64,000 nucleotides of DNA from Actinotalea endophytica (GTDB taxonomy: Bacteria > Actinomycetota > Actinomycetes > Actinomycetales > Cellulomonadaceae): contig NZ_JAOVZU010000001.1 of the NCBI RefSeq assembly GCF_025717005.1, forward strand, positions 124,001 to 188,000, written 5' to 3'. Numbering within the stretch: position 1 is the stretch's first letter; every line of letters begins with the position of its first letter. Below, one piece after another: positions 1 to 64,000 of the stretch. A program made the translations under genes and the position numbers. The notes below the pieces were generated by a model that saw only the letters and a list, made by a program, of their open reading frames with translations, made no database searches and was not told the DNA's origin.

Positions 1-1188
1 GAGCCAGAGGTTCACGCCGATCACCGAGAGCTTGGCCAGCCACGGGTCGGACAGCCACGGGATGTTCGCGCCACCCAGCAGGGCCTCGTTGATGAAGCCG
101 AACTTCTGGTTCAGCATGCCGCGCCAGACGAGCGCGGCGAGGAACCCGGGGAAGGCGTAGGGCAGGATCAGCAGGGACCGATAGGCGCGGCGCCCCTTGA
201 TCCGCTCGTCGTTGAACACCACGGCGAGGAACAGCCCGAGCGCGAACGTGGTCCCCACGGACAGGATCGCGAACGCGAACGTCCAGGCGAGCACCTGGAA
301 GAAGTACGCCGACAGGTCGCTCCCGGTGACCATCGCGACGTAGTTGTCGAAGCCGACGGCGACCCGCCAGCCCGGGGTCAGCTGGGCCCCGTCGTCGCTC
401 ACGAAGACGCCCTGGTCGTTGGGCCGGTACACGGCGCCGGTGTCGGTGTTGGTCATCGTGTCGGCGTCGGCGTCGTACGTGTAGATGCTGCGCGACGCGA
501 AGGCGCTCGTGCCGTTCTGGGTCCGGACGGCGCCCTGGTTCGGGTCGTCACTGACCGGTACCCGAAGCTCGAGGACATCGGCCTGACGCTCGATGACCTG
601 GGCGTAGCTCAGCACGTCCCAGCCGGGGACCTCGGTGATGCGGCCGTCCTGGACGACAGCATCCGGGGCCGCCTCGAGCGGCTGGTCGGCCGTACCGACC
701 CAGACCTGGCCGTCCTCCTCGATGACCGCGAAGCCGAGCTCGTCGCCCTTCTGCACGACGGCCATCGGCAGCGTGGGCGACCCTTCGACGCGTCGGTCGT
801 TCTGCAGCAGGATCGCGCTGATCGCGTCCGACTTGGTGGAGTTGTGGCCGTCGCCGTAGTTCGTGAACGAGACGTACCCCGTGTAGAGCATCACGAACAA
901 CTGGTAGACCAGCAGGAACGCGAGGCCCGGCACGAGGTACTTGGCGGGGATCGCCTTGCGGGAGAAGTAGACCCAGTTCACGACCACGAGGCCGATCGCG
1001 AGGGTCGTGATGATGCCCCAGTGCCCGACGGCGTACGCCGCGAGCAGACCGTAGACGCCCAACGCATCCACCAGCGCGACCAGGACGAGCTTGATCACGA
1101 ATCCCAGTCCGAGCCCGGACGAGCCGAACCGACGCCGTTCGCGCGGTGCGGGGCTCGGGGTCGGGGTGTCGACGTCGGTACGAGTCAC
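1..1188 (-). CDS. malF: Maltose/maltodextrin ABC transporter permease MalF (C-terminus cut by window edge)
   Basis: Inner-membrane permease that would pair with MalG and an ATPase to import maltodextrins delivered by the binding protein encoded just upstream. 396 codons are visible from a GTG start at 1188. The protein has a charged N-terminus, hydrophobic helices (residues about 25-75), a large extracytoplasmic loop (about 95-250) as in MalF-type permeases, then further helices and a segment reading NEALLG...NLWL at the edge. The conserved EAA loop that contacts the ATPase should lie beyond position 1 and is not seen. It follows malE by 108 bases on the same strand, with a strong hairpin between them. 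Family assignment rests on the loop layout and on malE context; another sugar is possible. Confidence 0.85.
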   Translation of the reverse strand, partial: MTRTDVDTPTPSPAPRERRRFGSSGLGLGFVIKLVLVALVDALGVYGLLAAYAVGHWGIITTLAIGLVVVNWVYFSRKAIPAKYLVPGLAFLLVYQLFVMLYTGYVSFTNYGDGHNSTKSDAISAILLQNDRRVEGSPTLPMAVVQKGDELGFAVIEEDGQVWVGTADQPLEAAPDAVVQDGRITEVPGWDVLSYAQVIERQADVLELRVPVSDDPNQGAVRTQNGTSAFASRSIYTYDADADTMTNTDTGAVYRPNDQGVFVSDDGAQLTPGWRVAVGFDNYVAMVTGSDLSAYFFQVLAWTFAFAILSVGTTFALGLFLAVVFNDERIKGRRAYRSLLILPYAFPGFLAALVWRGMLNQKFGFINEALLGGANIPWLSDPWLAKLSVIGVNLWL

Positions 1189-1246
1189 TGTCCACTCCCT
1201 AGCGATCAACGTTGAGCACGTCGGGACGGCTAGCGACGCCCCGAAG

Positions 1247-1282
1247 GGGGTGCGGCTACCTCACCTACGGTAGCCGCACCCC
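1247..1282 (-). other. Intercistronic stem-loop between malE and malF
   Basis: A perfect 14-bp inverted repeat (GGGGTGCGGCTACC and its complement) with an 8-base loop fills the gap between malE and malF. No T-run follows it. In a transcript starting at malE it would sit between the two cistrons, where such structures usually protect the abundant binding-protein mRNA from 3' decay and lower permease expression. Confidence 0.7.
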
Positions 1283-1296
1283 GGACGGGTGTGTGG

Positions 1297-2544
1297 TCAG
1301 CCGCCGATCGCGGACTGGATGTTGGTGATCATCGTGGCCCAGCGCTCGTCCGCCGGAGCCTTGCCGCTGATGATGTCGGCCTCAGCAGCGCCCCACCACT
1401 CCCACACGGCGGACATCTCGGGGATCGCCGGCATCGGCGCACCGGAGGCACCGGCCTCGTTGAAGCCGAGCAGGATCGGGTCGCTGAGACCCTCGGCGGC
1501 GGCGGTCATCGCCGGGACGCGGCCCTGCAGCTCGTAGAACTGGGTCTGGACCTCGGGCGTGGCGATGAAGTTCACCAGGAAGTCGTTCACCAGCAGCGGG
1601 TTCTCGGTGTTGATGCTGGGGAAGAACCCCTGGACGCCCACGAACGGCTGGGCCGGCTGGCCACCCGCGCTCGGGATCGGCAGCACCGAGATGTCCATGT
1701 TCGCGGCGGTGAAGTCCGACACGTACCACGGACCGGTGATGATGTACGCGGCCTCACCGTTGAGGAAGGCCTCCTTGGCGACGTCGGCCGAGATGTTGGT
1801 GTCGAGGATGCCGGCCGCGCCCTGCGCGGCGAGGAACTCGGCGAACGCGGTGCCCTCGGGGCCGCCCATCGCGAGCTCGTTGGTGTAGGAGCCGTTCTCG
1901 GTCGCGAAGACCGGGGCACCGAACGAGGTCTGCAGCGGGTACAGGTGGTACGGGTCACCGTTGGTCGGGTCCTGCTGGATGACGATCGGGTACTTCGCTC
2001 CGGTCGCCTGCGCGGCGGTCACCATCGCGTCCCAGGTGTCGGGCGTGTCCTGGATGATCGCGTTGTTGCGGATCAGGGCGATGTTCTCGATCGCGTAGGG
2101 CACGCCGTAGACCTGGCCGTCGTACGTCATGGCCTTGACGGCGGCGTCGGAGAACTCCCCGGCCTTGTCGCCGAGGTCGACGGTGCCGACCACGCCGTTG
2201 GTCACCCAGCCACCGAGGCCGTCGTGCGCGGACACGATGATGTCCGGGCCCTCGCCGGTCGGCACAGAGGTGATGAAGTCGTTGCCGATGTCGGTCGACG
2301 CCTTCTGGATCACGTCGACCTGGACGCCGCTCTGCTCGGTGTAGGCCTCGGCGATCGTCTTGACGTCGTCGACACGGGTCTCGTCGGCCCAGATCGTCAG
2401 GGTGCCTTCGAGGGCCGGCGACGAGGACTCGTCGGTGGTCGTGGTGTCACTCGCGGACGGCTCCTCGGAGGTGCCCCCCGAGCATGCGGTCAGCAGCAGG
2501 CCGACGCCGGCGGCGACGGCGAGACCGCGAGGGATCCTGCGCAT
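1297..2544 (-). CDS. malE: Maltose/maltodextrin-binding lipoprotein MalE
   Basis: Extracellular solute-binding protein (family 1) tethered to the membrane that captures sugar for the MalFG permease. It has 415 residues. The N-terminus MRRIP is followed by a hydrophobic stretch and a lipobox LLTAC with the lipidated cysteine at residue 21, then a Ser/Thr/acid linker. The mature part shows typical MalE features such as TLTIWAD near its start, FNEAG and WEWWG. I chose ATG 2544 because GGAGGA lies 8 bases upstream and it puts the signal peptide at the N-terminus; an upstream in-frame extension would bury it. It is first in a malE-malF operon and divergent from a LacI-type regulator, with operators over its promoter. 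The exact substrate is inferred. Confidence 0.88.
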   Translation of the reverse strand: MRRIPRGLAVAAGVGLLLTACSGGTSEEPSASDTTTTDESSSPALEGTLTIWADETRVDDVKTIAEAYTEQSGVQVDVIQKASTDIGNDFITSVPTGEGPDIIVSAHDGLGGWVTNGVVGTVDLGDKAGEFSDAAVKAMTYDGQVYGVPYAIENIALIRNNAIIQDTPDTWDAMVTAAQATGAKYPIVIQQDPTNGDPYHLYPLQTSFGAPVFATENGSYTNELAMGGPEGTAFAEFLAAQGAAGILDTNISADVAKEAFLNGEAAYIITGPWYVSDFTAANMDISVLPIPSAGGQPAQPFVGVQGFFPSINTENPLLVNDFLVNFIATPEVQTQFYELQGRVPAMTAAAEGLSDPILLGFNEAGASGAPMPAIPEMSAVWEWWGAAEADIISGKAPADERWATMITNIQSAIGG

Positions 2545-2626
2545 GTGTATTCCTCCATCATCGGTGGTTCGCGCCGTCCCGCGCTCACACGACGAGGAGC
2601 AACTGGCGGCAGCGGCAGTGCCACGA

Positions 2627-2656
2627 AAGTAGCAAGAGACTTGCAGATCCTGCAAG
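2627..2656. promoter_or_regulatory. malE promoter overlapped by three MalR-type heptamers
   Basis: Three heptamers lie exactly 10 bases apart in alternating orientation: TAGCAAG (2630-2636), CTTGCAG (2640-2646) and CTGCAAG (2650-2656). The last two form a perfect inverted repeat around ATC. On the minus strand TTGCAG (2655-2650), a 17-base spacer and CTACTT (2632-2627) make a plausible -35/-10 for malE, so a bound repressor would cover the promoter. Heptameric CTTGCAG repeats are the known target of Streptomyces MalR; binding here is inferred. Confidence 0.7.
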
Positions 2657-2696
2657 AACTTTCATTGTCACGATTCGGCCACTACGATCCACTGCC

Positions 2697-3731
2697 GTGA
2701 GGCTTCGGCTTGTGGACATCGCTGCCCGCGCAGGCGTCAGCGAGGCGACTGTGTCGCGCGTGCTCAACGACAAGGCGGTCGCCGAGGCGACCCGTGACAG
2801 GGTCCTCACCGCGATCGACCAGCTCGGCTACGAGCGCCCGGCCCGGTTGCGCCGCAAGACCACGGGCCTGGTCGGCCTCGTGGTCCCGGAGCTGACCAAC
2901 CCGGTCTTCCCGCTGTTCGCCCAGACCATCGAGACCGCGCTCGCGAAGCACGGGTACACGCCGGTGCTGTGCACCCAGACCCCGGGTGGCCTGCACGAGG
3001 ACGAGTACGTCGCGATGCTGCTCGAGCAGGGCACCGCCGGGATCATCTTCGTCTCCGGCATCCACGCGATCTCCGAGGCCGACATCGCCCGCTACGAGCG
3101 GCTGACCGCGAACGGGGTCGCGATCGTCCTGATCAACGGGCACCAGCCGAAGGTCGACGCACCGAGCCTGTCCCAGGACGACCGGATGGCCGTGCAGCTC
3201 GGCCTGGGCCACCTGCGCCAGCTCGGCCACACCAGGATCGGACTCGCGGTCGGCCCGTCCCGCTATACGCCCGCGAGCCGGCGGATCGCAGCCTTCGAGC
3301 AGACGATCGCCGCGCACAAGGAGATCGTCGGCGTCAGCGAGCACACCCAGTACAGCGTCGAGGGCGGCACCGCCGCGGCGCACGCGCTGCTCGACGAGGG
3401 CGTGACCGGGATCCTGTGCGGCTCGGACGTGATGGCGCTCGGCGCCATCCGCGCCGCACGCCAGCGCGGGCTGCGCGTCCCCGAGGACGTGTCGGTCATC
3501 GGCTCGGACGACGGGATGCTCGCGCAGTTCGCCGACCCGCCGCTGACCACGGTTCGTCAGGACGTGGCCGGCATGTCCGCGGCCGCGGTGCGGTTCCTGC
3601 TCGAGGAGATCGCCAAGACCCCGTCGCCCCGGCGCGAGCAGCTCTTCGCACCCGAGCTCGTGGTGCGGCGCTCGACGGCGCCGGCGGCGTCGCTGCGGGC
3701 CGCGGTGTCCCAGCTGCGCGCCGAGGTCTGA
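2697..3731 (+). CDS. malR: LacI-family transcriptional regulator, probable maltose repressor MalR
   Basis: 344-residue LacI/GalR regulator. The N-terminal helix-turn-helix reads [18 protein letters not shown] (residues about 6-23), followed by a hinge helix and a periplasmic-binding-protein-like effector domain (about 60-330) with the usual [12 protein letters not shown] and DDGMLAQF-type segments. GTG 2697 is chosen because it starts the protein right before the HTH; a longer frame upstream would add unrelated sequence. A TACGAT -10-like hexamer ends 8 bases before this GTG and there is no ribosome-binding site, so a leaderless message is likely. It is divergent from malEF and shares the operator region, so it is expected to repress malEF and perhaps itself until maltose or a derivative binds. 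Confidence 0.85.
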
Positions 3732-3789
3732 GCGCGGGATCGACACCTGACGTTCACAGCGTCGCCGTCCATCTGACGCATCCGGCTGC

Positions 3790-3795
3790 GACAAT
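3790..3795 (+). promoter_or_regulatory. Probable leaderless -10 (GACAAT) of mgsA
   Basis: GACAAT ends 7 bases before the ATG at 3803 and is preceded by TGC (extended -10-like). No Shine-Dalgarno is present, so transcription probably starts at the ATG itself. Confidence 0.45.
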
Positions 3796-3802
3796 TCATC
3801 CC

Positions 3803-4264
3803 ATGACTACGACCACGACCCGCCACGTGGCCCTCGTCGCGCACGACAACATGAAGGTCGAGCTGCTGCGCTGGGCCGAGCACAACCGCACCACGTTGTC
3901 CGCCCACCACCTGTACGCGACGGGCACCACCGGCACGATGCTCACCTACGAGCTCGGCCTGCCTGTGCACCGCTTCCTGTCCGGGCCGATCGGTGGCGAC
4001 CAGCAGATCGGCGCGAAGATCGCCGAAGGGGTCATCGACCTGCTGATCTTCTTCTGGGACCCGCTCGAGGCCCAGCCGCACGACCCGGACGTCAAGGCCC
4101 TGCTGCGCCTGTCGACGGTGTGGAACGTACCGACCGCGACCAACCTCGCGACCGCCGACTTCCTGATCTCCTCGCCGCTGCTCTCCGACTACCAGCGTCG
4201 CGTGCCGGACCTCGGTCCTAGGGGTTGGGACGGCACCCAGCCGACGGTCGCTGCCAACGGGTGA
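3803..4264 (+). CDS. mgsA: Methylglyoxal synthase
   Basis: Cytoplasmic enzyme that converts dihydroxyacetone phosphate to methylglyoxal and phosphate, an overflow bypass of lower glycolysis. 153 residues, the normal family length. The N-terminal [10 protein letters not shown] motif carries the conserved His, Asp and Lys. [10 protein letters not shown] and [15 protein letters not shown] carry the phosphate-binding and catalytic Asp/His residues, and [14 protein letters not shown] matches the C-terminal family block. It is a single gene downstream of malR. Placing it by a sugar-uptake locus makes sense, as it relieves sugar-phosphate stress, but it has its own promoter-like hexamer, so I do not call an operon. 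Confidence 0.93.
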
Positions 4265-4402
4265 ATCTCGCCCCGGACGGGTCGTAATCCTCTTGTCCGG
4301 GCCGTCCACATCGCGAGACGCTTGGGGTGTACCGGCCACCGCACACCCCGTGGAGACCGGCTGACCGCGCCACCACCCCGGCGCCCGAAGGAGAGCACCA
4401 GC

Positions 4403-4552
4403 ATGAGTGCGCGTCGCCACATCGCTCGCCGTTCCCACCGTCGTCCGACCCGAAACGCGACCACGGCAGCGCAGCGCAGGCGCCAGGCTCCCCTCCGGGC
4501 GGACTGGTCGACCGCGGTGCTGCAGGCGACCCGGGGCTCGTTGCCCTGGTGA
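4403..4552 (+). CDS. Small arginine-rich protein of unknown function
   Basis: 49-residue reading frame beginning MSARRHIARRSHRR and ending TRGSLPW. AAGGAG lies 11 bases before the ATG. It is strongly basic (about one third Arg/His/Lys in the first 30 residues), has no membrane segment, and I recognise no family. It stands alone between mgsA and a convergent acetyltransferase gene. It may be a real small nucleic-acid-binding protein, or a chance frame; the ribosome-binding site is the only support. Confidence 0.35.
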   Translation: MSARRHIARRSHRRPTRNATTAAQRRRQAPLRADWSTAVLQATRGSLPW

Positions 4553-4609
4553 GCCGTCCGGCCGGGGTCCGGTCGGGTCGGTAGGTCGGCCGAGGGTCCA
4601 GCCGTCAGG

Positions 4610-5116
4610 TCAGCCGTCGGCCAGCGCCCGCAGCGCGTCACCCGCGAGTCGCTGCGTCGTCCACTCGTCCATGCCGACCGCTCCCACCGAGCGGTAGAAC
4701 GCGATGGCCGGCGAGTTCCAGTCGAGCACCGCCCACTCGAACCGGGCGTAGCCGCGCGCCACGCACACCCGGGCGAGCTCGGTCAGCAGCGCGCGACCGT
4801 AGCCGCTGCCGCGCTCCTCCTCGAGCACCACGAGGTCCTCGAGGTACAGGCCGTGCCGCCCGGTCCAGGTCGAGTAGTTGACGAACCACACGGCGATCGC
4901 CACCACCTGCCCACGCTTGACCACGACGTGCGCGTGGACCCGCGGGTCGGGTCCGAACAGGGCCTCGACGAGGTCGGCCTCGGTGGTCCGCACCGCGTCC
5001 GGCTCCCGCTCGTAGCGGGCGAGCGCGTGGATGCACGCGAGGATCCCGGGTACGTCGCCCGGCTCGGCGAGCCGCAGCTCGGCGCCGTCGGCGAGGGCGG
5101 TCGGCAGGTCGCTCAT
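4610..5116 (-). CDS. GNAT family N-acetyltransferase (diamine acetyltransferase-like)
   Basis: 168-residue acetyl-CoA-dependent N-acetyltransferase. The central strand YLEDLVVLEEERGSGYGRALL contains the motif A acetyl-CoA pyrophosphate loop (R-G-x-G-x-G/A type), and WAVLDWNSPAIAFYRSVGA is the C-terminal motif B. The sequence around FVNYSTWTGRHGLYLEDL resembles spermidine/diamine and thialysine acetyltransferases, so a polyamine-like substrate is possible but not proven. ATG 5116 is chosen over one 8 codons upstream because TATCGT, a -10-like hexamer, ends 7 bases before it. It is transcribed away from the MFS gene that starts at 5239, with only about 120 bases between their starts. Confidence 0.8.
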   Translation of the reverse strand: MSDLPTALADGAELRLAEPGDVPGILACIHALARYEREPDAVRTTEADLVEALFGPDPRVHAHVVVKRGQVVAIAVWFVNYSTWTGRHGLYLEDLVVLEEERGSGYGRALLTELARVCVARGYARFEWAVLDWNSPAIAFYRSVGAVGMDEWTTQRLAGDALRALADG

Positions 5117-5238
5117 CGCGGTGACGATAGTGCCCGGCACCCGGGGCGCGGCGCCGTGGACCAGGCTGCGGACCGGGCCCGCCCCGAGGAGGGTGACCAG
5201 GGGCGGGACGGCCCGCCGGGCCGGGCTAGCATCGCGCG

Positions 5239-6528
5239 GTGAGCCGTCTCCTCGACCTTCTCTGGCCGGCTCGGCTGGGACGGTCGTTCCGGTGGCTGGT
5301 CGCCTCCTCGTGGGTGTCCAACCTCGGCGACGGCATCGCGCTCGCGGCCGGTCCGCTGCTGGTCGCCTCGCTGACCGACTCGGCGTTCCTGGTCGCGCTG
5401 GCGGCGACCCTGCAGTGGTTGCCGCCGATGCTGTTCGGCCTCTTCGCGGGGGCGATCACCGACCGGGTGGACCGGCGCCTGCTCGTGGTCGTCGTGGACG
5501 GTGCCCGGGTGCTCGCGCTCGTGGCGCTCGCCGCGACGATCCTCTCCGGCCACGTCAGCATCGCCCTCGTCCTCGGCGTCCTGTTCGTGCTGGGCACCGC
5601 GGAGGTCTTCGCCGACAACGCCTCGGCGACGCTGCTCCCCATGCTCGTCGCCCGGCGCGACCTCGCCGTGGGCAACCAGCGGATCCAGACCGGCCTGCTC
5701 ACGCTCAACCAGCTCGCCGGTCCGCCGCTGGGCGCGGCGCTGTTCGCCGTCGGCTGGGCGCTCCCGTTCGGCACCCAGGCGGCGCTCACCGCGCTTGCGG
5801 TGGGTCTGGTCGCGAAGGTCGTGCTGCCGCCCCACGGTCGCGACCCGGCCACGCAGCGGCACATCGGCCGGGAGATCGCCGAGGGCTTCCGCTGGACCGT
5901 GCGGCACGCCGCGGTGCGCACCCTCGTCCTGACGATCTTCACGTTCAACATCACCTTCGGCGCCGCGTGGTCGGTGCTCGTGCTCTACGCGACCGAGCAC
6001 CTCGGGCTGGGCGAGGTCGGGTTCGGCCTGATCACCACGGTGAGCGCGCTGGGCGGCCTGCTCGGGACCGCGTCCTACGGCTGGCTGACCCGGCACCTCG
6101 CGCTCGGCGACATCATGCGGATCGGCCTGATCATCGAGACCCTGACGCACCTCGGCCTCGCGCTGACCCGGAGCCCCTGGGTCGCGATGCCGATCTTCTT
6201 CGTGTTCGGCGCGCACGCGTTCGTGTGGGGCACCACGTCGACCACGGTGCGGCAGCGGGCCGTGCCCACCCGGCTGCAGGGGCGGGTCGGGTCCGTGTAC
6301 ATGGTCGGTGTCACCGGCGGGCTCGTGGTCGGGTCACTGGTCGGCGGAGCCCTCGCGCAACGGTGGGGCGTGACCGCGCCGTTCTGGTTCGCGTTCGCCG
6401 GGTCCGCGGTCTTCGTGGTGCTCATCTGGCGCGAGCTGCGGCACATCGCGCACGACGACGAGTCGGACAGCGAGCCGGACACCGATCCGCACACCGACCC
6501 GGACGGCACGGACGCCGCCCGATCCTGA
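5239..6528 (+). CDS. MFS transporter (probable drug/metabolite exporter)
   Basis: 429-residue integral membrane protein with about 12 hydrophobic helices. The N-terminal half has SWVSNLGDGIALAAGPLLVASLTDS and FAGAITDRVDRRLLVVVVDG, the loop 2-3 signature of the MFS_3/enterobactin-exporter-like group (D-R-x-x-R-R). The C-terminus is an acidic cytoplasmic tail rich in Asp and Glu. GTG 5239 is used; TAGCAT ends 7 bases before it, giving a likely leaderless message. Substrate unknown. It is a single gene followed 76 bases later by corA, which seems to have its own promoter. Confidence 0.8.
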   Translation: MSRLLDLLWPARLGRSFRWLVASSWVSNLGDGIALAAGPLLVASLTDSAFLVALAATLQWLPPMLFGLFAGAITDRVDRRLLVVVVDGARVLALVALAATILSGHVSIALVLGVLFVLGTAEVFADNASATLLPMLVARRDLAVGNQRIQTGLLTLNQLAGPPLGAALFAVGWALPFGTQAALTALAVGLVAKVVLPPHGRDPATQRHIGREIAEGFRWTVRHAAVRTLVLTIFTFNITFGAAWSVLVLYATEHLGLGEVGFGLITTVSALGGLLGTASYGWLTRHLALGDIMRIGLIIETLTHLGLALTRSPWVAMPIFFVFGAHAFVWGTTSTTVRQRAVPTRLQGRVGSVYMVGVTGGLVVGSLVGGALAQRWGVTAPFWFAFAGSAVFVVLIWRELRHIAHDDESDSEPDTDPHTDPDGTDAARS

Positions 6529-6592
6529 CGGCCGGGCGCGAGGCGGCGGTCCCCGGGGTTCGTGCTCCCGATGCGCTCCGACCTGCGGGCCC

Positions 6593-6598
6593 TAGGCT
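6593..6598 (+). promoter_or_regulatory. Probable leaderless -10 (TAGGCT) of corA
   Basis: TAGGCT, the favoured actinobacterial -10 hexamer, ends 6 bases before the corA ATG, and there is no ribosome-binding site in between. The transcript is expected to begin at or next to the start codon. Confidence 0.5.
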
Positions 6599-6604
6599 CA
6601 GGAC

Positions 6605-7609
6605 ATGGCCGACCCTCCCGTTCGCGCCGAGGTGTACGTCGACGGCGCGCGGCGTCCCACACAGCTCGGTCCGGCCGACGCGGTACGTCAGGCGCGCGAG
6701 CAGGACGGGTTCGCCTGGATCGACCTGGAGAACCCGGACGGGGACGCGGTCAACGCCGTCGCGCGCGAGCTCGACCTCCCGGACCTCGCCGTCGAGGACG
6801 CCGTCACCGCGCACCAGCGGCCCAAGCTCGACGTGTACGGCGACCTCGTCTTCGCGGTGCTCCGCCCGGTGTGCTACGTCGACCCGGCAGAGGCGGTCGA
6901 GATCGCGGAGATCGCGCTGTTCCTCGGGCCGCACTTCGTGGTCACCGTGCAGCACGGGCCCAGCGACGTGTTGAGCCGGGTCCGTGCCGAGCTCGACGGG
7001 AGCGCACCCGACCTGCTCGGGTTCGGTCCCTCGGCGGTGCTCTACCGCGCGTCGGACCTCGCGGTGGACGACTACGAGGACGTCGTCGCCGAGCTGGACA
7101 TCGACGTCGACCAGATCGAGGACGAGGTGTTCGGCCCGGACGAGGACGACCACTCGCAGCGGATCTACCGCCTCAAGGAGGAGGTCGCCTGGTTCCGCCG
7201 CGCGGTGACCGGGCTCGCCCGGCCGCTCGAGCTGCTCGCCGCCGGTCGCGTGCCGCACGTGTCCCCGGCGACGGGCGAGTACTTCCGTGACGTCCACGAC
7301 CACGTGATCCGCGCCTCGGAGTCGATCGAGGTGATCGACCGCCAGCTGACCGACGTGCTCGAGGCCAACACGGCGCGCGTCTCGATGGTGCAGAACCGGA
7401 TCGCCCTGCAGCAGAACGCAGACATGCGGAAGATCTCGGCGTGGGCCGCGATGGCGCTGCTGCCGACCCTGATCGCCGGCATCTACGGCATGAACCTCAA
7501 CATCTGGCCGAACGCGCAGCACCCGTGGGGCTTCGCGACGGTGCTCGCGATCATGGCCGGAGCGTGCCTGACCCTGTACGGCGCGTTCCGTCGCAACGGC
7601 TGGATGTGA
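6605..7609 (+). CDS. corA: CorA-type magnesium/cobalt channel protein
   Basis: 334-residue CorA family divalent cation channel, a homopentamer of the inner membrane that takes up Mg2+ (and Co2+/Ni2+). The N-terminal two thirds form the acidic cytoplasmic domain, with a long helix around SIEVIDRQLTDVLEANTAR. The C-terminus has the two family transmembrane helices. The first ends in the signature YGMN (GMN at 295-297), followed by the acid-poor loop LNIWPNAQHPWG and the second helix FATVLAIMAGACLTLYGA. The C-terminus is short and basic. ATG 6605 follows a leaderless-type -10. There is no room for an Mg2+-sensing riboswitch upstream. Confidence 0.92.
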   Translation: MADPPVRAEVYVDGARRPTQLGPADAVRQAREQDGFAWIDLENPDGDAVNAVARELDLPDLAVEDAVTAHQRPKLDVYGDLVFAVLRPVCYVDPAEAVEIAEIALFLGPHFVVTVQHGPSDVLSRVRAELDGSAPDLLGFGPSAVLYRASDLAVDDYEDVVAELDIDVDQIEDEVFGPDEDDHSQRIYRLKEEVAWFRRAVTGLARPLELLAAGRVPHVSPATGEYFRDVHDHVIRASESIEVIDRQLTDVLEANTARVSMVQNRIALQQNADMRKISAWAAMALLPTLIAGIYGMNLNIWPNAQHPWGFATVLAIMAGACLTLYGAFRRNGWM

Positions 7610-7688
7610 CGACTCCCGCTCAGGCCCGGAACCGTCCGACCAGCTCCGGCGGCGTCGTCGCGGCGTGCGCGTCGCCGTGGGAGGCGTC

Positions 7689-8330
7689 CTAGGACTCGGC
7701 GCGCTGCTTCACCCCGCGCAGCATGTCGCGCGACATGAGGAAGTCGGCCGGCACGAGCGCGAGGGCCGCCGCAGCCGTCAACCACCACGGTGAGGTCACC
7801 CAGCGTGACCGGAAGTGGAACCTGGTGCCGCCGGCCGGGAGCGGGGTCAGCACGAACACCCACGACCAGTCCGCGGAGGCGTGCTCGCGCCAGCTCAGCG
7901 GCAGGTGCGTCGTGGAGTGGAGCACGAGGGCACGCTCGGGCTCCAGGCCTTCGACGATCAGGCCGCACTCGGTGTGCGGCGGACCGTCCGGGATGAAGGT
8001 GCCGAGCGAGATGTCCTGGAGCTCGGGGACGATCCGGTCGGCGCTCGGCCCGTTCGCGGGGAACAGCAGCCGGTCGACCCAGCGCGCGGTGTACCAGCCG
8101 GCGCGGCCCCAACCCATCTGGACCAGCCACGGCCAGATCTCGCCCGGCTCCGCCGCGATCGTGATCGCGTGATCCGTCACCGCGCTGGGCCGGGGCACGA
8201 TCTCGTCCCCGGGCAGGGCGGCAGCCCGCTCCGCCGGCGTCGACCCGTACGTGCGCCCCAGGTGGTTCGCCACCGCGAGCAGCACACCACCGGCCACGGT
8301 GGCCGCCGGCAACCCTCGTGCACGACTCAT
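7689..8330 (-). CDS. SRPBCC family protein with N-terminal membrane anchor
   Basis: 213-residue protein of the START/Bet v 1-like (SRPBCC, polyketide cyclase-like) ligand-binding fold. A hydrophobic N-terminal segment, AATVAGGVLLAVANHLG, would act as an anchor or uncleaved signal. The fold then reads ITIAAEPGEIWPWLVQMGWGRAGWYTA, the first strand and helix seen in many actinobacterial members, and ends with a second hydrophobic patch (about 180-200). ATG 8330 has GGGAGG 5 bases upstream, so longer in-frame extensions are rejected. Convergent with corA, divergent from the acetyltransferase at 8464. Ligand unknown. Confidence 0.75.
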   Translation of the reverse strand: MSRARGLPAATVAGGVLLAVANHLGRTYGSTPAERAAALPGDEIVPRPSAVTDHAITIAAEPGEIWPWLVQMGWGRAGWYTARWVDRLLFPANGPSADRIVPELQDISLGTFIPDGPPHTECGLIVEGLEPERALVLHSTTHLPLSWREHASADWSWVFVLTPLPAGGTRFHFRSRWVTSPWWLTAAAALALVPADFLMSRDMLRGVKQRAES

Positions 8331-8426
8331 CGTCCCTCCCGGTCTCGTCGCACGGATCGTCCCGCCCGGCCCCGCCCGACGGCATGAGTCGTTGGGCCCC
8401 CCGTCGCACGTGCCCGCGCAATCCTC

Positions 8427-8456
8427 TTGAACCCTCGCTCGCGCACCCGCTACACC
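8427..8456 (+). promoter_or_regulatory. Promoter of the double-GNAT/HD operon
   Basis: TTGAAC (8427-8432), an 18-base spacer and TACACC (8451-8456) form a reasonable housekeeping promoter. The -10 ends 7 bases before GTG 8464, which lacks a ribosome-binding site, so the message is probably leaderless. Confidence 0.5.
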
Positions 8457-8463
8457 TGCCCTC

Positions 8464-9360
8464 GTGCGGGCGTTCACTGCCGAGCCGGGCTACACCGACG
8501 ACTTCTTCCTGGTGCGGGAGTTCCTCGTCCGCATCAACGCCGACCGGGTGCGAACCCCCGGGTTCCTCTGGGCGCGCTGGGAGTGGGCGTTCACGCTGCC
8601 GTTCCTCGACACCTCGGCACTGGACCGGATCGGCATCTGGCAGCGCGACGGCCTGGTGGTCGGTCTCGTCACCTTCGAGGAAGGCCCGGGCGACGCCTGG
8701 CTGGTGGTCGACCCCGGTCACCGCGACCTGCTGCCTGCGATGGTCGACCACGCCGTGCGGAGCCTCGCGGTCGACGGACGGGTCCGCGTGATGGTCCCGG
8801 ACGACGACCCCGGGCTGGCCGAGATCGTCGCGTCCCGAGGCCTCGTGCGCACCGCGGGTGGCGAACCGAACGCCGTCCTGGAGCTCGACGCGGACCTCGA
8901 GTACTCGCTGCCGGACGGGCTCGGCGTGCAGAGTCTCGCGGAGGACTGGGACCTGCGGGCGTTCCACCGCCTGCTGCACCGCGGCTTCGACCACCCCGGC
9001 GAGCCGGACTGGGCGCCGTCCGAGCTGGCCTGGCGGCAGGCCTCCACGTCGTCGCCCGGTCAGCGGCCGGACCTCCAGGTGATCACCCGCACGGTGGACG
9101 GGGCGTACACCGCGTTCTGCGGCGCGTGGCTCCGGCCCGGGGCCGACTACGCCCTGATCGAGCCGGTCTGCACCGACCCGGCCTGGCGCCGCCGGGGCTG
9201 CGGACGGGCCGCGGTCCTCGAGGCGGCGCGCCGGTGCCGCGACCTCGGCGCCCGGCACGCGTACGTCGGCTCAGGTCAGGAGTTCTACCGTCGTCTCGGC
9301 TTCACCCCCGCGCTCGGTGGGACCTGGTGGAGCACCGAGACGACCCTCGCGGACGAGTGA
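8464..9360 (+). CDS. GNAT family N-acetyltransferase, two-domain
   Basis: 298-residue protein with two GNAT folds. The first half is degenerate, with no clear acetyl-CoA loop. The second half carries a good motif A at EPVCTDPAWRRRGCGRAAVLEAARR (R-R-x-G-C-G-R-A) and motif B at YVGSGQEFYRRLGF. Such tandem GNATs are common in actinobacteria and usually have one active site in the C-terminal half. Substrate unknown. GTG 8464 starts the protein right after a leaderless-type promoter. The stop is 7 bases before the HD protein gene at 9368, so the two are probably cotranscribed. Confidence 0.8.
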   Translation: MRAFTAEPGYTDDFFLVREFLVRINADRVRTPGFLWARWEWAFTLPFLDTSALDRIGIWQRDGLVVGLVTFEEGPGDAWLVVDPGHRDLLPAMVDHAVRSLAVDGRVRVMVPDDDPGLAEIVASRGLVRTAGGEPNAVLELDADLEYSLPDGLGVQSLAEDWDLRAFHRLLHRGFDHPGEPDWAPSELAWRQASTSSPGQRPDLQVITRTVDGAYTAFCGAWLRPGADYALIEPVCTDPAWRRRGCGRAAVLEAARRCRDLGARHAYVGSGQEFYRRLGFTPALGGTWWSTETTLADE

Positions 9361-9367
9361 GGCGACG

Positions 9368-9973
9368 ATGGCTGCACAGCGGGACGACGCGCGCGATCCC
9401 CGGATCGTCGCCCTCGAGGCTCGCATGCGTGCGCTCGGCGAGGGCTGGGCGGTCGAGCACGCACACCGCCTGACCCGGCTGGTCGACCGCATCGGGGTCG
9501 GCGTCGACCACGACCACGAGGTCCTCACGCTCGCGATCTGGACCCACGACTGGGGCGCGTTCCGGGCGTTCGGAGCCGCCGGGCCGGACCACCCGCGCCG
9601 GTCCGTCGAGGTCGTCGGTGCGGAGCTGCTCGACGGCTGGGCCCTCCACCCGTCGCGGTCGGCGGTACTCCTCGAGGCGATCGCGCGGCACGACTACCGC
9701 GATCCCGACCCGGTCGCCACGCCCGAGGCCCTGCTGCTCCGCGAGGCCGACATGCTCGATCTCATCGGCGCGGTCGGCGTGGCCCGCGAGTTCGCGTGGG
9801 GCCCGGCCGACGACCTGGCCGGGATCGTCCGGCGGTGCCGGCACCGGCTGGACACCATCCCCGGACGCCTGACCCTGCCCCCTGCCCGGCGTCTCGGACG
9901 GCTGCGGGCGCAGCGCGGCGCCCAGGTGCTGGCCTGGATCGAGACCGAGCTCTCCGGCGACGAGCAGGTGTGA
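9368..9973 (+). CDS. HD-domain metal-dependent phosphohydrolase-like protein
   Basis: 201-residue protein with an HD-type metal site. The candidate ligands are His in VEHAHRLTRLV, the His-Asp pair in IWTHDWGAF, His in ARHDYRD and Asp in READMLDLIGAVG. This pattern is typical of small HD hydrolases acting on nucleotides or other phosphoesters, but the substrate cannot be read from the sequence. ATG 9368 is chosen because it falls just after the acetyltransferase stop; the frame is open further upstream, but that part overlaps the GNAT gene. Confidence 0.72.
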   Translation: MAAQRDDARDPRIVALEARMRALGEGWAVEHAHRLTRLVDRIGVGVDHDHEVLTLAIWTHDWGAFRAFGAAGPDHPRRSVEVVGAELLDGWALHPSRSAVLLEAIARHDYRDPDPVATPEALLLREADMLDLIGAVGVAREFAWGPADDLAGIVRRCRHRLDTIPGRLTLPPARRLGRLRAQRGAQVLAWIETELSGDEQV

Positions 9974-10085
9974 GCCCCGACCGGTCCGATCAAGATCCGT
10001 CTGACAATCCCCTCACCGCTGGAGCTCCGGAGCCGATCATGATCGCGGCGCACAAGCGCCCGGTCTCGGTGGGGGGTGCTCGGGT

Positions 10086-11591
10086 ATGTCGGGGTTGCGG
10101 GTTCGGCTCGTGGTGAGCCACATGTGCTGCGCGACGTTCTTGATCTGTGCGGCGATCGTGGCGGCCGAGCGTGTCGTCGCGGTGATCGCCGGGATCGGCG
10201 CAGTGGTCGCAGCGCTCTCGGCATGGACGCTCGTGCGTCAGGTGGCCGCTCCGACGCGTGAGCTCGGCCGGCTGCTCGACGCGGGCGCGGCAGGCGACCT
10301 CTCCCAGCGGGGATCGAGCACGCGCCGTGACGAGCTCGGGGACCTGGTCCGGCGGTACGACGCGATGGCCGACGTGCTCGGGCACCGGATCGCCGAGACG
10401 ACCGTCGAGGCGGGCGGCATCGGCGCCGCGGCCGAGGAGCTCACGGTCTGCACGGGAGAGATCCGGGAGGGAGCGATGCGGACCGCCGAGCACTCCGGCG
10501 TGGTCGCTGCCGCCGCCGAGCAGGTCTCGGGGAACCTGCGGACGGTCGCGGCTGCCACCGAGCAGATGGGAGCCTCGATCCGGGAGATCGCGCAGAGCAC
10601 CGGGACCGCAGCGCGGTTCGCGTCGACCGCGGTCGGGACCGTCCGGACGACGAGCTCGACCGTCGAGCGCCTCGGCTCGTCGTCGGTCGAGATCGGCGAC
10701 GTGGTCAAGGTCATCACCTCGATCGCGGAGCAGACGAACCTGCTCGCGCTGAACGCGACGATCGAGGCCGCCCGGGCCGGCGAGGCCGGCAAGGGGTTCG
10801 CCGTGGTCGCCGGCGAGGTCAAGGACCTGGCCCGGGAGACCGCGGCCGCGACCGACGACATCGGCCGGCGGATCGAGGCCCTCCAGGCGGACTCCGGCGC
10901 CGCCACGGCGGCCATCGCCGAGATCTCCGCCATGATCGAGGAGATCAACGCGACCCAGGCGACGATCGCCTCGGCCATCGAGGAGCAGACCGCGGCGACC
11001 AGCGAGATGTCCCGGAACATCAGCGAGGCCGCGCAGGGCGCGGACAACATCGCCGAGAGCGTCACCGCCATCGCGTCCGGTGCCACGGCCGCCAGCGAGG
11101 GCGTCTCGCAGGCCTTCGGCCTGAGCGACGAGCTCAGCAAGATGTCCGGCGCCCTCGCGCAGTCCACCGCCGCTTTCACGCTGTCCGCGGACGCCGCTGC
11201 CGCCACGGAGACCGTGCACGGCCAGATCACCAAGGCGATCGGTGCACACGGTGCCTGGAAGCACAAGCTCGCCGAGGCGGTCGCGCGTCGGAGCCATGAC
11301 ATGGACGTCGCCACGGTCGCCAAGTCCGACGCGTGCGCCTTCGGCCGGTGGCTGCGCGACGTGCGCCCGACCGAGGCCGACAGCGCCACGCACCAGCGGG
11401 CCGCGAGCCTGCACGCACAGTTCCACCGGGAGGCAGCCGGGGTGCTGACGATGATCACGAAGGGCGAGATCGACCGGGCACGGACCACCGTCGAGCCCGG
11501 CGGGACGTTCGCCGAGTCGTCCCGGGTGCTCACCCGGACGATGATCGAGTGGCGCCGAGCGACCGCCGGGACCACCACCGCGCGGTGCTGA
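10086..11591 (+). CDS. Methyl-accepting chemotaxis protein with C-terminal CZB zinc-binding domain
   Basis: 501-residue chemoreceptor-like protein. Two hydrophobic segments lie close together near the N-terminus (about 8-26 and 29-48) with almost no extracytoplasmic domain between them, followed by a HAMP linker (about 50-105) and a long helical signalling domain. Its tip reads [19 protein letters not shown] (about 215-235), the hallmark CheA/CheW contact. The C-terminal part (about 380-460) is a CZB domain: His in [10 protein letters not shown], Cys in [11 protein letters not shown], and two His in [15 protein letters not shown], the 3His-1Cys zinc site. CZB receptors are linked to zinc or hypochlorite sensing. 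No other chemotaxis gene is in the window. A GCCGATCA at 10032 resembles a flagellar sigma -10, but its -35 is poor. Confidence 0.88.
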
Positions 11592-11618
11592 TCGCGCGAT
11601 CCGACCCCCGAACGACGA

Positions 11619-11648
11619 CGAGCCGGGAACCTCTCGGTTCCCGGCTCG
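11619..11648. terminator. Hairpin terminator between chemoreceptor gene and tRNA-Leu
   Basis: A perfect 13-bp stem (CGAGCCGGGAACC and its complement) with a TCTC loop lies between two convergent transcription units. There is no strong T-run, as is usual at this GC content. It could serve both strands. Confidence 0.75.
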
Positions 11649-11676
11649 GGTTCGCCCCGGAGCTCCCAGGGATCTG

Positions 11677-11759
11677 TGCGCGAGGGGGGACTTGAACCCC
11701 CACGCCCTTGCGGGCACTGGCACCTGAAGCCAGCGCGTCTGCCATTTCGCCACTCGCGC
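11677..11759 (-). tRNA. tRNA-Leu (anticodon CAG)
   Basis: An 83-base cloverleaf on the minus strand. The acceptor stem GCGCGAG pairs with CTCGCGC, the anticodon loop reads TTCAGGT (anticodon CAG), there is a long class II variable arm (TGCCCGCAAGGGCG), and the T loop is GTTCAAGTC. The discriminator is A and CCA is not encoded. Confidence 0.95.
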
Positions 11760-11946
11760 GCGAGCCAGAAGGCTAGCACGCAACGGACGCCCCCTTCGAC
11801 GCGCCCGACGGCGCACCCGCCCGAGGGACGGGCATACCCCCGCACGGCGGATACGATCGTCGTCGTCAGTGGCGGTGACCCGCCAGCTCGCCGTACCCCC
11901 GCGGCGGCAGGACGTGGCGGGACCCGACCTCGCGGAGGGAGGTGAC

Positions 11947-12651
11947 ATGGGCATCCTCGACAAGTTCGAGAAGGGCGTCGAGCGCGCGGTGAACTCCGCG
12001 TTCGCCAAGGTGTCGCGCGGCGACCTCAAGCCCGTGGAGATCGCCAGCGCCCTGCGCCGGGAGGTGGACGACCGGGCTGCCGTGGTCGGCCGGGACCGCA
12101 CGGTGGTGCCCAACGAGTTCACCGTCGAGCTGTCCACCCCCGACCTCGCCAAGGTCGACGCCTGGGGTTCCGACGCCCTCGCCGACGAGCTCGCCGCGAA
12201 CGTCACCGAGCACGCGACCCAGCAGCGATACGCGTTCGTCGGTCCGGTGACCGTCACGTTCCTGGAGAACGACGAGCTCGAGGTCGGCCGGTTCCAGGTG
12301 CGCAGCGCGACCGTCCGCGGCGCAGTCGCGCCCGCGACCTCGGTCGCCGCGAGCGCACGGCACCCGATGGTCGACATCGACGGCCAGCGCTACCTGCTCA
12401 CCGGGCCGGTCACCGTGATCGGCCGCGGCAGCGACGCCGACATCATCGTCGACGACCCCGGCGTCTCCCGGCGGCACCTCGAGATCCGGGTGACGACGGA
12501 CGGCGTGATCGCCTCGGACCTCGGCTCCACCAACGGCCTGTACGTCGAGGGTCACCAGGTCCCGGCGGCGACCCTCGTCGACGGGAACACGCTCACGATC
12601 GGGCGCACCCAGATCCTGTTCTGGAGCGGCTCCGAGGACGAGGACGACTGA
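11947..12651 (+). CDS. fhaA: FHA domain protein FhaA (DUF3662-FHA)
   Basis: 234-residue cytoplasmic phosphothreonine reader. An N-terminal DUF3662 domain (about 1-115, beginning MGILDKFEKGVE) and a C-terminal FHA domain (about 155-230) are joined by a short linker. FHA residues are present: GRGSDADI, SRRHLEI and DLGSTNGLYV. In mycobacteria FhaA binds the phosphorylated pseudokinase domain of MurJ and dampens peptidoglycan synthesis; a MurJ-pseudokinase gene is also in this window at 49575-53561. ATG 11947 has GGAGG 8 bases upstream; an upstream in-frame ATG at 11869 has no such site. First gene of the fhaA-pknB operon. TACGAT at 11852-11857 may be its -10. Confidence 0.93.
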   Translation: MGILDKFEKGVERAVNSAFAKVSRGDLKPVEIASALRREVDDRAAVVGRDRTVVPNEFTVELSTPDLAKVDAWGSDALADELAANVTEHATQQRYAFVGPVTVTFLENDELEVGRFQVRSATVRGAVAPATSVAASARHPMVDIDGQRYLLTGPVTVIGRGSDADIIVDDPGVSRRHLEIRVTTDGVIASDLGSTNGLYVEGHQVPAATLVDGNTLTIGRTQILFWSGSEDEDD

Positions 12652-12659
12652 GGCCTCGC

Positions 12660-13175
12660 ATGAGCGAGCTGACGATCACCCTGCTGCGCCTGGGCTACCT
12701 GGTGCTGCTCTGGGCGTTCGTCTTCGCCGCGATCGGCGTGCTGCGGGCCGACATCTACGGCACCCGCGTGGTGCAGCGCCGGCTGCGCAGCACCACCAAG
12801 GAGGAACCGCAGTACGGCCGGCGCGCCACCGACACCCCGGCGACACCCGTCCCCGTCCCCGTGCCGGTCCCCGGCCAGCCGGCCGTCCCGCGACGCCTCG
12901 TGGTGACCAGCGGGCCGCTGCGTGGCACCACCGTGCCGCTCGGCTCGGCGGCGATCCTGATCGGACGGGCACCGTCGTGCACGCTGGTCCTCGACGACGA
13001 CTACTCCTCGCAGCGCCACGCGCGTCTGTACTCCGAGGCCGGCCAGTGGTACCTCGAGGACCTCGGTTCGACGAACGGCACCTTCATCGGCCGGGACCGG
13101 GTGACCGAGCCCACCCCGGTGGGTCCGGGCACGCAGCTGCGCGTGGGGCAGTCGACGCTCGAGCTGCAGCGGTGA
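12660..13175 (+). CDS. fhaB: Membrane-anchored FHA domain protein FhaB
   Basis: 171-residue protein with an N-terminal transmembrane helix (about 8-28, LRLGYLVLLWAFVFAAIGVL), a proline/valine-rich linker (PVPVPVPVPG) and a C-terminal FHA domain (about 85-165) with GRAPSCTL, SQRHARL and DLGSTNGTFIG. The mycobacterial homologue (FipA) binds phosphoproteins of the division machinery and is a substrate of PknA/PknB. It starts 8 bases after fhaA and ends 4 bases before pstP, inside the cell-wall kinase operon. Confidence 0.92.
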   Translation: MSELTITLLRLGYLVLLWAFVFAAIGVLRADIYGTRVVQRRLRSTTKEEPQYGRRATDTPATPVPVPVPVPGQPAVPRRLVVTSGPLRGTTVPLGSAAILIGRAPSCTLVLDDDYSSQRHARLYSEAGQWYLEDLGSTNGTFIGRDRVTEPTPVGPGTQLRVGQSTLELQR

Positions 13176-13179
13176 CGCC

Positions 13180-14415
13180 GTGACGATCGCCTTGCGCTAT
13201 GCCGCGCGCTCCGACGTGGGACTCGTGCGCTCGAACAACCAGGACTCCGCCTACGCCGGGCCGCGCCTGCTGGTGGTCGCGGACGGGATGGGCGGTCACG
13301 CCGGCGGGGACATCGCGTCGTCGGTCGCCGTCGCCCACCTGGCCCCGCTCGACGACGAGGCCCACGGCCCGGACGATGCGCTCGACGAGCTCAACCGCGC
13401 CTTCGGCGACGCGCACGCCGAGCTGCTCGCCCGCGCGCGGGAGAACCCCGAGCTGTCCGGGCTCGGCACCACGGTCACCGCGCTGCTGCGGGCCGGCAAC
13501 AAGCTCGCGATGGCGCACATCGGCGACTCCCGCGCGTACCTGCTGCGCGACGGCGAGCTCACCCAGGTGACCAGCGACCACTCGTTCGTGCAGCACCTGG
13601 TGAACACGGGGAAGATCACCCAGGAGGAGGCCGAGCGTCACCCGCAGCGGTCCGTGCTGCTGCGCGTGCTCGGCGACTTCGACATGGAGATCCTCCCGGA
13701 CGTCTCGGTCCGGGAGGCCCGCCCCGGCGATCGCTGGCTGCTGTGCTCCGACGGGCTGTCCGGCGTGGTCAGCCGCGACACGATGACCGAGACGCTGCTC
13801 GTCGAGCGGGACGTCGACCGCTGCGCGGACCAGCTCGTGCAGCTCGCGCTGCGCGGCGGCGCGCCGGACAACGTGACCGTCGTGGTCGGCGACGTGCTCG
13901 ACGTCGACGACCTGCCGGACGGAGCGGCGCCGCCGACCGGCTCACAGGTGGTCGGCTCGGCCGCCTCCGACCGGCACCGCCCGACGCTCGGCGGTACCGG
14001 CGCAGCTGCGAGGGCCGCCCAGCACGCCGCCTCGGTCGGCACCCCGGTCGAGCCGCTCGACGAGGACGAGCCTGCGCCGTCGCGCAGGCTGCGCCGTCTG
14101 GTCTGGTCGCTCGTCGCGCTCCTGGTGGTCGCCGGCGTCGCCGTGGCGGGCTGGGCAGGCTGGCAGTGGACGCAGCAGCAGTACTACGTCGGCACCGCGG
14201 ACGGGTACGTCGCGATCTTCCAGGGCATCGACCAGACCGTCGGACCGTGGTCCCTGTCGCACGTCGTGGAGACCAGCGACCTCGCCGTCGACGAGCTGCC
14301 GCAGTTCGTCCGCGAGCGCCTCGACCAGACCGTGCCGTTCACCAACCTCGACGACGCGCAGTCCTGGGTCGAGGACCGTGAGGCAGAGGCCGGGCTGACC
14401 GGGGCCGAGTCATGA
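13180..14415 (+). CDS. pstP: PP2C-family Ser/Thr phosphatase PstP
   Basis: 411-residue metal-dependent phosphatase that reverses PknA/PknB phosphorylation. The catalytic domain (about 5-240) shows the PP2C motifs VADGMGGHAGG, GLGTTVTALL, AHIGDSRAYLLRDG, LLCSDGLSGVV and GAPDNVTVVVGD, which supply the Mn-binding aspartates. A linker follows, then a transmembrane helix near residue 305-325 (VWSLVALLVVAGVAVAGWAG) and an external tail of about 80 residues. GTG 13180 is 4 bases after the fhaB stop. The single-kinase-cluster phosphatase arrangement is the actinobacterial norm. Confidence 0.95.
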   Translation: MTIALRYAARSDVGLVRSNNQDSAYAGPRLLVVADGMGGHAGGDIASSVAVAHLAPLDDEAHGPDDALDELNRAFGDAHAELLARARENPELSGLGTTVTALLRAGNKLAMAHIGDSRAYLLRDGELTQVTSDHSFVQHLVNTGKITQEEAERHPQRSVLLRVLGDFDMEILPDVSVREARPGDRWLLCSDGLSGVVSRDTMTETLLVERDVDRCADQLVQLALRGGAPDNVTVVVGDVLDVDDLPDGAAPPTGSQVVGSAASDRHRPTLGGTGAAARAAQHAASVGTPVEPLDEDEPAPSRRLRRLVWSLVALLVVAGVAVAGWAGWQWTQQQYYVGTADGYVAIFQGIDQTVGPWSLSHVVETSDLAVDELPQFVRERLDQTVPFTNLDDAQSWVEDREAEAGLTGAES

Positions 14416-14428
14416 GCGGGCCCAGCTG

Positions 14429-15862
14429 ATGGCCACCGTCGCACCGCAGCGCACCCGGCCCGGCCGCGGCACCGAGCTCGCCCTGCTGGTCCCCGCGCTC
14501 GCCGTCGGGATCGGCGCCTACGCGCTCGTCGGGCTGGGCACAGCCGGTGAGCTGCCGCCCGGCCTGCTCGGCTTCGCGGCCGGTCTGACCGCCCTCGCGG
14601 TCGGCGTGCACCTCGTGCTGCGCTGGCGCGCGCCGTTCGCCGACCCGGTGCTGCTGCCGACCGCGGTGGCGATCAACGGCCTCGGCCTCGCGATGATCCG
14701 CCGGATCGACGTGGCCTACGCCGCCCGGGACCGGGTGACCGACTTCGCCGGCCGCCAGATGGGCTGGACCGCGCTGGGCATGGTGCTGGCCGTCGCGGTG
14801 ATCGTGCTGCTGCGCGATCACCGGACGCTGCGCCGCTACACGTACACCGCCATGGTGATCGGTCTCGTCCTGCTCGTGCTGCCGCTCGTGCCCGGGCTCG
14901 GCACCGAGATCAACGGTGCACGGATCTGGATCCAGGTGTTCGGCGGCTCGTTCCAGCCGGCCGAGCTCGCGAAGATCGTCCTCGCGATCTTCTTCGCCGG
15001 CTACCTGGTGACCAACCGCGACACCCTGGCGCTGGCCGGGCCGAAGGTGCTCGGCCTGCAGCTGCCACGGCTGCGTGACCTCGGGCCGATCCTGCTCGCC
15101 TGGGCGGTCGCGCTCCTCGTCCTGGTCGGCGAGCGCGACCTGGGGACCTCGCTGCTGTTCTTCGGCCTGTTCGTCGCGATGCTCTACCTCGCCACCGAGC
15201 GGCTCAGCTGGGTCGTCATCGGCCTGGTGCTGTTCGCCGGTGGCGCGGCCCTCGCGGCGAGCACGTTCGGCCACGTCGCCGCGCGGTTCGAGGCGTGGCT
15301 GCACGCGTTCGACAACGACGTGTTCAACGCCTCGCCCGGCGGATCCGGCCAGCTCGTGCGCGGGCTGTTCGGCCTGGCCAGCGGCGGGCTGTTCGGGACC
15401 GGCCTGGGACAGGGCCGGCCGGACCTGGTGCCGTTCGCCGAGTCCGACTTCATCGTCGCGTCGGTGGGCGAGGAGCTCGGCCTGACCGGGCTGCTCGCGA
15501 TCCTGGTCTGCTACCTGATCCTCACCGAGCGTGGCCTGCGCACCGCGATCGGCGTCCGCGACGGGTTCGGCAAGCTGCTCGCCGGGGGCCTCGCGTTCAC
15601 GATCGCCTTCCAGTCCTTCGTCGTGGTCGGCGGCGTCACCCGGCTGATCCCGCTCACCGGGCTCACGATGCCGTTCCTCGCCTACGGCGGCTCGTCGCTG
15701 ATCTCGAACTGGATCGTCGTCGCGCTGCTGCTGCGGATCTCCGACCACGCCCGGCGGCCGGCCGACCTCGCACCGCCGTCGAACCAGGGCTCCTCCGCCG
15801 ACGACCAGCTCACCGAACGGATCACCGTGCGCGCACCCGACGCCCCTGGGGGTGCGCGATGA
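14429..15862 (+). CDS. rodA: SEDS peptidoglycan glycosyltransferase (RodA/FtsW family)
   Basis: 477-residue polytopic membrane protein (about 10 helices) that polymerises lipid II into glycan strands with a partner class B penicillin-binding protein. Family signatures include GTEINGARIWIQVFGGSFQPAELAK and, near the C-terminus, LTGLTMPFLAYGGSSLI. The position directly before pbpA, in the pstP-rodA-pbpA-pknA-pknB order, is that of the actinobacterial RodA/FtsW paralogue of the kinase operon rather than the FtsW of the division cluster. The stop overlaps the pbpA start by 4 bases (ATGA), implying translational coupling. Confidence 0.93.
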   Translation: MATVAPQRTRPGRGTELALLVPALAVGIGAYALVGLGTAGELPPGLLGFAAGLTALAVGVHLVLRWRAPFADPVLLPTAVAINGLGLAMIRRIDVAYAARDRVTDFAGRQMGWTALGMVLAVAVIVLLRDHRTLRRYTYTAMVIGLVLLVLPLVPGLGTEINGARIWIQVFGGSFQPAELAKIVLAIFFAGYLVTNRDTLALAGPKVLGLQLPRLRDLGPILLAWAVALLVLVGERDLGTSLLFFGLFVAMLYLATERLSWVVIGLVLFAGGAALAASTFGHVAARFEAWLHAFDNDVFNASPGGSGQLVRGLFGLASGGLFGTGLGQGRPDLVPFAESDFIVASVGEELGLTGLLAILVCYLILTERGLRTAIGVRDGFGKLLAGGLAFTIAFQSFVVVGGVTRLIPLTGLTMPFLAYGGSSLISNWIVVALLLRISDHARRPADLAPPSNQGSSADDQLTERITVRAPDAPGGAR

Positions 15863-17322
15863 ACAACCCGCTCCGTCGCCTCGCCGCGATGACGATCGTG
15901 ATGTTCGTCGTGCTCATGGGTGGGGCGACCTGGGTGCAGTACGTCAAGGCGCCGGAGCTCAACAACGACTCCCGCAACGTACGGACCCTCTACCGGGAGT
16001 ACGACAACGACCGCGGCCCGATCGTGATCGGCGGGGAACCGGTCGCGAGCTCGAGCCCGGTGGACGACTCGTTCGGCTACCTGCGTTCCTACTCCGCCGG
16101 TGCGCTCTACGCGCCGGCCACCGGCTACTACTCGGTGATCTACGGTCGCAGCGGCATCGAGGAGGCGATGAACACCGAGCTCAACGGCTCCGCGGACTCG
16201 CTCTTCTACACCCGGATCCAGGACCTCATCACCGGTCGCCAGCCGCAGGGTGCCGCGGTCGAGCTCACCATCGACCCCGCGGTCCAGCAGGCTGCCTGGG
16301 ACGCGCTCGGCGACCAGCGCGGCGCCGTCGTCGCGGTCGACCCCACCACGGGCGCGATCCTCGCCATGGTGTCCAAGCCCTCCTACGACCCGAACGTGCT
16401 GGCCTCGCACGACACCGCTGCGGTGCAGGACGCCTGGGCATCCCTGCTCGCCGACCCCGACGACCCGTTGGTCAACCGGGCGATCGCCGGTCCCACCTAC
16501 CCGCCGGGCTCGACGTTCAAGCTGGTCACCGCGGCCGCCGCGCTCGAGTCCGGCCTCACGCCGGAGACCCCCGTGGCCGCCCCCGACGAGCTCGACCTGC
16601 CGCAGAGCTCGGCGGTCCTGACCAACTACGGCGGGAGCTCGTGCAGCTCGACCGGCGCCATGACCTTGCAGGACGCGCTGCGGATCTCCTGCAACACCGC
16701 GTTCGGCCAGATCGGGCTGAACCTGGGGTCCGACGCGCTGCGCGAGCAGGCCGACGCGTTCGGCTTCGACGAGTCGATCAGCGTCCCGCTGGCGGTCACG
16801 CCGAGCCGCTTCCCGGCCGACGGTGAGATCGACGAGCCGCAGACCGCACTCGCCGCGATCGGCCAGTACGACGTGCGGGCCACACCGCTCGAGATCGCGA
16901 TGATCTCCGCGACCATCGCGAACGGCGGCGAACGGATGACCCCGTACCTGGTCAAGTCCGTGCGCAGCGCCAACCTCACGGTGGTGGACAGCACCGAGCC
17001 GCAGGTCGCGGGCCGGGCGGTCTCGGCGACCACGGCCGCGAACCTGACCGAGATGATGCTCGCGGTCGTCGAGAACGGCACCGGCACCGCGGCGCAGATC
17101 CCCGGCGTCGCCGTCGCGGGCAAGACCGGCACCGCCCAGACCACCGACGACGCGGCACCGCACGCGTGGTTCACCGGGTTCGCCCCGGCGGACGACCCCA
17201 AGGTCGCCGTGGCCGTGGTGGTCGAGAACGGCGGCGACCTCGGCAACGAGGCGACCGGCGGGCACGTGGCCGCGCCGATCGCCCGGGCCGTGATCGAGGC
17301 GGCGTTGGGATCCGGGTCATGA
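15859..17322 (+). CDS. pbpA: Penicillin-binding protein A (class B transpeptidase)
   Basis: 487-residue membrane-anchored transpeptidase that cross-links peptidoglycan, partner of the SEDS protein encoded before it. One N-terminal helix (about 9-28), a pedestal domain, then the transpeptidase domain. Active-site motifs are complete: S218-T-F-K221 (nucleophile Ser218), S277-C-N279 and K422-T-G-T. In mycobacteria PbpA acts in septation and is phosphorylated by PknB. Both ends overlap neighbouring genes by 4 bases. The ATG choice is fixed by the overlap and by the signal-anchor. Confidence 0.95.
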   Translation: MNNPLRRLAAMTIVMFVVLMGGATWVQYVKAPELNNDSRNVRTLYREYDNDRGPIVIGGEPVASSSPVDDSFGYLRSYSAGALYAPATGYYSVIYGRSGIEEAMNTELNGSADSLFYTRIQDLITGRQPQGAAVELTIDPAVQQAAWDALGDQRGAVVAVDPTTGAILAMVSKPSYDPNVLASHDTAAVQDAWASLLADPDDPLVNRAIAGPTYPPGSTFKLVTAAAALESGLTPETPVAAPDELDLPQSSAVLTNYGGSSCSSTGAMTLQDALRISCNTAFGQIGLNLGSDALREQADAFGFDESISVPLAVTPSRFPADGEIDEPQTALAAIGQYDVRATPLEIAMISATIANGGERMTPYLVKSVRSANLTVVDSTEPQVAGRAVSATTAANLTEMMLAVVENGTGTAAQIPGVAVAGKTGTAQTTDDAAPHAWFTGFAPADDPKVAVAVVVENGGDLGNEATGGHVAAPIARAVIEAALGSGS

Positions 17323-18722
17323 AACCCGACATCGACGTCGCCCTGGGCGCGCGCTACCGGCTCACCTCCCGCCTCGCGGTGGGTGGCATGGGCGAGGTCT
17401 GGGTCGCGCACGACCTGTCGCTGGCCCGCGACGTCGCCGTGAAGGTGCTGCGCGAGGAGTTCGCCGGCGACGCGGGCTTCCTCGAGCGGTTCCGGGCCGA
17501 GGCGCGCAACGCCGCCCAGCTCTCGCACCAGAACATCGCGCAGCTCTACGACTACGGCGAGCAGGACGGCTCGGCTTTCCTGGTCATGGAGCTCGTGGTC
17601 GGCGAGCCGATGGCGGACCTGCTGGACCGGGAGCCCGTGCTGCCGCACCGCCGGCTGCTGCCGATCCTCGCCCAGACCGCACGGGCGCTGCACGCCGCGC
17701 ACCAGGCCGGCGTGGTGCACCGGGACGTGAAGCCGGGCAACATCCTGCTCTCGCGCACCGGCCGGGTGAAGATCACCGACTTCGGCATCTCGACCGCGAC
17801 CAACCAGGTGCCGATGACCGCGTCCGGCATGGTCATGGGCACCGCGCAGTACCTCTCGCCCGAGCAGGCGATCGGCGGGGCCGCGACCCCGGCATCGGAC
17901 ATCTACTCGCTCGGGATCGTCGCGTACGAGGCGCTCGTCGGGCACCGACCGTTCACCGGCCCGACCCAGGTGGACATCGCGATCGCGCACGTCAACCAGC
18001 CGGTCCCGCCGCTGCCCGCCTCGGTGGACCCCGAGCTGGCCGCGCTCGTCATGCGCATGCTCGCCAAGCAGCCGGAACGTCGGCCGGGCTCGGCGGCGTC
18101 GCTGGCCCGCACGCTCGACTCGATGATCGCGAACACCCCTCCGGACGGCGTGCCGCTGGTCACCGGCCGGCACGCGACGCTCGGCAGGCTGCGCCCCGAG
18201 CCGAGCGCCGACAGCCTGCTCACCGACCGGATGCTCGAGGAGGGTCTGCTCGCCGCGCCGTCGACGATGCCCCCGGTCGTCCCGGTCGGCGGCAGCCCGG
18301 CGACGGAGGCCCCCGCGGCGGGGCCGGCAGCCGAGCCCGCCGTGGTCCCCGGCCGTTCGCTCGACGACGCCGTGGCACCCGTGCCGAACGAGCCGCCCCC
18401 GCGGTTCACCCCGACCCAGCCCGCTCGGCACCGGACCCCGTCGAGCCCACCGCCGATCACGACGGGGCGCTGGTGGCGTGCCCTCGGGCGCTCGCTGTCG
18501 GCCAAGATCCCCGGCCCGGTCCTGCTCGTGGCTTTCGTGCTCCTCTTCGTTCTGCTCGGGGCCGTGGTCGCGGATAGGATCTGGGGGTCGTCCGGGGGGG
18601 CACCCGACCCGGCCCATGACCGGATCGTGATCGTGGCCTCACCCGATCCGGCCGCGGCGGATGGGATGATCGACGGCAGCACAGCTGCACCTGGACAATT
18701 GACGACAGCAAGGGACCTCTAG
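17319..18722 (+). CDS. pknA: Ser/Thr protein kinase PknA
   Basis: 467-residue transmembrane eukaryotic-like kinase. The kinase domain (about 12-270) has a glycine loop (VGGMGEVW), Lys42 in VAVKVL, catalytic H134-R-D136 with Lys138 and Asn141, D154-F-G156 and SPEQ after the activation loop. A Pro/Ala/Thr-rich linker of about 130 residues leads to a helix near 408-428 (VLLVAFVLLFVLLGAVVAD) and a short external tail with no PASTA domain, as in mycobacterial PknA. Targets in related bacteria are cell-division and cell-wall proteins. It overlaps pbpA by 4 bases, and its TAG stop shares its last base with the pknB GTG start. Confidence 0.94.
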   Translation: MKPDIDVALGARYRLTSRLAVGGMGEVWVAHDLSLARDVAVKVLREEFAGDAGFLERFRAEARNAAQLSHQNIAQLYDYGEQDGSAFLVMELVVGEPMADLLDREPVLPHRRLLPILAQTARALHAAHQAGVVHRDVKPGNILLSRTGRVKITDFGISTATNQVPMTASGMVMGTAQYLSPEQAIGGAATPASDIYSLGIVAYEALVGHRPFTGPTQVDIAIAHVNQPVPPLPASVDPELAALVMRMLAKQPERRPGSAASLARTLDSMIANTPPDGVPLVTGRHATLGRLRPEPSADSLLTDRMLEEGLLAAPSTMPPVVPVGGSPATEAPAAGPAAEPAVVPGRSLDDAVAPVPNEPPPRFTPTQPARHRTPSSPPPITTGRWWRALGRSLSAKIPGPVLLVAFVLLFVLLGAVVADRIWGSSGGAPDPAHDRIVIVASPDPAAADGMIDGSTAAPGQLTTARDL

Positions 18723-20743
18723 TGGCGGACGACGCACCTCGGATCCTCGGCGGCCGGTACGAGGTGGGCGAGCTCATCGGACGCGGCGGGATGGCCGAGG
18801 TCCACATCGGCCACGACACCCGCCTCGGCCGCACCGTGGCGATCAAGATCCTGCGCTCGGACCTGGCGCGCGACCCGTCCTTCCAGGCGCGGTTCCGGCG
18901 CGAGGCCCAGGCCGCGGCCTCGCTCAACCACCCGGCCGTGGTCGCGGTGTACGACACCGGTGAGGACGTCTCCACCGAGCCCGGCGGCGCGATCGCGCAC
19001 GTGCCGTTCATCGTCATGGAGTACGTCGAGGGTCACACCGTGCGGGACATCCTGCGCGACGGCTCGGCCGTGCCGATCGAGGAGGCCGTGGAGATCACGG
19101 CCGGCGTGCTCTCCGCGCTGGAGTACTCCCACCGGGCCGGCATCGTTCACCGGGACATCAAGCCGGCCAACGTGATGCTCACCCCGACCGGCGCGGTGAA
19201 GGTCATGGACTTCGGCATCGCCCGGGCCATGGCGGACTCCGCCGGCACGATGACCCAGACCCAGGCGGTCATCGGGACCGCGCAGTACCTGTCCCCGGAG
19301 CAGGCGCGCGGCGAGGCCGTGGACTCCCGCTCGGACCTGTACTCCACGGGCTGCCTGCTGTTCGAGCTGCTGACCGGCCGGCCGCCGTTCATCGGTGACT
19401 CGCCCGTCGCCGTGGCGTACCAGCACGCCCGCGAGGAGCCCCAGCCACCGAGCAGCTACGCGACCGACGTGCCGGAGACCTTGGACCGGATCACGCTCAA
19501 GGCGCTCGCCAAGGACCGCGACCGTCGCTACCGCTCGGCCGCCGAGTTCCGGCACGACCTCGAGGCGGTGCTGCACGGCGGCGCGATCAGCGCGCCCGCG
19601 ATCGGTGCTCTTGCGGCAGGAGCCGCGGTTGCCGGCGTGGCCGCGGCCGGCGCCGAGACCCAGGTGATGGGCCCGGCCACCGCCGCGACCCAGGCCATGC
19701 CCCCGGCCGCGGCCTGGGGACCCACGGGGGCCGCGGCCGCGACCCGGACCGGTGCGGTGCCGGCCGCACCGCCGGAGGACGAGCCGCCGCGACGCACCTG
19801 GCTGCTCTGGTTGCTGATCGCGATCGCGGTGCTCACGATCGGCGGGATCATCTGGGCGTTGCTCGCCAACCGCCCGCCGGCCATCGAACAGGTCGAGATC
19901 CCGTCCGTCGAGGGGATGACCCAGCAGGAGGCCGTGGACGCCATCGAGGCGCTCGACCTCGTCGCGACCCCGGTCCCACAGGCCAGCGCCGAGGTGGAGT
20001 CGGGCAACGCCATCGACACCGACCCGCCGGCCGGCGAGATGGTCGACCCCGGCACCGAGGTGACGATCCACGTGTCCAGCGGCGCCGAGCCGGTCACCAT
20101 CGAGGACCTGTCGAGCTACACGCGCGACCAGGCCGAGTCGTGGCTGCGGGACAACGGGTTCACCACGATCTCGTTCGAGACGGAGAACAGCCCGGACGTG
20201 CCCGCGGACCGGGTCATCAAGACGGACCCCGCGGCCGGTGAGAGCGTCGACCCGACGACCACGGAGGTCGTCGTGTACCTCTCCACCGGCAAGGTCGAGG
20301 TGCCGGACTTCCGGGACCAGCAGACCCCGGTGGAGGACGCTCAGTCCACGCTCGAGGACCTGGGCCTGATCGTCGACGTCGAGCAGCGTGAGGACCCCGA
20401 TGCGACGGCCGGCACCGTGATCGACCAGAGCGCGGTCGGGCTCGTGGACCAGCACTCCCGCGTCACGCTCACCGAGGCGATCCCGCCGACGGTCGAGACC
20501 ACCACCGTCCCGAGCAACCTCGTCGGGATGACCTGCACCGAGGCGTTCTCCGCGCTCGGCGGCGTGAACCTCAACGGCACCTGCCAGCTGTCCGACGGCA
20601 CGCAGGCGGCGGGGAGCTACACGGTCGTGTCGACCAACCCGGCCCCCGGCACGGAGGTCGACGTCGGCACCACCGTGCAGATGGTGGCCGAGGAGCCCAC
20701 TCCCGCGCCGAGCGACACCGCGACCGCCGGAAGCGGCGGCTGA
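18722..20743 (+). CDS. pknB: PASTA-domain Ser/Thr protein kinase PknB
   Basis: 673-residue receptor-like kinase. The kinase domain (about 12-280) has GRGGMAEVH, Lys42, H143-R-D145, D163-F-G165 and an activation loop TMTQTQ in which Thr178 and Thr180 match the autophosphorylated pair of mycobacterial PknB. An Ala/Pro juxtamembrane linker is followed by one helix near 359-380 and an external region with four PASTA repeats (about 385-665) that bind muropeptides or lipid II. It ends the fhaA-pknB operon and would set phosphorylation of PbpA, FhaB and the MurJ pseudokinase domain. The following gene is convergent. Confidence 0.96.
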   Translation: MADDAPRILGGRYEVGELIGRGGMAEVHIGHDTRLGRTVAIKILRSDLARDPSFQARFRREAQAAASLNHPAVVAVYDTGEDVSTEPGGAIAHVPFIVMEYVEGHTVRDILRDGSAVPIEEAVEITAGVLSALEYSHRAGIVHRDIKPANVMLTPTGAVKVMDFGIARAMADSAGTMTQTQAVIGTAQYLSPEQARGEAVDSRSDLYSTGCLLFELLTGRPPFIGDSPVAVAYQHAREEPQPPSSYATDVPETLDRITLKALAKDRDRRYRSAAEFRHDLEAVLHGGAISAPAIGALAAGAAVAGVAAAGAETQVMGPATAATQAMPPAAAWGPTGAAAATRTGAVPAAPPEDEPPRRTWLLWLLIAIAVLTIGGIIWALLANRPPAIEQVEIPSVEGMTQQEAVDAIEALDLVATPVPQASAEVESGNAIDTDPPAGEMVDPGTEVTIHVSSGAEPVTIEDLSSYTRDQAESWLRDNGFTTISFETENSPDVPADRVIKTDPAAGESVDPTTTEVVVYLSTGKVEVPDFRDQQTPVEDAQSTLEDLGLIVDVEQREDPDATAGTVIDQSAVGLVDQHSRVTLTEAIPPTVETTTVPSNLVGMTCTEAFSALGGVNLNGTCQLSDGTQAAGSYTVVSTNPAPGTEVDVGTTVQMVAEEPTPAPSDTATAGSGG

Positions 20744-20770
20744 GTCAGGGCGACGAGGGCGGCCCGGCCG

Positions 20771-21427
20771 TCACGCGCGGGCCGTCTCGCGGACCAGGGG
20801 GTGCATCCCGGCGGACCGCTCGACGGCGCCCTCGAGCCCGCACTCCTCGAGCCAGTTGGCGAGCAGTCGGTGCCCGCCCTCGGTGAGCACCGACTCGGGG
20901 TGGAACTGCACCCCGAACAGCGGCAGGTCCCGGTGCTGCAGACCCATGATGATGCCGTCTGACGCCTCGCCCGCAGGCACGGTGCGGGCGGTGACGACGA
21001 GGTCGTCGGGCACCGTGCCGTCGACCACCGCGAGCGAGTGGTACCGCGTGGCGGTGAAGCCGTCGTCGAGGCCGGCCAGGACGCCCTCGCCGTGGTGGGC
21101 GATCCGGCTCGTCTTGCCGTGCATGAGCTCGGGAGCGTGGCTCACGGTCGCACCGAAGACCTCGGCCAGCGCCTGGTGCCCGAGGCACACCCCGAGCATC
21201 GGCAGCGCCCGGTCGGCGCACTGCTGGATGACGTCCATCGACTGCCCGGCGGCGCGCGGCGTACCGGGGCCGGGGGACACCAGCACGCCGTCGACGTCGC
21301 CCCACTCGGACGGGTCCGGCACCGCGTCGTTGCGCACCACGACCGTCTCCGCACCCAGCTGCTGGAGGTAGCCGACGATCGTGTAGACGAACGAGTCGTA
21401 GTTGTCGACCACGAGGATCCGGGTCAT
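20771..21427 (-). CDS. trpG: Class I glutamine amidotransferase, anthranilate/aminodeoxychorismate synthase component II
   Basis: 218-residue glutaminase subunit that feeds ammonia to a chorismate-using partner (TrpE or PabB). The catalytic triad is visible: Cys81 in MLGVCLGHQ, and His176 and Glu178 in VQFHPESV. The N-terminal VDNYDSFVYTIVGYL and LVSPGPGTP are family signatures. No component I gene is nearby, so tryptophan and folate roles cannot be separated. Its ATG is 1 base after the stop of the small membrane gene upstream, and the set DUF881-sortase-small membrane protein-trpG runs as one minus-strand unit, a gene order often seen next to pknB in actinobacteria. Confidence 0.9.
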   Translation of the reverse strand: MTRILVVDNYDSFVYTIVGYLQQLGAETVVVRNDAVPDPSEWGDVDGVLVSPGPGTPRAAGQSMDVIQQCADRALPMLGVCLGHQALAEVFGATVSHAPELMHGKTSRIAHHGEGVLAGLDDGFTATRYHSLAVVDGTVPDDLVVTARTVPAGEASDGIIMGLQHRDLPLFGVQFHPESVLTEGGHRLLANWLEECGLEGAVERSAGMHPLVRETARA

Positions 21428-21428
21428 C

Positions 21429-21617
21429 TCACTCCACAGTGACGTCGTTGAAGGGCATGATCGGGGCGACCGCAGGGAACACCCACGCGAAGCAGACCGC
21501 GACGACAGCCGCCGCGAGTGCCACGAGCACGACGATCTTGAGCCACGTCGGACCGGGCAGGACCCGCCACAACATGCCGTACACCGTCACCACCGCTGTG
21601 TCGTCCGAGTCCATCAT
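21429..21617 (-). CDS. Small single-span membrane protein, unknown function
   Basis: 62 residues from ATG 21617 (another ATG follows at once; the frame stays open to 21644). One strong transmembrane helix ([19 protein letters not shown]) sits mid-protein, with an acidic N-terminus (MDSDDTAVVTV) and a short tail ending FNDVTVE. It lies between the sortase and trpG genes, 1 base before the latter, so it is translated within that operon. A small membrane protein at this place is common in related genomes; no function is known to me. Confidence 0.65.
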   Translation of the reverse strand: MMDSDDTAVVTVYGMLWRVLPGPTWLKIVVLVALAAAVVAVCFAWVFPAVAPIMPFNDVTVE

Positions 21618-21648
21618 GCGGCACCGTCCGCACGTTCGGCCCACCGTC

Positions 21649-22401
21649 TCACGTCGACCCGAGTGCAGGCTCGAGCTCGACGGGCGTGCCCTCAGCGGCC
21701 GGGAGCCAGTAGTCGAGGCGCGCGTGCACGACGTAGCGTTCCCGTGCGCTGTACATCGGATGGCACGTCGTCATGGTCATCTGGGCCTCGGTGGGTGACA
21801 CGCCCGGCTCTCCGGGCACCGGCGCGATCACCTCGACATCGACCGGGCGGACCACCTCGGTCGATGTCACCCGGTATACGAACCAGAGGTCCTCGGTGCG
21901 AACCACGAGCGGGTCGCCCACCTGGATCTCCTCGATCCGGTTGAACGGCTTGCCGTGGGTGACCCGGTGGCCGGCCACCGAGAAGTTGCCGACCTGGCCC
22001 GGCATCGCCGTACCGTCGTAGTGCCCGACGCCGAGCACGTCGAGGACATCGGTGGATGTGCCCTGGCTGATCGGCAGGACGGCGGACCCCCACCGCGGTA
22101 CGACCATCGTGGCGAAGGTCGTACCGCTCGCCGGCTCGTCGAGCACGGGTGCCGGCTCGCGGTGCGGGGTGGCCGTCGCCGTCGGTTCGTCGCCGGCCGG
22201 TGGGAGCGGCCGCGGATCCCAGTCGAGCGAGGCGATCGCCTGCGCCTGGGTCCGCTCGCCGAGCACGTCGGTCCACCACAGCTGCCACACCACGAACAGT
22301 CCGAGCAGCACACCGAGAGTGATCACCAGCTCTCCGACCACGCCGACCACTGCCGCCACGCGCGGCCGGCCGGCCCGGGCTACCGGAGCCCGGTCGGTCA
22401 C
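21649..22401 (-). CDS. Class E sortase
   Basis: 250-residue membrane-anchored cysteine transpeptidase that attaches secreted proteins with an LAxTG-type signal to the cell wall. An N-terminal helix (about 20-42) is followed by a Pro/Thr-rich spacer and the sortase barrel. The catalytic residues are His145 (SVAGHRVTHG), Cys213 (TMTTCHPMYS) and Arg222 (ARERYVVHARL), the class E pattern. GTG 22401 overlaps the DUF881 stop by 4 bases, so I start here rather than at the longer in-frame extension. No sorting-signal substrate is encoded in the window. Confidence 0.9.
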   Translation of the reverse strand: MTDRAPVARAGRPRVAAVVGVVGELVITLGVLLGLFVVWQLWWTDVLGERTQAQAIASLDWDPRPLPPAGDEPTATATPHREPAPVLDEPASGTTFATMVVPRWGSAVLPISQGTSTDVLDVLGVGHYDGTAMPGQVGNFSVAGHRVTHGKPFNRIEEIQVGDPLVVRTEDLWFVYRVTSTEVVRPVDVEVIAPVPGEPGVSPTEAQMTMTTCHPMYSARERYVVHARLDYWLPAAEGTPVELEPALGST

Positions 22402-23138
22402 TGAGCGTCGCCGGTGTCGGGCGCGACCGACGCGTAGCGCAGCTCCGCCGAGCCGTCGTAGGCCGGCAGGTCGATCCCGGCCACCTCGGTGACCGAGTAC
22501 CCGAGACCGACCGCGTCGACGTACTCGAGGTACCGCTGCACCGACGGCGAGTCGTCCAGGGCGGCGAGCATCGTGTCCACGTCGCCGATCGCCCGCACCA
22601 CGTAGGGCGGGGAGTAGAGCCTGCCCTGGAGCCACAGCACGTTCCCGACGCACCGGAACGCCGAGGTGGACACCACGCGCTGGTCCTGCAGGCCCATGGC
22701 CTCGGCACCGCCGGCCCAGAGCGCGTTGATCACGGCCTGGACGTCCTGCTGATGGACCACGACGTCGTCGTTCGTCGCCCACTCGGGCCGAGTGGCACCG
22801 GGCGGCGCGTCCCACAGCCGTACCTCGAGCCCCGGTCCGGTCACGGCGACCCAGCCGGCCGCGAGCGCGACCTGGTCCGAGACCGCGGGGTCGGCCTGCT
22901 CGTCGGGGGTCTGCTCGTCGGTGAGCTGGTCGACGTCTGCGCGCAGCTCACTGACCTCGGTGGCCGCGAGCTCGGCCCGGTCCAGCTCGGCCTGGACCAC
23001 ACCACGCAGGTCCGCCGGCTCGCGCTCGGAGCCGGCCGAGATCCGGGCGTTGGCGGAGAACAGGAAGCCGGCGACCGCGAGCACCACGATCACGCCCACC
23101 ACGCCGCGCGTGCGGGTCGCCCGGTGCTGGTGCGACAT
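22398..23138 (-). CDS. DUF881 family membrane-anchored protein
   Basis: 246-residue DUF881 protein. One N-terminal helix (VVGVIVVLAVAGFLFSANAR), a coiled-coil-prone stretch (about 45-75, ELDRAELAATEVSELRADVD) and an extracytoplasmic alpha/beta domain with the family blocks VTGPGLEVRLWDAP, VVHQQDVQAVINALWAGGAEAM and GSAELRYA. The function of DUF881 is not known; it is often encoded near division or cell-wall genes. ATG 23138 has AGGAGG 3 bases upstream. It is first in the minus-strand cluster with the sortase and divergent from crgA. Confidence 0.88.
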   Translation of the reverse strand: MSHQHRATRTRGVVGVIVVLAVAGFLFSANARISAGSEREPADLRGVVQAELDRAELAATEVSELRADVDQLTDEQTPDEQADPAVSDQVALAAGWVAVTGPGLEVRLWDAPPGATRPEWATNDDVVVHQQDVQAVINALWAGGAEAMGLQDQRVVSTSAFRCVGNVLWLQGRLYSPPYVVRAIGDVDTMLAALDDSPSVQRYLEYVDAVGLGYSVTEVAGIDLPAYDGSAELRYASVAPDTGDAQ

Positions 23139-23241
23139 GGGCCTCCTTGGACCGTGCGGACGGACCTGACGTCCACGCCTACTACGCTAATGGACGTTCG
23201 AGTGGTACCTGACGTACCGCGGTAGTCCCAGGAGGAGTGCA

Positions 23242-23493
23242 GTGCCCGAGTCGAGGTCGCGCAAGAAGAAGACCTACACACCTCCGACCACCGCCGGCGC
23301 CTCGGCTCCGAAGGGCAACCCGGCGTGGCTCGTGCCCGTGATGGTCGGCCTCATGGTCGCCGGCCTGGCCTGGCTCGTGGTCACCTACATCTCCGGCGCC
23401 GAGTGGCCGATTCCCGGGATCGGCAACGGGAACCTCGCGGTCGGCTTCGCGCTGGTCATCGCCGGTTTCGCGCTGACGACCCGCTGGCGCTGA
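23242..23493 (+). CDS. crgA: Cell division protein CrgA
   Basis: 83-residue two-helix membrane protein that recruits septal peptidoglycan proteins (including PbpA in mycobacteria) and, in Streptomyces, delays Z-ring formation. A basic N-terminus (MPESRSRKKKTYTPP) is followed by the family core GNPAWLVPVMVGLMVAGLAW and a second helix LAVGFALVIAGFALTTRWR. GTG 23242 has AGGAGG 6 bases upstream. It stands alone with its own hairpin terminator downstream. Confidence 0.95.
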   Translation: MPESRSRKKKTYTPPTTAGASAPKGNPAWLVPVMVGLMVAGLAWLVVTYISGAEWPIPGIGNGNLAVGFALVIAGFALTTRWR

Positions 23494-23515
23494 CCAGCAC
23501 ACCATCTCTCTCGAT

Positions 23516-23548
23516 CGACGAGCGGCCCCGGTCCGGTGCCGCTCGTCG
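23516..23548 (+). terminator. Hairpin terminator after crgA
   Basis: An 11-bp stem (CGACGAGCGGC and its complement) with an inner loop that can fold further (CCCGGTCCGGT) lies 22 bases after the crgA stop. No T-run is seen. Confidence 0.6.
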
Positions 23549-23580
23549 GTCGCGCCCCGATGCGGCGAGATGTCCCCAAC

Positions 23581-23645
23581 GGTGGACACATCTGTGGATA
23601 ACTACAGCCATGTAATTCCACAGGTGTGAGCAAGGCTGTGGACGA
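23581..23645. promoter_or_regulatory. Cluster of DnaA-box-like sequences in a convergent gap
   Basis: One perfect box, TTATCCACA (minus, 23601-23593), lies beside TCGTCCACA (minus, 23645-23637, one mismatch) and GTGTCCACC (minus, 23589-23581, two mismatches), all within 65 bases. The stretch is markedly less GC-rich than its surroundings. It lies between the ends of crgA and the rhomboid gene, so it is not a promoter region for either. Confidence 0.5.
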
Positions 23646-23681
23646 GCGGTACCCAGGATCGGACCGGCCCGACCGGCCGGC

Positions 23682-24533
23682 TCAGACGGACGCGAGCTTG
23701 ACGGCCAGCAGCAGCGTCAGTGTCAGCACGAGGAGCACCGGCGCCACGATCGCCGCAGCGCGCCGCATCCCGCGCGGCACGTAGGCGTACGCCAGGCCCA
23801 TCAGCAGTCCGGTGACGAACCCGCCGAGGTGCGCCTGCCAGGCGACGTTCGGCAGGACGAACCCGAGGACCGCGTTGATCACGAGCACGACGACGATCCC
23901 TCGTGCGCTCCGCCCCATGCGGCGCAGGACCACGAAGATCACACCGAACAGGCCGAACACCGCGCCGGAGGCGCCCACCATCGGGGTGAACCACGAGGAG
24001 GTCGCCGGGTTCGCCATGAGGACGGCGACGACGCCACCGCCGTAGGCGCTCACCAGGTAGGCGGTGAGCAGGCGGGCTCGGCCGAGCGCGGGTTCGAGGG
24101 CGGCGCCGAGGATCCACAGCGCGTACATGTTGAACCCGATGTGCGGGATGCTCGCGTGCAGGAACGCCGAGGTGAGCAGCGTGTACAGGTTGCCCGGCAC
24201 GTACGCGGGCACCAGGTCGAAGGCACCGGTGAAGCTACGCCCCAGGACGAGCTGGAGCGCGAACGCCGCCACGTTGATCGCGATGAGCGTGTAGGTCACC
24301 ACGGGAGCGCCACCCCGAACCGGCGCTCCGAACGCGGTGCGTGCGGTGCGCGTCGTCCTGGCAGCCTCCTGGACGCAGTCCACGCAGTGCACACCGACCG
24401 CAGCGGGACGCTGGCACTCCGGGCACACCGGACGCCCGCACCGCTGGCACCGCACGTACGAGACCCGATCGGGGTGCCGCGGGCAGACCGGCACCGGGGC
24501 CGGGGAGAGGTCCGGCCCCGTCGGCTGCGTCAT
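23682..24533 (-). CDS. Rhomboid family intramembrane serine protease with zinc-ribbon N-terminus
   Basis: 283-residue protein. The N-terminus (about 16-55) has paired cysteines CPRH, CQRCGRPVCPEC and CVDC, a B-box-like or zinc-ribbon module. Six helices follow. Catalytic residues are Ser189 in GASGAVFG and His235 in AHLGGFVTG, with the oxyanion-type His131/Asn135 in HIGFNMYALW. These proteases cut single-span membrane proteins within the bilayer; the substrate is unknown. ATG 24533 has GGAG 8 bases upstream. The start is 16 bases from the cyclophilin stop, so the two probably share a transcript led by the cyclophilin gene. Confidence 0.9.
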   Translation of the reverse strand: MTQPTGPDLSPAPVPVCPRHPDRVSYVRCQRCGRPVCPECQRPAAVGVHCVDCVQEAARTTRTARTAFGAPVRGGAPVVTYTLIAINVAAFALQLVLGRSFTGAFDLVPAYVPGNLYTLLTSAFLHASIPHIGFNMYALWILGAALEPALGRARLLTAYLVSAYGGGVVAVLMANPATSSWFTPMVGASGAVFGLFGVIFVVLRRMGRSARGIVVVLVINAVLGFVLPNVAWQAHLGGFVTGLLMGLAYAYVPRGMRRAAAIVAPVLLVLTLTLLLAVKLASV

Positions 24534-24549
24534 CGACTCGGCTCCAGCG

Positions 24550-25089
24550 TCACTCCTCGATCTCGACGGACTGCAGCACGACGTCGGTGAGCGGACGGTC
24601 CTGCGGGCCGGTCGGGGTCGTGGCGATCGCATCCACGATGGCCCGCGACTCGGCGTCCGCGACCTTGCCGAAGATCGTGTGCTTGCCGTTCAGCCACGGG
24701 GTGGCCGCCACGGAGATGAAGAACTGCGAGCCGTTGGTGCCGCCGACCTTCCCGGTGATCGGGTCGCGTCGCAGGCCGGCGTTGGCCATGGCGAGCAGGT
24801 AGGGCTCGGAGAACTGCAGCTCGGGGTGGATCTCGTCGTCGAAGTTGTAGCCCGGGCCGCCGGTCCCGCGGCCCAGCGGGTCGCCGCCCTGGATCATGAA
24901 CCCGTCGATGACACGGTGGAAGATCACGTCGGAGTAGAGCGGGTCGTTCCGGGTCGCCCCGGTTGCCGGGTCGGTCCACTCCTGGGCGCCGGTCGACAGA
25001 CCGACGAAGTTGCGCACCGTCTTCGGCGCGTGGTTCTCGAAGAGCTCGATCCGGATGTCACCGGCGGACGTGTGCATGATCGCGAACAT
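24550..25089 (-). CDS. ppiA: Peptidyl-prolyl cis-trans isomerase, cyclophilin type
   Basis: 179-residue cytoplasmic cyclophilin that speeds proline isomerisation during folding. Core motifs are present: FHRVIDGFMIQGGDPLGRGTG (active-site Arg and the substrate loop), MANAG, NGSQFFIS and LNGKHTIFGKV. No signal peptide. ATG 25089 has GAGGA 7 bases upstream. A single-copy cyclophilin beside gyrA and the tRNA genes is a standard actinobacterial arrangement. Confidence 0.95.
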   Translation of the reverse strand: MFAIMHTSAGDIRIELFENHAPKTVRNFVGLSTGAQEWTDPATGATRNDPLYSDVIFHRVIDGFMIQGGDPLGRGTGGPGYNFDDEIHPELQFSEPYLLAMANAGLRRDPITGKVGGTNGSQFFISVAATPWLNGKHTIFGKVADAESRAIVDAIATTPTGPQDRPLTDVVLQSVEIEE

Positions 25090-25199
25090 GGCCTAATCCT
25101 CGCACGCACCACGCGCATGGCCGTCCCGAGGGTGGCAGCATGGACCGTGAGCCCGGTCGTTCGCCGGCCGAGTGGATGCCTGCTGACAGGAGAGCCGAC

Positions 25200-26306
25200 A
25201 TGTTCGATCGCTTCCGCCGTTCCGCCGCCACGCTGGACACCGAGGCGCTGAAGAACCAGATGGCCGAGGTCGGCGCGGCGCTCTCGGACGCATCGGTGCA
25301 TGGTGCCAAGGCCGCCGCCGAGCTGGCCCACCAGGCGTCGAGCGTCGCGAAGGAGGCGACGCATCGCGCTGCGCCGCACGCCAAGGACGCCACCGTCAAG
25401 GCCAAGGACGCCGCCGCGCAGGCGGCCGAGTGGGCCACCCCACGCGCCAAGGACGCCGCGAGCCAGGCCGTGGAGTGGGCGACCCCCCGCGTCGAAGCGG
25501 CCGTCGAGTGGGCCACGCCGCGCGCCAAGGACGCCACCGAGAAGGCCAAGGTCGCGGCCGACCAGGCCAAGGAGTGGGCCGGCCCGCACGTCGAGGCCGC
25601 CGTGGAGTGGGCCACCCCACGGATCGAGAAGGTCGTGCACGACGCCGTGGAGAAGTCCGCCCCCACGGTCGAGAAGGCCGCCGGCACCGCGATGCCGTAC
25701 GTCGACGTCGCCTTCGACAAGCTCGTGGACGAGGTGCTGCCCAAGGTCGGCGAGATCGTCGAGACCGCCGCAGCCGCCGCGGTCGAGCAGGCCGACAAGG
25801 CGCACGAGATCGCGATGGCGAAGCTCGCCGAGATCGCGCACGTCGAGCCGCCGGCGCCGCCGAAGTCCCACCGCTTCGCGAAGGTGTTCTGGACCCTGAC
25901 CGGCATCGCCGTGGTCATCGCCGCGATCGCCGCCTGGCGCCGCACCACGCCGACCACCGACCCGTGGGCCGAGCAGCCCTGGGAGCCCGCCGAGCCGGCC
26001 GACCGGATCAAGCAGCGCACGGAGGACCTCGCCACCGACGTCCGCCACGATCTCGAGGACGCTGCCGAGGCGGTCGGTGAAGCCGCCGGCGAGACCGTGG
26101 CGCTGACCCGTTCCGCCACCGAGAAGGCCAAGGAGGCCGCCCGCGAGGCGAGCGAGCGAGCCAAGGGAGCGACCGAGAAGGCGACCGAGAAGGCCAAGGA
26201 GGCTGCGGCGAAGGCCAAGGAAGCCACCGAGAAGGTGGCGGACAAGGCCCAGGCCAAGGCCAAGGACGCCGCCGACCACGGTGAGAACGCGGCCGACAAG
26301 GCCTGA
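25200..26306 (+). CDS. Repetitive Lys/Ala/Glu-rich helical protein with one membrane span
   Basis: 368 residues from ATG 25200, which has AGGAG 9 bases upstream. The N-terminal two thirds is an irregular repeat of AKDA, KAKDAA and VEWATPR units (residues about 45-160), then AEIAH-type helices. A transmembrane segment follows at about 220-240 (VFWTLTGIAVVIAAIAAW), then a second repeat region of KAKEAA and EKATEK units to the end. The 11-residue-like, charged, low-complexity repeats resemble LEA-type or apolipoprotein-like amphipathic helices. No domain I can name; function unknown. Single gene with a strong terminator behind it. Confidence 0.85.
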   Translation: MFDRFRRSAATLDTEALKNQMAEVGAALSDASVHGAKAAAELAHQASSVAKEATHRAAPHAKDATVKAKDAAAQAAEWATPRAKDAASQAVEWATPRVEAAVEWATPRAKDATEKAKVAADQAKEWAGPHVEAAVEWATPRIEKVVHDAVEKSAPTVEKAAGTAMPYVDVAFDKLVDEVLPKVGEIVETAAAAAVEQADKAHEIAMAKLAEIAHVEPPAPPKSHRFAKVFWTLTGIAVVIAAIAAWRRTTPTTDPWAEQPWEPAEPADRIKQRTEDLATDVRHDLEDAAEAVGEAAGETVALTRSATEKAKEAAREASERAKGATEKATEKAKEAAAKAKEATEKVADKAQAKAKDAADHGENAADKA

Positions 26307-26312
26307 GACACC

Positions 26313-26354
26313 GACGAAGGCCCCGGCACCTCTGAGGGTGCCGGGGCCTTCGTC
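26313..26354 (+). terminator. Strong hairpin terminator after the repetitive helical protein gene
   Basis: A perfect 18-bp stem (GACGAAGGCCCCGGCACC and its complement) with loop TCTGAG begins 6 bases after the stop codon at 26306. It also faces the minus-strand tRNA-Ala and may serve both directions. Confidence 0.85.
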
Positions 26355-26408
26355 GTTCACGTCAGCTGCCCGGATCGCGGCAGACGCGGGCCGCGTGTCG
26401 GGATCGGG

Positions 26409-26481
26409 TGGAGCCAAGGGGACTCGAACCCCTAACCCCCTGCTTGCAAAGCAGGTGCGCTACCAATTGCGCCATGGCCCC
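26409..26481 (-). tRNA. tRNA-Ala (anticodon TGC)
   Basis: A 73-base cloverleaf. The acceptor GGGGCCA pairs with TGGCTCC through one G-U pair, the anticodon loop is TTTGCAA, the T loop is GTTCGAGTC and the discriminator is A. CCA is not encoded. Confidence 0.97.
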
Positions 26482-26517
26482 TGGGGACAGCGTGAGCGGT
26501 CCCGCTCGCGGTCCTGG

Positions 26518-26637
26518 TCAGTCGACGCCGTCCGTGACCTCGGCCCACAGGTCTCGCTCGTCGTGGTCCTCGGCGTAGGTACGCCAGGCGAGGTAGAGAG
26601 CGGCGAGCGCGAGCGTGGCGAAGATCAGCTTCTTCAC
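26518..26637 (-). CDS. DLW-39 family small membrane protein
   Basis: 39 residues from GTG 26637, beginning VKKLIFATLALAALYLAWR and ending ERDLWAEVTDGVD. The DLW motif and the exact length of 39 match the actinobacterial DLW-39 family. A single N-terminal helix with a basic start suggests a membrane protein with an acidic tail. GGAGG lies 8 bases upstream. It sits between the Ile and Ala tRNA genes on the same strand, where the family is normally found. Function unknown. Confidence 0.88.
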   Translation of the reverse strand: MKKLIFATLALAALYLAWRTYAEDHDERDLWAEVTDGVD

Positions 26638-26663
26638 GGGGGCGTCCTCCAGGGACGAGGGAG

Positions 26664-26737
26664 TGGGCCTAAGAGGACTTGAACCTCTGACCTCTTCCTT
26701 ATCAGGGAAGCGCTCTAACCGTCTGAGCTATAGGCCC
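26664..26737 (-). tRNA. tRNA-Ile (anticodon GAT)
   Basis: A 74-base cloverleaf. The acceptor GGGCCTA pairs with TAGGCCC, the anticodon loop is CTGATAA (anticodon GAT), the T loop is GTTCAAGTC and the discriminator is A. CCA is not encoded. Confidence 0.97.
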
Positions 26738-26827
26738 GTGCGCCGGATGAGACTACCCCAGCCGACGGGATGCTCCCAACTCCGTTGCGCCAGGGCGTCA
26801 CGTCAGGAGCTGCGACCTTGCGGGTGA

Positions 26828-27472
26828 TCAGTCGTCCGTCATGGTGACGTGCAGCCCACCGACCAGCGACGCCACGATGTTGTACAGGAACGCCATGATC
26901 GTGCTGAGCGCGGTGAGCAGGATCACGTCGACCACCGCGATCATCGTCGCGAGCGAGACCACCCGGTCGAACGAGGCGTAGTCCAGGACCAGCGTGTAGT
27001 CGGACTGACCGGACAGGGTCTTGATCATGTCGTTGACGCGGACGAACACCTCCATCTCGTTGAGGGTGTTCCACACGACGACGGCGGCGATGACCATCAT
27101 GATGCCGATCGCCACGGACAGCAGGAACGACAGCTTCATGACCGACCACGGGTCGACCCGTGAGATCGACAGGCGCACCCGGCGCGGTCCGCCGTCGTCT
27201 CCGGCCGGCGGCGTCGGGGGCTCCGACTTGTCCGAGGTCGGCCGGGCGACCGCGTCCTTGGCCGATCCGGCGACCTTCTTGAGACGGTCGCCGAACGAGG
27301 TGCCGGAGGACGGGGCCTCAGCGACGGGCGCGACCGGCGCACCGGCGGCCGGCTTGACCGGCGCACTGGTCTGCGTGGGCGCTGAGACCCGGCCGACCGA
27401 CCCCGACGGGCGTTCCGGCGCGGGGCCGGTGGGACGCTTCGGGGCGATCGACGGTGGCTTCTCGGTGCTCAT
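26828..27472 (-). CDS. DUF3566 domain membrane protein
   Basis: 214 residues: a disordered Pro/Ala/Ser-rich cytoplasmic N-terminus (about 1-95), then the DUF3566 domain beginning [20 protein letters not shown], with two transmembrane helices (about 115-135 and 180-205) and the internal [11 protein letters not shown] segment. The family is restricted to actinobacteria and almost always follows gyrA. Its ATG overlaps the gyrA stop by 4 bases, so translation is coupled. Function unknown; a link to envelope or chromosome organisation is speculation. Confidence 0.9.
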
Positions 27473-30099
27473 GCCTCGTCCTCCGTCGTGGGCTCCAGGG
27501 CCTCCACGGTACCGGCATCGGCAAGTTCGCCCTCATCGGACGCCTGCGCATCGCCGTTCTCCACTGCATCCTCACCGAGGCTCCGCTCGATGTTCCGAGC
27601 GACGCCGAGGATCCGGTCGCCGGCATCCGGCTTGGCCAGGATGACACCGGTCGCGTCGCGGCCGTGCACCGGGATCTCCTCCACCGCCGACCGGACCACC
27701 TTGCCGCGCTCCATCACGACGAGGACCTCGTCCGTCGCACCCACCATGAGCGCGCCGACCAGGGACCCGCGGTCGTCGGGCAGGCGTGCGGCGCGCACCC
27801 CGAGACCGCCGCGGTTCGTGCGGCGGTAGTCGAGGTTGCCGTCCGGGTTGACCCGGTGCATGTCGGACCGCTTGGCCGTGCCGCCGTCGGTGACCGTGAC
27901 CAGGAACGACTCGGGCCGCACCACGTCCATGGCCAGCAGCTCGTCGTCCTCCCGGAACCGCATGCCGGTCACGCCGGACGTCGCCCGACCCATCGGGCGC
28001 AGCTGGTCGGCCGAGGCGAGGAAGCGCACGGCCTGACCCTTCCGGGAGACCAGCAGGAGCTCGGAGTCCTCGTCGGTCAGCACCGCGGAGACCAGCTCGT
28101 CCGGCGTGCCGTCCTCGTCCTCGCGCAGGTTGATCGCGATCAGGCCGCCACTGCGGTTCGAGTCGTACTCGGAGAGCTTGGTCTTCTTGACCAGGCCGCG
28201 CCGGGTCGCGAGGACCAGGTACTCCGCCTGGTCGTAGTCGCGAAGGTCGATCACCGTGGCGATCTCCTCGCCGGGCTGGAAGGCGAGCAGGTTCGCGACG
28301 TGCTGGCCCTTGGAGTCGCGGCCACCCTCGGGCAGCTCGTACCCCTTCGCGCGGTACACACGGCCGAAGTTCGTGAAGAACAGCAGCCAGTGGTGGGTCG
28401 TCGTGACGCCGAAGTGCTGCACCACGTCGTCGGCGCGCAGCTGGGCCCCGCGAACGCCCTTGCCGCCGCGCTTCTGCACCCGGTACTGGTCGGACCGGGT
28501 GCGCTTGGCGTACCCGCCACGGGTGATCGTGACCACGACCTCCTCCTCGGCGATGAGGTCCTCGATGGATACCTCACCGTCGAACGGCAGGATCTCGGTG
28601 CGGCGGTCGTCGCCGTACTTGTCGACGATCTCGGCGAGCTCGGTGCCGACGATCTCGCGCTGGCGCGCGGGGCTGGCCAGGATCGCCTGGTAGTCCGCGA
28701 TCTTGGCCATCAGGCCGTCGTACTCGTCGGTGATCTTCTGGCGCTCCAGTGCCGCGAGCCGGCGCAGCTGGAGGTTGAGGATCGCGGTGGCCTGGAGCTC
28801 GTCGACCTCGAGCAGCTCCATCAGGCCGGTCCGGGCCTCCTCGACGTCCGGCGAGCGCCGGATCAGCGCGATGACCTCGTCGAGCGCCTCGAGAGCCTTC
28901 AGGTAGCCGCGCAGGATGTGGGCCTGCTCCTCGGCCCGGCGCAGCCGGTAGCTCGTCCGCCGCACGATGACGTCGATCTGGTGGGCGGTCCAGTGCCGGA
29001 CGAACGCGTCCAGGCTCAGGGTCCGCGGCACACCGTCGACGAGCGCGAGCATGTTGGCACCGAACGTGTCCTGCAGCTGGGTGTGCTTGTACAGGTTGTT
29101 CAGCACGACCTTCGCGACCGCGTCGCGCTTGAGCACGATGACCAGGCGCTGACCGGTCCGGCCCGAGGTCTCGTCGCGGATGTCCGCGATGCCCGGGACC
29201 CGGCCGTCCTTGACCAGGTCCGCGATCTTCGCGGCCAGGTTGTCCGGGTTCACCTGGTACGGGAGCTCGGTGACCACCAGGCACTGGCGGTTCTGGATCT
29301 CCTCGACCGTGACGACCGCGCGCATCGTGATCGACCCGCGGCCGGTGCGGTACGCCTCCTCGATCCCGCGCCGCCCGAGGATCGTCGCCGCGGTCGGGAA
29401 GTCCGGCCCGTGGATCCGCTGGATGAGGGCCTCGAGCAGCTCCTCCCTCGACGCCTCGGGGTGGTCGAGGTGCCACTGCACACCGGCGGCCACCTCACGC
29501 AGGTTGTGCGGCGGGATGTTCGTGGCCATGCCGACCGCGATGCCGGCGCTCCCGTTGACCAGGAGGTTCGGGAACCGCGCGGGCAGCACCGTGGGCTCCT
29601 GCGTGCGGCCGTCGTAGTTGTCCCGGAAGTCGACGGTCTCCTCGTCGATGTCCCGGACCATCTCCATGGCCAGCGGCGCCATCTTGCACTCGGTGTACCG
29701 CGGCGCGGCGGCCGGGTCGTTGCCGGGCGAGCCGAAGTTGCCCTGCCCCGACACCAGCGGGTACCGCATCGACCAGTCCTGCACGAGGCGGACCAGGGCG
29801 TCGTAGATCGCCGTGTCACCGTGCGGGTGGTACTTGCCCATCACGTCGCCGACCACGCGGCTGCACTTCGAGAACTGCCGGTCCGGCCGGTAGCCGCCGT
29901 CGTACATCGCATACAGCACGCGCTGGTGCACAGGCTTCAGGCCGTCGCGCACGTCCGGCAGCGCGCGGCCGACGATGACGCTCATCGCGTAGTCCAGGTA
30001 GGACCGCTGCATCTCGAGCTGCAGGTCCACCGAGGTCACACGCTCGGTGAGCACCTCGCTGATCTCCTCCGGCTGGGTGCCGTCGGGGGTGTCCGTCAC
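27469..30099 (-). CDS. gyrA: DNA gyrase subunit A
   Basis: 876-residue breakage-reunion subunit of gyrase. The N-terminal winged-helix/tower region contains the catalytic Tyr135 in [11 protein letters not shown], and the quinolone region reads [15 protein letters not shown], with Asp100 retained and Thr96-Ala97 at the positions where many actinobacteria have Ala-Ser. The C-terminal beta-pinwheel has the GyrA box [11 protein letters not shown] (about residue 555) needed for negative supercoiling. GTG 30099 has GAGGA about 6 bases upstream. It lies 68 bases after gyrB on the same strand. Confidence 0.98.
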
Positions 30100-30167
30100 A
30101 GGGTTCCTCGTCTCTCGGTCTCGTCAGGTCTCGGTGACGTGGTCGCGGCGAGCGCCGCGGCGCACGC

Positions 30168-32514
<2,347 letters not shown>

Positions 32515-33111
32515 TCACCCGTAGGTGTCGCGCGGGCCCTGACCACGCACGCTGCGTCGGCCCTTCGTCCAGCGCGGCGCGGCCGGGCCCAGCACACGGA
32601 CCTCCTGCACCACGTCCGGGCCGAGCTCGGTCGCAAGCCGGGTCATCAGCTCGGGGACCAGCAGCCCGAGGTTCGTGGCCCACGCGGTCGAGTCCGCCCG
32701 GACCGCGAGCACACCGTCGGTGAAGGCCTCCGGCTCGCAGTGGTCGGCGACCTGGTCCCCGACGACCTCCCGCCAACGGCCGATGACCCCGCCGACCGAC
32801 AGGTCGGTGCTCCACCCGCGCTCGGCGGCGAGCCGGGTGAGGCTCTCACCCACCGGAACGGGGTCGCGCCCGTCCCGCGCCGGACCCGAGCGCTCCTCGG
32901 CCCGTGAACCCCGCGCGACACCCGGACTGCCCGGGTGCAGACCGCGCCGGCGAGCAGCGGCCTTCGCCCGGTTGAGCGCAGCCCGTCCCACGTCGCTGGC
33001 CGAGAGGCCGAGCTGCTCGGCCACCGGCGGCGTGATGCCGCCCTCGACGCGCGGATCGTCGGGACGCTCCTCGGCGGGGCGAGCACCGTCGTGCTCGCGC
33101 TCAGCGCTCAC
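32515..33111 (-). CDS. dciA: DUF721/DciA family protein
   Basis: 198 residues. The conserved DUF721 core is in the C-terminal half: [44 protein letters not shown] and [10 protein letters not shown]. DciA proteins help load the replicative helicase at the origin in bacteria that lack DnaC/DnaI, which agrees with its position beside recF, dnaN and dnaA. The N-terminal part is charged and poorly conserved. GTG 33111 overlaps the recF stop by 11 bases. Confidence 0.88.
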
Positions 33112-34315
33112 CGATCGTCCCGTCCACGACGTCCAGTCTGACGCCCTCGAGCTGCTCGGGGACATCCGCCGGGACCGCCGCGGTGACGATCACCTGCTCG
33201 GCACCAGCCACGAGCTCCGCGAGCCGACCACGCCGTCGGGTGTCGAGCTCGGCGAACACGTCGTCGAGGATCAGCACGGGTTCGCTGCCCTCGTCCCACC
33301 CGGCCAGCGCCAGTGACGTCGCCTCGGGCGAACCATGGGTGAGCAGTGACCACGACGCCAGCCTCAGTGCGAGGGCGAACGACCACGACTCGCCATGGCT
33401 CGCGTACCCCTTCGCCGGCAGCCCACCGAGGGTGAGCACCAGGTCGTCGCGGTGCGGGCCGACCAGGGTGACGCCCCGATCGATCTCCTTGTCGCGCACG
33501 CGTGCCATGGCCTCGCGGAGCTGGTCGGACAGCTCGGCGACCGAGCTGCCGAGGTGCGGCAACCCACCGGCCAGGTCGCCGGCGGCCTCCTCGCCGTCCT
33601 TCGCACCCTCGACGAGGGTCGATCGGTAGCCGAGGATCGCGTCCCCAGGGGCGTCGCTGACCTGGGCATACGCCGCCTGCACGTGCGGGGCGAGGGCCTC
33701 GACCAGCGCGACACGCATGACCAGGACCTCGGCACCGAGGTCGGCGAGCCTCGCGTCCCACACGTCGAGCGTGCGCAGGTCGGGCTGGGTCCGCGCCCGC
33801 CGCGCCGTCGCCGCGGACTTGAGCAGAGCGCCCCGTTGACGCAGCACGCGGTCGTGATCGGCAAGGACCCCGGCCATCCGCGGGGCCACCTGCACCGCGA
33901 GCTCGTCGAGGAACCGCCGACGGGTGTCCGGGTCGCCCTTCACCAGCGCCAGGTCCTCCGGTGCGAAGAGCACCGTCCGAAGGATGCCGAGCACGTCCCG
34001 CGGACGTCGCACGGGCGAGCGGTTGACCTGCGCGCGGTTCGCCTTGCCCGGGTTGAGCTCGAGCTCGACCAGGGTGCTCCGGTCGTCCCGCGCGGCACGC
34101 AGCCGGACGATCGCCCGTGGAGCACCCGCGCGCACGAGCGCGGTGTCGCTCGCCACCCGGTGGCTGGACAAGGTCGCGACGTAGCCGATCGCCTCGACCA
34201 GGTTCGTCTTGCCCTGCCCGTTGGGGCCGACGAGCGCCGTGACCCCGGGACCGAGCTCCAGGTCGGCCTGCGGCCAGGATCGGAAGTCGGTGACCGAGAG
34301 GGCGGTGACGTGCAC
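33101..34315 (-). CDS. recF: DNA repair/gap recombination protein RecF
   Basis: 404-residue SMC-like ATPase that helps load RecA at single-strand gaps. The Walker A motif GPNGQGKTN lies at residues 30-38, [12 protein letters not shown] (about 350) is the Walker B/D-loop region, and LTVTDFRSW-like [19 protein letters not shown] starts the protein. GTG 34315 is chosen because it begins right at the conserved N-terminus, 11 bases after gnd. Further upstream the frame only reads through gnd in another phase. Confidence 0.96.
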
Positions 34316-34326
34316 GCGCGAACGAC

Positions 34327-35220
34327 TCAGGCGTCGGACGCGGGCTGTACCGCGTGCCCGCCGAACTGGTGACGCAGGGCGGCGACCGCCTTCATCGCGG
34401 GCGACTCGCCCTGGCGCGAGGTGAAGCGCGCGAACAACGCCGCAGAGATCACCGGCACCGGGACGGCGTGGTCGATCGCCTCGTCGACGGTCCAGCGTCC
34501 CTCGCCGGAGTCCGCGACCACGTCGTCGATCGACGCGAGCGCGGGGTCGGCCTCGAGCGCGGCGACCAGGAGCTCGAGCAGCCACGACCGGATCACCGTG
34601 CCGTGGGTCCAGGCCTTGAGGGTCCCCGGTACATCCGTGACGAGATCGGCGGCCGTGAGGAGCTCGTAGCCCTCGGCGTAGGCCTGCATCACGCCGTACT
34701 CGATGCCGTTGTGGATCATCTTCGCGTAGTGACCGGCGCCCACCGGGCCCGCGTGGACGAACCCGCTCGCCCGGTCACCGGGAGGACGCAGCGCGTCGAA
34801 CACCGGCATCGCACGCTCGATGTCCGCGGCGTCGCCGCCGGCCATCATCCCGTAGCCGTTCTCGAGGCCCCACACACCACCCGACACACCCACGTCGACG
34901 TAGTGGATCCCCTTCGCCGCAAGGGTTGCGGCGTGCTCGGCGTCGTCCCGGTAGTACGAGTTGCCGCCGTCGATCACGAGATCGCCCTCGGACATCAGGT
35001 CGGCGAGCGCAGCGACGGTCGACCGGGTCGGGGCGCCGCTCGGCACCATGACCCAGACCACTCGCTCGCCCGCCGGGAGTGCCTCGACCAACGCCGTGAG
35101 GTCCGACACGTCGCTGACGTCCGGGTTCCGGTCGTAGCCGATGACCTCCAGCCCCTGCTCACGCATCCGGGTGCGCATGTTCGCACCCATCTTCCCCAGA
35201 CCGATCAGACCGACGTGCAC
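34327..35220 (-). CDS. gnd: 6-phosphogluconate dehydrogenase, decarboxylating (short YqeC/GntZ type)
   Basis: 297 residues. Oxidises 6-phosphogluconate to ribulose 5-phosphate with CO2 release. The N-terminal Rossmann motif is [12 protein letters not shown], followed by [30 protein letters not shown] (substrate loop) and [16 protein letters not shown] with the catalytic Lys. It is about 300 residues rather than about 470, which is the bacterial NAD-preferring short form. Its place between dnaN and recF is a signature of the actinobacterial origin region, though it has no known replication role. Confidence 0.95.
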
Positions 35221-35233
35221 CGTCGGACTCCCC

Positions 35234-36364
35234 TCAGCTCGCGAAACGGATCGGCACCAGGAGGTACCGATAGCTGCGGTCGTCGTCCGCGTCGAGCGAG
35301 GCCTGACCGGTGAACTCCACCGGCTTGTTCGGGTGGGTGAAGGCGAGCCGGACGAACGGGGTGCTCAGTGCACCGAGTCCGTCGAGCAGGTACTGAGGGT
35401 TGAAGGCCACCGTGATGTCTTCACCGGTCAGGGACGCCTCGAGCGCTTCCGACGCCTGTGCATCGTCTCCCTGTCCGGCGTCGAGCACCACCTGACCCTC
35501 GCTGAAGGCGAGCCGGATCGGAGTGTTGCGCTCGGCGACGAGGGCCACGCGCCGAGCGGCCTCGATCAGCCCCGCGGTCTCGACGACGGCGTGGATCGGG
35601 GTCTCGTCCGGGAAGAGTCGCCGCACCGGCGGGTAGTCCCCGTCCACGAGCAACGACGTGGCGTGCCGGCCACCGGCCTCGAAACCGATGATGTCCACAC
35701 CGGCACCGGTCGACAGGCCCACCGTGACGTGCTCCGAGCTGCCGAGCGACCGTGCGGCGTCGGACAGCGTGCGAGCCCGGACCAGCGCGACGGACTCCAT
35801 GCCGGGCGACGCCGGCGTCCAGGTCAACGTGCGCATCGCCAGGCGGTACCGGTCGGTCGCGAGCAGCGTGATCGTCTCGCCCTCGATCTCCATCCGGACG
35901 CCGGTCAGCGTGGGCAGTGTGTCGTCCTTGCTCGCGGCCACGGTCACCTGGCTGACCGCCTCGGTGAAGTCGTCGCCACGGACGATCCCGACCTCGGTGG
36001 GCATGGTCGGCAGTGCCGGGTAGTCCTCCACGGGCATGGTCAGCAGGGTGAACCGGCTCGCACCACAGGTGACCACGACGCGGGTGCCCTCGAGAGCGAC
36101 GTCGACCGGCTTGGCCGGCATGGCCCGCGCGATCTCGGCGAGCAGTCGTCCCGACACCAGCACGGTGCCGCCCTCGGACACGTCGGCCGCGATCTCGGAC
36201 CGCGCGGAGACCTCGTAGTCGAAGCTCGCGAGCTGGACGACACCCTGCGGGTCGGCGTCGATGCGAACGCCGGCCAGGACGGGTACCGGGGGTCGGGTGG
36301 GCAGCGATCGTGCGGTCCACGTGACGGCTTCGGCGAGCACATCGCGATCGACCCGGAACCTCAT
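35234..36364 (-). CDS. dnaN: DNA polymerase III subunit beta (sliding clamp)
   Basis: 376 residues in three similar clamp domains, starting MRFRVDRDVLAEAVTWTARSLP. The C-terminus ending SYRYLLVPIRFAS matches the usual M-P-[MV]-R end of beta clamps. The ring tethers polymerase III and other clamp-binding proteins to DNA. The ATG has GGAGGA about 5 bases upstream. It is followed 13 bases later by gnd. Confidence 0.97.
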   Translation of the reverse strand: MRFRVDRDVLAEAVTWTARSLPTRPPVPVLAGVRIDADPQGVVQLASFDYEVSARSEIAADVSEGGTVLVSGRLLAEIARAMPAKPVDVALEGTRVVVTCGASRFTLLTMPVEDYPALPTMPTEVGIVRGDDFTEAVSQVTVAASKDDTLPTLTGVRMEIEGETITLLATDRYRLAMRTLTWTPASPGMESVALVRARTLSDAARSLGSSEHVTVGLSTGAGVDIIGFEAGGRHATSLLVDGDYPPVRRLFPDETPIHAVVETAGLIEAARRVALVAERNTPIRLAFSEGQVVLDAGQGDDAQASEALEASLTGEDITVAFNPQYLLDGLGALSTPFVRLAFTHPNKPVEFTGQASLDADDDRSYRYLLVPIRFAS

Positions 36365-36883
36365 GTCATCCTCCGGCTGTCGGTTGTGCGCGGCAGGCTG
36401 ACGGGCAGGGGTGCTCGCAACGCACAGAAGGTCTGCATGAACATTACGCGAGCCTCAGGACAGGCAGGCGGAGGCTGGCGGGTGGAAGCACACGCATCGG
36501 ATCGGGCAATGAGGGTGCTCGGGATCCCCGAATGACAAGGATTCGTCGTCATCATCGGTCTTGTGAGTTCTGTGGACGAGGACCGGTCACGCAGGTCAGC
36601 GTGCGCGGCGCGGTGTGGATGCAGGTGTCGAGGAGTCGGGGGGCGGTTCGCCGGTCCGGTGGATCGTCGACTTCCTGTCGTTCGGTGTTCACGTCCCGTC
36701 CACGGTTCGTACCGCTGAGGTGCACAGCGCGCCCGGCGTTGTCCACGGTGATCCACAGAAATGTGCACAGGTGGGGATGGTGGGATGACAGGTCGATCGT
36801 CCTGACCTGCGACGACGGCACCGAACCGGTCGAGGCCGGGGAGCGAGGGGGTCGCGTGACCGAACGAGCCGGCTGCTCGAAGG
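36365..36883. other. oriC: dnaA-dnaN intergenic region, candidate replication origin
   Basis: 519 bases without a gene. DnaA-box-like sequences include TTGTCCACG (36739-36747), TGATCCACA (36749-36757) and TCGTCCACA on the minus strand (36579-36571), each with one mismatch, plus the palindrome TGTGCACA (36762-36769). The AT content rises around 36535-36580. This gap is where Streptomyces and Mycobacterium origins lie. Boxes also lie on the other side of dnaA, so the origin may be split. No perfect TTGTCCACA is in this half. Confidence 0.6.
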
Positions 36884-38344
36884 TCAGTCCCGGGCCTGCT
36901 GCTTGATGCGCGCCGTGAGCTCGGTGACCTGGTTGTAGATCGACCGGCGCTCGGCCATCAGCTCGCGGATCTTGCGGTTCGCGTGCATCACGGTCGTGTG
37001 GTCGCGTCCACCGAACTGCTGCCCGATCTTCGGCAGGCTCATGTCGGTGAGCTCACGGCAGAGGTACATGGCGATCTGACGCGCGGTGACGAGCACCCGG
37101 GAGCGGGACTGCCCGCAGAGGTCGTCGATCGTCAGACCGAAGTAGCTGGCGGTCTGCGCGATGATCGCGGCCGCGGTGATCTCGGTGCCCTCGTCGGTGA
37201 TGAGGTCCTTGAGCACGATCTCGGCCAGCGCCAGGTCGACCTGCTGACGGTTGAGGCTGGCGAAGGCGGTCACGCGGATCAGGGCGCCCTCGAGCTCGCG
37301 GATGTTGGTCGAGATCTTCGAGGCGATGTAGCTGAGCACGTCGTCCGGCGCGTGCAGGTTGGAGTTCGCGGCCTTCTTGCGCAGGATCGCGATCCGGGTC
37401 TCGAGGTCCGGCGGCTGGATGTCGGTGATCAGCCCCCACTCGAAGCGGGAGCGCATCCGGTCCTCGAACCCGTTCAGCTGCTTCGGCGCGACGTCGGACG
37501 TGATGACGACCTGCTTGTTCGCGTTGTGCAGCGTGTTGAACGTGTGGAAGAACTCCTCCATCGTCTGTTCCTTGCCCTGCAGGAACTGGATGTCGTCGAC
37601 GAGCAGGACGTCCACCTCGCGGTAGCGGCGCTGGAACGCGCCGGCCTTGCCCTCACCGATCGAGTTGATGAAGTCGTTCGTGAACTCCTCGGAGTTGACG
37701 TAGCGCACCCGGACACCCGGGAACAGCGAGATCGCATAGTGCCCGATGGCGTGCAGCAGGTGCGTCTTGCCCAGACCCGAGTCCCCGTAGATGAACAGTG
37801 GGTTGTAGGCCTTCGCCGGCGCCTCGGCCACCGCGACGGCGGCTGCGTGCGCGAACCGGTTGGACGCCCCGATGACGAACGTGTCGAACACGTACTTCTC
37901 GTGCAGGCGGGATGGCGTCTCCGGTGCCTTGCCGGGTCCGTCGGAGGTTCGGCCGGTGGAGCGCTCCCCGTACGTGCGGGTGTCCGCCGGTGCTGCGGGC
38001 GTCGCGGGAGCCGGCGGGCGCGGTGGCTCGGCGATCGCGGCGCTCGACTCGGCCGGCCGCGCGGGCGGGGCGTCGTCGAGGGCCGGGTCGATCGTCACGG
38101 CGAAACGTGCGTCGGTCCCGAGCGCGGTCGCGAGGGCGCCGGTCAGCTCGGTGCGGACCCGCGTCTCGAGGTAGTCCTTCGTGAACGCGTTGCCGACGGC
38201 GAGGAGCAGCGTCCCGTCGAGCAGACCGAGCGGCTGTGCGAGCCGGACGAAGGCGATCTGCTGGTTCGTGGTCGCGGGATGGTCCGCGAGGAGGTCGACG
38301 GTGCGGTCCCAGAGGTCGGTGACCGGTTCATCGGGTGATGGCAC
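36884..38344 (-). CDS. dnaA: Chromosomal replication initiator DnaA
   Basis: 486-residue AAA+ initiator. Domain I (about 1-85) begins [11 protein letters not shown] Pro/Ala-rich domain II (about 90-145) follows. The AAA+ domain (about 147-370) has Walker A GDSGLGKT (187-194), Walker [11 protein letters not shown] and sensor motifs. Domain IV carries the DNA-binding signature [14 protein letters not shown] 38344 has GAGGAG about 7 bases upstream. It is divergent from rpmH; both flanks carry DnaA boxes, so autoregulation is likely. Confidence 0.98.
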
Positions 38345-38781
38345 CGAGGGCTCCTCGTCGTCCTGCTACTTGCTGTCCCGGGTCAGTCACTCGGGCACGT
38401 CCTGACCCGGCGAGTGTGGCAGGGTGACACGTCATCCACACAGTTGTCCACAGTCTGTGGGGGGTGATCAGGGCGTCGCAGTCCGGCACCAGCGGTACGG
38501 ACCGTCGTGGGCCGTTCCCGTGGAGTCTCGCTGCCACACCCCGATTCCCAGCGTGTCGCGCCGGCCCCCGGATCGGGATGTGTGGATCATAGAGGGTTCG
38601 GCGCGGTCTCGGGGACCGGCGCCCGACGGGTGGCGCTTCGTTTGACCCTGGCTCACGACGCGCGTACCGTGACACAGCCGTTCGTGGCGGCTCCTGTTGC
38701 TGTGCCTACGCACCGGGGAGTCCCACGACATCCTGAGACTTCCGCCGCATCGGCGGTGACCTGAACGACTTGGAGCTAGCT
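38345..38781. other. dnaA-rpmH divergent intergenic region with DnaA boxes
   Basis: 437 bases. A perfect DnaA box TTGTCCACA lies at 38444-38452, TCATCCACA at 38432-38440, and TGATCCACA on the minus strand at 38589-38581. They lie upstream of dnaA and fit autoregulation or a second origin element. The rpmH promoter lies at 38642-38670. The rpmH leader contains a CCGCCG-CAT-CGGCGG hairpin near 38745. No gene is supported here. Confidence 0.6.
38642..38670 (+). promoter_or_regulatory. rpmH operon promoter
   Basis: TTGACC (38642-38647), a 17-base spacer and TACCGT (38665-38670) form a close match to the actinobacterial housekeeping consensus. The start would lie near 38677, giving a leader of about 105 bases before rpmH. 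Confidence 0.75.
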
Positions 38782-38919
38782 GTGTCGAAGCGCACCTTCC
38801 AGCCGAACAACCGGCGTCGGTCCAAGACCCACGGCTTCCGCCTGCGCATGCGCACGCGGGCCGGCCGGGCCATCCTTGCCGCTCGCCGCCGCAAGGGCCG
38901 CGCGGAGCTGTCTGCCTGA
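38782..38919 (+). CDS. rpmH: 50S ribosomal protein L34
   Basis: 45 residues, the full family length: [18 protein letters not shown] near the start, then [18 protein letters not shown]. It is very basic and binds 23S rRNA. GTG 38782 is preceded by TTGGAG. The TGA stop is followed immediately by the rnpA start (GTG at 38920), so translation is probably coupled. Confidence 0.98.
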
Positions 38920-39267
38920 GTGCTCCCGCCCGCGGTGCGGATGCGCTCGTCCGCTGACTTCGCGCAGACGATCCGCCGCGGTGCCCGGGCCGGACGTACG
39001 ACACTGGTGGTGCACGGCCGGGTCTCCGAGCGGCCCGGGGTGCGGGTCGGGTTCGTGGTCTCGAAGGCCGTCGGCGGAGCCGTCGTCCGCAACGTGGTGC
39101 GACGGAGGTTGCGAGGACTGGTGATGGAGCAGCTCGACACGGTGCCGTCGGGGACCGACGTCGTCGTGCGCGCTCTGCCCGCCGCAGCCACCGCGGACTA
39201 CGCGACGCTCGGTGCCGACCTGCGGTCCGCACTCTCCCAGTCCTTGCGCCGGGCAGGTGCCTCGTGA
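38920..39267 (+). CDS. rnpA: Ribonuclease P protein component
   Basis: 115 residues. Basic protein that binds the RNase P RNA and aids 5' maturation of tRNA precursors. The N-terminus [18 protein letters not shown] and the signature [22 protein letters not shown] (RNP-like R-N-x-x-x-R-R-x-R) are clear. It abuts rpmH and overlaps yidD by 4 bases (GTGA). Confidence 0.97.
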
Positions 39268-39596
39268 GCTCGCGCGTGCTCACGGTGCTGCGCCGCCTGC
39301 CGCGCCTGGCACTGATGGGCCTCGTGCGGTTCTACCAGCTGGTGATCTCCCCCTGGACGCCGCCGACCTGCCGGTTCTACCCGAGCTGCTCGAGCTACGC
39401 CGTGACGGCGTTGGAGCGTCACGGCGCTCTGCGTGGGTCCTGGCTCGCCGTGCGGCGGCTCGGCCGTTGCCACCCCTGGGCGGCGGGCGGCGTCGACGAC
39501 GTCCCGCCGGTCGGCTACTGGCGTCACGACGACGCGCCCACCCCCATGCCTGATGCCCACCCCGGGCACGTCCACGCCCACCCCGGGCAGCACTGA
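39264..39596 (+). CDS. yidD: Membrane protein insertion efficiency factor YidD, with His-rich tail
   Basis: 110 residues. The conserved core [39 protein letters not shown] carries the family cysteines; the next block is [17 protein letters not shown]. YidD is a small membrane-associated protein that assists YidC insertion. The core is normal, but the last 25 residues form a Pro/His-rich tail (six His in the final 16 residues) encoded by a near-tandem duplication of GCCCACCCCGGGCA. It sits between rnpA (4-base overlap) and yidC. Confidence 0.95.
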
Positions 39597-39614
39597 GAGC
39601 AGGAGCTCGACTTC

Positions 39615-41066
39615 ATGGACTGGTTCGACACGATCCTCTACCCGATCAAGGTCGTGGTCGCGTACATCATGTACGGGTTCCACTGGCTGTCGACCCAGCT
39701 CGGGCTCGATCCGGCGTCGGGCGCAGCGTGGGCGCTGTCGATCGTCGGCCTGGTGGTCATCATCCGGATCGCGCTGATCCCGCTGTTCGTCCGGCAGATC
39801 AAGGCTCAGCGCGGTCTGCAGCTGATCTCCCCCGAGCTCCAGGCGATCCAGAAGAAGTACAAGGGCAAGAGCGACCCGGCCTCACGTGAGGCGATGAGCC
39901 GGGAGACGATGGAGCTGTACCGGAAGCACGGTACGAACCCGTTCTCGTCCTGCTTGCCGATCCTGGCGCAGTCACCGATCTTCTTCGCGCTGTTCCGGGT
40001 GCTCTACCGGCTGCCGGACGTCGCGGCCGGCAACTATCCCTCGGCCGGCGCCGGCGGTTCGATCGGCCCGATCACTCCTGAGGTCGCGGCGCAGGCGACG
40101 AGCGCGACGATCTTCGGCGCACCGATCTCGTCGTCGTTCATGAACCCGGTCGGTGACCCGACGGCGACCAGGATCGTCACAGTGGTGCTGATCATCGCCA
40201 TGTCGGTCACCACGTTCACGACGCAGCGCCAGCTGACGCAGAAGAACATGCCTGCCTCGGCGATGCAGGGCCCGATGGCGCAGCAGCAGAAGATGCTGCT
40301 GTACCTGCTGCCCTTGATCTTTGCGATCTCCGGCGTCAACTTCCCGATCGGTGTGCTGATCTACTGGACCACGACGAACCTGTGGACGATGGGCCAGCAG
40401 TTCTACGTGATCCGGCGCAACCCGACGCCGGGTTCCGAGGCCGAGCGAGCGCTCAAGGAGCGCCGAGCGCGCAAGGCGGCGGAGAAGGGCATCGTTCTCG
40501 AGGAGGATCGCCCGGCGATCGAAGAGGCTCCGCGCGGGCAGCGGCAGCAGCCGAAGCGCAAGGACCGGCAGAAGGGCCCACGGCCGCAAGCATCCGGGCA
40601 GGGTGGGCAGACGCCGTCCGACGACGAATCATCCCATGTATCGGGCTCGGCGGACGGGCAGAAGCCTGCCGGGCCGAAGGGCAACCAGGCTCGTAGGCCG
40701 AAGGCGGGCGGGGCGACGGCGGCCGGGGCGACGGGCGCTGCGCGCTCAACCTCGGGGTCGAAGCGGCCCGCGCAGGGCTCGGGTGCCGGGCAGTCAGCTG
40801 CCAAGACGGGCAGCAAGGCGGGGTCGGGCACGGCCAAGGCGGCCGAGGCAGGTTCGGGTCAGTCGGGTGCGGCGAAGCCGGCAACGGCCTCGGGCAGTGG
40901 CTCGACCCAGGCGCGCAAGCCTCGGGCGAAGCGCCCAGCGCAGGGCGCGGCGGCCTCGGGTGACGCCGGTACGGCTGCGAAGCGTGCCCCGCGCAAGCCG
41001 GCTGCGTCGCAGCAGAAGCCCGTCGACGAGACCACCACGCCGGACGAGACCGGCACCGACGCGTGA
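39615..41066 (+). CDS. yidC: Membrane protein insertase YidC
   Basis: 483-residue YidC/Oxa1 insertase. After an N-terminal helix (about 12-35) the core (about 38-275) has five helices with the hydrophilic-groove Arg in VVIIRIALIPLFVRQIK and the cytoplasmic loop YKGKSDPASREAMSRETMELYRKHG. The C-terminal 190 residues are a low-complexity, Lys/Arg/Ala/Gly/Ser/Gln-rich cytoplasmic tail, a likely ribosome-contacting extension that is longer than usual. ATG 39615 has GCAGGAGC upstream. Confidence 0.96.
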   Translation: MDWFDTILYPIKVVVAYIMYGFHWLSTQLGLDPASGAAWALSIVGLVVIIRIALIPLFVRQIKAQRGLQLISPELQAIQKKYKGKSDPASREAMSRETMELYRKHGTNPFSSCLPILAQSPIFFALFRVLYRLPDVAAGNYPSAGAGGSIGPITPEVAAQATSATIFGAPISSSFMNPVGDPTATRIVTVVLIIAMSVTTFTTQRQLTQKNMPASAMQGPMAQQQKMLLYLLPLIFAISGVNFPIGVLIYWTTTNLWTMGQQFYVIRRNPTPGSEAERALKERRARKAAEKGIVLEEDRPAIEEAPRGQRQQPKRKDRQKGPRPQASGQGGQTPSDDESSHVSGSADGQKPAGPKGNQARRPKAGGATAAGATGAARSTSGSKRPAQGSGAGQSAAKTGSKAGSGTAKAAEAGSGQSGAAKPATASGSGSTQARKPRAKRPAQGAAASGDAGTAAKRAPRKPAASQQKPVDETTTPDETGTDA

Positions 41067-41092
41067 GCGTCGACGATCACTCTGGAGACCTG

Positions 41093-41593
41093 ATGAGCGA
41101 CGAGACGACCGAGAGCTCGATGACGCGAAAGCTCGAGGAGGAGGGCGAGATCGCCGCCGACTACCTCGAGGAGCTGCTGGACATCGCTGATGTCGACGGC
41201 GACATCGACATCGATGTGGACCACGGTCGCGCCTCCGTGGCGATCGTGGCCGAGGGCTCGGAGGAGCGCGCGCTCCGCCGGCTGGTGGGTGCTGAGGGTG
41301 AGGTGCTGGATGCTCTCCAGGAGCTCACCCGGCTGGCCGTGCAGACGAAGACCGGCGAACGGTCGCGTCTGATGCTCGACATCGCGGGCTATCGCGCGAG
41401 CCGGCGGGCCGAGCTCGCCGAGGTCGCGCGGACGGCGATCGCATCGGTCCGCTCGAACGGGCAGCCGGTCGCCCTCGACCCGATGAACCCGTTCGAGCGG
41501 AAGGTCGTGCACGACGTCGTGGCGGAGGCCGGCCTGGTGAGTGACAGCGAGGGTGTGGAGCCCACGCGCTACGTGGTGGTCCGCCCGTCCTGA
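41093..41593 (+). CDS. khpB: Jag/KhpB RNA-binding protein (KH-R3H)
   Basis: 166 residues. A KH-like domain (about 35-90, LRRLVGAEGEVLDALQELT) is followed by an R3H domain (about 95-165) with ERSRLMLDIAGYRASRR and the diagnostic NPFERKVVHDVV. KhpB binds RNA and influences cell division and elongation in Gram-positives. ATG 41093 is preferred because GGAG lies 5 bases upstream; a GTG at 41063 that overlaps the yidC stop would add 10 residues and remains possible. Confidence 0.9.
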   Translation: MSDETTESSMTRKLEEEGEIAADYLEELLDIADVDGDIDIDVDHGRASVAIVAEGSEERALRRLVGAEGEVLDALQELTRLAVQTKTGERSRLMLDIAGYRASRRAELAEVARTAIASVRSNGQPVALDPMNPFERKVVHDVVAEAGLVSDSEGVEPTRYVVVRPS

Positions 41594-41604
41594 CGGGTAG
41601 CGCG

Positions 41605-42423
41605 ATGGCGGACGCGGACGACGCCTCGGCAGACGGGATCGACCCGCTCGCGGATGACCCACGCGTGCAGGAGGCGCTGGGCGACGCCTATCCGCTCCTG
41701 CGGCGGTTCGCTGAGCTGCTTGCGGACGAAGGAGTGCGTCGTGGGCTGATCGGCCCTCGTGAGGTGCCTCGGCTCTGGGAGCGGCACCTGCTGAACTGTG
41801 CGGCGGCCGCGTCGCTGGTGCCGCCGGGTCGGCTCGTCGACGTGGGCTCCGGAGCCGGACTCCCAGGTGTCGTACTGGCAGCGCTGAGGCCGGACGTCGA
41901 GGTCGTTCTGCTCGAGCCGATGGAGCGGCGGACTCGTTGGCTCACGGAGGTTGTCGACGACCTGGGTCTCGGGGTGGAGGTGCTCCGGGGACGTGCCGAG
42001 GAGCAGCAGGGGCGGCTCTATGCGGATGCGGTGACAGCCCGCGCTGTGGCACCACTGGAGCGACTGGCCGGCTGGACACTCCCCTTGCTGAGGCGCGGCG
42101 GCGAGCTGCTGGCTCTCAAGGGTGAGCGTGCCTCCGACGAGCTCGCCGAGGCGCGAGGGGCGATCGCTCGGCTGGGTGGCGGTCCCGGCGATGTCGTGAC
42201 GGCACGGCTCGTCCCCGGGGTGGCGGAGACCTGGGTCGTGCGGATCGAACGCGTCGCGGAGGCGGTGCCCGAGCTTCCGGCGCCGGGGAAGCGGACGCCA
42301 TCGTCTCGGACGACCAGGTCCGGGCAGCAGGGCGGCGAGACTCCTCGTCACGGCGGTCGCCGTGGACCGGGTGGCGGCCGGTCGGCCCGCGGCGGGCGTG
42401 CGGGTGGCCGACGTTCCACGTGA
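41605..42423 (+). CDS. rsmG: 16S rRNA (guanine527-N7)-methyltransferase RsmG, with Arg/Gly-rich C-terminal tail
   Basis: 272 residues. SAM-dependent methyltransferase; the SAM-binding motif is LVDVGSGAGLPGVVLAALRP, followed by VVLLEPMERRTRWL and ADAVTARAVAPLERLAGWTLPLL, typical of RsmG (GidB). The body ends near residue 225. A tail of about 45 residues rich in Arg and Gly follows (GGRRGPGGGRSARGG) and ends RRST. The last codons and stop lie inside a parS site (42412-42427), so coding and centromere functions overlap. ATG 41605 is 11 bases after khpB. Confidence 0.95.
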   Translation: MADADDASADGIDPLADDPRVQEALGDAYPLLRRFAELLADEGVRRGLIGPREVPRLWERHLLNCAAAASLVPPGRLVDVGSGAGLPGVVLAALRPDVEVVLLEPMERRTRWLTEVVDDLGLGVEVLRGRAEEQQGRLYADAVTARAVAPLERLAGWTLPLLRRGGELLALKGERASDELAEARGAIARLGGGPGDVVTARLVPGVAETWVVRIERVAEAVPELPAPGKRTPSSRTTRSGQQGGETPRHGGRRGPGGGRSARGGRAGGRRST

Positions 42424-42427
42424 AACA
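42412..42427. promoter_or_regulatory. parS: parS site 1 (overlaps the rsmG stop codon)
   Basis: CGTTCCACGTGAAACA differs from the consensus TGTTTCACGTGAAACA at two positions. The rsmG stop codon TGA (42421-42423) lies in its right half. Confidence 0.9.
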
Positions 42428-42465
42428 GAGCCGGTGGGGTGTGGCGACCACGTCGACGCTCTGCC

Positions 42466-42481
42466 TGTTTCACGTGAAACG
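42466..42481. promoter_or_regulatory. parS: parS site 2
   Basis: TGTTTCACGTGAAACG, one mismatch from the consensus at the last base. It is the best match in the window and lies 38 bases after site 1. Confidence 0.95.
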
Positions 42482-42594
42482 TGGATGAGCCCGGGCGGCT
42501 CCCCCGTGTCGTTCCCCGGGGCGGTCGGAGGTGCGATCCCATGCCTGTGCGGTGGAGCGCTGCGGGACGGCGTGGTGACCCCGCGATGGGAGCC

Positions 42595-42650
42595 CCGGCA
42601 TCCGGCATCCGGCATCCGGCATCCGGCATCCGGCATCCGGCATCCGGCAT
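42595..42650 (+). repeat. Eight perfect tandem copies of CCGGCAT
   Basis: The 7-bp unit CCGGCAT occurs eight times without a mismatch over 56 bases, then decays (CCTGGGACCTGGCACCCGG). This looks like a slippage-prone minisatellite. It has no spacer structure, so it is not a CRISPR. Confidence 0.97.
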
Positions 42651-42762
42651 CCTGGGACCTGGCACCCGGCACCTGACTCGGAGCTCCGGGCGTCCGCCCG
42701 CGCCGTCCGGCACTCGCGGTGTGGTTGACGAGCCGGGGTGGTGATCCGGAGTGGCTCCGCGA

Positions 42763-42778
42763 TGTTCCACGTGAAACC
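42763..42778. promoter_or_regulatory. parS: parS site 3
   Basis: TGTTCCACGTGAAACC differs from the consensus at two positions (base 5 and base 16). Lies in the gene-free region. Confidence 0.9.
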
Positions 42779-43546
42779 GCCAAGGGCGTCGTCGCCAGGT
42801 GCGGCGAGGTTGAGGGCCTTGCTGTCCGGCTACCATCCCGGCGACCGTCATGAGGCCGGACTCGGAGTGACACGGACCGCGGAGGGTTCCCCTCGCTGAC
42901 GGTATCGGGGTGCGCAGGGGGCGGGATGAGCCACCGGGGCTGGCAGCTCTGCTCGGCCCAACTCTCGGTGACGTCGGGAGTTTTGGCTCGCGGATCCGGT
43001 GATCGCGTCCTCCGTCCACCAGTGGCGAGAACCCGTGGCGTGACACCGAGGCACGCGCGGTGCGCCTTGTGGTGCCGCCGATCGGCGCGCTCACACGCGC
43101 CACTGCGTGGAATCAGCCCGGCGAACGTGGCACCAGCCGTGGTCAGCGGGTCTCGGGCCTGGGGTGTCGAAGAGTGGACCCCGGCCGCCGTGGTGTCCGC
43201 ACCGGCAAGCACAGCACGGCCCTGTCAGCGCCGAGCGGCGCAGTGCGGCAAGTGTTGCCAGGAGGAGGGCGACGCCCGTCAGGTTCGACACTCGTGAACT
43301 TCTCCCGCGACACGTTCCCCGTGTGTGCCCTCCCGAGGATTGCGGGATCCGTCGCGGCTCGCGGACGTCGAGCCGTACACCGACGTGACGGGCCTGGTCC
43401 ACAGAGGCGTTGGGCGGCGTATCGGGGGTGGCGGGTACCCGTGCGGAGGCGCGGCCAACGCGAGAGCGGTGCAGGGCCGCGACTCGGGGGTGCAGGGTCT
43501 GGAGTCGCGGGTGGAGCGCCGCGAGCCGGGGGCGCAGGTTCGCGGC

Positions 43547-43586
43547 CCGGGAGTGCAGGGCGCGGGCCGGGAGTGCAGGGCGCGGG
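43547..43586 (+). repeat. 20-bp direct duplication
   Basis: CCGGGAGTGCAGGGCGCGGG occurs twice back to back (43547-43566, 43567-43586), inside a wider stretch (43480-43700) of looser GCAGG/GCGGG-rich repeats. Confidence 0.85.
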
Positions 43587-44049
43587 ACAGGAGAAGAGAG
43601 GCGGTTCAGCGCGCGGGAGCCGAGGTGCACTGCCGCGACCTCCGGGGCGTGAGGCCGCGCGCCGGGGATGCAGGTGCGCGGATCCGAGGGTGCCGGGCGC
43701 GGGGGTGGAGGTCTGGCCACGCGTGCGAGCCACTAGCCACGCGACCCTCGGACCGGGTCGCGCGCCGGCGGACGCTCGGATCGCGCGGGTCTGGCATGTG
43801 GCTCACGTCACTGGATCTCGGCGCCTCGTGGGCGAGTAGGAGGTAAGGCGGCAGCAGGATCGCGGGGTCGGCCGGGGGCCGGCCAGGGATGCGGCCGCGG
43901 ATCGGCGTCCCATGGCTGGCGTCCGCTCCTGACGGCCTGCCCCTCAGGCCAAAGCCGGCACGCAGTCGTGTATCCGGAGCACACGATGAGCTCCGCCCGG
44001 ACGGTGGCCGAATGACGCTCCCGCGAACCTCGGTCGACCAGCCGCGGTT

Positions 44050-44065
44050 GGTTCCACGTGAAACA
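44050..44065. promoter_or_regulatory. parS: parS site 4
   Basis: GGTTCCACGTGAAACA differs from the consensus at two positions. It lies about 280 bases before the chosen parA start. Confidence 0.9.
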
Positions 44066-44345
44066 GACCACCCGGAGTGGGCATTGAAGCGCGCCGGTCC
44101 TGCAACATCACCAGGGTTACCCCCAGCAGTTTCCACAGGTTGTCGAGTGCACCCGCGGGGCCGACAGACCTCCGATTCCCGCACAAAAGGGACAGTCGGC
44201 GGAGCCGGCAGGTCGCGGGCGGTCAGTCAGTCATCCACAGGGAGGCCCGTCCGTGACCGACCCGAGACAACGAACCGAGCGGACGTCCGAGAGCGCCACC
44301 CTCGCGCGCACCTGGCAGGATAGGGCGGACGTCAGAGGAGGTGTC

Positions 44346-45371
44346 GTGGTCGATCAGACCGACGATGTTCCACGTGGAACATGGGGCCCAGGCGACGACG
44401 CACGCCGTGAGGCGCTGATGGACAGCATCCCGGACGTCGACGAGAGCACGCCGCTCGCCGCAGAGCTCGCCGCCGACACTCGCCGCCGTATCGAGCTCGC
44501 CGGTCGGAGGTTCCCGCGACCCGAACGCACGCGGGTCATCACCATCGCCAACCAGAAGGGTGGCGTGGGCAAGACGAGCACCGCGGTGAACCTCGCAGCC
44601 GCACTCGCGCAGGGCGGTCTCCGGGTGCTCGTGATCGACAACGACCCGCAAGGGAACGCCTCCACGGCGCTCGGCATCGAGCATCACAGCGGGACCCCGT
44701 CCGTGTACGAGGTCCTCGTCGAGGACGAGGACCTCGCCAGTGTCGTGCAGGCGGCTCCCCGTGTGCCGCGGCTGTGGTGCGCACCCGCCACGATCGACCT
44801 GTCGGGCGCCGAGATCGAGCTCGTCTCACTCGTCGCCCGGGAGAACCGACTGCGCAATGCCGTCGACGCGTACCTCGCGCACCACCGCGCCACGGAGCAG
44901 GACGGGCTCGACTACGTCATCATCGACTGCCCGCCGAGCCTCGGCCTGCTGACCGTGAACGCCTTCGTCGCTGCCCGCGAGGTGCTCATCCCGATCCAGT
45001 GCGAGTACTACGCATTGGAGGGCCTGAGCCAGCTGCTGCGCAACGTGCAGCTCATCAAGAGCCACCTGAACCCGGCGCTGCACGTCTCGACGATCCTGCT
45101 CACCATGTACGACGCGCGCACCAACCTCGCGCACCAGGTGGCCGAAGAGGTCCGCGAGCACTTCGCCGACCAGACCTTGCGGACCACGATCCCGCGGTCG
45201 GTCCGCATCAGCGAGGCTCCGAGCTATGCGCAGACCGTGATGACGTACGACCCGGGGTCGAGCGGTGCGCTGTCCTACCTCGCAGCGGCCCGCGAGATCG
45301 CTGAGCGTGGCGTGGGACATCCCGACGTGCACAACTCCGGGGCCGGACCGGCCACGGGCGAGGAGGACTGA
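44346..45371 (+). CDS. parA: Chromosome partitioning ATPase ParA
   Basis: 341 residues. Deviant Walker A ATPase ([19 protein letters not shown]) that binds DNA nonspecifically and moves ParB-parS complexes; [11 protein letters not shown] and [14 protein letters not shown] are the switch and Walker B regions. GTG 44346 is chosen because GAGGAG ends 5 bases before it. An in-frame GTG at 44253 with AGGGAGG upstream would add 31 residues without family resemblance and cannot be excluded. A parS site lies in codons 7-12. parB starts on the last base of its stop codon. Confidence 0.95.
44366..44381. promoter_or_regulatory. parS: parS site 5 inside the parA coding sequence
   Basis: TGTTCCACGTGGAACA is a perfect 16-bp palindrome and differs from the consensus at two symmetric positions. 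It falls about 20 bases after the parA start, so bound ParB could also affect parAB expression. Confidence 0.9.
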
Positions 45372-46438
45372 TGGCCGAGAAGCGTCGAGGGCTCGGACGT
45401 GGCCTGGGTGCTCTCATCCCGAGCGCTCCGAGCGGAGAGCGTCCCGTCGACGTGTTCTTCCCCGGCGTCCCGCAGGGCCTCGCTGACGAGCCGGGGACGA
45501 GCGAGTCGGTGACTGTGGGCGAGGGCGCCGGCGGCTCCGACGGAGCACCGCAGACCACGACGGCTGTGGGCGGCGGTGCGCCGGGAGAGCTGGAGCTTCT
45601 CCCGGTCCCGGGTGCGCACTTCGCGGAGATCCCGCTCTCCGCGGTGACGCCGAACCCGCGCCAGCCGCGCTCGGTGTTCGACGAAGATGCGCTCGACGAG
45701 CTCTCGCGCTCGATCCGCGAGATCGGTGTGCTCCAGCCGATCGTGGTGCGCCAGACGTCCGGCGGGGACACGCCGCAGTTCGAGCTCATCATGGGCGAGC
45801 GCCGCTGGCGCGCGAGCCAAGCAGCGGGCCTGGACACCATCCCTGCGATCGTGCGCGAGACCGAGGACGAGCACCTGCTCCGGGACGCGCTGCTGGAGAA
45901 CCTGCACCGGAGCCAGCTCAACCCGCTCGAGGAGGCGGCCGCCTATCAGCAGCTCCTCGACGACTTCTCGTGCACGCACGAAGAGCTCGCGGACCGGATC
46001 CACCGCTCCCGGCCGCAGATCTCGAACACGCTTCGTCTGCTCAAGCTCCCACCGTTGGTGCAGCGCCGGGTCGCCGCCGGTGTGCTCTCAGCCGGTCACG
46101 CTCGTGCCCTGCTCGGCCTGCCGGACGCGGCTGCGATGGAGCGCCTGGCCCAGCGGATCGTGGCAGAAGGACTGTCGGTGCGGGCCACGGAGGAGATCGT
46201 CGCGCTCGGTGGCGACGAGGACGCACCGAAGCCCGCGGCGCGGCGGCCTCGTGCCGGAGGACGCAACGCCGCCCTGGACGACCTCGCCACACGGCTGTCG
46301 GACCGCTGGGACACGCGCGTCAAGGTCGCACTCGGACGCACCAAGGGGCGTCTGACGATCGAGTTCGCCTCGGTGCAGGACCTCAACCGGATCCTCGACA
46401 TGGTCTCGCCCGACGACCGCGGCCTCTTCGACGAGTAG
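45371..46438 (+). CDS. parB: Chromosome partitioning protein ParB
   Basis: 355 residues. CTP-dependent clamp that loads at parS. The N-terminus has [17 protein letters not shown], the ParA-stimulating segment. The central domain has [21 protein letters not shown] and the CTP-binding GERRWRAS and [14 protein letters not shown] motifs, then the helix-turn-helix [24 protein letters not shown]-terminal dimerisation domain follows. The ATG shares a base with the parA TGA. The next gene is convergent. Confidence 0.97.
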
Positions 46439-46536
46439 CGCCGAGGTCGCGTGTCGGCCAGGGGGCGACACAGCGTGACCCCGGCGCAGAACCAGGTCTG
46501 GAACTGGTAGCAAGCCTGACGGCGTCGTGTCGCCGG

Positions 46537-47886
46537 TCAGCTGACCTCTGGTCCCGGGGTGTCGACCGCGTCCTCCGGGTGCTTGCCCTCGACGCCGAAG
46601 AGCTTCACCAGCTCGGCCTCCTCGCTGACCACCGTGCCGAGCCGGCGAACACCCTCGCGGATCCGCTCGGGGGTCGGGTAGCAGTAGGAGAGCCGCATGT
46701 ACTCCGAACCCTGACCGTCGGCGTAGAAGGCCGTGCCCGCCACGTAGGCGACGAGGGCGTGGACAGCACGCGGCAGCATGGCCCGGGCATCGAGGCCGTA
46801 GGGCAGCTTCACCCAGGTGTAGAAGCCGCCTTCCGGCACGGTCCAGGTCGCCTCCGGCATGAACTCCTCGAGAGCGTTCAACGTCGCGTCGCGCCGCTCG
46901 CGGTAGACCTCACGGAATGCCTTGATCTGGCCCTGCCAGTCGTGCTTGGCGAGGTACATCGAGATCGCCATCTGGGACGCGTTCGAGGGGCAGAGGATGG
47001 CCGACTCGCTCGCGAGCACGAGCTTCTCCCGGATGCCGGGAGGCGCGACGGCCCAGCCCACCCGGTAGCCCGGCGCGAACGTCTTGGAGAACGAACCCAG
47101 GTAGATGACGCCCTCGTCGTCCATCGAGCGCATCGCGGGCAGGGGCTCTCCGTCGAACCCGAGCAGGCCGTACGGGTTGTCCTCGACCACCAGCACGCCG
47201 TGCCGGCGGGCGATCTCGAGGATCAGCGGGCGTCGCTCGAGTGAGAGCGTGACGCCCGCCGGGTTGTGGAAGTTCGGGACCGTGTAGAGCAGCTTCACGC
47301 GGCGTCCGGCCGAACGGAGCAGGGTCAGGGTCTCCTCGAGGGCCTCGGGGATCAACCCGTGATCGTCGATGGCCGAGTGGTACACGTCGGCCTGGTACGA
47401 GCGGAAGACGCCCAGAGCACCGACATACGAGGGCGCCTCCGCGACGACGACGTCGCCGGCGTCGACAAACATCCTAGTCACAAGATCGAGCCCTTGTTGC
47501 GAGCCGGTCGTCACCACGACGTCGTCGGGGTGGGCCGTGATGCCCTCGAGCCGCATGATGTCCAGGATCTGCTCGCGGAGCGTCTCGTCGCCCTGACCCG
47601 ATCCGTACTGCAGCGCCCGGGTTCCGTGCCGCAGCACGAGCTCGTGCGCGGTCTCGGCGAGCGCCTGGAGCGGGAGGCCCTCGAGGTACGGCATGCCGCC
47701 GGCGAGCGAGACCACCTCGGGGCGGTTCGCCACGGCGAACAGCGCTCGGATCTCCGAGGCGCGCATGCCGTGCGTGCGCTGGGCGTAGGAGTCGATCCAG
47801 GGGTCCATCGGCCGCACACCAGGGGCGGCGGCGCTGCGGGTGGCAGGCGTCACCTGCCCTGTCTGGGATGTGCGGTCAGGAACCAT
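46537..47886 (-). CDS. PLP-dependent aminotransferase class I/II (2-aminoadipate aminotransferase-like)
   Basis: 449-residue pyridoxal-phosphate enzyme. The PLP lysine is in YLGSFSKTFAPGYRVGW; other fold-type I marks are TTGSQQGLDLVTRMF, TVPNFHNPAGVTLS and EDNPYGLLGF. The resemblance is to 2-aminoadipate/aromatic aminotransferases of the LysN-MocR catalytic type, but there is no GntR DNA-binding domain, so it is a stand-alone enzyme. ATG 47886 is supported by GACACT ending 7 bases upstream (leaderless type). Convergent with parB. Substrate not assignable. Confidence 0.9.
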   Translation of the reverse strand: MVPDRTSQTGQVTPATRSAAAPGVRPMDPWIDSYAQRTHGMRASEIRALFAVANRPEVVSLAGGMPYLEGLPLQALAETAHELVLRHGTRALQYGSGQGDETLREQILDIMRLEGITAHPDDVVVTTGSQQGLDLVTRMFVDAGDVVVAEAPSYVGALGVFRSYQADVYHSAIDDHGLIPEALEETLTLLRSAGRRVKLLYTVPNFHNPAGVTLSLERRPLILEIARRHGVLVVEDNPYGLLGFDGEPLPAMRSMDDEGVIYLGSFSKTFAPGYRVGWAVAPPGIREKLVLASESAILCPSNASQMAISMYLAKHDWQGQIKAFREVYRERRDATLNALEEFMPEATWTVPEGGFYTWVKLPYGLDARAMLPRAVHALVAYVAGTAFYADGQGSEYMRLSYCYPTPERIREGVRRLGTVVSEEAELVKLFGVEGKHPEDAVDTPGPEVS

Positions 47887-47982
47887 GTGGCGCAGTGTCT
47901 CACGGGACGCGCCGTCGGACCGAAGGCCACCGACGACACAGTGGCCCGGTCTGGCGACACGTTGCCCCCCGCGCCGACGACA

Positions 47983-48026
47983 CGGTGGCCCCGCGCCCAT
48001 GACCCGGTGGCCCCGCGCCCATGACC
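47983..48026 (+). repeat. 22-bp tandem duplication upstream of the aminotransferase gene
   Basis: CGGTGGCCCCGCGCCCATGACC occurs as two perfect copies (47983-48004 and 48005-48026), with a partial third copy (CGGTGCCCCGCGCTGACG) after and a decayed one before. Confidence 0.9.
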
Positions 48027-48089
48027 CGGTGCCCCGCGCTGACGCTCAGCGACCTGACGAGGGCCGGCGGGTGCAGCAGGGCAGGTACG

Positions 48090-48126
48090 ACGAAGCCGGA
48101 CCGACTCTGCGTCGGCCCGGCTTCGT
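48090..48126 (-). terminator. Hairpin terminator after trxA
   Basis: A 16-bp stem with one mismatch (ACGAAGCCGG-A-CCGAC against its complement) and loop TCTGC lies 24 bases past the trxA stop. Confidence 0.75.
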
Positions 48127-48149
48127 GGAGGTGTCAGGAGGGTGACCGC

Positions 48150-48473
48150 TCAGCTGAGGACGGCCTCGATCTCCGCGGTCAGGGCCGGCTTCGGGCGGGC
48201 GCCGATCACCTGCTTGACCAGCTCACCACCCTTGTAGATGTTCAGGGTCGGGATGGCGGTGATCCCGTACGAGGCAGTGACCTGCGGGTTCTCGTCCGAG
48301 TTCAGCTTCGCGATCTTGATGCGGCCGGCGTAGGTCTCGGACAGCTCCTCGAGGATGGGCGCCACGGCACGGCACGGGCCGCACCACGGTGCCCAGAAGT
48401 CCACCAGGACGGGGACGTCGGCGTCGAGGACCTCCGACTTGAAGGTCGCATCGGTGACGGGGAACGTGCTCAC
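48150..48473 (-). CDS. trxA: Thioredoxin
   Basis: 107-residue cytoplasmic thioredoxin with the active site [14 protein letters not shown] and the cis-proline loop [15 protein letters not shown]. It reduces protein disulfides and is itself reduced by the TrxB encoded just upstream. GTG 48473 overlaps the trxB stop by 4 bases (GTGA), so the two are translated together in equal register. Confidence 0.97.
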
Positions 48474-49465
48474 AGGGTCTCCTCGATCTTCTGGGGAAGG
48501 GTCTGGGGCGCGGGCGCCTCGGCGGCGCCGAGCTGCTCGGCGAGCCAGTGCTGTGCGTCCAGCGCGGCGGCGCAGCCGGAACCGGCTGCCGTGATGGCCT
48601 GACGGTAGGTGTGGTCGACGAGGTCGCCGCAGGCGAACACGCCCTCGACGTTCGTGGCGGTACCGCGGCGCCCCGCGCCGCCGGCCAGGACGTAGCCGGC
48701 GTCGTCCAGGTCGACCTGGCCGACCAGGAGCTCGTTGCGCGGGATGTGGCCGATCGCGACGAACACGCCCGTCACGTCGAGGTCGCGCTCGTCACCGGTC
48801 ACGGTGTCGCGCAGGCGGACCCCGGCGACCTTGTCCTGGCCGTGGATGCCGACGATCGTGCTGTTCCAGGCGAACTCGATCTTCGGGTCGGACAGTGCCC
48901 GGTCCGCCATGATCTTCGAGGCCCGGAGCTCGTCGCGGCGATGCACCAGCGTCACCTTGTTCGCGAACCGGGTGAGGAAGGTCGCCTCCTCGATGGCCGA
49001 GTCGCCGCCGCCGACCACGACGATGTCCTGGCCGCGGAAGAAGAACCCGTCACACGTCGCGCACCACGAGACACCGTGGCCGGAGAGACGCTTCTCGTCG
49101 TCCAGGCCGAGCTCGCGGTACGCGGAGCCGGTCGCGAGGATCACGGCGCGCGCCGTGTAGGTGGTACCTCCGCCGGTGACCACGGTCTTGACCGGCCCGA
49201 CGAGGTCGACCTCGACCGCGTCGTCGTACACCACCTCGGCGCCGAACCGCTCGGCCTGCTTCTGCATGGTCTCCATGAGCTCGGGGCCCATGACGCCCTC
49301 GACGAACCCGGGGAAGTTCTCGACCTCCGTGGTGTTCATCAGGGCGCCGCCCGCGGTGACCGCGCCGGCCAGCACGACGGGCGCCAGGCCCGCCCGCGCC
49401 GCGTAGATGGCTGCGGTGTACCCCGCCGGCCCCGATCCGATGATGACGACGTCGCGTGCGTCCAC
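48470..49465 (-). CDS. trxB: Thioredoxin reductase
   Basis: 331-residue FAD/NADPH flavoenzyme that reduces thioredoxin. FAD motif [16 protein letters not shown], redox-active [15 protein letters not shown] motif [13 protein letters not shown], and the C-terminal FAD block [23 protein letters not shown] are all present. GTG 49465 starts the protein right at the conserved fold and has AGGAA upstream; a longer in-frame ATG at 49501 would add 12 residues and overlap the promoter region. A SigR/SigH-like promoter lies 44 bases upstream. Confidence 0.96.
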
Positions 49466-49508
49466 CGTTCCTGCTTCCTGCTCGAGATGGGCTGTCTGCA
49501 AGGCCCCA

Positions 49509-49534
49509 ACAGATCCTAGGGCGGTTCTGTTCCA
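49509..49534 (-). promoter_or_regulatory. SigR/SigH-type promoter of trxBA, with an overlapping housekeeping -10
   Basis: On the minus strand GGAAC (49534-49530), an 18-base spacer and GTT (49511-49509) match the disulfide-stress sigma factor pattern (GGAAY-N18-GTT in Streptomyces SigR, GGGAAYA...GTT in mycobacterial SigH). TAGGAT (49519-49514), a good vegetative -10, lies inside the spacer. trxBA is a classical member of this regulon. The sigma factor gene is not in the window. Confidence 0.65.
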
Positions 49535-49574
49535 CGGCCGGTCTTCGCAGCGCCCGACCGCCCGGATGGCGGGC

Positions 49575-52500
49575 TCAGCCGACCTGGACCTCGTTCAGCT
49601 CCACGCGGTTGCGGCCGTCGGCGGACTGCGGCAGAGCGGTGAACCAGAGCACGATCGACTGCGTCTGGACCGGCTCGTCGAACGTGAACGTCGTGGTGCC
49701 GGAGAGCGGGCCGGATGCCAGGACCTCGCCCTCGGTCGGCTTGTCCGCCGTGGTGGCCCGGATCTCGACGTTCCCACCCGACTCGGACGTCACGATGACC
49801 ACCTTCGTCACCGTCGACTCCTGCTGGAGCTGGACGGCGAAGCCGATCCCGGCCTTCATGCCGTAGGTCGGCGACACGTAGGTCCGCGAGACCCACATGG
49901 TGTCCGGGTTCCCGTCGATGGCCTGGTCGACGAGCTCAGGGTGCTCGTTGTTGTCGCCGTTCGGCGGCGGGTCGACCTGCTGGGCGGAGGCGATCACGGG
50001 CGGGACCGTCGTCGGTGCGCTCGTGGCGGTGTCGGTGGGCTCGCTCGGGGAGTCGCTCGGCTCGGCAGAGGCCGACCCGGTCTCGGACGGCTGCAGCGGG
50101 GTCGCGAGACCTGCGGTGCCGTCCTCGCTGCCGAACAGGTCCGTCAGTCCCGGTGCGGGGCTCGTGAGGGCGTTCCACGCCCAGAACACGCCGAACAGCA
50201 GGGCGGCGACCACGAGCACGATCACCACCGGTGTCGCGTTGAACCTCTTGCGGACCAGGAGGTCCGCGGTGTGGCCGACGATCTCGTCGAAGCCGTGCTG
50301 CTCGGTCTCGTGGGCTGTGCCGGGGGCACCGGGCACCGGCGGCGGCGAGCCCGCTGTGCCGCCCCGGCCGCCGGCAGACGGTGCGGGCGTGTCGTCCGAG
50401 GTGCGCGAGGACTGGCGAACGGGGACCGACTCGTCGACCGGCGCTGGGAGCCACGACGCCGTGGAGGGAGGCTCCGGCGCGGCGGACGGGGCCGGGACGG
50501 TGACCGCGCCCGCGGCCGAGGCAGCCGCGGCGACCCGCGGGTCGGGCCGCCGGACCGCGGGCGGGATGGCCGGCGGCGGTGTGCCGGGCCGGTGCGGGAC
50601 GGCCGGCTCCTTGCCGTACGCGGTCGAGCGGACCGGGGTGATGGCTTCGGCGTCCGCGACCTCGGGGACCTGCGCGGCCGCGGCCGCGACCTCCGCCTCG
50701 TCCAGCTCGACGGTGCCCTCGGCGGGGCTGCTGACGTCGGGCGAGGCGGCCTCGTCGGACGTGTCGTCGGGGGCCTCCGCGACGGGCGTGCCCTCGTCCT
50801 CCGTGGCGTCCTGGTCGGTTGGGCTGCTCTCGTCCGCGGTGGCGTCGTCGTCCGCGGGAATCTCGACGCCCGAGTCCTCGGCCGTCGGCTCCTCGGCCGT
50901 GGGCTCCTCGGACATGGTGTCATCGGACGTGGTGTCATCGGCGCGGGCCAGGTCAGTCGTGGGCTCCGCGTTGGCCGCGGGCGAGGCCTCGTCGACCTCG
51001 CTGCGGCCCTCCGCCTCGCCCGCAGCGGCCAGAGCCGCGGTGGCCGCAACGCCCGCAGCCGCTGCCGCCGCGCCCCCGGGTTCGTGCACGGGCGGGTTCA
51101 CCGCGCCGCGGACCGGTTCGACGGTCGTGATCCGGCCCCACGGCTCGAGCTCACGAACCAGCTCTGCCGGGCTGTGCGGACCGTCGTCGTGCGGGCCCAG
51201 AGTCACCGCGCACAGCGTGTCGAGGTCGTTCGGCACGCCCGGGACGAACTCGGCGGGCGGCACGGGCCGGCCGGAGAGCAGCGGGGCCGGCTGGACGCCG
51301 TGGGTCGTCACGCCGGTGGGCGACGGCCAGCGGCCGGTCAGGGCGAGGTAGAGGAGCGAGACCAGGCCGACCGTGTCGGCGCGCGTCGTCGACCGGGCGT
51401 CGCCCAGGCCGTGCTCGCTCAGCTCACCGTCGAGGGCGAGCCCCGAGACGACGACCCCGCCGGACGGGGTGATGTGGACCGCCGACGGGCGCAGCGCGAG
51501 GTGGTGGACGCCGCGGCGCCGGGCGATCTCCAGGGCCACCGCGGCCTCGCCGATGACGGCGCGCGCCTGGTCGGGCGGGAGGGCCCCGTGTGCCGTGAGC
51601 TCGCCCAGGTCGCGGCCCGGGATCCGCTCGGTCACCACGTAGGCCAGACCTTCGTGGTCACCCACGTCGAGCACGCGCAGCAGGCGCGGGTCGGACACCA
51701 GGGCGGCTCGACGTGCAGCGTCCTTGGCCTGGGTGACGCGGCCCTCGTGCAGGAGCAGCGCGCGGACCGGGCGATCGAGGATCTGGTCCCGCGCGGTCCA
51801 GGCCTCCGCGCCGGGCAGGTCGCACGGCGCGGGGTGGTCCAGGCGGTATCGACCGGACAGCAGCGTGCCCTGGCCGATGCTGACGTCCACCGCCACCCCC
51901 ATGCTGTCGTCCCGGCCCGCGGTCAGGGCACCCATGCTACGGCGCAGCCGGGAGACGACTGGCGCTGCGATCTGGGCGAGCTCGCCGACGCCGAGCAGGT
52001 GGAGCACGAACGCGTACACCGCGGTCATCACGACACCGACCAGCAGGCACACCACGACCGAGGTCATGAACCCCGCGCGGGACAGGTCGCCGAACTGCTG
52101 GCTGAGCGGCCAGCCGAGCACGACCGCGGCGACCATGCCGGCGAGCGATGCCAGCGCGACGCGCGCCGACCCTCGGTTGACCATCTCGCCGACCCGGCGC
52201 CGGACCGCGAACCCGCCCCATACCGCCCCGAGGACGTAGGAGGTCGCGATCGCCGCTCCGGCGCCGATCGTCCAGGCGGACCGCGGCAGCGTGTACCGGC
52301 CCGCCACGGTGACGAGGACGACCACGGCCGCCATCACGACCTGGATCCGGAAGAGGCCGCGCGCGTCCTCGTAGGCGTAGTGCACCCGCTGTGCGAGCGA
52401 CCAGATGCCCAGCGCCGGGAGGCCAGCCACCAGCGCCACGATGATCGGCGCGAGGGACGCCGACTCCTCGGGTGTGTTGCCGGGGGCGACCAGCCGAGCG

Positions 52501-53561
52501 ATCGGCAGGGCCAACACCGCCACGACGGCAGCCGCGAGGATCGTGAACACCGTGATGAGCCTCGCGCCCGTGTCGACGTCCCGCCGTACCCCCGACGTGT
52601 CCCCGGCTGCCGCGTGCCCTGACATCCGGGTGAAGAGCGCGGTGAGCAACGACACGGTGACCAGCGAGTGCGGCAGCATGAAGACCAGGAACGCGTAGCC
52701 GTACGCGTTGTTGCCGGCGATCGTCAGGTCGCCCGGGATCGGCGCGCTGTTGGTCACCCTGGTCACCACCAGCACGCCGAGCTGGCCCGCGAGCAGGGCG
52801 GCGAAGGTCCACCCGGCCACGCGGCCCGCGGTGGACAGCCCGGCGCCCCGCCAGTCGCGCCGCGGACGGAACCGGAAACCGATCCGGTGCAGCGGCCAGA
52901 TCAGCACCAGGGCCTGCGTGACGATGCCGAGCGTCGCCGATCCGGCGATGAGCAGGACCGGTCCGATGGTCCATGCGGCGGGGTCCTCGAGCGAGCCGCT
53001 GGCCAGGTCGCGGCCGAACAGCACGATGAACGCGCTGAACCCCAGGATCGACACCACGTTGTTCACGACCGGTGCCCACATGTAGGGGCCGAAGCTGCCC
53101 CTGGCGTTGAGCACCTGCCCGAGCAGCGTGTAGAGCCCGTAGAAGAAGACCTGGGGGATGCACCACCAGGCGAACACTGTCGCCAGGTGCACCGCTGCGG
53201 GGTCGTTCGAGCCGCCGACGACCCGGATGATGAGCGGCGTCAGGGCCGTGGCGAGCAACGTGATGGCCCCGAGGATCGCGATCGAGACCGTCAGCAGCCG
53301 GTCGGCGTACTCCTGCCCGCGCCCGCTGCGGTAGGCGCGGACGATCTGTGGCACCAGCACGGCGTTCACGACGCCGCCGGCGACCAGCATGTAGATGATG
53401 TTCGGCAGGGTGTTCGCGAGGTTGAACTGGTTCGCGACGATCGTGTTGAGGCCGATCGCGGCGGCGAGGACGGCGTTGCGGACCAGTCCGAGCACGCGTG
53501 ACACGGCTGTCCCGGTCGCCATCACCGTGGTCGAACGGCCCAACCCCGACCCCGTGCTCAC
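49575..53561 (-). CDS. murJ: Lipid II flippase MurJ fused to a pseudokinase domain and external C-terminal domain
   Basis: 1328 residues. The N-terminal part (about 1-530) is MurJ (MviN) with about 14 helices ([31 protein letters not shown]) and flips lipid II outward. A cytoplasmic kinase-like domain (about 555-800) follows, but the HRD becomes HLALRPS, no DFG is seen and the VAIK Lys is missing, so it is a pseudokinase. A long acidic/Pro/Ala linker (about 820-1110) leads to a helix near 1132-1152 ([21 protein letters not shown]) and an external beta-rich domain of about 130 residues. The layout is that of mycobacterial MviN, whose phosphorylated pseudokinase binds FhaA. GTG 53561 overlaps the DUF6049 stop by 4 bases. 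Confidence 0.93.
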
Positions 53562-55726
53562 GTCCCTGCCCCCTCGGCCCCCTCTGCGCCGCCTGTGGTC
53601 GCGGCCGTCGCGGCCCGTGCGGCACGACCTCGGCCCCGGCCGCGGCGGATGGTGCGCACCAACCCGGTCACGAGGCCGAGCGCCAGGACACCGAAGATGA
53701 TTGCTGTACCGATGCTCTCCCACTCGGCGCGGACGCGCACCGTCAGGGTCGTGGAGTCGTTGACCAGCACGCCGTCCGGGGTGAGCAGCTGGACCGTGAC
53801 GGCGACGTTGCCGCTCTGCACGCCGTGCACGGGGATCTGCACGGTCATGGTGGACTCGGCCGGCACCAGGACCTCGACGGTCTCACGAGCCACCAGCCGT
53901 GCGTCCGAGGGTTGCAGCCGCACGCCGAGGGTCACGTCCTGGTCCAGCGCGTTGGCGACCTGGAGCGGCAGCTCGCCCGAGCTGGACAGCAGGTTCACGT
54001 CGGACGTCTCCGGCACGGTCACGGCGTCCCGCAGCTCGGCCGTCCGCGTCATGGACGCGTTCACCAGCGTCGTGCGCCCGGCCGGGTCTTCGCGCCAGGC
54101 GAGGGCAGCGGGTGCGAGCCGCTCGGCGTCCAGGTCGCCCAGCAGCTCCTCGGGGTGGCTCGCCATGGTGGAGAGCGCCTCGCGCTCGTTGACCGCGTCG
54201 TCGACGGCTCCCAGCGTGACGGCCGAGACCTCCGCGTCGGACGAGATCGTCGCGGGCAAGGTGCCGCGCTCGATGTCGCTCGCTGCGGAGGCGAGTCCGT
54301 TCAGGTCGGCGATCGCGACGAACGGTGCCTCCTCGAGCGCGCTGAGCTCGGCGCGGACGACCTCGACGTCCGGATCCCAGTCGCGCGGCACGCTGAGCAG
54401 CATGTGCCGGGGGTCGGCGGGCCGCTCTCGGGTGATCACCGCCAGCTCGGCGAGCAGGTCGGCCGCCGCGGTCGCACCGGTCGGGGCTGCGTCGTTGCCG
54501 GCCGTCCCGGTACCGAGCACCGTGCCCGTGGTCAACGCCGAGGAGAGTCGGGCGTCCGGGACCAGGACCACGGCGTCACCGGCGGCCGTCGCGACGGTGG
54601 TCTGCCCCGACGGCGTGTAGGTCAGCACCGAGGGCGCAGGGAGCTCGCCCGGGCCGACCACCAGGGGGCGGCCCTCGCCGGCCGCCCACGCCGCCACCGT
54701 GAGGTCGGGCAGAGACTCGGCCGGCAGCACGAGCTCGGTGGTCGGCTCCAGGCCGAGCTCGGACACGCGGCTCGCCGAGCGCTGCTCGGCGAGGGTGAGC
54801 AGGCTCTCGGCGCCGTCGTGCACGAGGGCGGTGACGTCGGCGTCGCCCCACGGCAGCGTCACCACACCCTGGTCCGCCGACGCGGTGGCCAGCGACCGGG
54901 CCCAGGACGCGGGCCCGGGGCCCGTCGACGACTCGGCGTCGGAGTCGAGGGCCGTGCTCAGCAACCAGGGGTCGACCGCCCAGGTCACGGCCGGCGAGTC
55001 CGTCGCGGCGAGCAGGTCACCGAGACGCCCGCCGGGCGAGGTGAGCCTGGAGACCTGCCGAGCGGCGTCCTCGCCCGGCGCGGGCCCGGTGACGGGGACG
55101 ATCACGCTCACCGAGGTGTGCTGGTCGTTCTGCACGGGGTACCAGACGATGAAGGTTCGGGCCACGCCCTGACGGAGCCGGGTGGCGTCCGCGACGTCCA
55201 CGAGCTCGAGACCGAGTCCCCGGGCGCCCCACGACCAGCTGTTCGACGGAAGGGCGATGCTCGACGCCGGCACGGTCAGGGTCACGGTGCGGGACTGCCC
55301 GGCGGCCAGCGGCTGGTCGAGGTCCTGGGTGAGCACCGTGGCACCGAGGGACTCGTACGGCCCGGCGTCGCGCCACAGGTCGAGCGAGCTGCGGCTGACG
55401 AACCCGGACCGGTTCAGGTGCACCAGGACCCTCGGCTGGGCGAGGTCGGTGCTTCCGGCGTTGGTGAGCTTCACCGTGATCGTCAGGTCGGTGCGGGGCG
55501 TCAGCACGGTGGGCGAGAGGTCGGTGATCGAGACCTGCACGGTGGGCGACGTCTCCGTGCGGAGCACGTTCGGGATCCCGCTCGACGCGGCGTTCGACGC
55601 GACCGCGCCCGTGACCCCGTCAGGGATGCCGACGGCGCCCGCTGCGACCGCGGACGCCGGCAGGAGCAGGGCGGCGAGCACGGCGGTGACGGCACCCAGC
55701 CGCGCGCGGGATCGAGGCCGGCTCAC
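53558..55726 (-). CDS. DUF6049 family secreted/membrane-anchored protein
   Basis: 722 residues. A cleavable-looking signal peptide (about 1-28, AVTAVLAALLLPASAVAAG), a large extracytoplasmic region with Ig-like beta segments near the N-terminus (VQVSITDLSPTVLTPRTDLT) and near the C-terminus (TLTVRVRAEW), and a final helix (about 678-700) with a basic tail. The family almost always lies between the Nudix gene and murJ in actinobacteria and is assumed to act in the envelope; no activity is known. It overlaps both neighbours by 4 bases, so it is coupled to murJ. Confidence 0.85.
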   Translation of the reverse strand: MSRPRSRARLGAVTAVLAALLLPASAVAAGAVGIPDGVTGAVASNAASSGIPNVLRTETSPTVQVSITDLSPTVLTPRTDLTITVKLTNAGSTDLAQPRVLVHLNRSGFVSRSSLDLWRDAGPYESLGATVLTQDLDQPLAAGQSRTVTLTVPASSIALPSNSWSWGARGLGLELVDVADATRLRQGVARTFIVWYPVQNDQHTSVSVIVPVTGPAPGEDAARQVSRLTSPGGRLGDLLAATDSPAVTWAVDPWLLSTALDSDAESSTGPGPASWARSLATASADQGVVTLPWGDADVTALVHDGAESLLTLAEQRSASRVSELGLEPTTELVLPAESLPDLTVAAWAAGEGRPLVVGPGELPAPSVLTYTPSGQTTVATAAGDAVVLVPDARLSSALTTGTVLGTGTAGNDAAPTGATAAADLLAELAVITRERPADPRHMLLSVPRDWDPDVEVVRAELSALEEAPFVAIADLNGLASAASDIERGTLPATISSDAEVSAVTLGAVDDAVNEREALSTMASHPEELLGDLDAERLAPAALAWREDPAGRTTLVNASMTRTAELRDAVTVPETSDVNLLSSSGELPLQVANALDQDVTLGVRLQPSDARLVARETVEVLVPAESTMTVQIPVHGVQSGNVAVTVQLLTPDGVLVNDSTTLTVRVRAEWESIGTAIIFGVLALGLVTGLVRTIRRGRGRGRAARAATAATTGGAEGAEGAGT

Positions 55727-56253
55727 GTCTCGTCGGCGAGTGCAGCCCGCGCCGCGTCGGCGAGCCGACGCTCGTTCGGGTAGGACAGGCGGGCGTGCAG
55801 GTCCTCGAGCGCGACCCAGGCCACGTCCTCGGCCTCGCCGTCGGGGTCCCCGGCCACGGTGAGCTCGCCGCCCACCGCCTCGAGCAGGAAGTGGTGGACC
55901 ACCTTGTGCACCCGGCGGTCCTCGCCGGTGAACCAGTAGTCGATCGAGCCGAGCGCCTTCCGGACGATTCCGGTGATGCCGGTCTCCTCGGCGATCTCCC
56001 GGACCGCAGCCTCGGCGGGGGTCTCGGTGCCCTCGAGATGCCCCTTGGGCAGGCACCACTCGAGGCGTCCGGCACGGTTGCGGCGCGCGATCACGGCGGC
56101 GCGCAGCTCGGCATCGACCACCAGGCCGCCGGCCGACGTCTCCTCGACCACGGGGAGTCGGGAGGCCCGGACCACGGTGCGCCGTTCGATGCGCAGCCGG
56201 TGCCCGCCGGGCGGCGGGGGGACCCGGTCGCCGGGAACGGCTGCGTGTGACAT
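55723..56253 (-). CDS. Nudix hydrolase
   Basis: 176-residue Mg-dependent pyrophosphohydrolase. The Nudix box is complete: GHLEGTETPAEAAVREIAEETGI matches G-x5-E-x7-REUxEExGU, with the metal-binding Glu residues. YWFTGEDRRVHKVVHHFLLE resembles members acting on diadenosine polyphosphates or 8-oxo-dGTP, so the substrate is uncertain. ATG 56253 is favoured because TACAGT ends 6 bases upstream (leaderless type). It leads the Nudix-DUF6049-murJ unit and is divergent from pcnA by 71 bases. Confidence 0.9.
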   Translation of the reverse strand: MSHAAVPGDRVPPPPGGHRLRIERRTVVRASRLPVVEETSAGGLVVDAELRAAVIARRNRAGRLEWCLPKGHLEGTETPAEAAVREIAEETGITGIVRKALGSIDYWFTGEDRRVHKVVHHFLLEAVGGELTVAGDPDGEAEDVAWVALEDLHARLSYPNERRLADAARAALADET

Positions 56254-56324
56254 GTCGCCACTGTAACGATCCCGGTCGTGCCGGACCGCGTCGCCCGGCC
56301 GGGGTTCTGGCACGCTGGTGTGCC

Positions 56325-57812
56325 GTGCCAGCCACTACGCCCTCACCCGAGCTCCTCGCGCTGCAGCGACGCGCCGCAGCCGTGCTCGCCTCGCTGCCCG
56401 CCGAGGCGCTCGAGCTGGGAGCCGCGTTCCGGGCCGCGGGCCACGAGCTGGCCCTGGTCGGTGGCCCGGTCCGGGACGCGTTCCTGGGTCGCGCCTCGAG
56501 CGATCTCGACTTCACCACGTCGGCGACGCCGGACGAGACCCAGGAGCTGCTCGCCGCCTGGGGTGACGCGCACTGGGACATCGGCAAGGAGTTCGGGACC
56601 ATCGGCGCCCGGCGGTTCGCCGGCAAGGGCCGCGACGACGTCGTGGTCGAGGTGACCACCTACCGCACCGACGAGTACGACCCGGCGTCACGCAAGCCGC
56701 TCGTCGCGTTCGGCGACACCCTCGAGGGCGACCTGTCCCGCCGGGACTTCACCGTCAACGCGCTCGCGGTACGGCTGCCGTCACTGGAGTTCGTCGACCC
56801 GTTCGACGGCCTGAGCGACCTCGCCGCGCGGGTGCTGCGCACGCCGATCGCACCGGAGCGCTCGTTCGACGACGACCCGCTGCGGATGATGCGCGCGGCC
56901 CGGTTCGTGTCCCAGCTCGGGGCCCGGCTGCACCCGGACGTCGCCGAGGCGATCAGCGCCATGGCCCAGCGGATCGAGATCGTCTCGGCCGAGCGGGTGC
57001 GCGACGAGCTGGTCAAGCTGCTGCTCACCGACAACCCGCGGCCGGGCCTGGAGGTCCTGGTCGACTCCGGGCTGGCCGACCACGTGCTGCCGGAGCTCAC
57101 GGCGCTGCAGCTCGAGATCGACGAGCACCACCGCCACAAGGACGTCTACCAGCACTCGCTCACCGTCCTCGCGCAGGCGATCGCGCTGGAGACCGGGACG
57201 CAGGCCGAGCCCACCGGGCCGGTGCCCGGGCCGGACCTCCAGCTGCGGCTCGCTGCGCTGCTGCACGACATCGGCAAGCCGGCCACGCGGCGTTTCGAGC
57301 CCGGTGGCGGGGTGAGCTTCCACCACCACGAGGTGGTCGGGGCGAAGCTCGTCGCGAAGCGGCTCAAGGCGCTGCGGTTCGACAAGGAGACGGTGCAGGC
57401 GGTGGCCAAGCTCACCGAGCTGCACCTGAGGTTCCACGGGTACGGCGAGCAGGCCTGGACCGACTCGGCGGTCCGCCGCTACGTCACGGACGCCGGGCCG
57501 CTGCTCGAGCGCCTGCACCGGCTGACCCGCTCGGACTGCACGACGCGGAACAAGCGCAAGGCCGACCGGCTGTCGTTCGCCTACGACGACCTGGAGCACC
57601 GGATCGGCGTGCTGCGCGAGAAGGAGGAGCTCGCCGCGGTCCGCCCGGACCTGGACGGGCAGCAGATCATGGCGATCCTGGGGATCGGACCGGGCCCGGT
57701 GATCGGTGAGGCCTACCGCTTCCTGCTCGACCTGCGGATGGAGCACGGGCCGCAGGACCCGGCCGAGGCCGAGCGCGCACTGCGCGAGTGGTGGGCGGCC
57801 CGGGAGGGCTGA
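56325..57812 (+). CDS. pcnA: CCA-adding tRNA nucleotidyltransferase / poly(A) polymerase family
   Basis: 495 residues. Adds CCA to tRNA 3' ends; all three tRNAs in this window lack encoded CCA, so this activity is needed. The class II nucleotidyltransferase head has ALVGGPVRDAFLG, SDLDFTTSATP and the RRDFTVNALAV block. RMMRAARF is the nucleotide-selecting motif, and a C-terminal HD domain has LLHDIGKPATRRF and FHHHEVVGAK. GTG 56325 is chosen because it starts just before the conserved region; a frame upstream from 56247 would overlap the divergent Nudix gene. Confidence 0.94.
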   Translation: MPATTPSPELLALQRRAAAVLASLPAEALELGAAFRAAGHELALVGGPVRDAFLGRASSDLDFTTSATPDETQELLAAWGDAHWDIGKEFGTIGARRFAGKGRDDVVVEVTTYRTDEYDPASRKPLVAFGDTLEGDLSRRDFTVNALAVRLPSLEFVDPFDGLSDLAARVLRTPIAPERSFDDDPLRMMRAARFVSQLGARLHPDVAEAISAMAQRIEIVSAERVRDELVKLLLTDNPRPGLEVLVDSGLADHVLPELTALQLEIDEHHRHKDVYQHSLTVLAQAIALETGTQAEPTGPVPGPDLQLRLAALLHDIGKPATRRFEPGGGVSFHHHEVVGAKLVAKRLKALRFDKETVQAVAKLTELHLRFHGYGEQAWTDSAVRRYVTDAGPLLERLHRLTRSDCTTRNKRKADRLSFAYDDLEHRIGVLREKEELAAVRPDLDGQQIMAILGIGPGPVIGEAYRFLLDLRMEHGPQDPAEAERALREWWAAREG

Positions 57813-57891
57813 GGAACCGTCGGCCGCGACCCGCTCCGTGCCGGGCGGGCCGTGCCCTGCTTCGTGCCCCGCTCCGTGCCGAAGGTCGTGC

Positions 57892-59616
57892 TCAGGGCTG
57901 CGGGTCGGCGGGGCGCCGGACCACGAGCAGGCACACGTCGTCGTGCAGGTCCGGGCCGAGCAAGGTTCCGACCAGCAGGTCGCGCGCCTCGGCGGCGGAC
58001 GCCGTCACCGGGACCCGCGCGAGGGTCTCGCGGAGCGCCTCGAGGCCCTCCCGCAGACCGCGGTCACGGCGCTCGACCAGCCCGTCGGAGTAGGCGACGA
58101 GGGTCGCGCCCGGCGGCAGCTCCGCGGTCGCCACAGGGGTGACGTCGTCGATGGCCGGCACCCCGACCGGGGTGCGCAGTGCGCCGTCCAGCGCTCGAAC
58201 CGATCCGTCGGGCATCAGCACCATGGGTGGCGGGTGACCCGCGCGGGAGTACTCGAGGCGGCCGTCCCGCAGTCGCAGGTAGGTGCACGTCGCGATGTCG
58301 GCCATGCCGAGGCCGCGCACCAGCTCGTCCAGGTGCTCCACGACGTGGTTCGCGGGTGCGCCGCTCCACGCGTAGGAGCGCAGCACCGAGCGGAGCTGCC
58401 CCATCGCGGCGGCCGCGCCGAGGTCGTGCCCCACGACGTCGCCCACGGCGAGCCCGATCGCGCCGTCCGGCAGCGTCATGACGTCGAACCAGTCGCCACC
58501 GACCTCGGCGGGGCGCTGGGCGGGCAGGTAGGTCGCGGCGACGTCGAGGCCCTCGACCTCGGGCACCTCGGGCAGCATCCGTCGTTGCAGGGTCAGCGCG
58601 GCGGCCCGCTCCCGCTCGTAGAGGCGCACGTTGTCCAGGCCGAGCCCGGCCCGGTGGGCGACGTGCTCGGTGGTGACGACGTGCCTGCGCGGGAAGGTTC
58701 CCTCGGCGAGCACGAGCACGATCACGCCGATCACGCGGTTGCGGGCCCGCAGGGGCACGACGAGCGCGGTGCCGACCCCGAGTCGCCGGAGCAGGGCGAG
58801 CTGCTCGGGTGTGGTGCGCTCGGGCAGGCCGGCCGCGTCGATCCGGAACGGCTCGGGCCACGCGTCGCTCTCCCCGGTGAGCGCGGCCCGGACCGACGGT
58901 GACCTGGTCAGCCAGGACAGGTCGAGCGCCTGGAGGGCGGCGGCGTCCGGGAGGTCTCGGGAGTCGGCGACCGCGACGTGCAGCCGGTCGACCCGGCCAC
59001 GGTCGTCGACCGTGGCGACGTAGCCCCAGTCCGAGAACTCGCGGACCAGGATCTCCGCGAGAGTGCGGACCGCGGCGTCGTACTCGAGGTTGCGGGCCAG
59101 CCCCTCGGTCACCCGCGCGAGGAGCTGCAGGCGCGCGCGGTCGTCGGTCGCGGCCTCGAGCTCGGCCTCCCGGCGGCGCTGCGCCTCGATCCGGTCGGTC
59201 ACGTCGGCCTGGATCCCGACGTGGTGGGTGACCCTGCCGTCGTCGTCGAGGACCGGCGAGATCACCAGCTGGTTCCAGAACGGGGTGCCGTCGGCGCGGT
59301 AGTTGATCAGCGTCTCGGCGACGGTGCGTCCTTCCCGGAGGCCCGCTCGGATCCGGTCGACCGCGGCGGGGTCGGTCTCCGGCCCCTGGAGGAACCGGCA
59401 GTTGCGGCCGAGCACCGCGCTCGCCGAGTAGCCGGTGACCTTCTCGAACGCCGGGTTGACCCAGACGAGCGGGTCGTCGGGCAGCGTCGGGTCGGAGATC
59501 GTGAACGAGAGGTCGCTGGCCGTCGCGGCCCTCGCGTGCAGGTCCGCGCCGAGGGCGGCCGCGAGGTCGGCGGGCACGGGCCCGCCAGGGGCCTCGTCCC
59601 GCTCGGTCTCGGTCAC
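57892..59616 (-). CDS. LOV-GAF-PP2C (SpoIIE-type) blue-light-responsive phosphatase
   Basis: 574 residues. An N-terminal LOV domain (about 35-142) has the photoactive GRNCRFLQG with Cys73, plus the flavin-contacting Asn105 and Asn115 (INYRADGTPFWN) and Gln136 (HVGIQADVT); all the residues needed for the flavin-cysteinyl photocycle are present. A GAF domain (about 165-345) and a SpoIIE/PP2C phosphatase (about 365-570) follow, with GGDWFDVMTL, VGDVVGHDLGAAAAM and DDVCLLVVR. PP2C enzymes of this type act on anti-anti-sigma factors, so blue light probably feeds into a sigma-factor partner switch. No such partner is encoded nearby. GTG 59616 follows TAGGCT by 6 bases. Confidence 0.9.
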   Translation of the reverse strand: MTETERDEAPGGPVPADLAAALGADLHARAATASDLSFTISDPTLPDDPLVWVNPAFEKVTGYSASAVLGRNCRFLQGPETDPAAVDRIRAGLREGRTVAETLINYRADGTPFWNQLVISPVLDDDGRVTHHVGIQADVTDRIEAQRRREAELEAATDDRARLQLLARVTEGLARNLEYDAAVRTLAEILVREFSDWGYVATVDDRGRVDRLHVAVADSRDLPDAAALQALDLSWLTRSPSVRAALTGESDAWPEPFRIDAAGLPERTTPEQLALLRRLGVGTALVVPLRARNRVIGVIVLVLAEGTFPRRHVVTTEHVAHRAGLGLDNVRLYERERAAALTLQRRMLPEVPEVEGLDVAATYLPAQRPAEVGGDWFDVMTLPDGAIGLAVGDVVGHDLGAAAAMGQLRSVLRSYAWSGAPANHVVEHLDELVRGLGMADIATCTYLRLRDGRLEYSRAGHPPPMVLMPDGSVRALDGALRTPVGVPAIDDVTPVATAELPPGATLVAYSDGLVERRDRGLREGLEALRETLARVPVTASAAEARDLLVGTLLGPDLHDDVCLLVVRRPADPQP

Positions 59617-59622
59617 GCCGCG

Positions 59623-59628
59623 AGCCTA
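59623..59628 (-). promoter_or_regulatory. Leaderless -10 (TAGGCT) of the LOV phosphatase gene, overlapping the MFS stop codon
   Basis: TAGGCT ends 6 bases before GTG 59616, and its TAG (59628-59626) is also the stop codon of the upstream MFS gene. No ribosome-binding site precedes the GTG, so a separate leaderless transcript is likely. Confidence 0.5.
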
Positions 59629-60912
59629 GGTGGCCGGGACCGGTCGAGACGAGACCGTGCGGTAGACCAGCGCGGTGACCAGGTAGAGGACGGCGAGGCC
59701 GAGGAACGTCGCCGGCGACTCCCCGGTGTCCGGCAGCGCCACCGCGCCGAGGGCCGCCGCCCCCACGAACGCGGCGTTGTAGAGCATGTCGTACAGCGCG
59801 AAGGCCCGGCCGCGGAACTCGTCGTCGGTGTCCCGCTGGACGATCGTGTCCACCGCGATCTTGGCGCCCTGTGCGGTGAGGCCCAGCAGCCCTGCGCTCG
59901 CGAGCACGGTGACGCGGCTGACACCGGCGAGCAGGACGAGCTGGCCGATCGCGCCGGTGGCGAGGCACACCACGATCCAGGTCCGCGGCAGCATCCGCTG
60001 CGTGGCGAACGGGGTGAGGACCACGGCGAGCGCGAAGCCGGCACCCGAGACGGCGAGCACCGTCGCGAACATGGTGAGGCCGGCGTCGGTGTCCGCCGGG
60101 TCCGAGAGCACGTTCCGGGACAGCAGGATGCTCGCGATGAGCATCGCGCCGTAGATGAAGCGGTGCACCGCCATGACGCCCAGAGCGGCGGCCGGGGTGC
60201 GCCGGGCGACCAGGTGGCGCACACCCTCCGCGAGGCCGTGGACCAGGTGGCTCAGCTCGCGCCGCAGCTCGGCGGCGTCCGCGCGGTGCGTGGGACCGAG
60301 CTCGTCCGGGCCGAGCCGCAGCGCCAGCGCCGACGCGGCGGCGAACAGCAGTGCCGCGCCGATCAGCACGACCGCGTCGTGCGCGGGTCCGGCCGGCGTG
60401 AGCAGACCGGCGACGAAGCCCGCGCCAGCCCCCACCCCGGCGGCCACCGCGCCGAACGTCGGGCTGATCGTGTTGGCGATCAGCAGCTCGTCCGGCGGGA
60501 CCACCCGGGGCAGGCCGGCTGACAGCGCGGAGAGCAGGAAGCGGTTCACGCCGAGGGTCACGAGGCTGAGCACGTAGACGGCCGGTCCCACGCCGACCGT
60601 GACCATCAGCGTCGCGAGGACCAGGGTTAGCACGACCCGGATCGCGTTGCCGACCATCAGCACCTGGCGCCGGCGCCAGCGGTCGAGAAGCACGCCGGCC
60701 CACGGCCCGACCAGCGTGAACGGCAGCAGCAGCACGGCGAACGCGGCCGCGACGTCGGCGGCCGTCGCGAGGCGTTCGGGGTTGAAGAAGAACAGTGTCG
60801 CGAGGCCGACCTGGAACGCACCGTCACCGGTCTGCGACACCAGGCGCACCGTGAACAGCTTGCGGAAGCCCGCGTGCACCGCGACGCCCCGCAGGTCGGA
60901 CCACACGCTCAC
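59626..60912 (-). CDS. MFS transporter
   Basis: 428 residues with about 12 helices. LFTVRLVSQTGDGAFQVGLATLFFF and GPWAGVLLDRWRRRQVLMVGN show the MFS loop signature (D-R-x-x-R-R). The second half contains DTIVQRDTDDEFRGRAFALYD, a block common in MFS_1 transporters of actinobacteria. Substrate unknown. GTG 60912 is chosen from where homology begins (VSVWSDLRGVAVHAGFRKLF); GTG 60906 is a near alternative. It lies 9 bases upstream of the LOV phosphatase gene, on the same strand. Confidence 0.82.
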   Translation of the reverse strand: MSVWSDLRGVAVHAGFRKLFTVRLVSQTGDGAFQVGLATLFFFNPERLATAADVAAAFAVLLLPFTLVGPWAGVLLDRWRRRQVLMVGNAIRVVLTLVLATLMVTVGVGPAVYVLSLVTLGVNRFLLSALSAGLPRVVPPDELLIANTISPTFGAVAAGVGAGAGFVAGLLTPAGPAHDAVVLIGAALLFAAASALALRLGPDELGPTHRADAAELRRELSHLVHGLAEGVRHLVARRTPAAALGVMAVHRFIYGAMLIASILLSRNVLSDPADTDAGLTMFATVLAVSGAGFALAVVLTPFATQRMLPRTWIVVCLATGAIGQLVLLAGVSRVTVLASAGLLGLTAQGAKIAVDTIVQRDTDDEFRGRAFALYDMLYNAAFVGAAALGAVALPDTGESPATFLGLAVLYLVTALVYRTVSSRPVPAT

Positions 60913-61036
60913 GCGACCACGTCCACCGGGCCCGACCGTCCTGTCACGCTCCGCAGGGTATCCGCGCGTCGGCCTGAGCCCTGCACCGCTGCCCGAACCC
61001 ACCCCCGGCCGAGGCGCGGCGGTCCACGATGGAGGG

Positions 61037-63919
61037 GTGGGTGCGCTGCCCGGGGCGGCAGAGCCGTGGAGCATGTCCGCCACCGAGGTCGCGGCGGAGG
61101 CCGCGACGGACCCGGCGGTCGGTCTCACCGCCACGACGGCGGCCGACCGCCTGGCTCACGACGGCCCGAACGAGGTCGAGCCGGAGCCGCCGGTGCCGAC
61201 CTGGCGGCGCTTCCTCGCCGCGCTCGCCGACCCGCTCGTGGTGCTGCTGCTGGTCGCCGTGGTGGTCGCGGTCGCCGTCTGGCTCGTCGAGGGCGCGCAC
61301 GGCCTGCCGATCGACGCGCTCGTCATCGCGGCGATCGTGGTCGCCAACGCCGTCCTCGGCCTGGTGCAGGAACGGCGTGCCGAGGGTGCGGTCGAGGCGC
61401 TCGCGACGCTGTCCGCCGCGCGGGCGACCGTCCTGCGCGACGGCGAGCCCGCGGAGATCCCGGCCCGCGAGGTCGTGGTCGGGGACGTGCTGCTGCTGGC
61501 CGAGGGTGATCGGGTCGCGGCGGACGGCAGGCTGGTGACGGCCACGGCGCTCGCGGTCGACGAGGCCTCGCTCACGGGTGAGTCGACCCCGGTGGACAAG
61601 GACCCGGCCGCGGTGCCCGCCGACACGGTGCTCGCCGAACGGGCCTGCCTGGTGCTCGGCGGCAGCCCGGTGCTGCGAGGCACCGGGCGCGCCGTGGTCA
61701 CGGCGACCGGTGCGGACACCGAGACCGGCCGCATCGCCGAGCTGCTCGAGCACACCGCGGCGGACCCGACGCCGCTGCAGCGCGAGATGGGCCGGGTCGG
61801 CCGGAGCCTGGGGTTCGCGGTCGCGGTGATCGCGGTCGTCGTGGTGATCGCGGTTGCGCTGACGTCGCCGCTCCGCACACCGTCCGACGCGGTCGCGGTG
61901 CTGCTGCTCGGCGTCTCGCTCGCCGTCGCCGCGGTGCCCGAGGGGCTTCCGGCCGTGCTGTCCGTGGTGCTCGCGATCGGCGTGCAGCGGATGGCCCGCA
62001 GGCACGCGATCGTCACCCGGCTGTCGTCGGTGGAGACCCTCGGGTCGGCGTCGGTGGTCTGCACCGACAAGACCGGCACGCTCACCTCGGCGGCGATGAC
62101 GGTGCGGCGGGTGGTGACCGCGTCGGGTGCGGTCGAGGTCGACGGCGACGGCTTCGACCCGGCCGGTGCGGTGCGCGACGGCGGCGCCCCGCTCGACCCG
62201 GCGTCCGCGCTGGGCCGGGAGGTCGCGCTCACGCTCGGCGGCGGTGCACTCGCATCGGACGGGTCCGTGCGGCGGGAGGACGGTCGGTGGACCGCGGTCG
62301 GCGACCCGACCGAGGCGGCACTCGTGGTCGCGGCGCGGAAGGCGGCCGGCGCCGACGGTCCCGCCGCGTGGCTGCGGCAGGCCGAGGCGCCGTTCACCTC
62401 GACCCGCAAGCGGATGAGCGTGCTCGCGCTCGACCCGGCCACCGGGCGTCGGGTCCTGGTGGTCAAGGGTGCGCCGGACGTGCTCCTGGAGCGCTGCACC
62501 GCGGTGACGGTGGGCAGCGGGTCCGCTCGGCTCGCCGAACACCTCGACCGGGTCCGGGACGAGCTGGCAGCGATGGCCGACGACGCGCTGCGCACGCTCG
62601 CGGTCGCGATCCGGGTGGTCGACGCACCGAACCGGACCGCGCTGGACCAGACGGCAGACGGCCCGGAGCCGCCGACCGGATCGAGCCCGCCGCCGCCCGC
62701 CGCGCTCGATCCCGACACGGTGGCCGCGCTCGAGGAGGACCTCACCCTTGTCGGCATCGTCGGGATGATGGACCCTCCGCGCCCGCAGGCAGCAGCGGCG
62801 GTCGCCGAGGCGCACCGCGCCGGGATCCGGGTCGCGATGATCACCGGCGACCACCCCCGCACCGCTCGCCGGGTGGCCGACGACGTCGGGATCGGCGGCT
62901 CCGGTGTGCTCACCGGCGCGGACCTGGACCGCCTCGACGACGCCGACCTGCCGGGCGCCCTGGACGCCGCCCGGGTGGTCGCCCGGGTCAGCCCCGAGCA
63001 CAAGCTGCGGATCGTCGAGGCGCTGCAGGCCCGGCACGACGTGGTCGCGATGACCGGTGACGGCGTGAACGACGCCCCTGCGCTGCGCGCCGCGGACATC
63101 GGGGTCGCGATGGGGATCACCGGCACCGAGGTGAGCCGCCGCGCGGCGGACATGGTGCTCGCCGACGACGACGTCGCGACGATCGTCGCTGCGGTCTCCG
63201 AGGGCCGGGTGATCGTCACGAACATCCGGGCGTTCCTGCGCTACCTGCTCTCGTCGAACATCGGCGAGGTGCTCACCGTGCTGGTCGGAGTCCTCGCGGC
63301 GGGGCTGCTCGGCCTGACCGGGCACGGCGAGAACGTGGTCGTGCCGCTCCTGGCGACCCAGATCCTGTGGGTGAACCTGCTCACCGACAGTGCCCCGGCC
63401 CTCGCGCTCGGCGTGGACCGGCCCGTCGAGGACCTGATGGGCCGGCCGCCGCGTCGACCCGACCAGCGGATCATCGACGCCGCCATGTGGCGCGGGGTGC
63501 TGCTGGTCGGCGCGGTGATGGCCGGGGTGACGCTCGCGGCCCTCGACCTGTACCTGCCCGGCGGGCTGGTCGAGGCGCCCGGAGCCGGGGACCTCGCCAC
63601 GGCGCGCACCGCGGCGTTCACGGTGCTCGTGCTCGCGCAGCTGGTCAACGCGCTCGCGGCCCGCTCGGAGTCGGTCACTGCGTTGCACGGGCTGACCACC
63701 AACGGGTGGTTGTGGGGCGCGATCGCGCTGTCCGCAGCGCTGCAGGTCGCGGTGGTGCACGTGCCGGTGCTCCAGCGCGCGTTCGGCACCGCCCCGCTGA
63801 CGGCCGGTCAGTGGCTGGTGTGCGTCGCGCTCGCGAGCGTCGTGCTGGTCGCCACCGAGCTGCGCAAGGGCATGCTCGCCGCCGGAAGCCTGGCCAAGAG
63901 ACGAGCGCCGACGGCATGA
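61037..63919 (+). CDS. P2-type cation-transporting ATPase, probable Ca2+ exporter
   Basis: 960 residues. P-type ATPase with Asp344 in CTDKTGTLT (phosphorylated), TGES in the actuator domain (LTGESTPVDKD), KGAPDVLLERC for ATP and TGDGVNDAPAL in the hinge. The Ca2+ site II residues of the SERCA/PMR1 class are present: VPEGLP in helix 4, NIGE in helix 5 and NLLTD in helix 6. This supports Ca2+ (or Mn2+) export, not Na/K. GTG 61037 keeps the N-terminal EPWSMSATEV motif of P2 pumps and has CACGAT 6 bases upstream; ATG 61073 would cut it. Confidence 0.9.
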   Translation: MGALPGAAEPWSMSATEVAAEAATDPAVGLTATTAADRLAHDGPNEVEPEPPVPTWRRFLAALADPLVVLLLVAVVVAVAVWLVEGAHGLPIDALVIAAIVVANAVLGLVQERRAEGAVEALATLSAARATVLRDGEPAEIPAREVVVGDVLLLAEGDRVAADGRLVTATALAVDEASLTGESTPVDKDPAAVPADTVLAERACLVLGGSPVLRGTGRAVVTATGADTETGRIAELLEHTAADPTPLQREMGRVGRSLGFAVAVIAVVVVIAVALTSPLRTPSDAVAVLLLGVSLAVAAVPEGLPAVLSVVLAIGVQRMARRHAIVTRLSSVETLGSASVVCTDKTGTLTSAAMTVRRVVTASGAVEVDGDGFDPAGAVRDGGAPLDPASALGREVALTLGGGALASDGSVRREDGRWTAVGDPTEAALVVAARKAAGADGPAAWLRQAEAPFTSTRKRMSVLALDPATGRRVLVVKGAPDVLLERCTAVTVGSGSARLAEHLDRVRDELAAMADDALRTLAVAIRVVDAPNRTALDQTADGPEPPTGSSPPPPAALDPDTVAALEEDLTLVGIVGMMDPPRPQAAAAVAEAHRAGIRVAMITGDHPRTARRVADDVGIGGSGVLTGADLDRLDDADLPGALDAARVVARVSPEHKLRIVEALQARHDVVAMTGDGVNDAPALRAADIGVAMGITGTEVSRRAADMVLADDDVATIVAAVSEGRVIVTNIRAFLRYLLSSNIGEVLTVLVGVLAAGLLGLTGHGENVVVPLLATQILWVNLLTDSAPALALGVDRPVEDLMGRPPRRPDQRIIDAAMWRGVLLVGAVMAGVTLAALDLYLPGGLVEAPGAGDLATARTAAFTVLVLAQLVNALAARSESVTALHGLTTNGWLWGAIALSAALQVAVVHVPVLQRAFGTAPLTAGQWLVCVALASVVLVATELRKGMLAAGSLAKRRAPTA

Positions 63920-63924
63920 TCGTT

Positions 63925-63946
63925 GCGGGGGTCGAACGACCTCCGC
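63925..63946 (+). terminator. Hairpin after the Ca2+ ATPase gene
   Basis: GCGGGGGTCG and CGACCTCCGC can pair through about 9 bp with one G-T pair around a small AA-centred loop, starting 6 bases after the stop codon at 63919. No T-run. Confidence 0.5.
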
Positions 63947-63963
63947 GATCCCAGGAGCACGCG

Positions 63964-64000
63964 ATGACCCAGAGTCCCGCACCTGTCGAGAAGCCGCAGC
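63964..64000 (+). CDS. Start of an unidentified gene, cut by the window edge
   Basis: ATG 63964 with AGGAG 7 bases upstream opens a frame reading MTQSPAPVEKPQ before the window ends. Twelve residues are too few to identify it. Confidence 0.5.
   Translation, partial: MTQSPAPVEKPQ

What the first reader, a model, noticed from the sequence alone, without database searches (positions are those of the whole stretch)
57892..59616. LOV-GAF-PP2C photoreceptor phosphatase without a nearby partner
The N-terminal PAS region keeps every residue needed for the LOV photocycle (Cys73, Asn105, Asn115, Gln136) and is fused to GAF and a SpoIIE-type PP2C domain. This predicts blue-light control of an anti-anti-sigma factor, a general-stress switch driven by light. 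No RsbV/RsbW-like or sigma factor gene is present, so its target is unknown.
Basis: partly seen in the sequence, partly recalled or inferred. Interest (0 to 1): 0.72.

Follow-up and report, generated by a model that had tools for sequence, protein, structure and literature searches.

The report
Blue-light-sensing phosphatase near replication origin
An actinobacterium related to Actinotalea and Cellulomonas carries a gene for a protein that looks built to sense blue light and strip phosphate from a regulatory partner; it is a real, conserved member of a known kind, whose likely partners are encoded elsewhere in the genome.

Summary
Window 57892-59616(-) encodes 574 aa: LOV (Cys73, Asn105, Asn115, Gln136 present), GAF and an intact SpoIIE-type PP2C domain; AlphaFold pLDDT is 93. 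No STAS, HATPase_c_2 (RsbW-type) or sigma-factor match lies in the window.

It is conserved: I count orthologs in 84 of 221 same-family genomes; in 74 of 80 fetched loci it lies downstream of the same MFS gene. That gene is resident, not a dedicated partner. Relatives elsewhere show likely partners: Solirubrobacter has RsbW / STAS / LOV-GAF-PP2C; a Kineococcus and 4 of 6 copies away from the usual site have an RsbW-type neighbour. This favours partner switching in trans. 'General stress' is not supported: no SigB/F/G-type sigma factor over the curated cut-off in 221 genomes.

In passing: the genome's other full-length relative is a LOV-like-PP2C-RsbW fusion between two STAS genes; its photoactive Cys has become Pro.

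Verdict: new member of a known kind (LOV-SpoIIE phosphatases), with an unusual sighted/blind paralog pair.

The parts
57892..59616 (-). LOV-GAF-PP2C (SpoIIE-type) photoreceptor phosphatase gene, 574 aa
59191..59505 (-). LOV domain (residues 38-142); photoactive Cys73 codon at 59398-59400
59092..59199 (-). 36-residue helix (140-175) leaving the LOV domain towards GAF
   Evidence: predicted structure
58636..59127 (-). GAF domain (about residues 164-327)
   Evidence: Pfam GAF and GAF_2
58576..58689 (-). 38-residue helix (310-347) linking GAF to PP2C; candidate transmission linker
   Evidence: role by analogy with PMC12143880 (passages)
57913..58470 (-). SpoIIE-type PP2C phosphatase domain (residues 383-568 by Pfam; the GGD motif at 373-375 lies just before); Asp375, 393, 511, 559, 560 present
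59626..60912 (-). MFS transporter gene (start chosen by comparison with relatives), stop codon 9 bp before the photoreceptor start; conserved neighbour, perhaps co-transcribed, not a dedicated partner
56247..57812 (+). CCA tRNA nucleotidyltransferase gene, convergent neighbour (start uncertain; the name is recalled, from no call)

Best explanation
A soluble blue-light receptor phosphatase. Inferred steps: blue light forms a Cys73-flavin adduct; Gln136 and the helix that follows relay the change through GAF and the 310-347 helix; the PP2C domains, probably in a dimer, switch activity; the phosphatase removes phosphate from one or more STAS (RsbV-like) proteins encoded elsewhere in the genome, changing their hold on an RsbW-type kinase. 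Whether light switches it on or off is not determined. The final output is probably not a SigB/F/G-type sigma factor. Shown here: domain order, conservation of photocycle and catalytic residues, predicted fold, and RsbW/STAS neighbours in relatives.
For: Cys73, Asn105, Asn115 and Gln136 kept in 77, 80, 80 and 73 of 80 orthologs; PP2C aspartates in 79-80 of 80, every exception being the incomplete L154. High-confidence model with two long linker helices; nearest solved fold is the RsbU-RsbW part of Rv1364c (Foldseek 1.8e-16; sequence 1.2e-25 for the PP2C part), next are LOV structures. In two Solirubrobacter genomes (L221, L222) an RsbW-type gene, a STAS gene and LOV-GAF-PP2C adjoin; in Kineococcus indalonis (L210) an RsbW-type gene is next door; of the 6 group-1 copies away from the usual site, 4 have an adjacent divergent RsbW-type gene. 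The own genome has short STAS and RsbW-type genes.
Against: At the usual site (74 loci) neither model finds a STAS or RsbW-type gene in the fetched flanks, and 2 of the 6 moved copies have neither, so the pairing in this genome is inference. No SigB/F/G-type sigma factor over cut-off. Flavin binding, photocycle and phosphatase activity cannot be assayed here. A BldG-like STAS protein is not found at E 1e-15 in 27 of 84 ortholog-bearing genomes, so it is unlikely to be a universal substrate, although it is commoner there (57 of 84) than in the rest (45 of 137).
Confidence: 0.62

Rival explanations
1. The phosphatase acts on its operon neighbour, the MFS transporter, or the two form a light-regulated transport unit.
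For: The MFS gene is upstream on the same strand in 74 of 80 loci, within 61 bp in 61 of them, with a 4-base start/stop overlap in 43 of the 48 such loci of one genus code, g3; every one of 84 ortholog-bearing genomes has it, against 128 of 137 others.
Against: It is present in 212 of 221 genomes at E 1e-50, mostly without the photoreceptor. In 18 of 18 informative loci without the photoreceptor at this site the MFS and CCA genes are still there, 13 with nothing between them. SpoIIE-type PP2C proteins are best known for STAS substrates (recalled).
Confidence: 0.08
2. The light sensor feeds the C18 cassette: it and the blind LOV-like-PP2C-RsbW paralog act on the same two STAS proteins, giving a light plus redox (or other) two-input switch.
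For: The paralog is the only other match in the genome that covers LOV, GAF and PP2C (38% over 28-572), and STAS genes lie on both sides of it.
Against: The paralog group also occurs in genomes without the photoreceptor, for example G018, and nothing links the two loci physically or genetically.
Confidence: 0.2
3. The LOV domain serves mainly as a redox or temperature sensor and light is incidental.
For: Cysteine-less LOV domains can signal by flavin reduction (PMC4682037, passages); 3 of 80 orthologs have lost the Cys.
Against: Cys73 is retained in 77 of 80 orthologs, which redox sensing alone would not need.
Confidence: 0.08

Closest known systems
Prokaryotic LOV-SpoIIE phosphatases (named as a typical class in PMC4844311; passages)
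   Same: LOV sensor joined to a SpoIIE-type PP2C output
   Different: Only a mention of the class in what I read; the GAF domain, the locus and the partner context are not described in those passages
Bacillus subtilis RsbP and RsbU (PMC12143880; passages)
   Same: N-terminal sensor, helical linker, PP2C; RsbP dephosphorylates RsbV
   Different: Sensor is LOV plus GAF, not PAS alone or the RsbU N-domain; no SigB-type factor found here
Mycobacterium tuberculosis Rv1364c (PDB 3ke6; described in a passage of PMC12143880)
   Same: Closest PP2C by sequence and fold; its PAS-PP2C-kinase-STAS chain resembles the C18 paralog
   Different: The window protein has no kinase or STAS part; the passage names its sensor PAS, not LOV
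YtvA family (LOV-STAS)
   Same: LOV domain tied to an RsbV/RsbW kind of pathway (recalled); NCBIfam YtvA_fam aligns to residues 30-154
   Different: Below that family's cut-off (136.6 against 250 bits); output is PP2C, not STAS; stressosome genes were not searched for

Membership tests
   C73, N105, N115, Q136
LOV photoreceptor domain | LOV fold | tested here: met
   model pLDDT 96-98 over blocks covering 41-150; Foldseek to LOV structures, e.g. 9vf7 with TMt 0.91-0.94
LOV photoreceptor domain | binds flavin and shows a reversible blue-light photocycle | not testable with these tools
   needs protein
SpoIIE/PP2C (PPM) serine phosphatase | complete domain with the motif aspartates (metal ligands, recalled) | tested here: met
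   PF07228 141.1 bits over positions 1-191 of 192; D375, D393, D511, D559, D560
General stress response (RsbU/RsbP-type) phosphatase | helical linker between sensor and PP2C | tested here: met
   helix 310-347 in the predicted structure
General stress response (RsbU/RsbP-type) phosphatase | SigB/F/G-type sigma factor in the genome | tested here: not met
   TIGR02980 over cut-off in 0 of 221 genomes (in 1 of 14 control genomes); best in own genome 133.1 bits, a presumed SigA, against 234.35
General stress response (RsbU/RsbP-type) phosphatase | RsbV/RsbW-type genes in the genome | tested here: met
   short STAS genes on C1, C17 and C18, HATPase_c_2 over cut-off on C17 and in the C18 fusion
General stress response (RsbU/RsbP-type) phosphatase | acts on an RsbV-type substrate | not testable with these tools
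   needs an assay; neighbours in relatives only suggest it
YtvA family (NCBIfam NF052652) | score over the curated cut-off and STAS output | tested here: not met
   136.6 bits against 250; output is PP2C

The most novel reading that the evidence does not exclude
Two paralogous LOV-derived phosphatases, one with the photoactive Cys and one that lost it (Cys to Pro) while its group keeps most flavin-contact residues, converge on one pool of STAS proteins. The cell would read light and flavin redox (or a light-independent signal) through sister sensors in one partner-switch network that has no SigB-type sigma factor at its end.
Probability: 0.2. Interest if true: 0.65.

Novelty: new member of a known kind. 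Interest (0 to 1): 0.45.

Why it matters
It turns a lone annotation into a testable system: a photoreceptor phosphatase conserved in 84 of 221 genomes of one family, relatives that point to the likely partner type, and a blind sister in the same genome. If confirmed it would show light input to partner switching in bacteria in which no classical general-stress sigma factor was found, and give a natural pair for asking what a LOV domain does after losing its cysteine.

Tried and rejected
MFS transporter as dedicated partner: put low because it is in 212 of 221 genomes and at 18 of 18 informative photoreceptor-free loci. BldG-like STAS as universal substrate: put low, not found at E 1e-15 in 27 of 84 ortholog-bearing genomes; it is nevertheless commoner there (57 of 84) than elsewhere (45 of 137; Fisher p 5e-7), which shared ancestry may explain. 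The C1-type STAS is found at E 1e-8 in 84 of 84 such genomes against 121 of 137 others (p 0.0007); the search also catches paralogs and the genomes are related, so this is a hint only. Pyrimidine-dimer glycosylase as a UV link: seen in 8 of 80 loci with the gene and 2 of 18 without it, so not specific. An RsbW like that of the moved copy L140 gave only the C18 fusion in the own genome (E 2.2e-10, searched to E 1).

Limits. The 84 genomes are my split of the list by score (E below 1e-113), typed by hand with the absences into. Of 85 such places in the 83 other genomes, 80 (from 78 genomes) were fetched; G064, G073, G095, G103 and G123 were not. Flanks are at most about 8 kb and shorter at contig ends (loci of 4.6-17.7 kb). 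In one search the RsbW model was seeded with L140, L146, L147, L210, the C17 gene and seven group-2 domains, the STAS model with three own-genome genes (plus the typed one), L214, L222, L164 and L172; hits independent of their own seeds include L142, L214, L218, L221, L222, L236 for RsbW and L215, L218, L221 for STAS. L224 and L229 match only in part and were left out of that count. The L214 HATPase_c_2 score is below Pfam's cut-off (24.5 against 27.4), and L214 has Leu at the Gln136 position. Protein starts were chosen by script. The tree is a quick one without bootstrap.

Full report
Observation. The gene at 57892-59616(-) starts with GTG and encodes 574 aa. Pfam finds PAS_9 at 44-141, GAF and GAF_2 within 164-327 and SpoIIE at 383-568. 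The best PDB sequence matches are LOV domains (aureochrome 5dkk, 1.1e-37); the PP2C part alone matches Rv1364c of M. tuberculosis (3ke6, 1.2e-25). A model from a 68-sequence alignment has mean pLDDT 93.1 and pTM 0.77, with long helices at 140-175 and 310-347 joining the domains. Foldseek ranks the RsbU-RsbW structure of Rv1364c first (1.8e-16) and LOV structures next.

Neighbourhood. The window is G000:C1:124001-188000 of a 4.25-Mb, 20-contig genome. By eye the ORFs include dnaA-, dnaN-, gyrase-, parA- and parB-like genes about 36-46 kb into the window, hence 'near the origin'; those names are recalled. The MFS gene (59626-60912, same strand) ends 9 bp upstream of the photoreceptor start; a CCA nucleotidyltransferase gene (name recalled) is convergent. 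Own-genome searches give 8 STAS places (7 over cut-off), 16 HATPase_c_2 places (8 over), 17 Sigma70_r2 and 3 Sigma70_r3 places, none inside the window. The nearest sigma factor is at C1:115 kb, about 9 kb outside the window, beside what look by eye like flagellin and hook-associated genes; its FliA/WhiG score is 164.4 bits, under the cut-off of 189.6. Another is WhiG (358.6 against 343 bits); the third I presume to be SigA.

Distribution. Of 221 genomes of the family, 215 have some match at E 0.001. Splitting the list by score I count 84 genomes with the ortholog, own included. I fetched 80 ortholog loci from 78 other genomes. The MFS gene is upstream on the same strand in 74 of 80: within 61 bp in 61, 62-371 bp in 11, over 1.5 kb in 2; 43 of the 48 in genus code g3 have a 4-base start/stop overlap. 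The CCA gene is convergent downstream in 72 of 80, within 150 bp in 47 and more than 1.5 kb away in 19. In 18 of 18 informative loci lacking the photoreceptor at this site, MFS and CCA genes are both present: 13 with nothing between, 2 with the glycosylase (L258, L269), 3 with other genes (L265, L273, L275). So the photoreceptor entered or left an older locus.

Conservation. In the 80 orthologs Cys73 is kept in 77, Asn105 in 80, Asn115 in 80, Gln136 in 73; the PP2C aspartates fail only in the incomplete L154. The three without Cys are L151 (Leu), L152 (Met) and L153 (Pro). In 23 of 80 a further 120-230 residues or so (script-chosen starts) precede the LOV domain; Pfam assigns that part nothing in L077.

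Partners in relatives. The photoreceptor-free loci give 0 of 18 for both; paralog loci 18 of 21 for both; seven chosen distant relatives RsbW in 6 and STAS in 5 (several of these supplied seeds). In Solirubrobacter L222 an RsbW-type gene is divergent from a STAS gene that ends 2 bp before a LOV-GAF-PP2C gene with GRNCRFLQG. In Kineococcus indalonis (L210) an RsbW-type gene is convergent with a LOV-GAF-PP2C gene that has an N-terminal extension. In Kineococcus xinjiangensis (L214) a LOV-PP2C-RsbW fusion with the Cys is divergent from a STAS gene. These make an RsbV-like protein the most likely substrate class in the window's genome; that step is inference.

Not a SigB switch. TIGR02980 (SigB/F/G) reaches its cut-off in 0 of 221 genomes and in 1 of 14 controls; the own-genome best is 133.1 bits (C7, presumed SigA) against 234.35; three genomes of one other genus reach 213-221. 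The RsbW-type output here is therefore most likely another sigma factor or a non-sigma target.

Blind sister. The other relative covering all three domains (C18, 38% over 28-572) is 696 aa: LOV-like PAS, a middle part where Pfam calls no GAF, SpoIIE, HATPase_c_2, with STAS genes at L034:6054-6413 and 8706-9080 on its two sides. I examined it and 20 further loci picked: 18 of 21 are RsbW fusions, and in all 18 the Cys is replaced (16 Pro, 2 Ala) while Asn105 stays in 16, Asn115 in 17 and Gln136 in 16 of 18. The own protein keeps both Asn but has Ala aligned with the Gln. These figures are only a little above the median column of the domain (0.83), so retained flavin binding is suggested, not shown. 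The three non-fusions are L155 and L156 (Cys kept) and L158 (Trp). On a 68-row quick tree without the motif columns the eight sampled fusions form one clade (SH-aLRT 100) that includes two Cys-bearing proteins, from Kineococcus (L214, with Leu for the Gln) and Pseudokineococcus (L218); Cys loss needs three changes, fusion one. The simplest reading is loss of the Cys from a light-sensing ancestor. LOV-like domains with Pro for Cys are already known (PMC4682037, passages).

Literature. LOV-SpoIIE phosphatases are named as a typical prokaryotic class in PMC4844311 (passages). The helical-linker mechanism for PPM phosphatases is from PMC12143880 (passages). In the listings no title or abstract start reports experiments on a LOV-GAF-PP2C protein; the lists were cut to 12-25 rows and the library holds open-licence papers only, so this is weak evidence.

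Verdict. A genuine, conserved photoreceptor phosphatase of a known kind.

Noticed in passing
L034:6477-8567(-), with STAS genes at 6054-6413(+) and 8706-9080(+) (own genome C18): LOV-like-PP2C-RsbW fusion with the photoactive Cys replaced by Pro, between two STAS genes; similar fusions in 17 of 20 further loci examined.
   Followed up: partly
L214:3995-6238(+) (Kineococcus xinjiangensis): Fusion of a Cys-bearing LOV, PP2C and RsbW-type domain with a divergent STAS gene: a possibly sighted relative of the blind C18 family, though Leu replaces the conserved Gln.
   Followed up: partly
L222, about 3267-5515 (Solirubrobacter phytolaccae): Compact RsbW-type / STAS / LOV-GAF-PP2C module, a whole candidate light-driven partner switch in about 2.3 kb.
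   Followed up: partly
L084:9716-10195(-) and similar loci: Pyrimidine-dimer glycosylase gene between the photoreceptor and CCA genes in 8 of 80 loci, also at 2 of 18 loci without the photoreceptor.
   Followed up: partly
L151:5881-10804(+): Two tandem LOV-like genes at the usual site, the first with Leu for the Cys, the second (988 aa) with THELLHGP where the window protein has NCRFLQGP.
   Followed up: no
L077:7530-9650(+) and 22 other orthologs: Extra N-terminal part before the LOV domain, no Pfam match in L077, PAS-like by eye; absent in the window protein.
   Followed up: no
window 49575-56659(-): MviN-, DUF6049- and MutT-like genes (names recalled) follow the CCA gene in the same order in the relatives with enough flank.
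   Followed up: no
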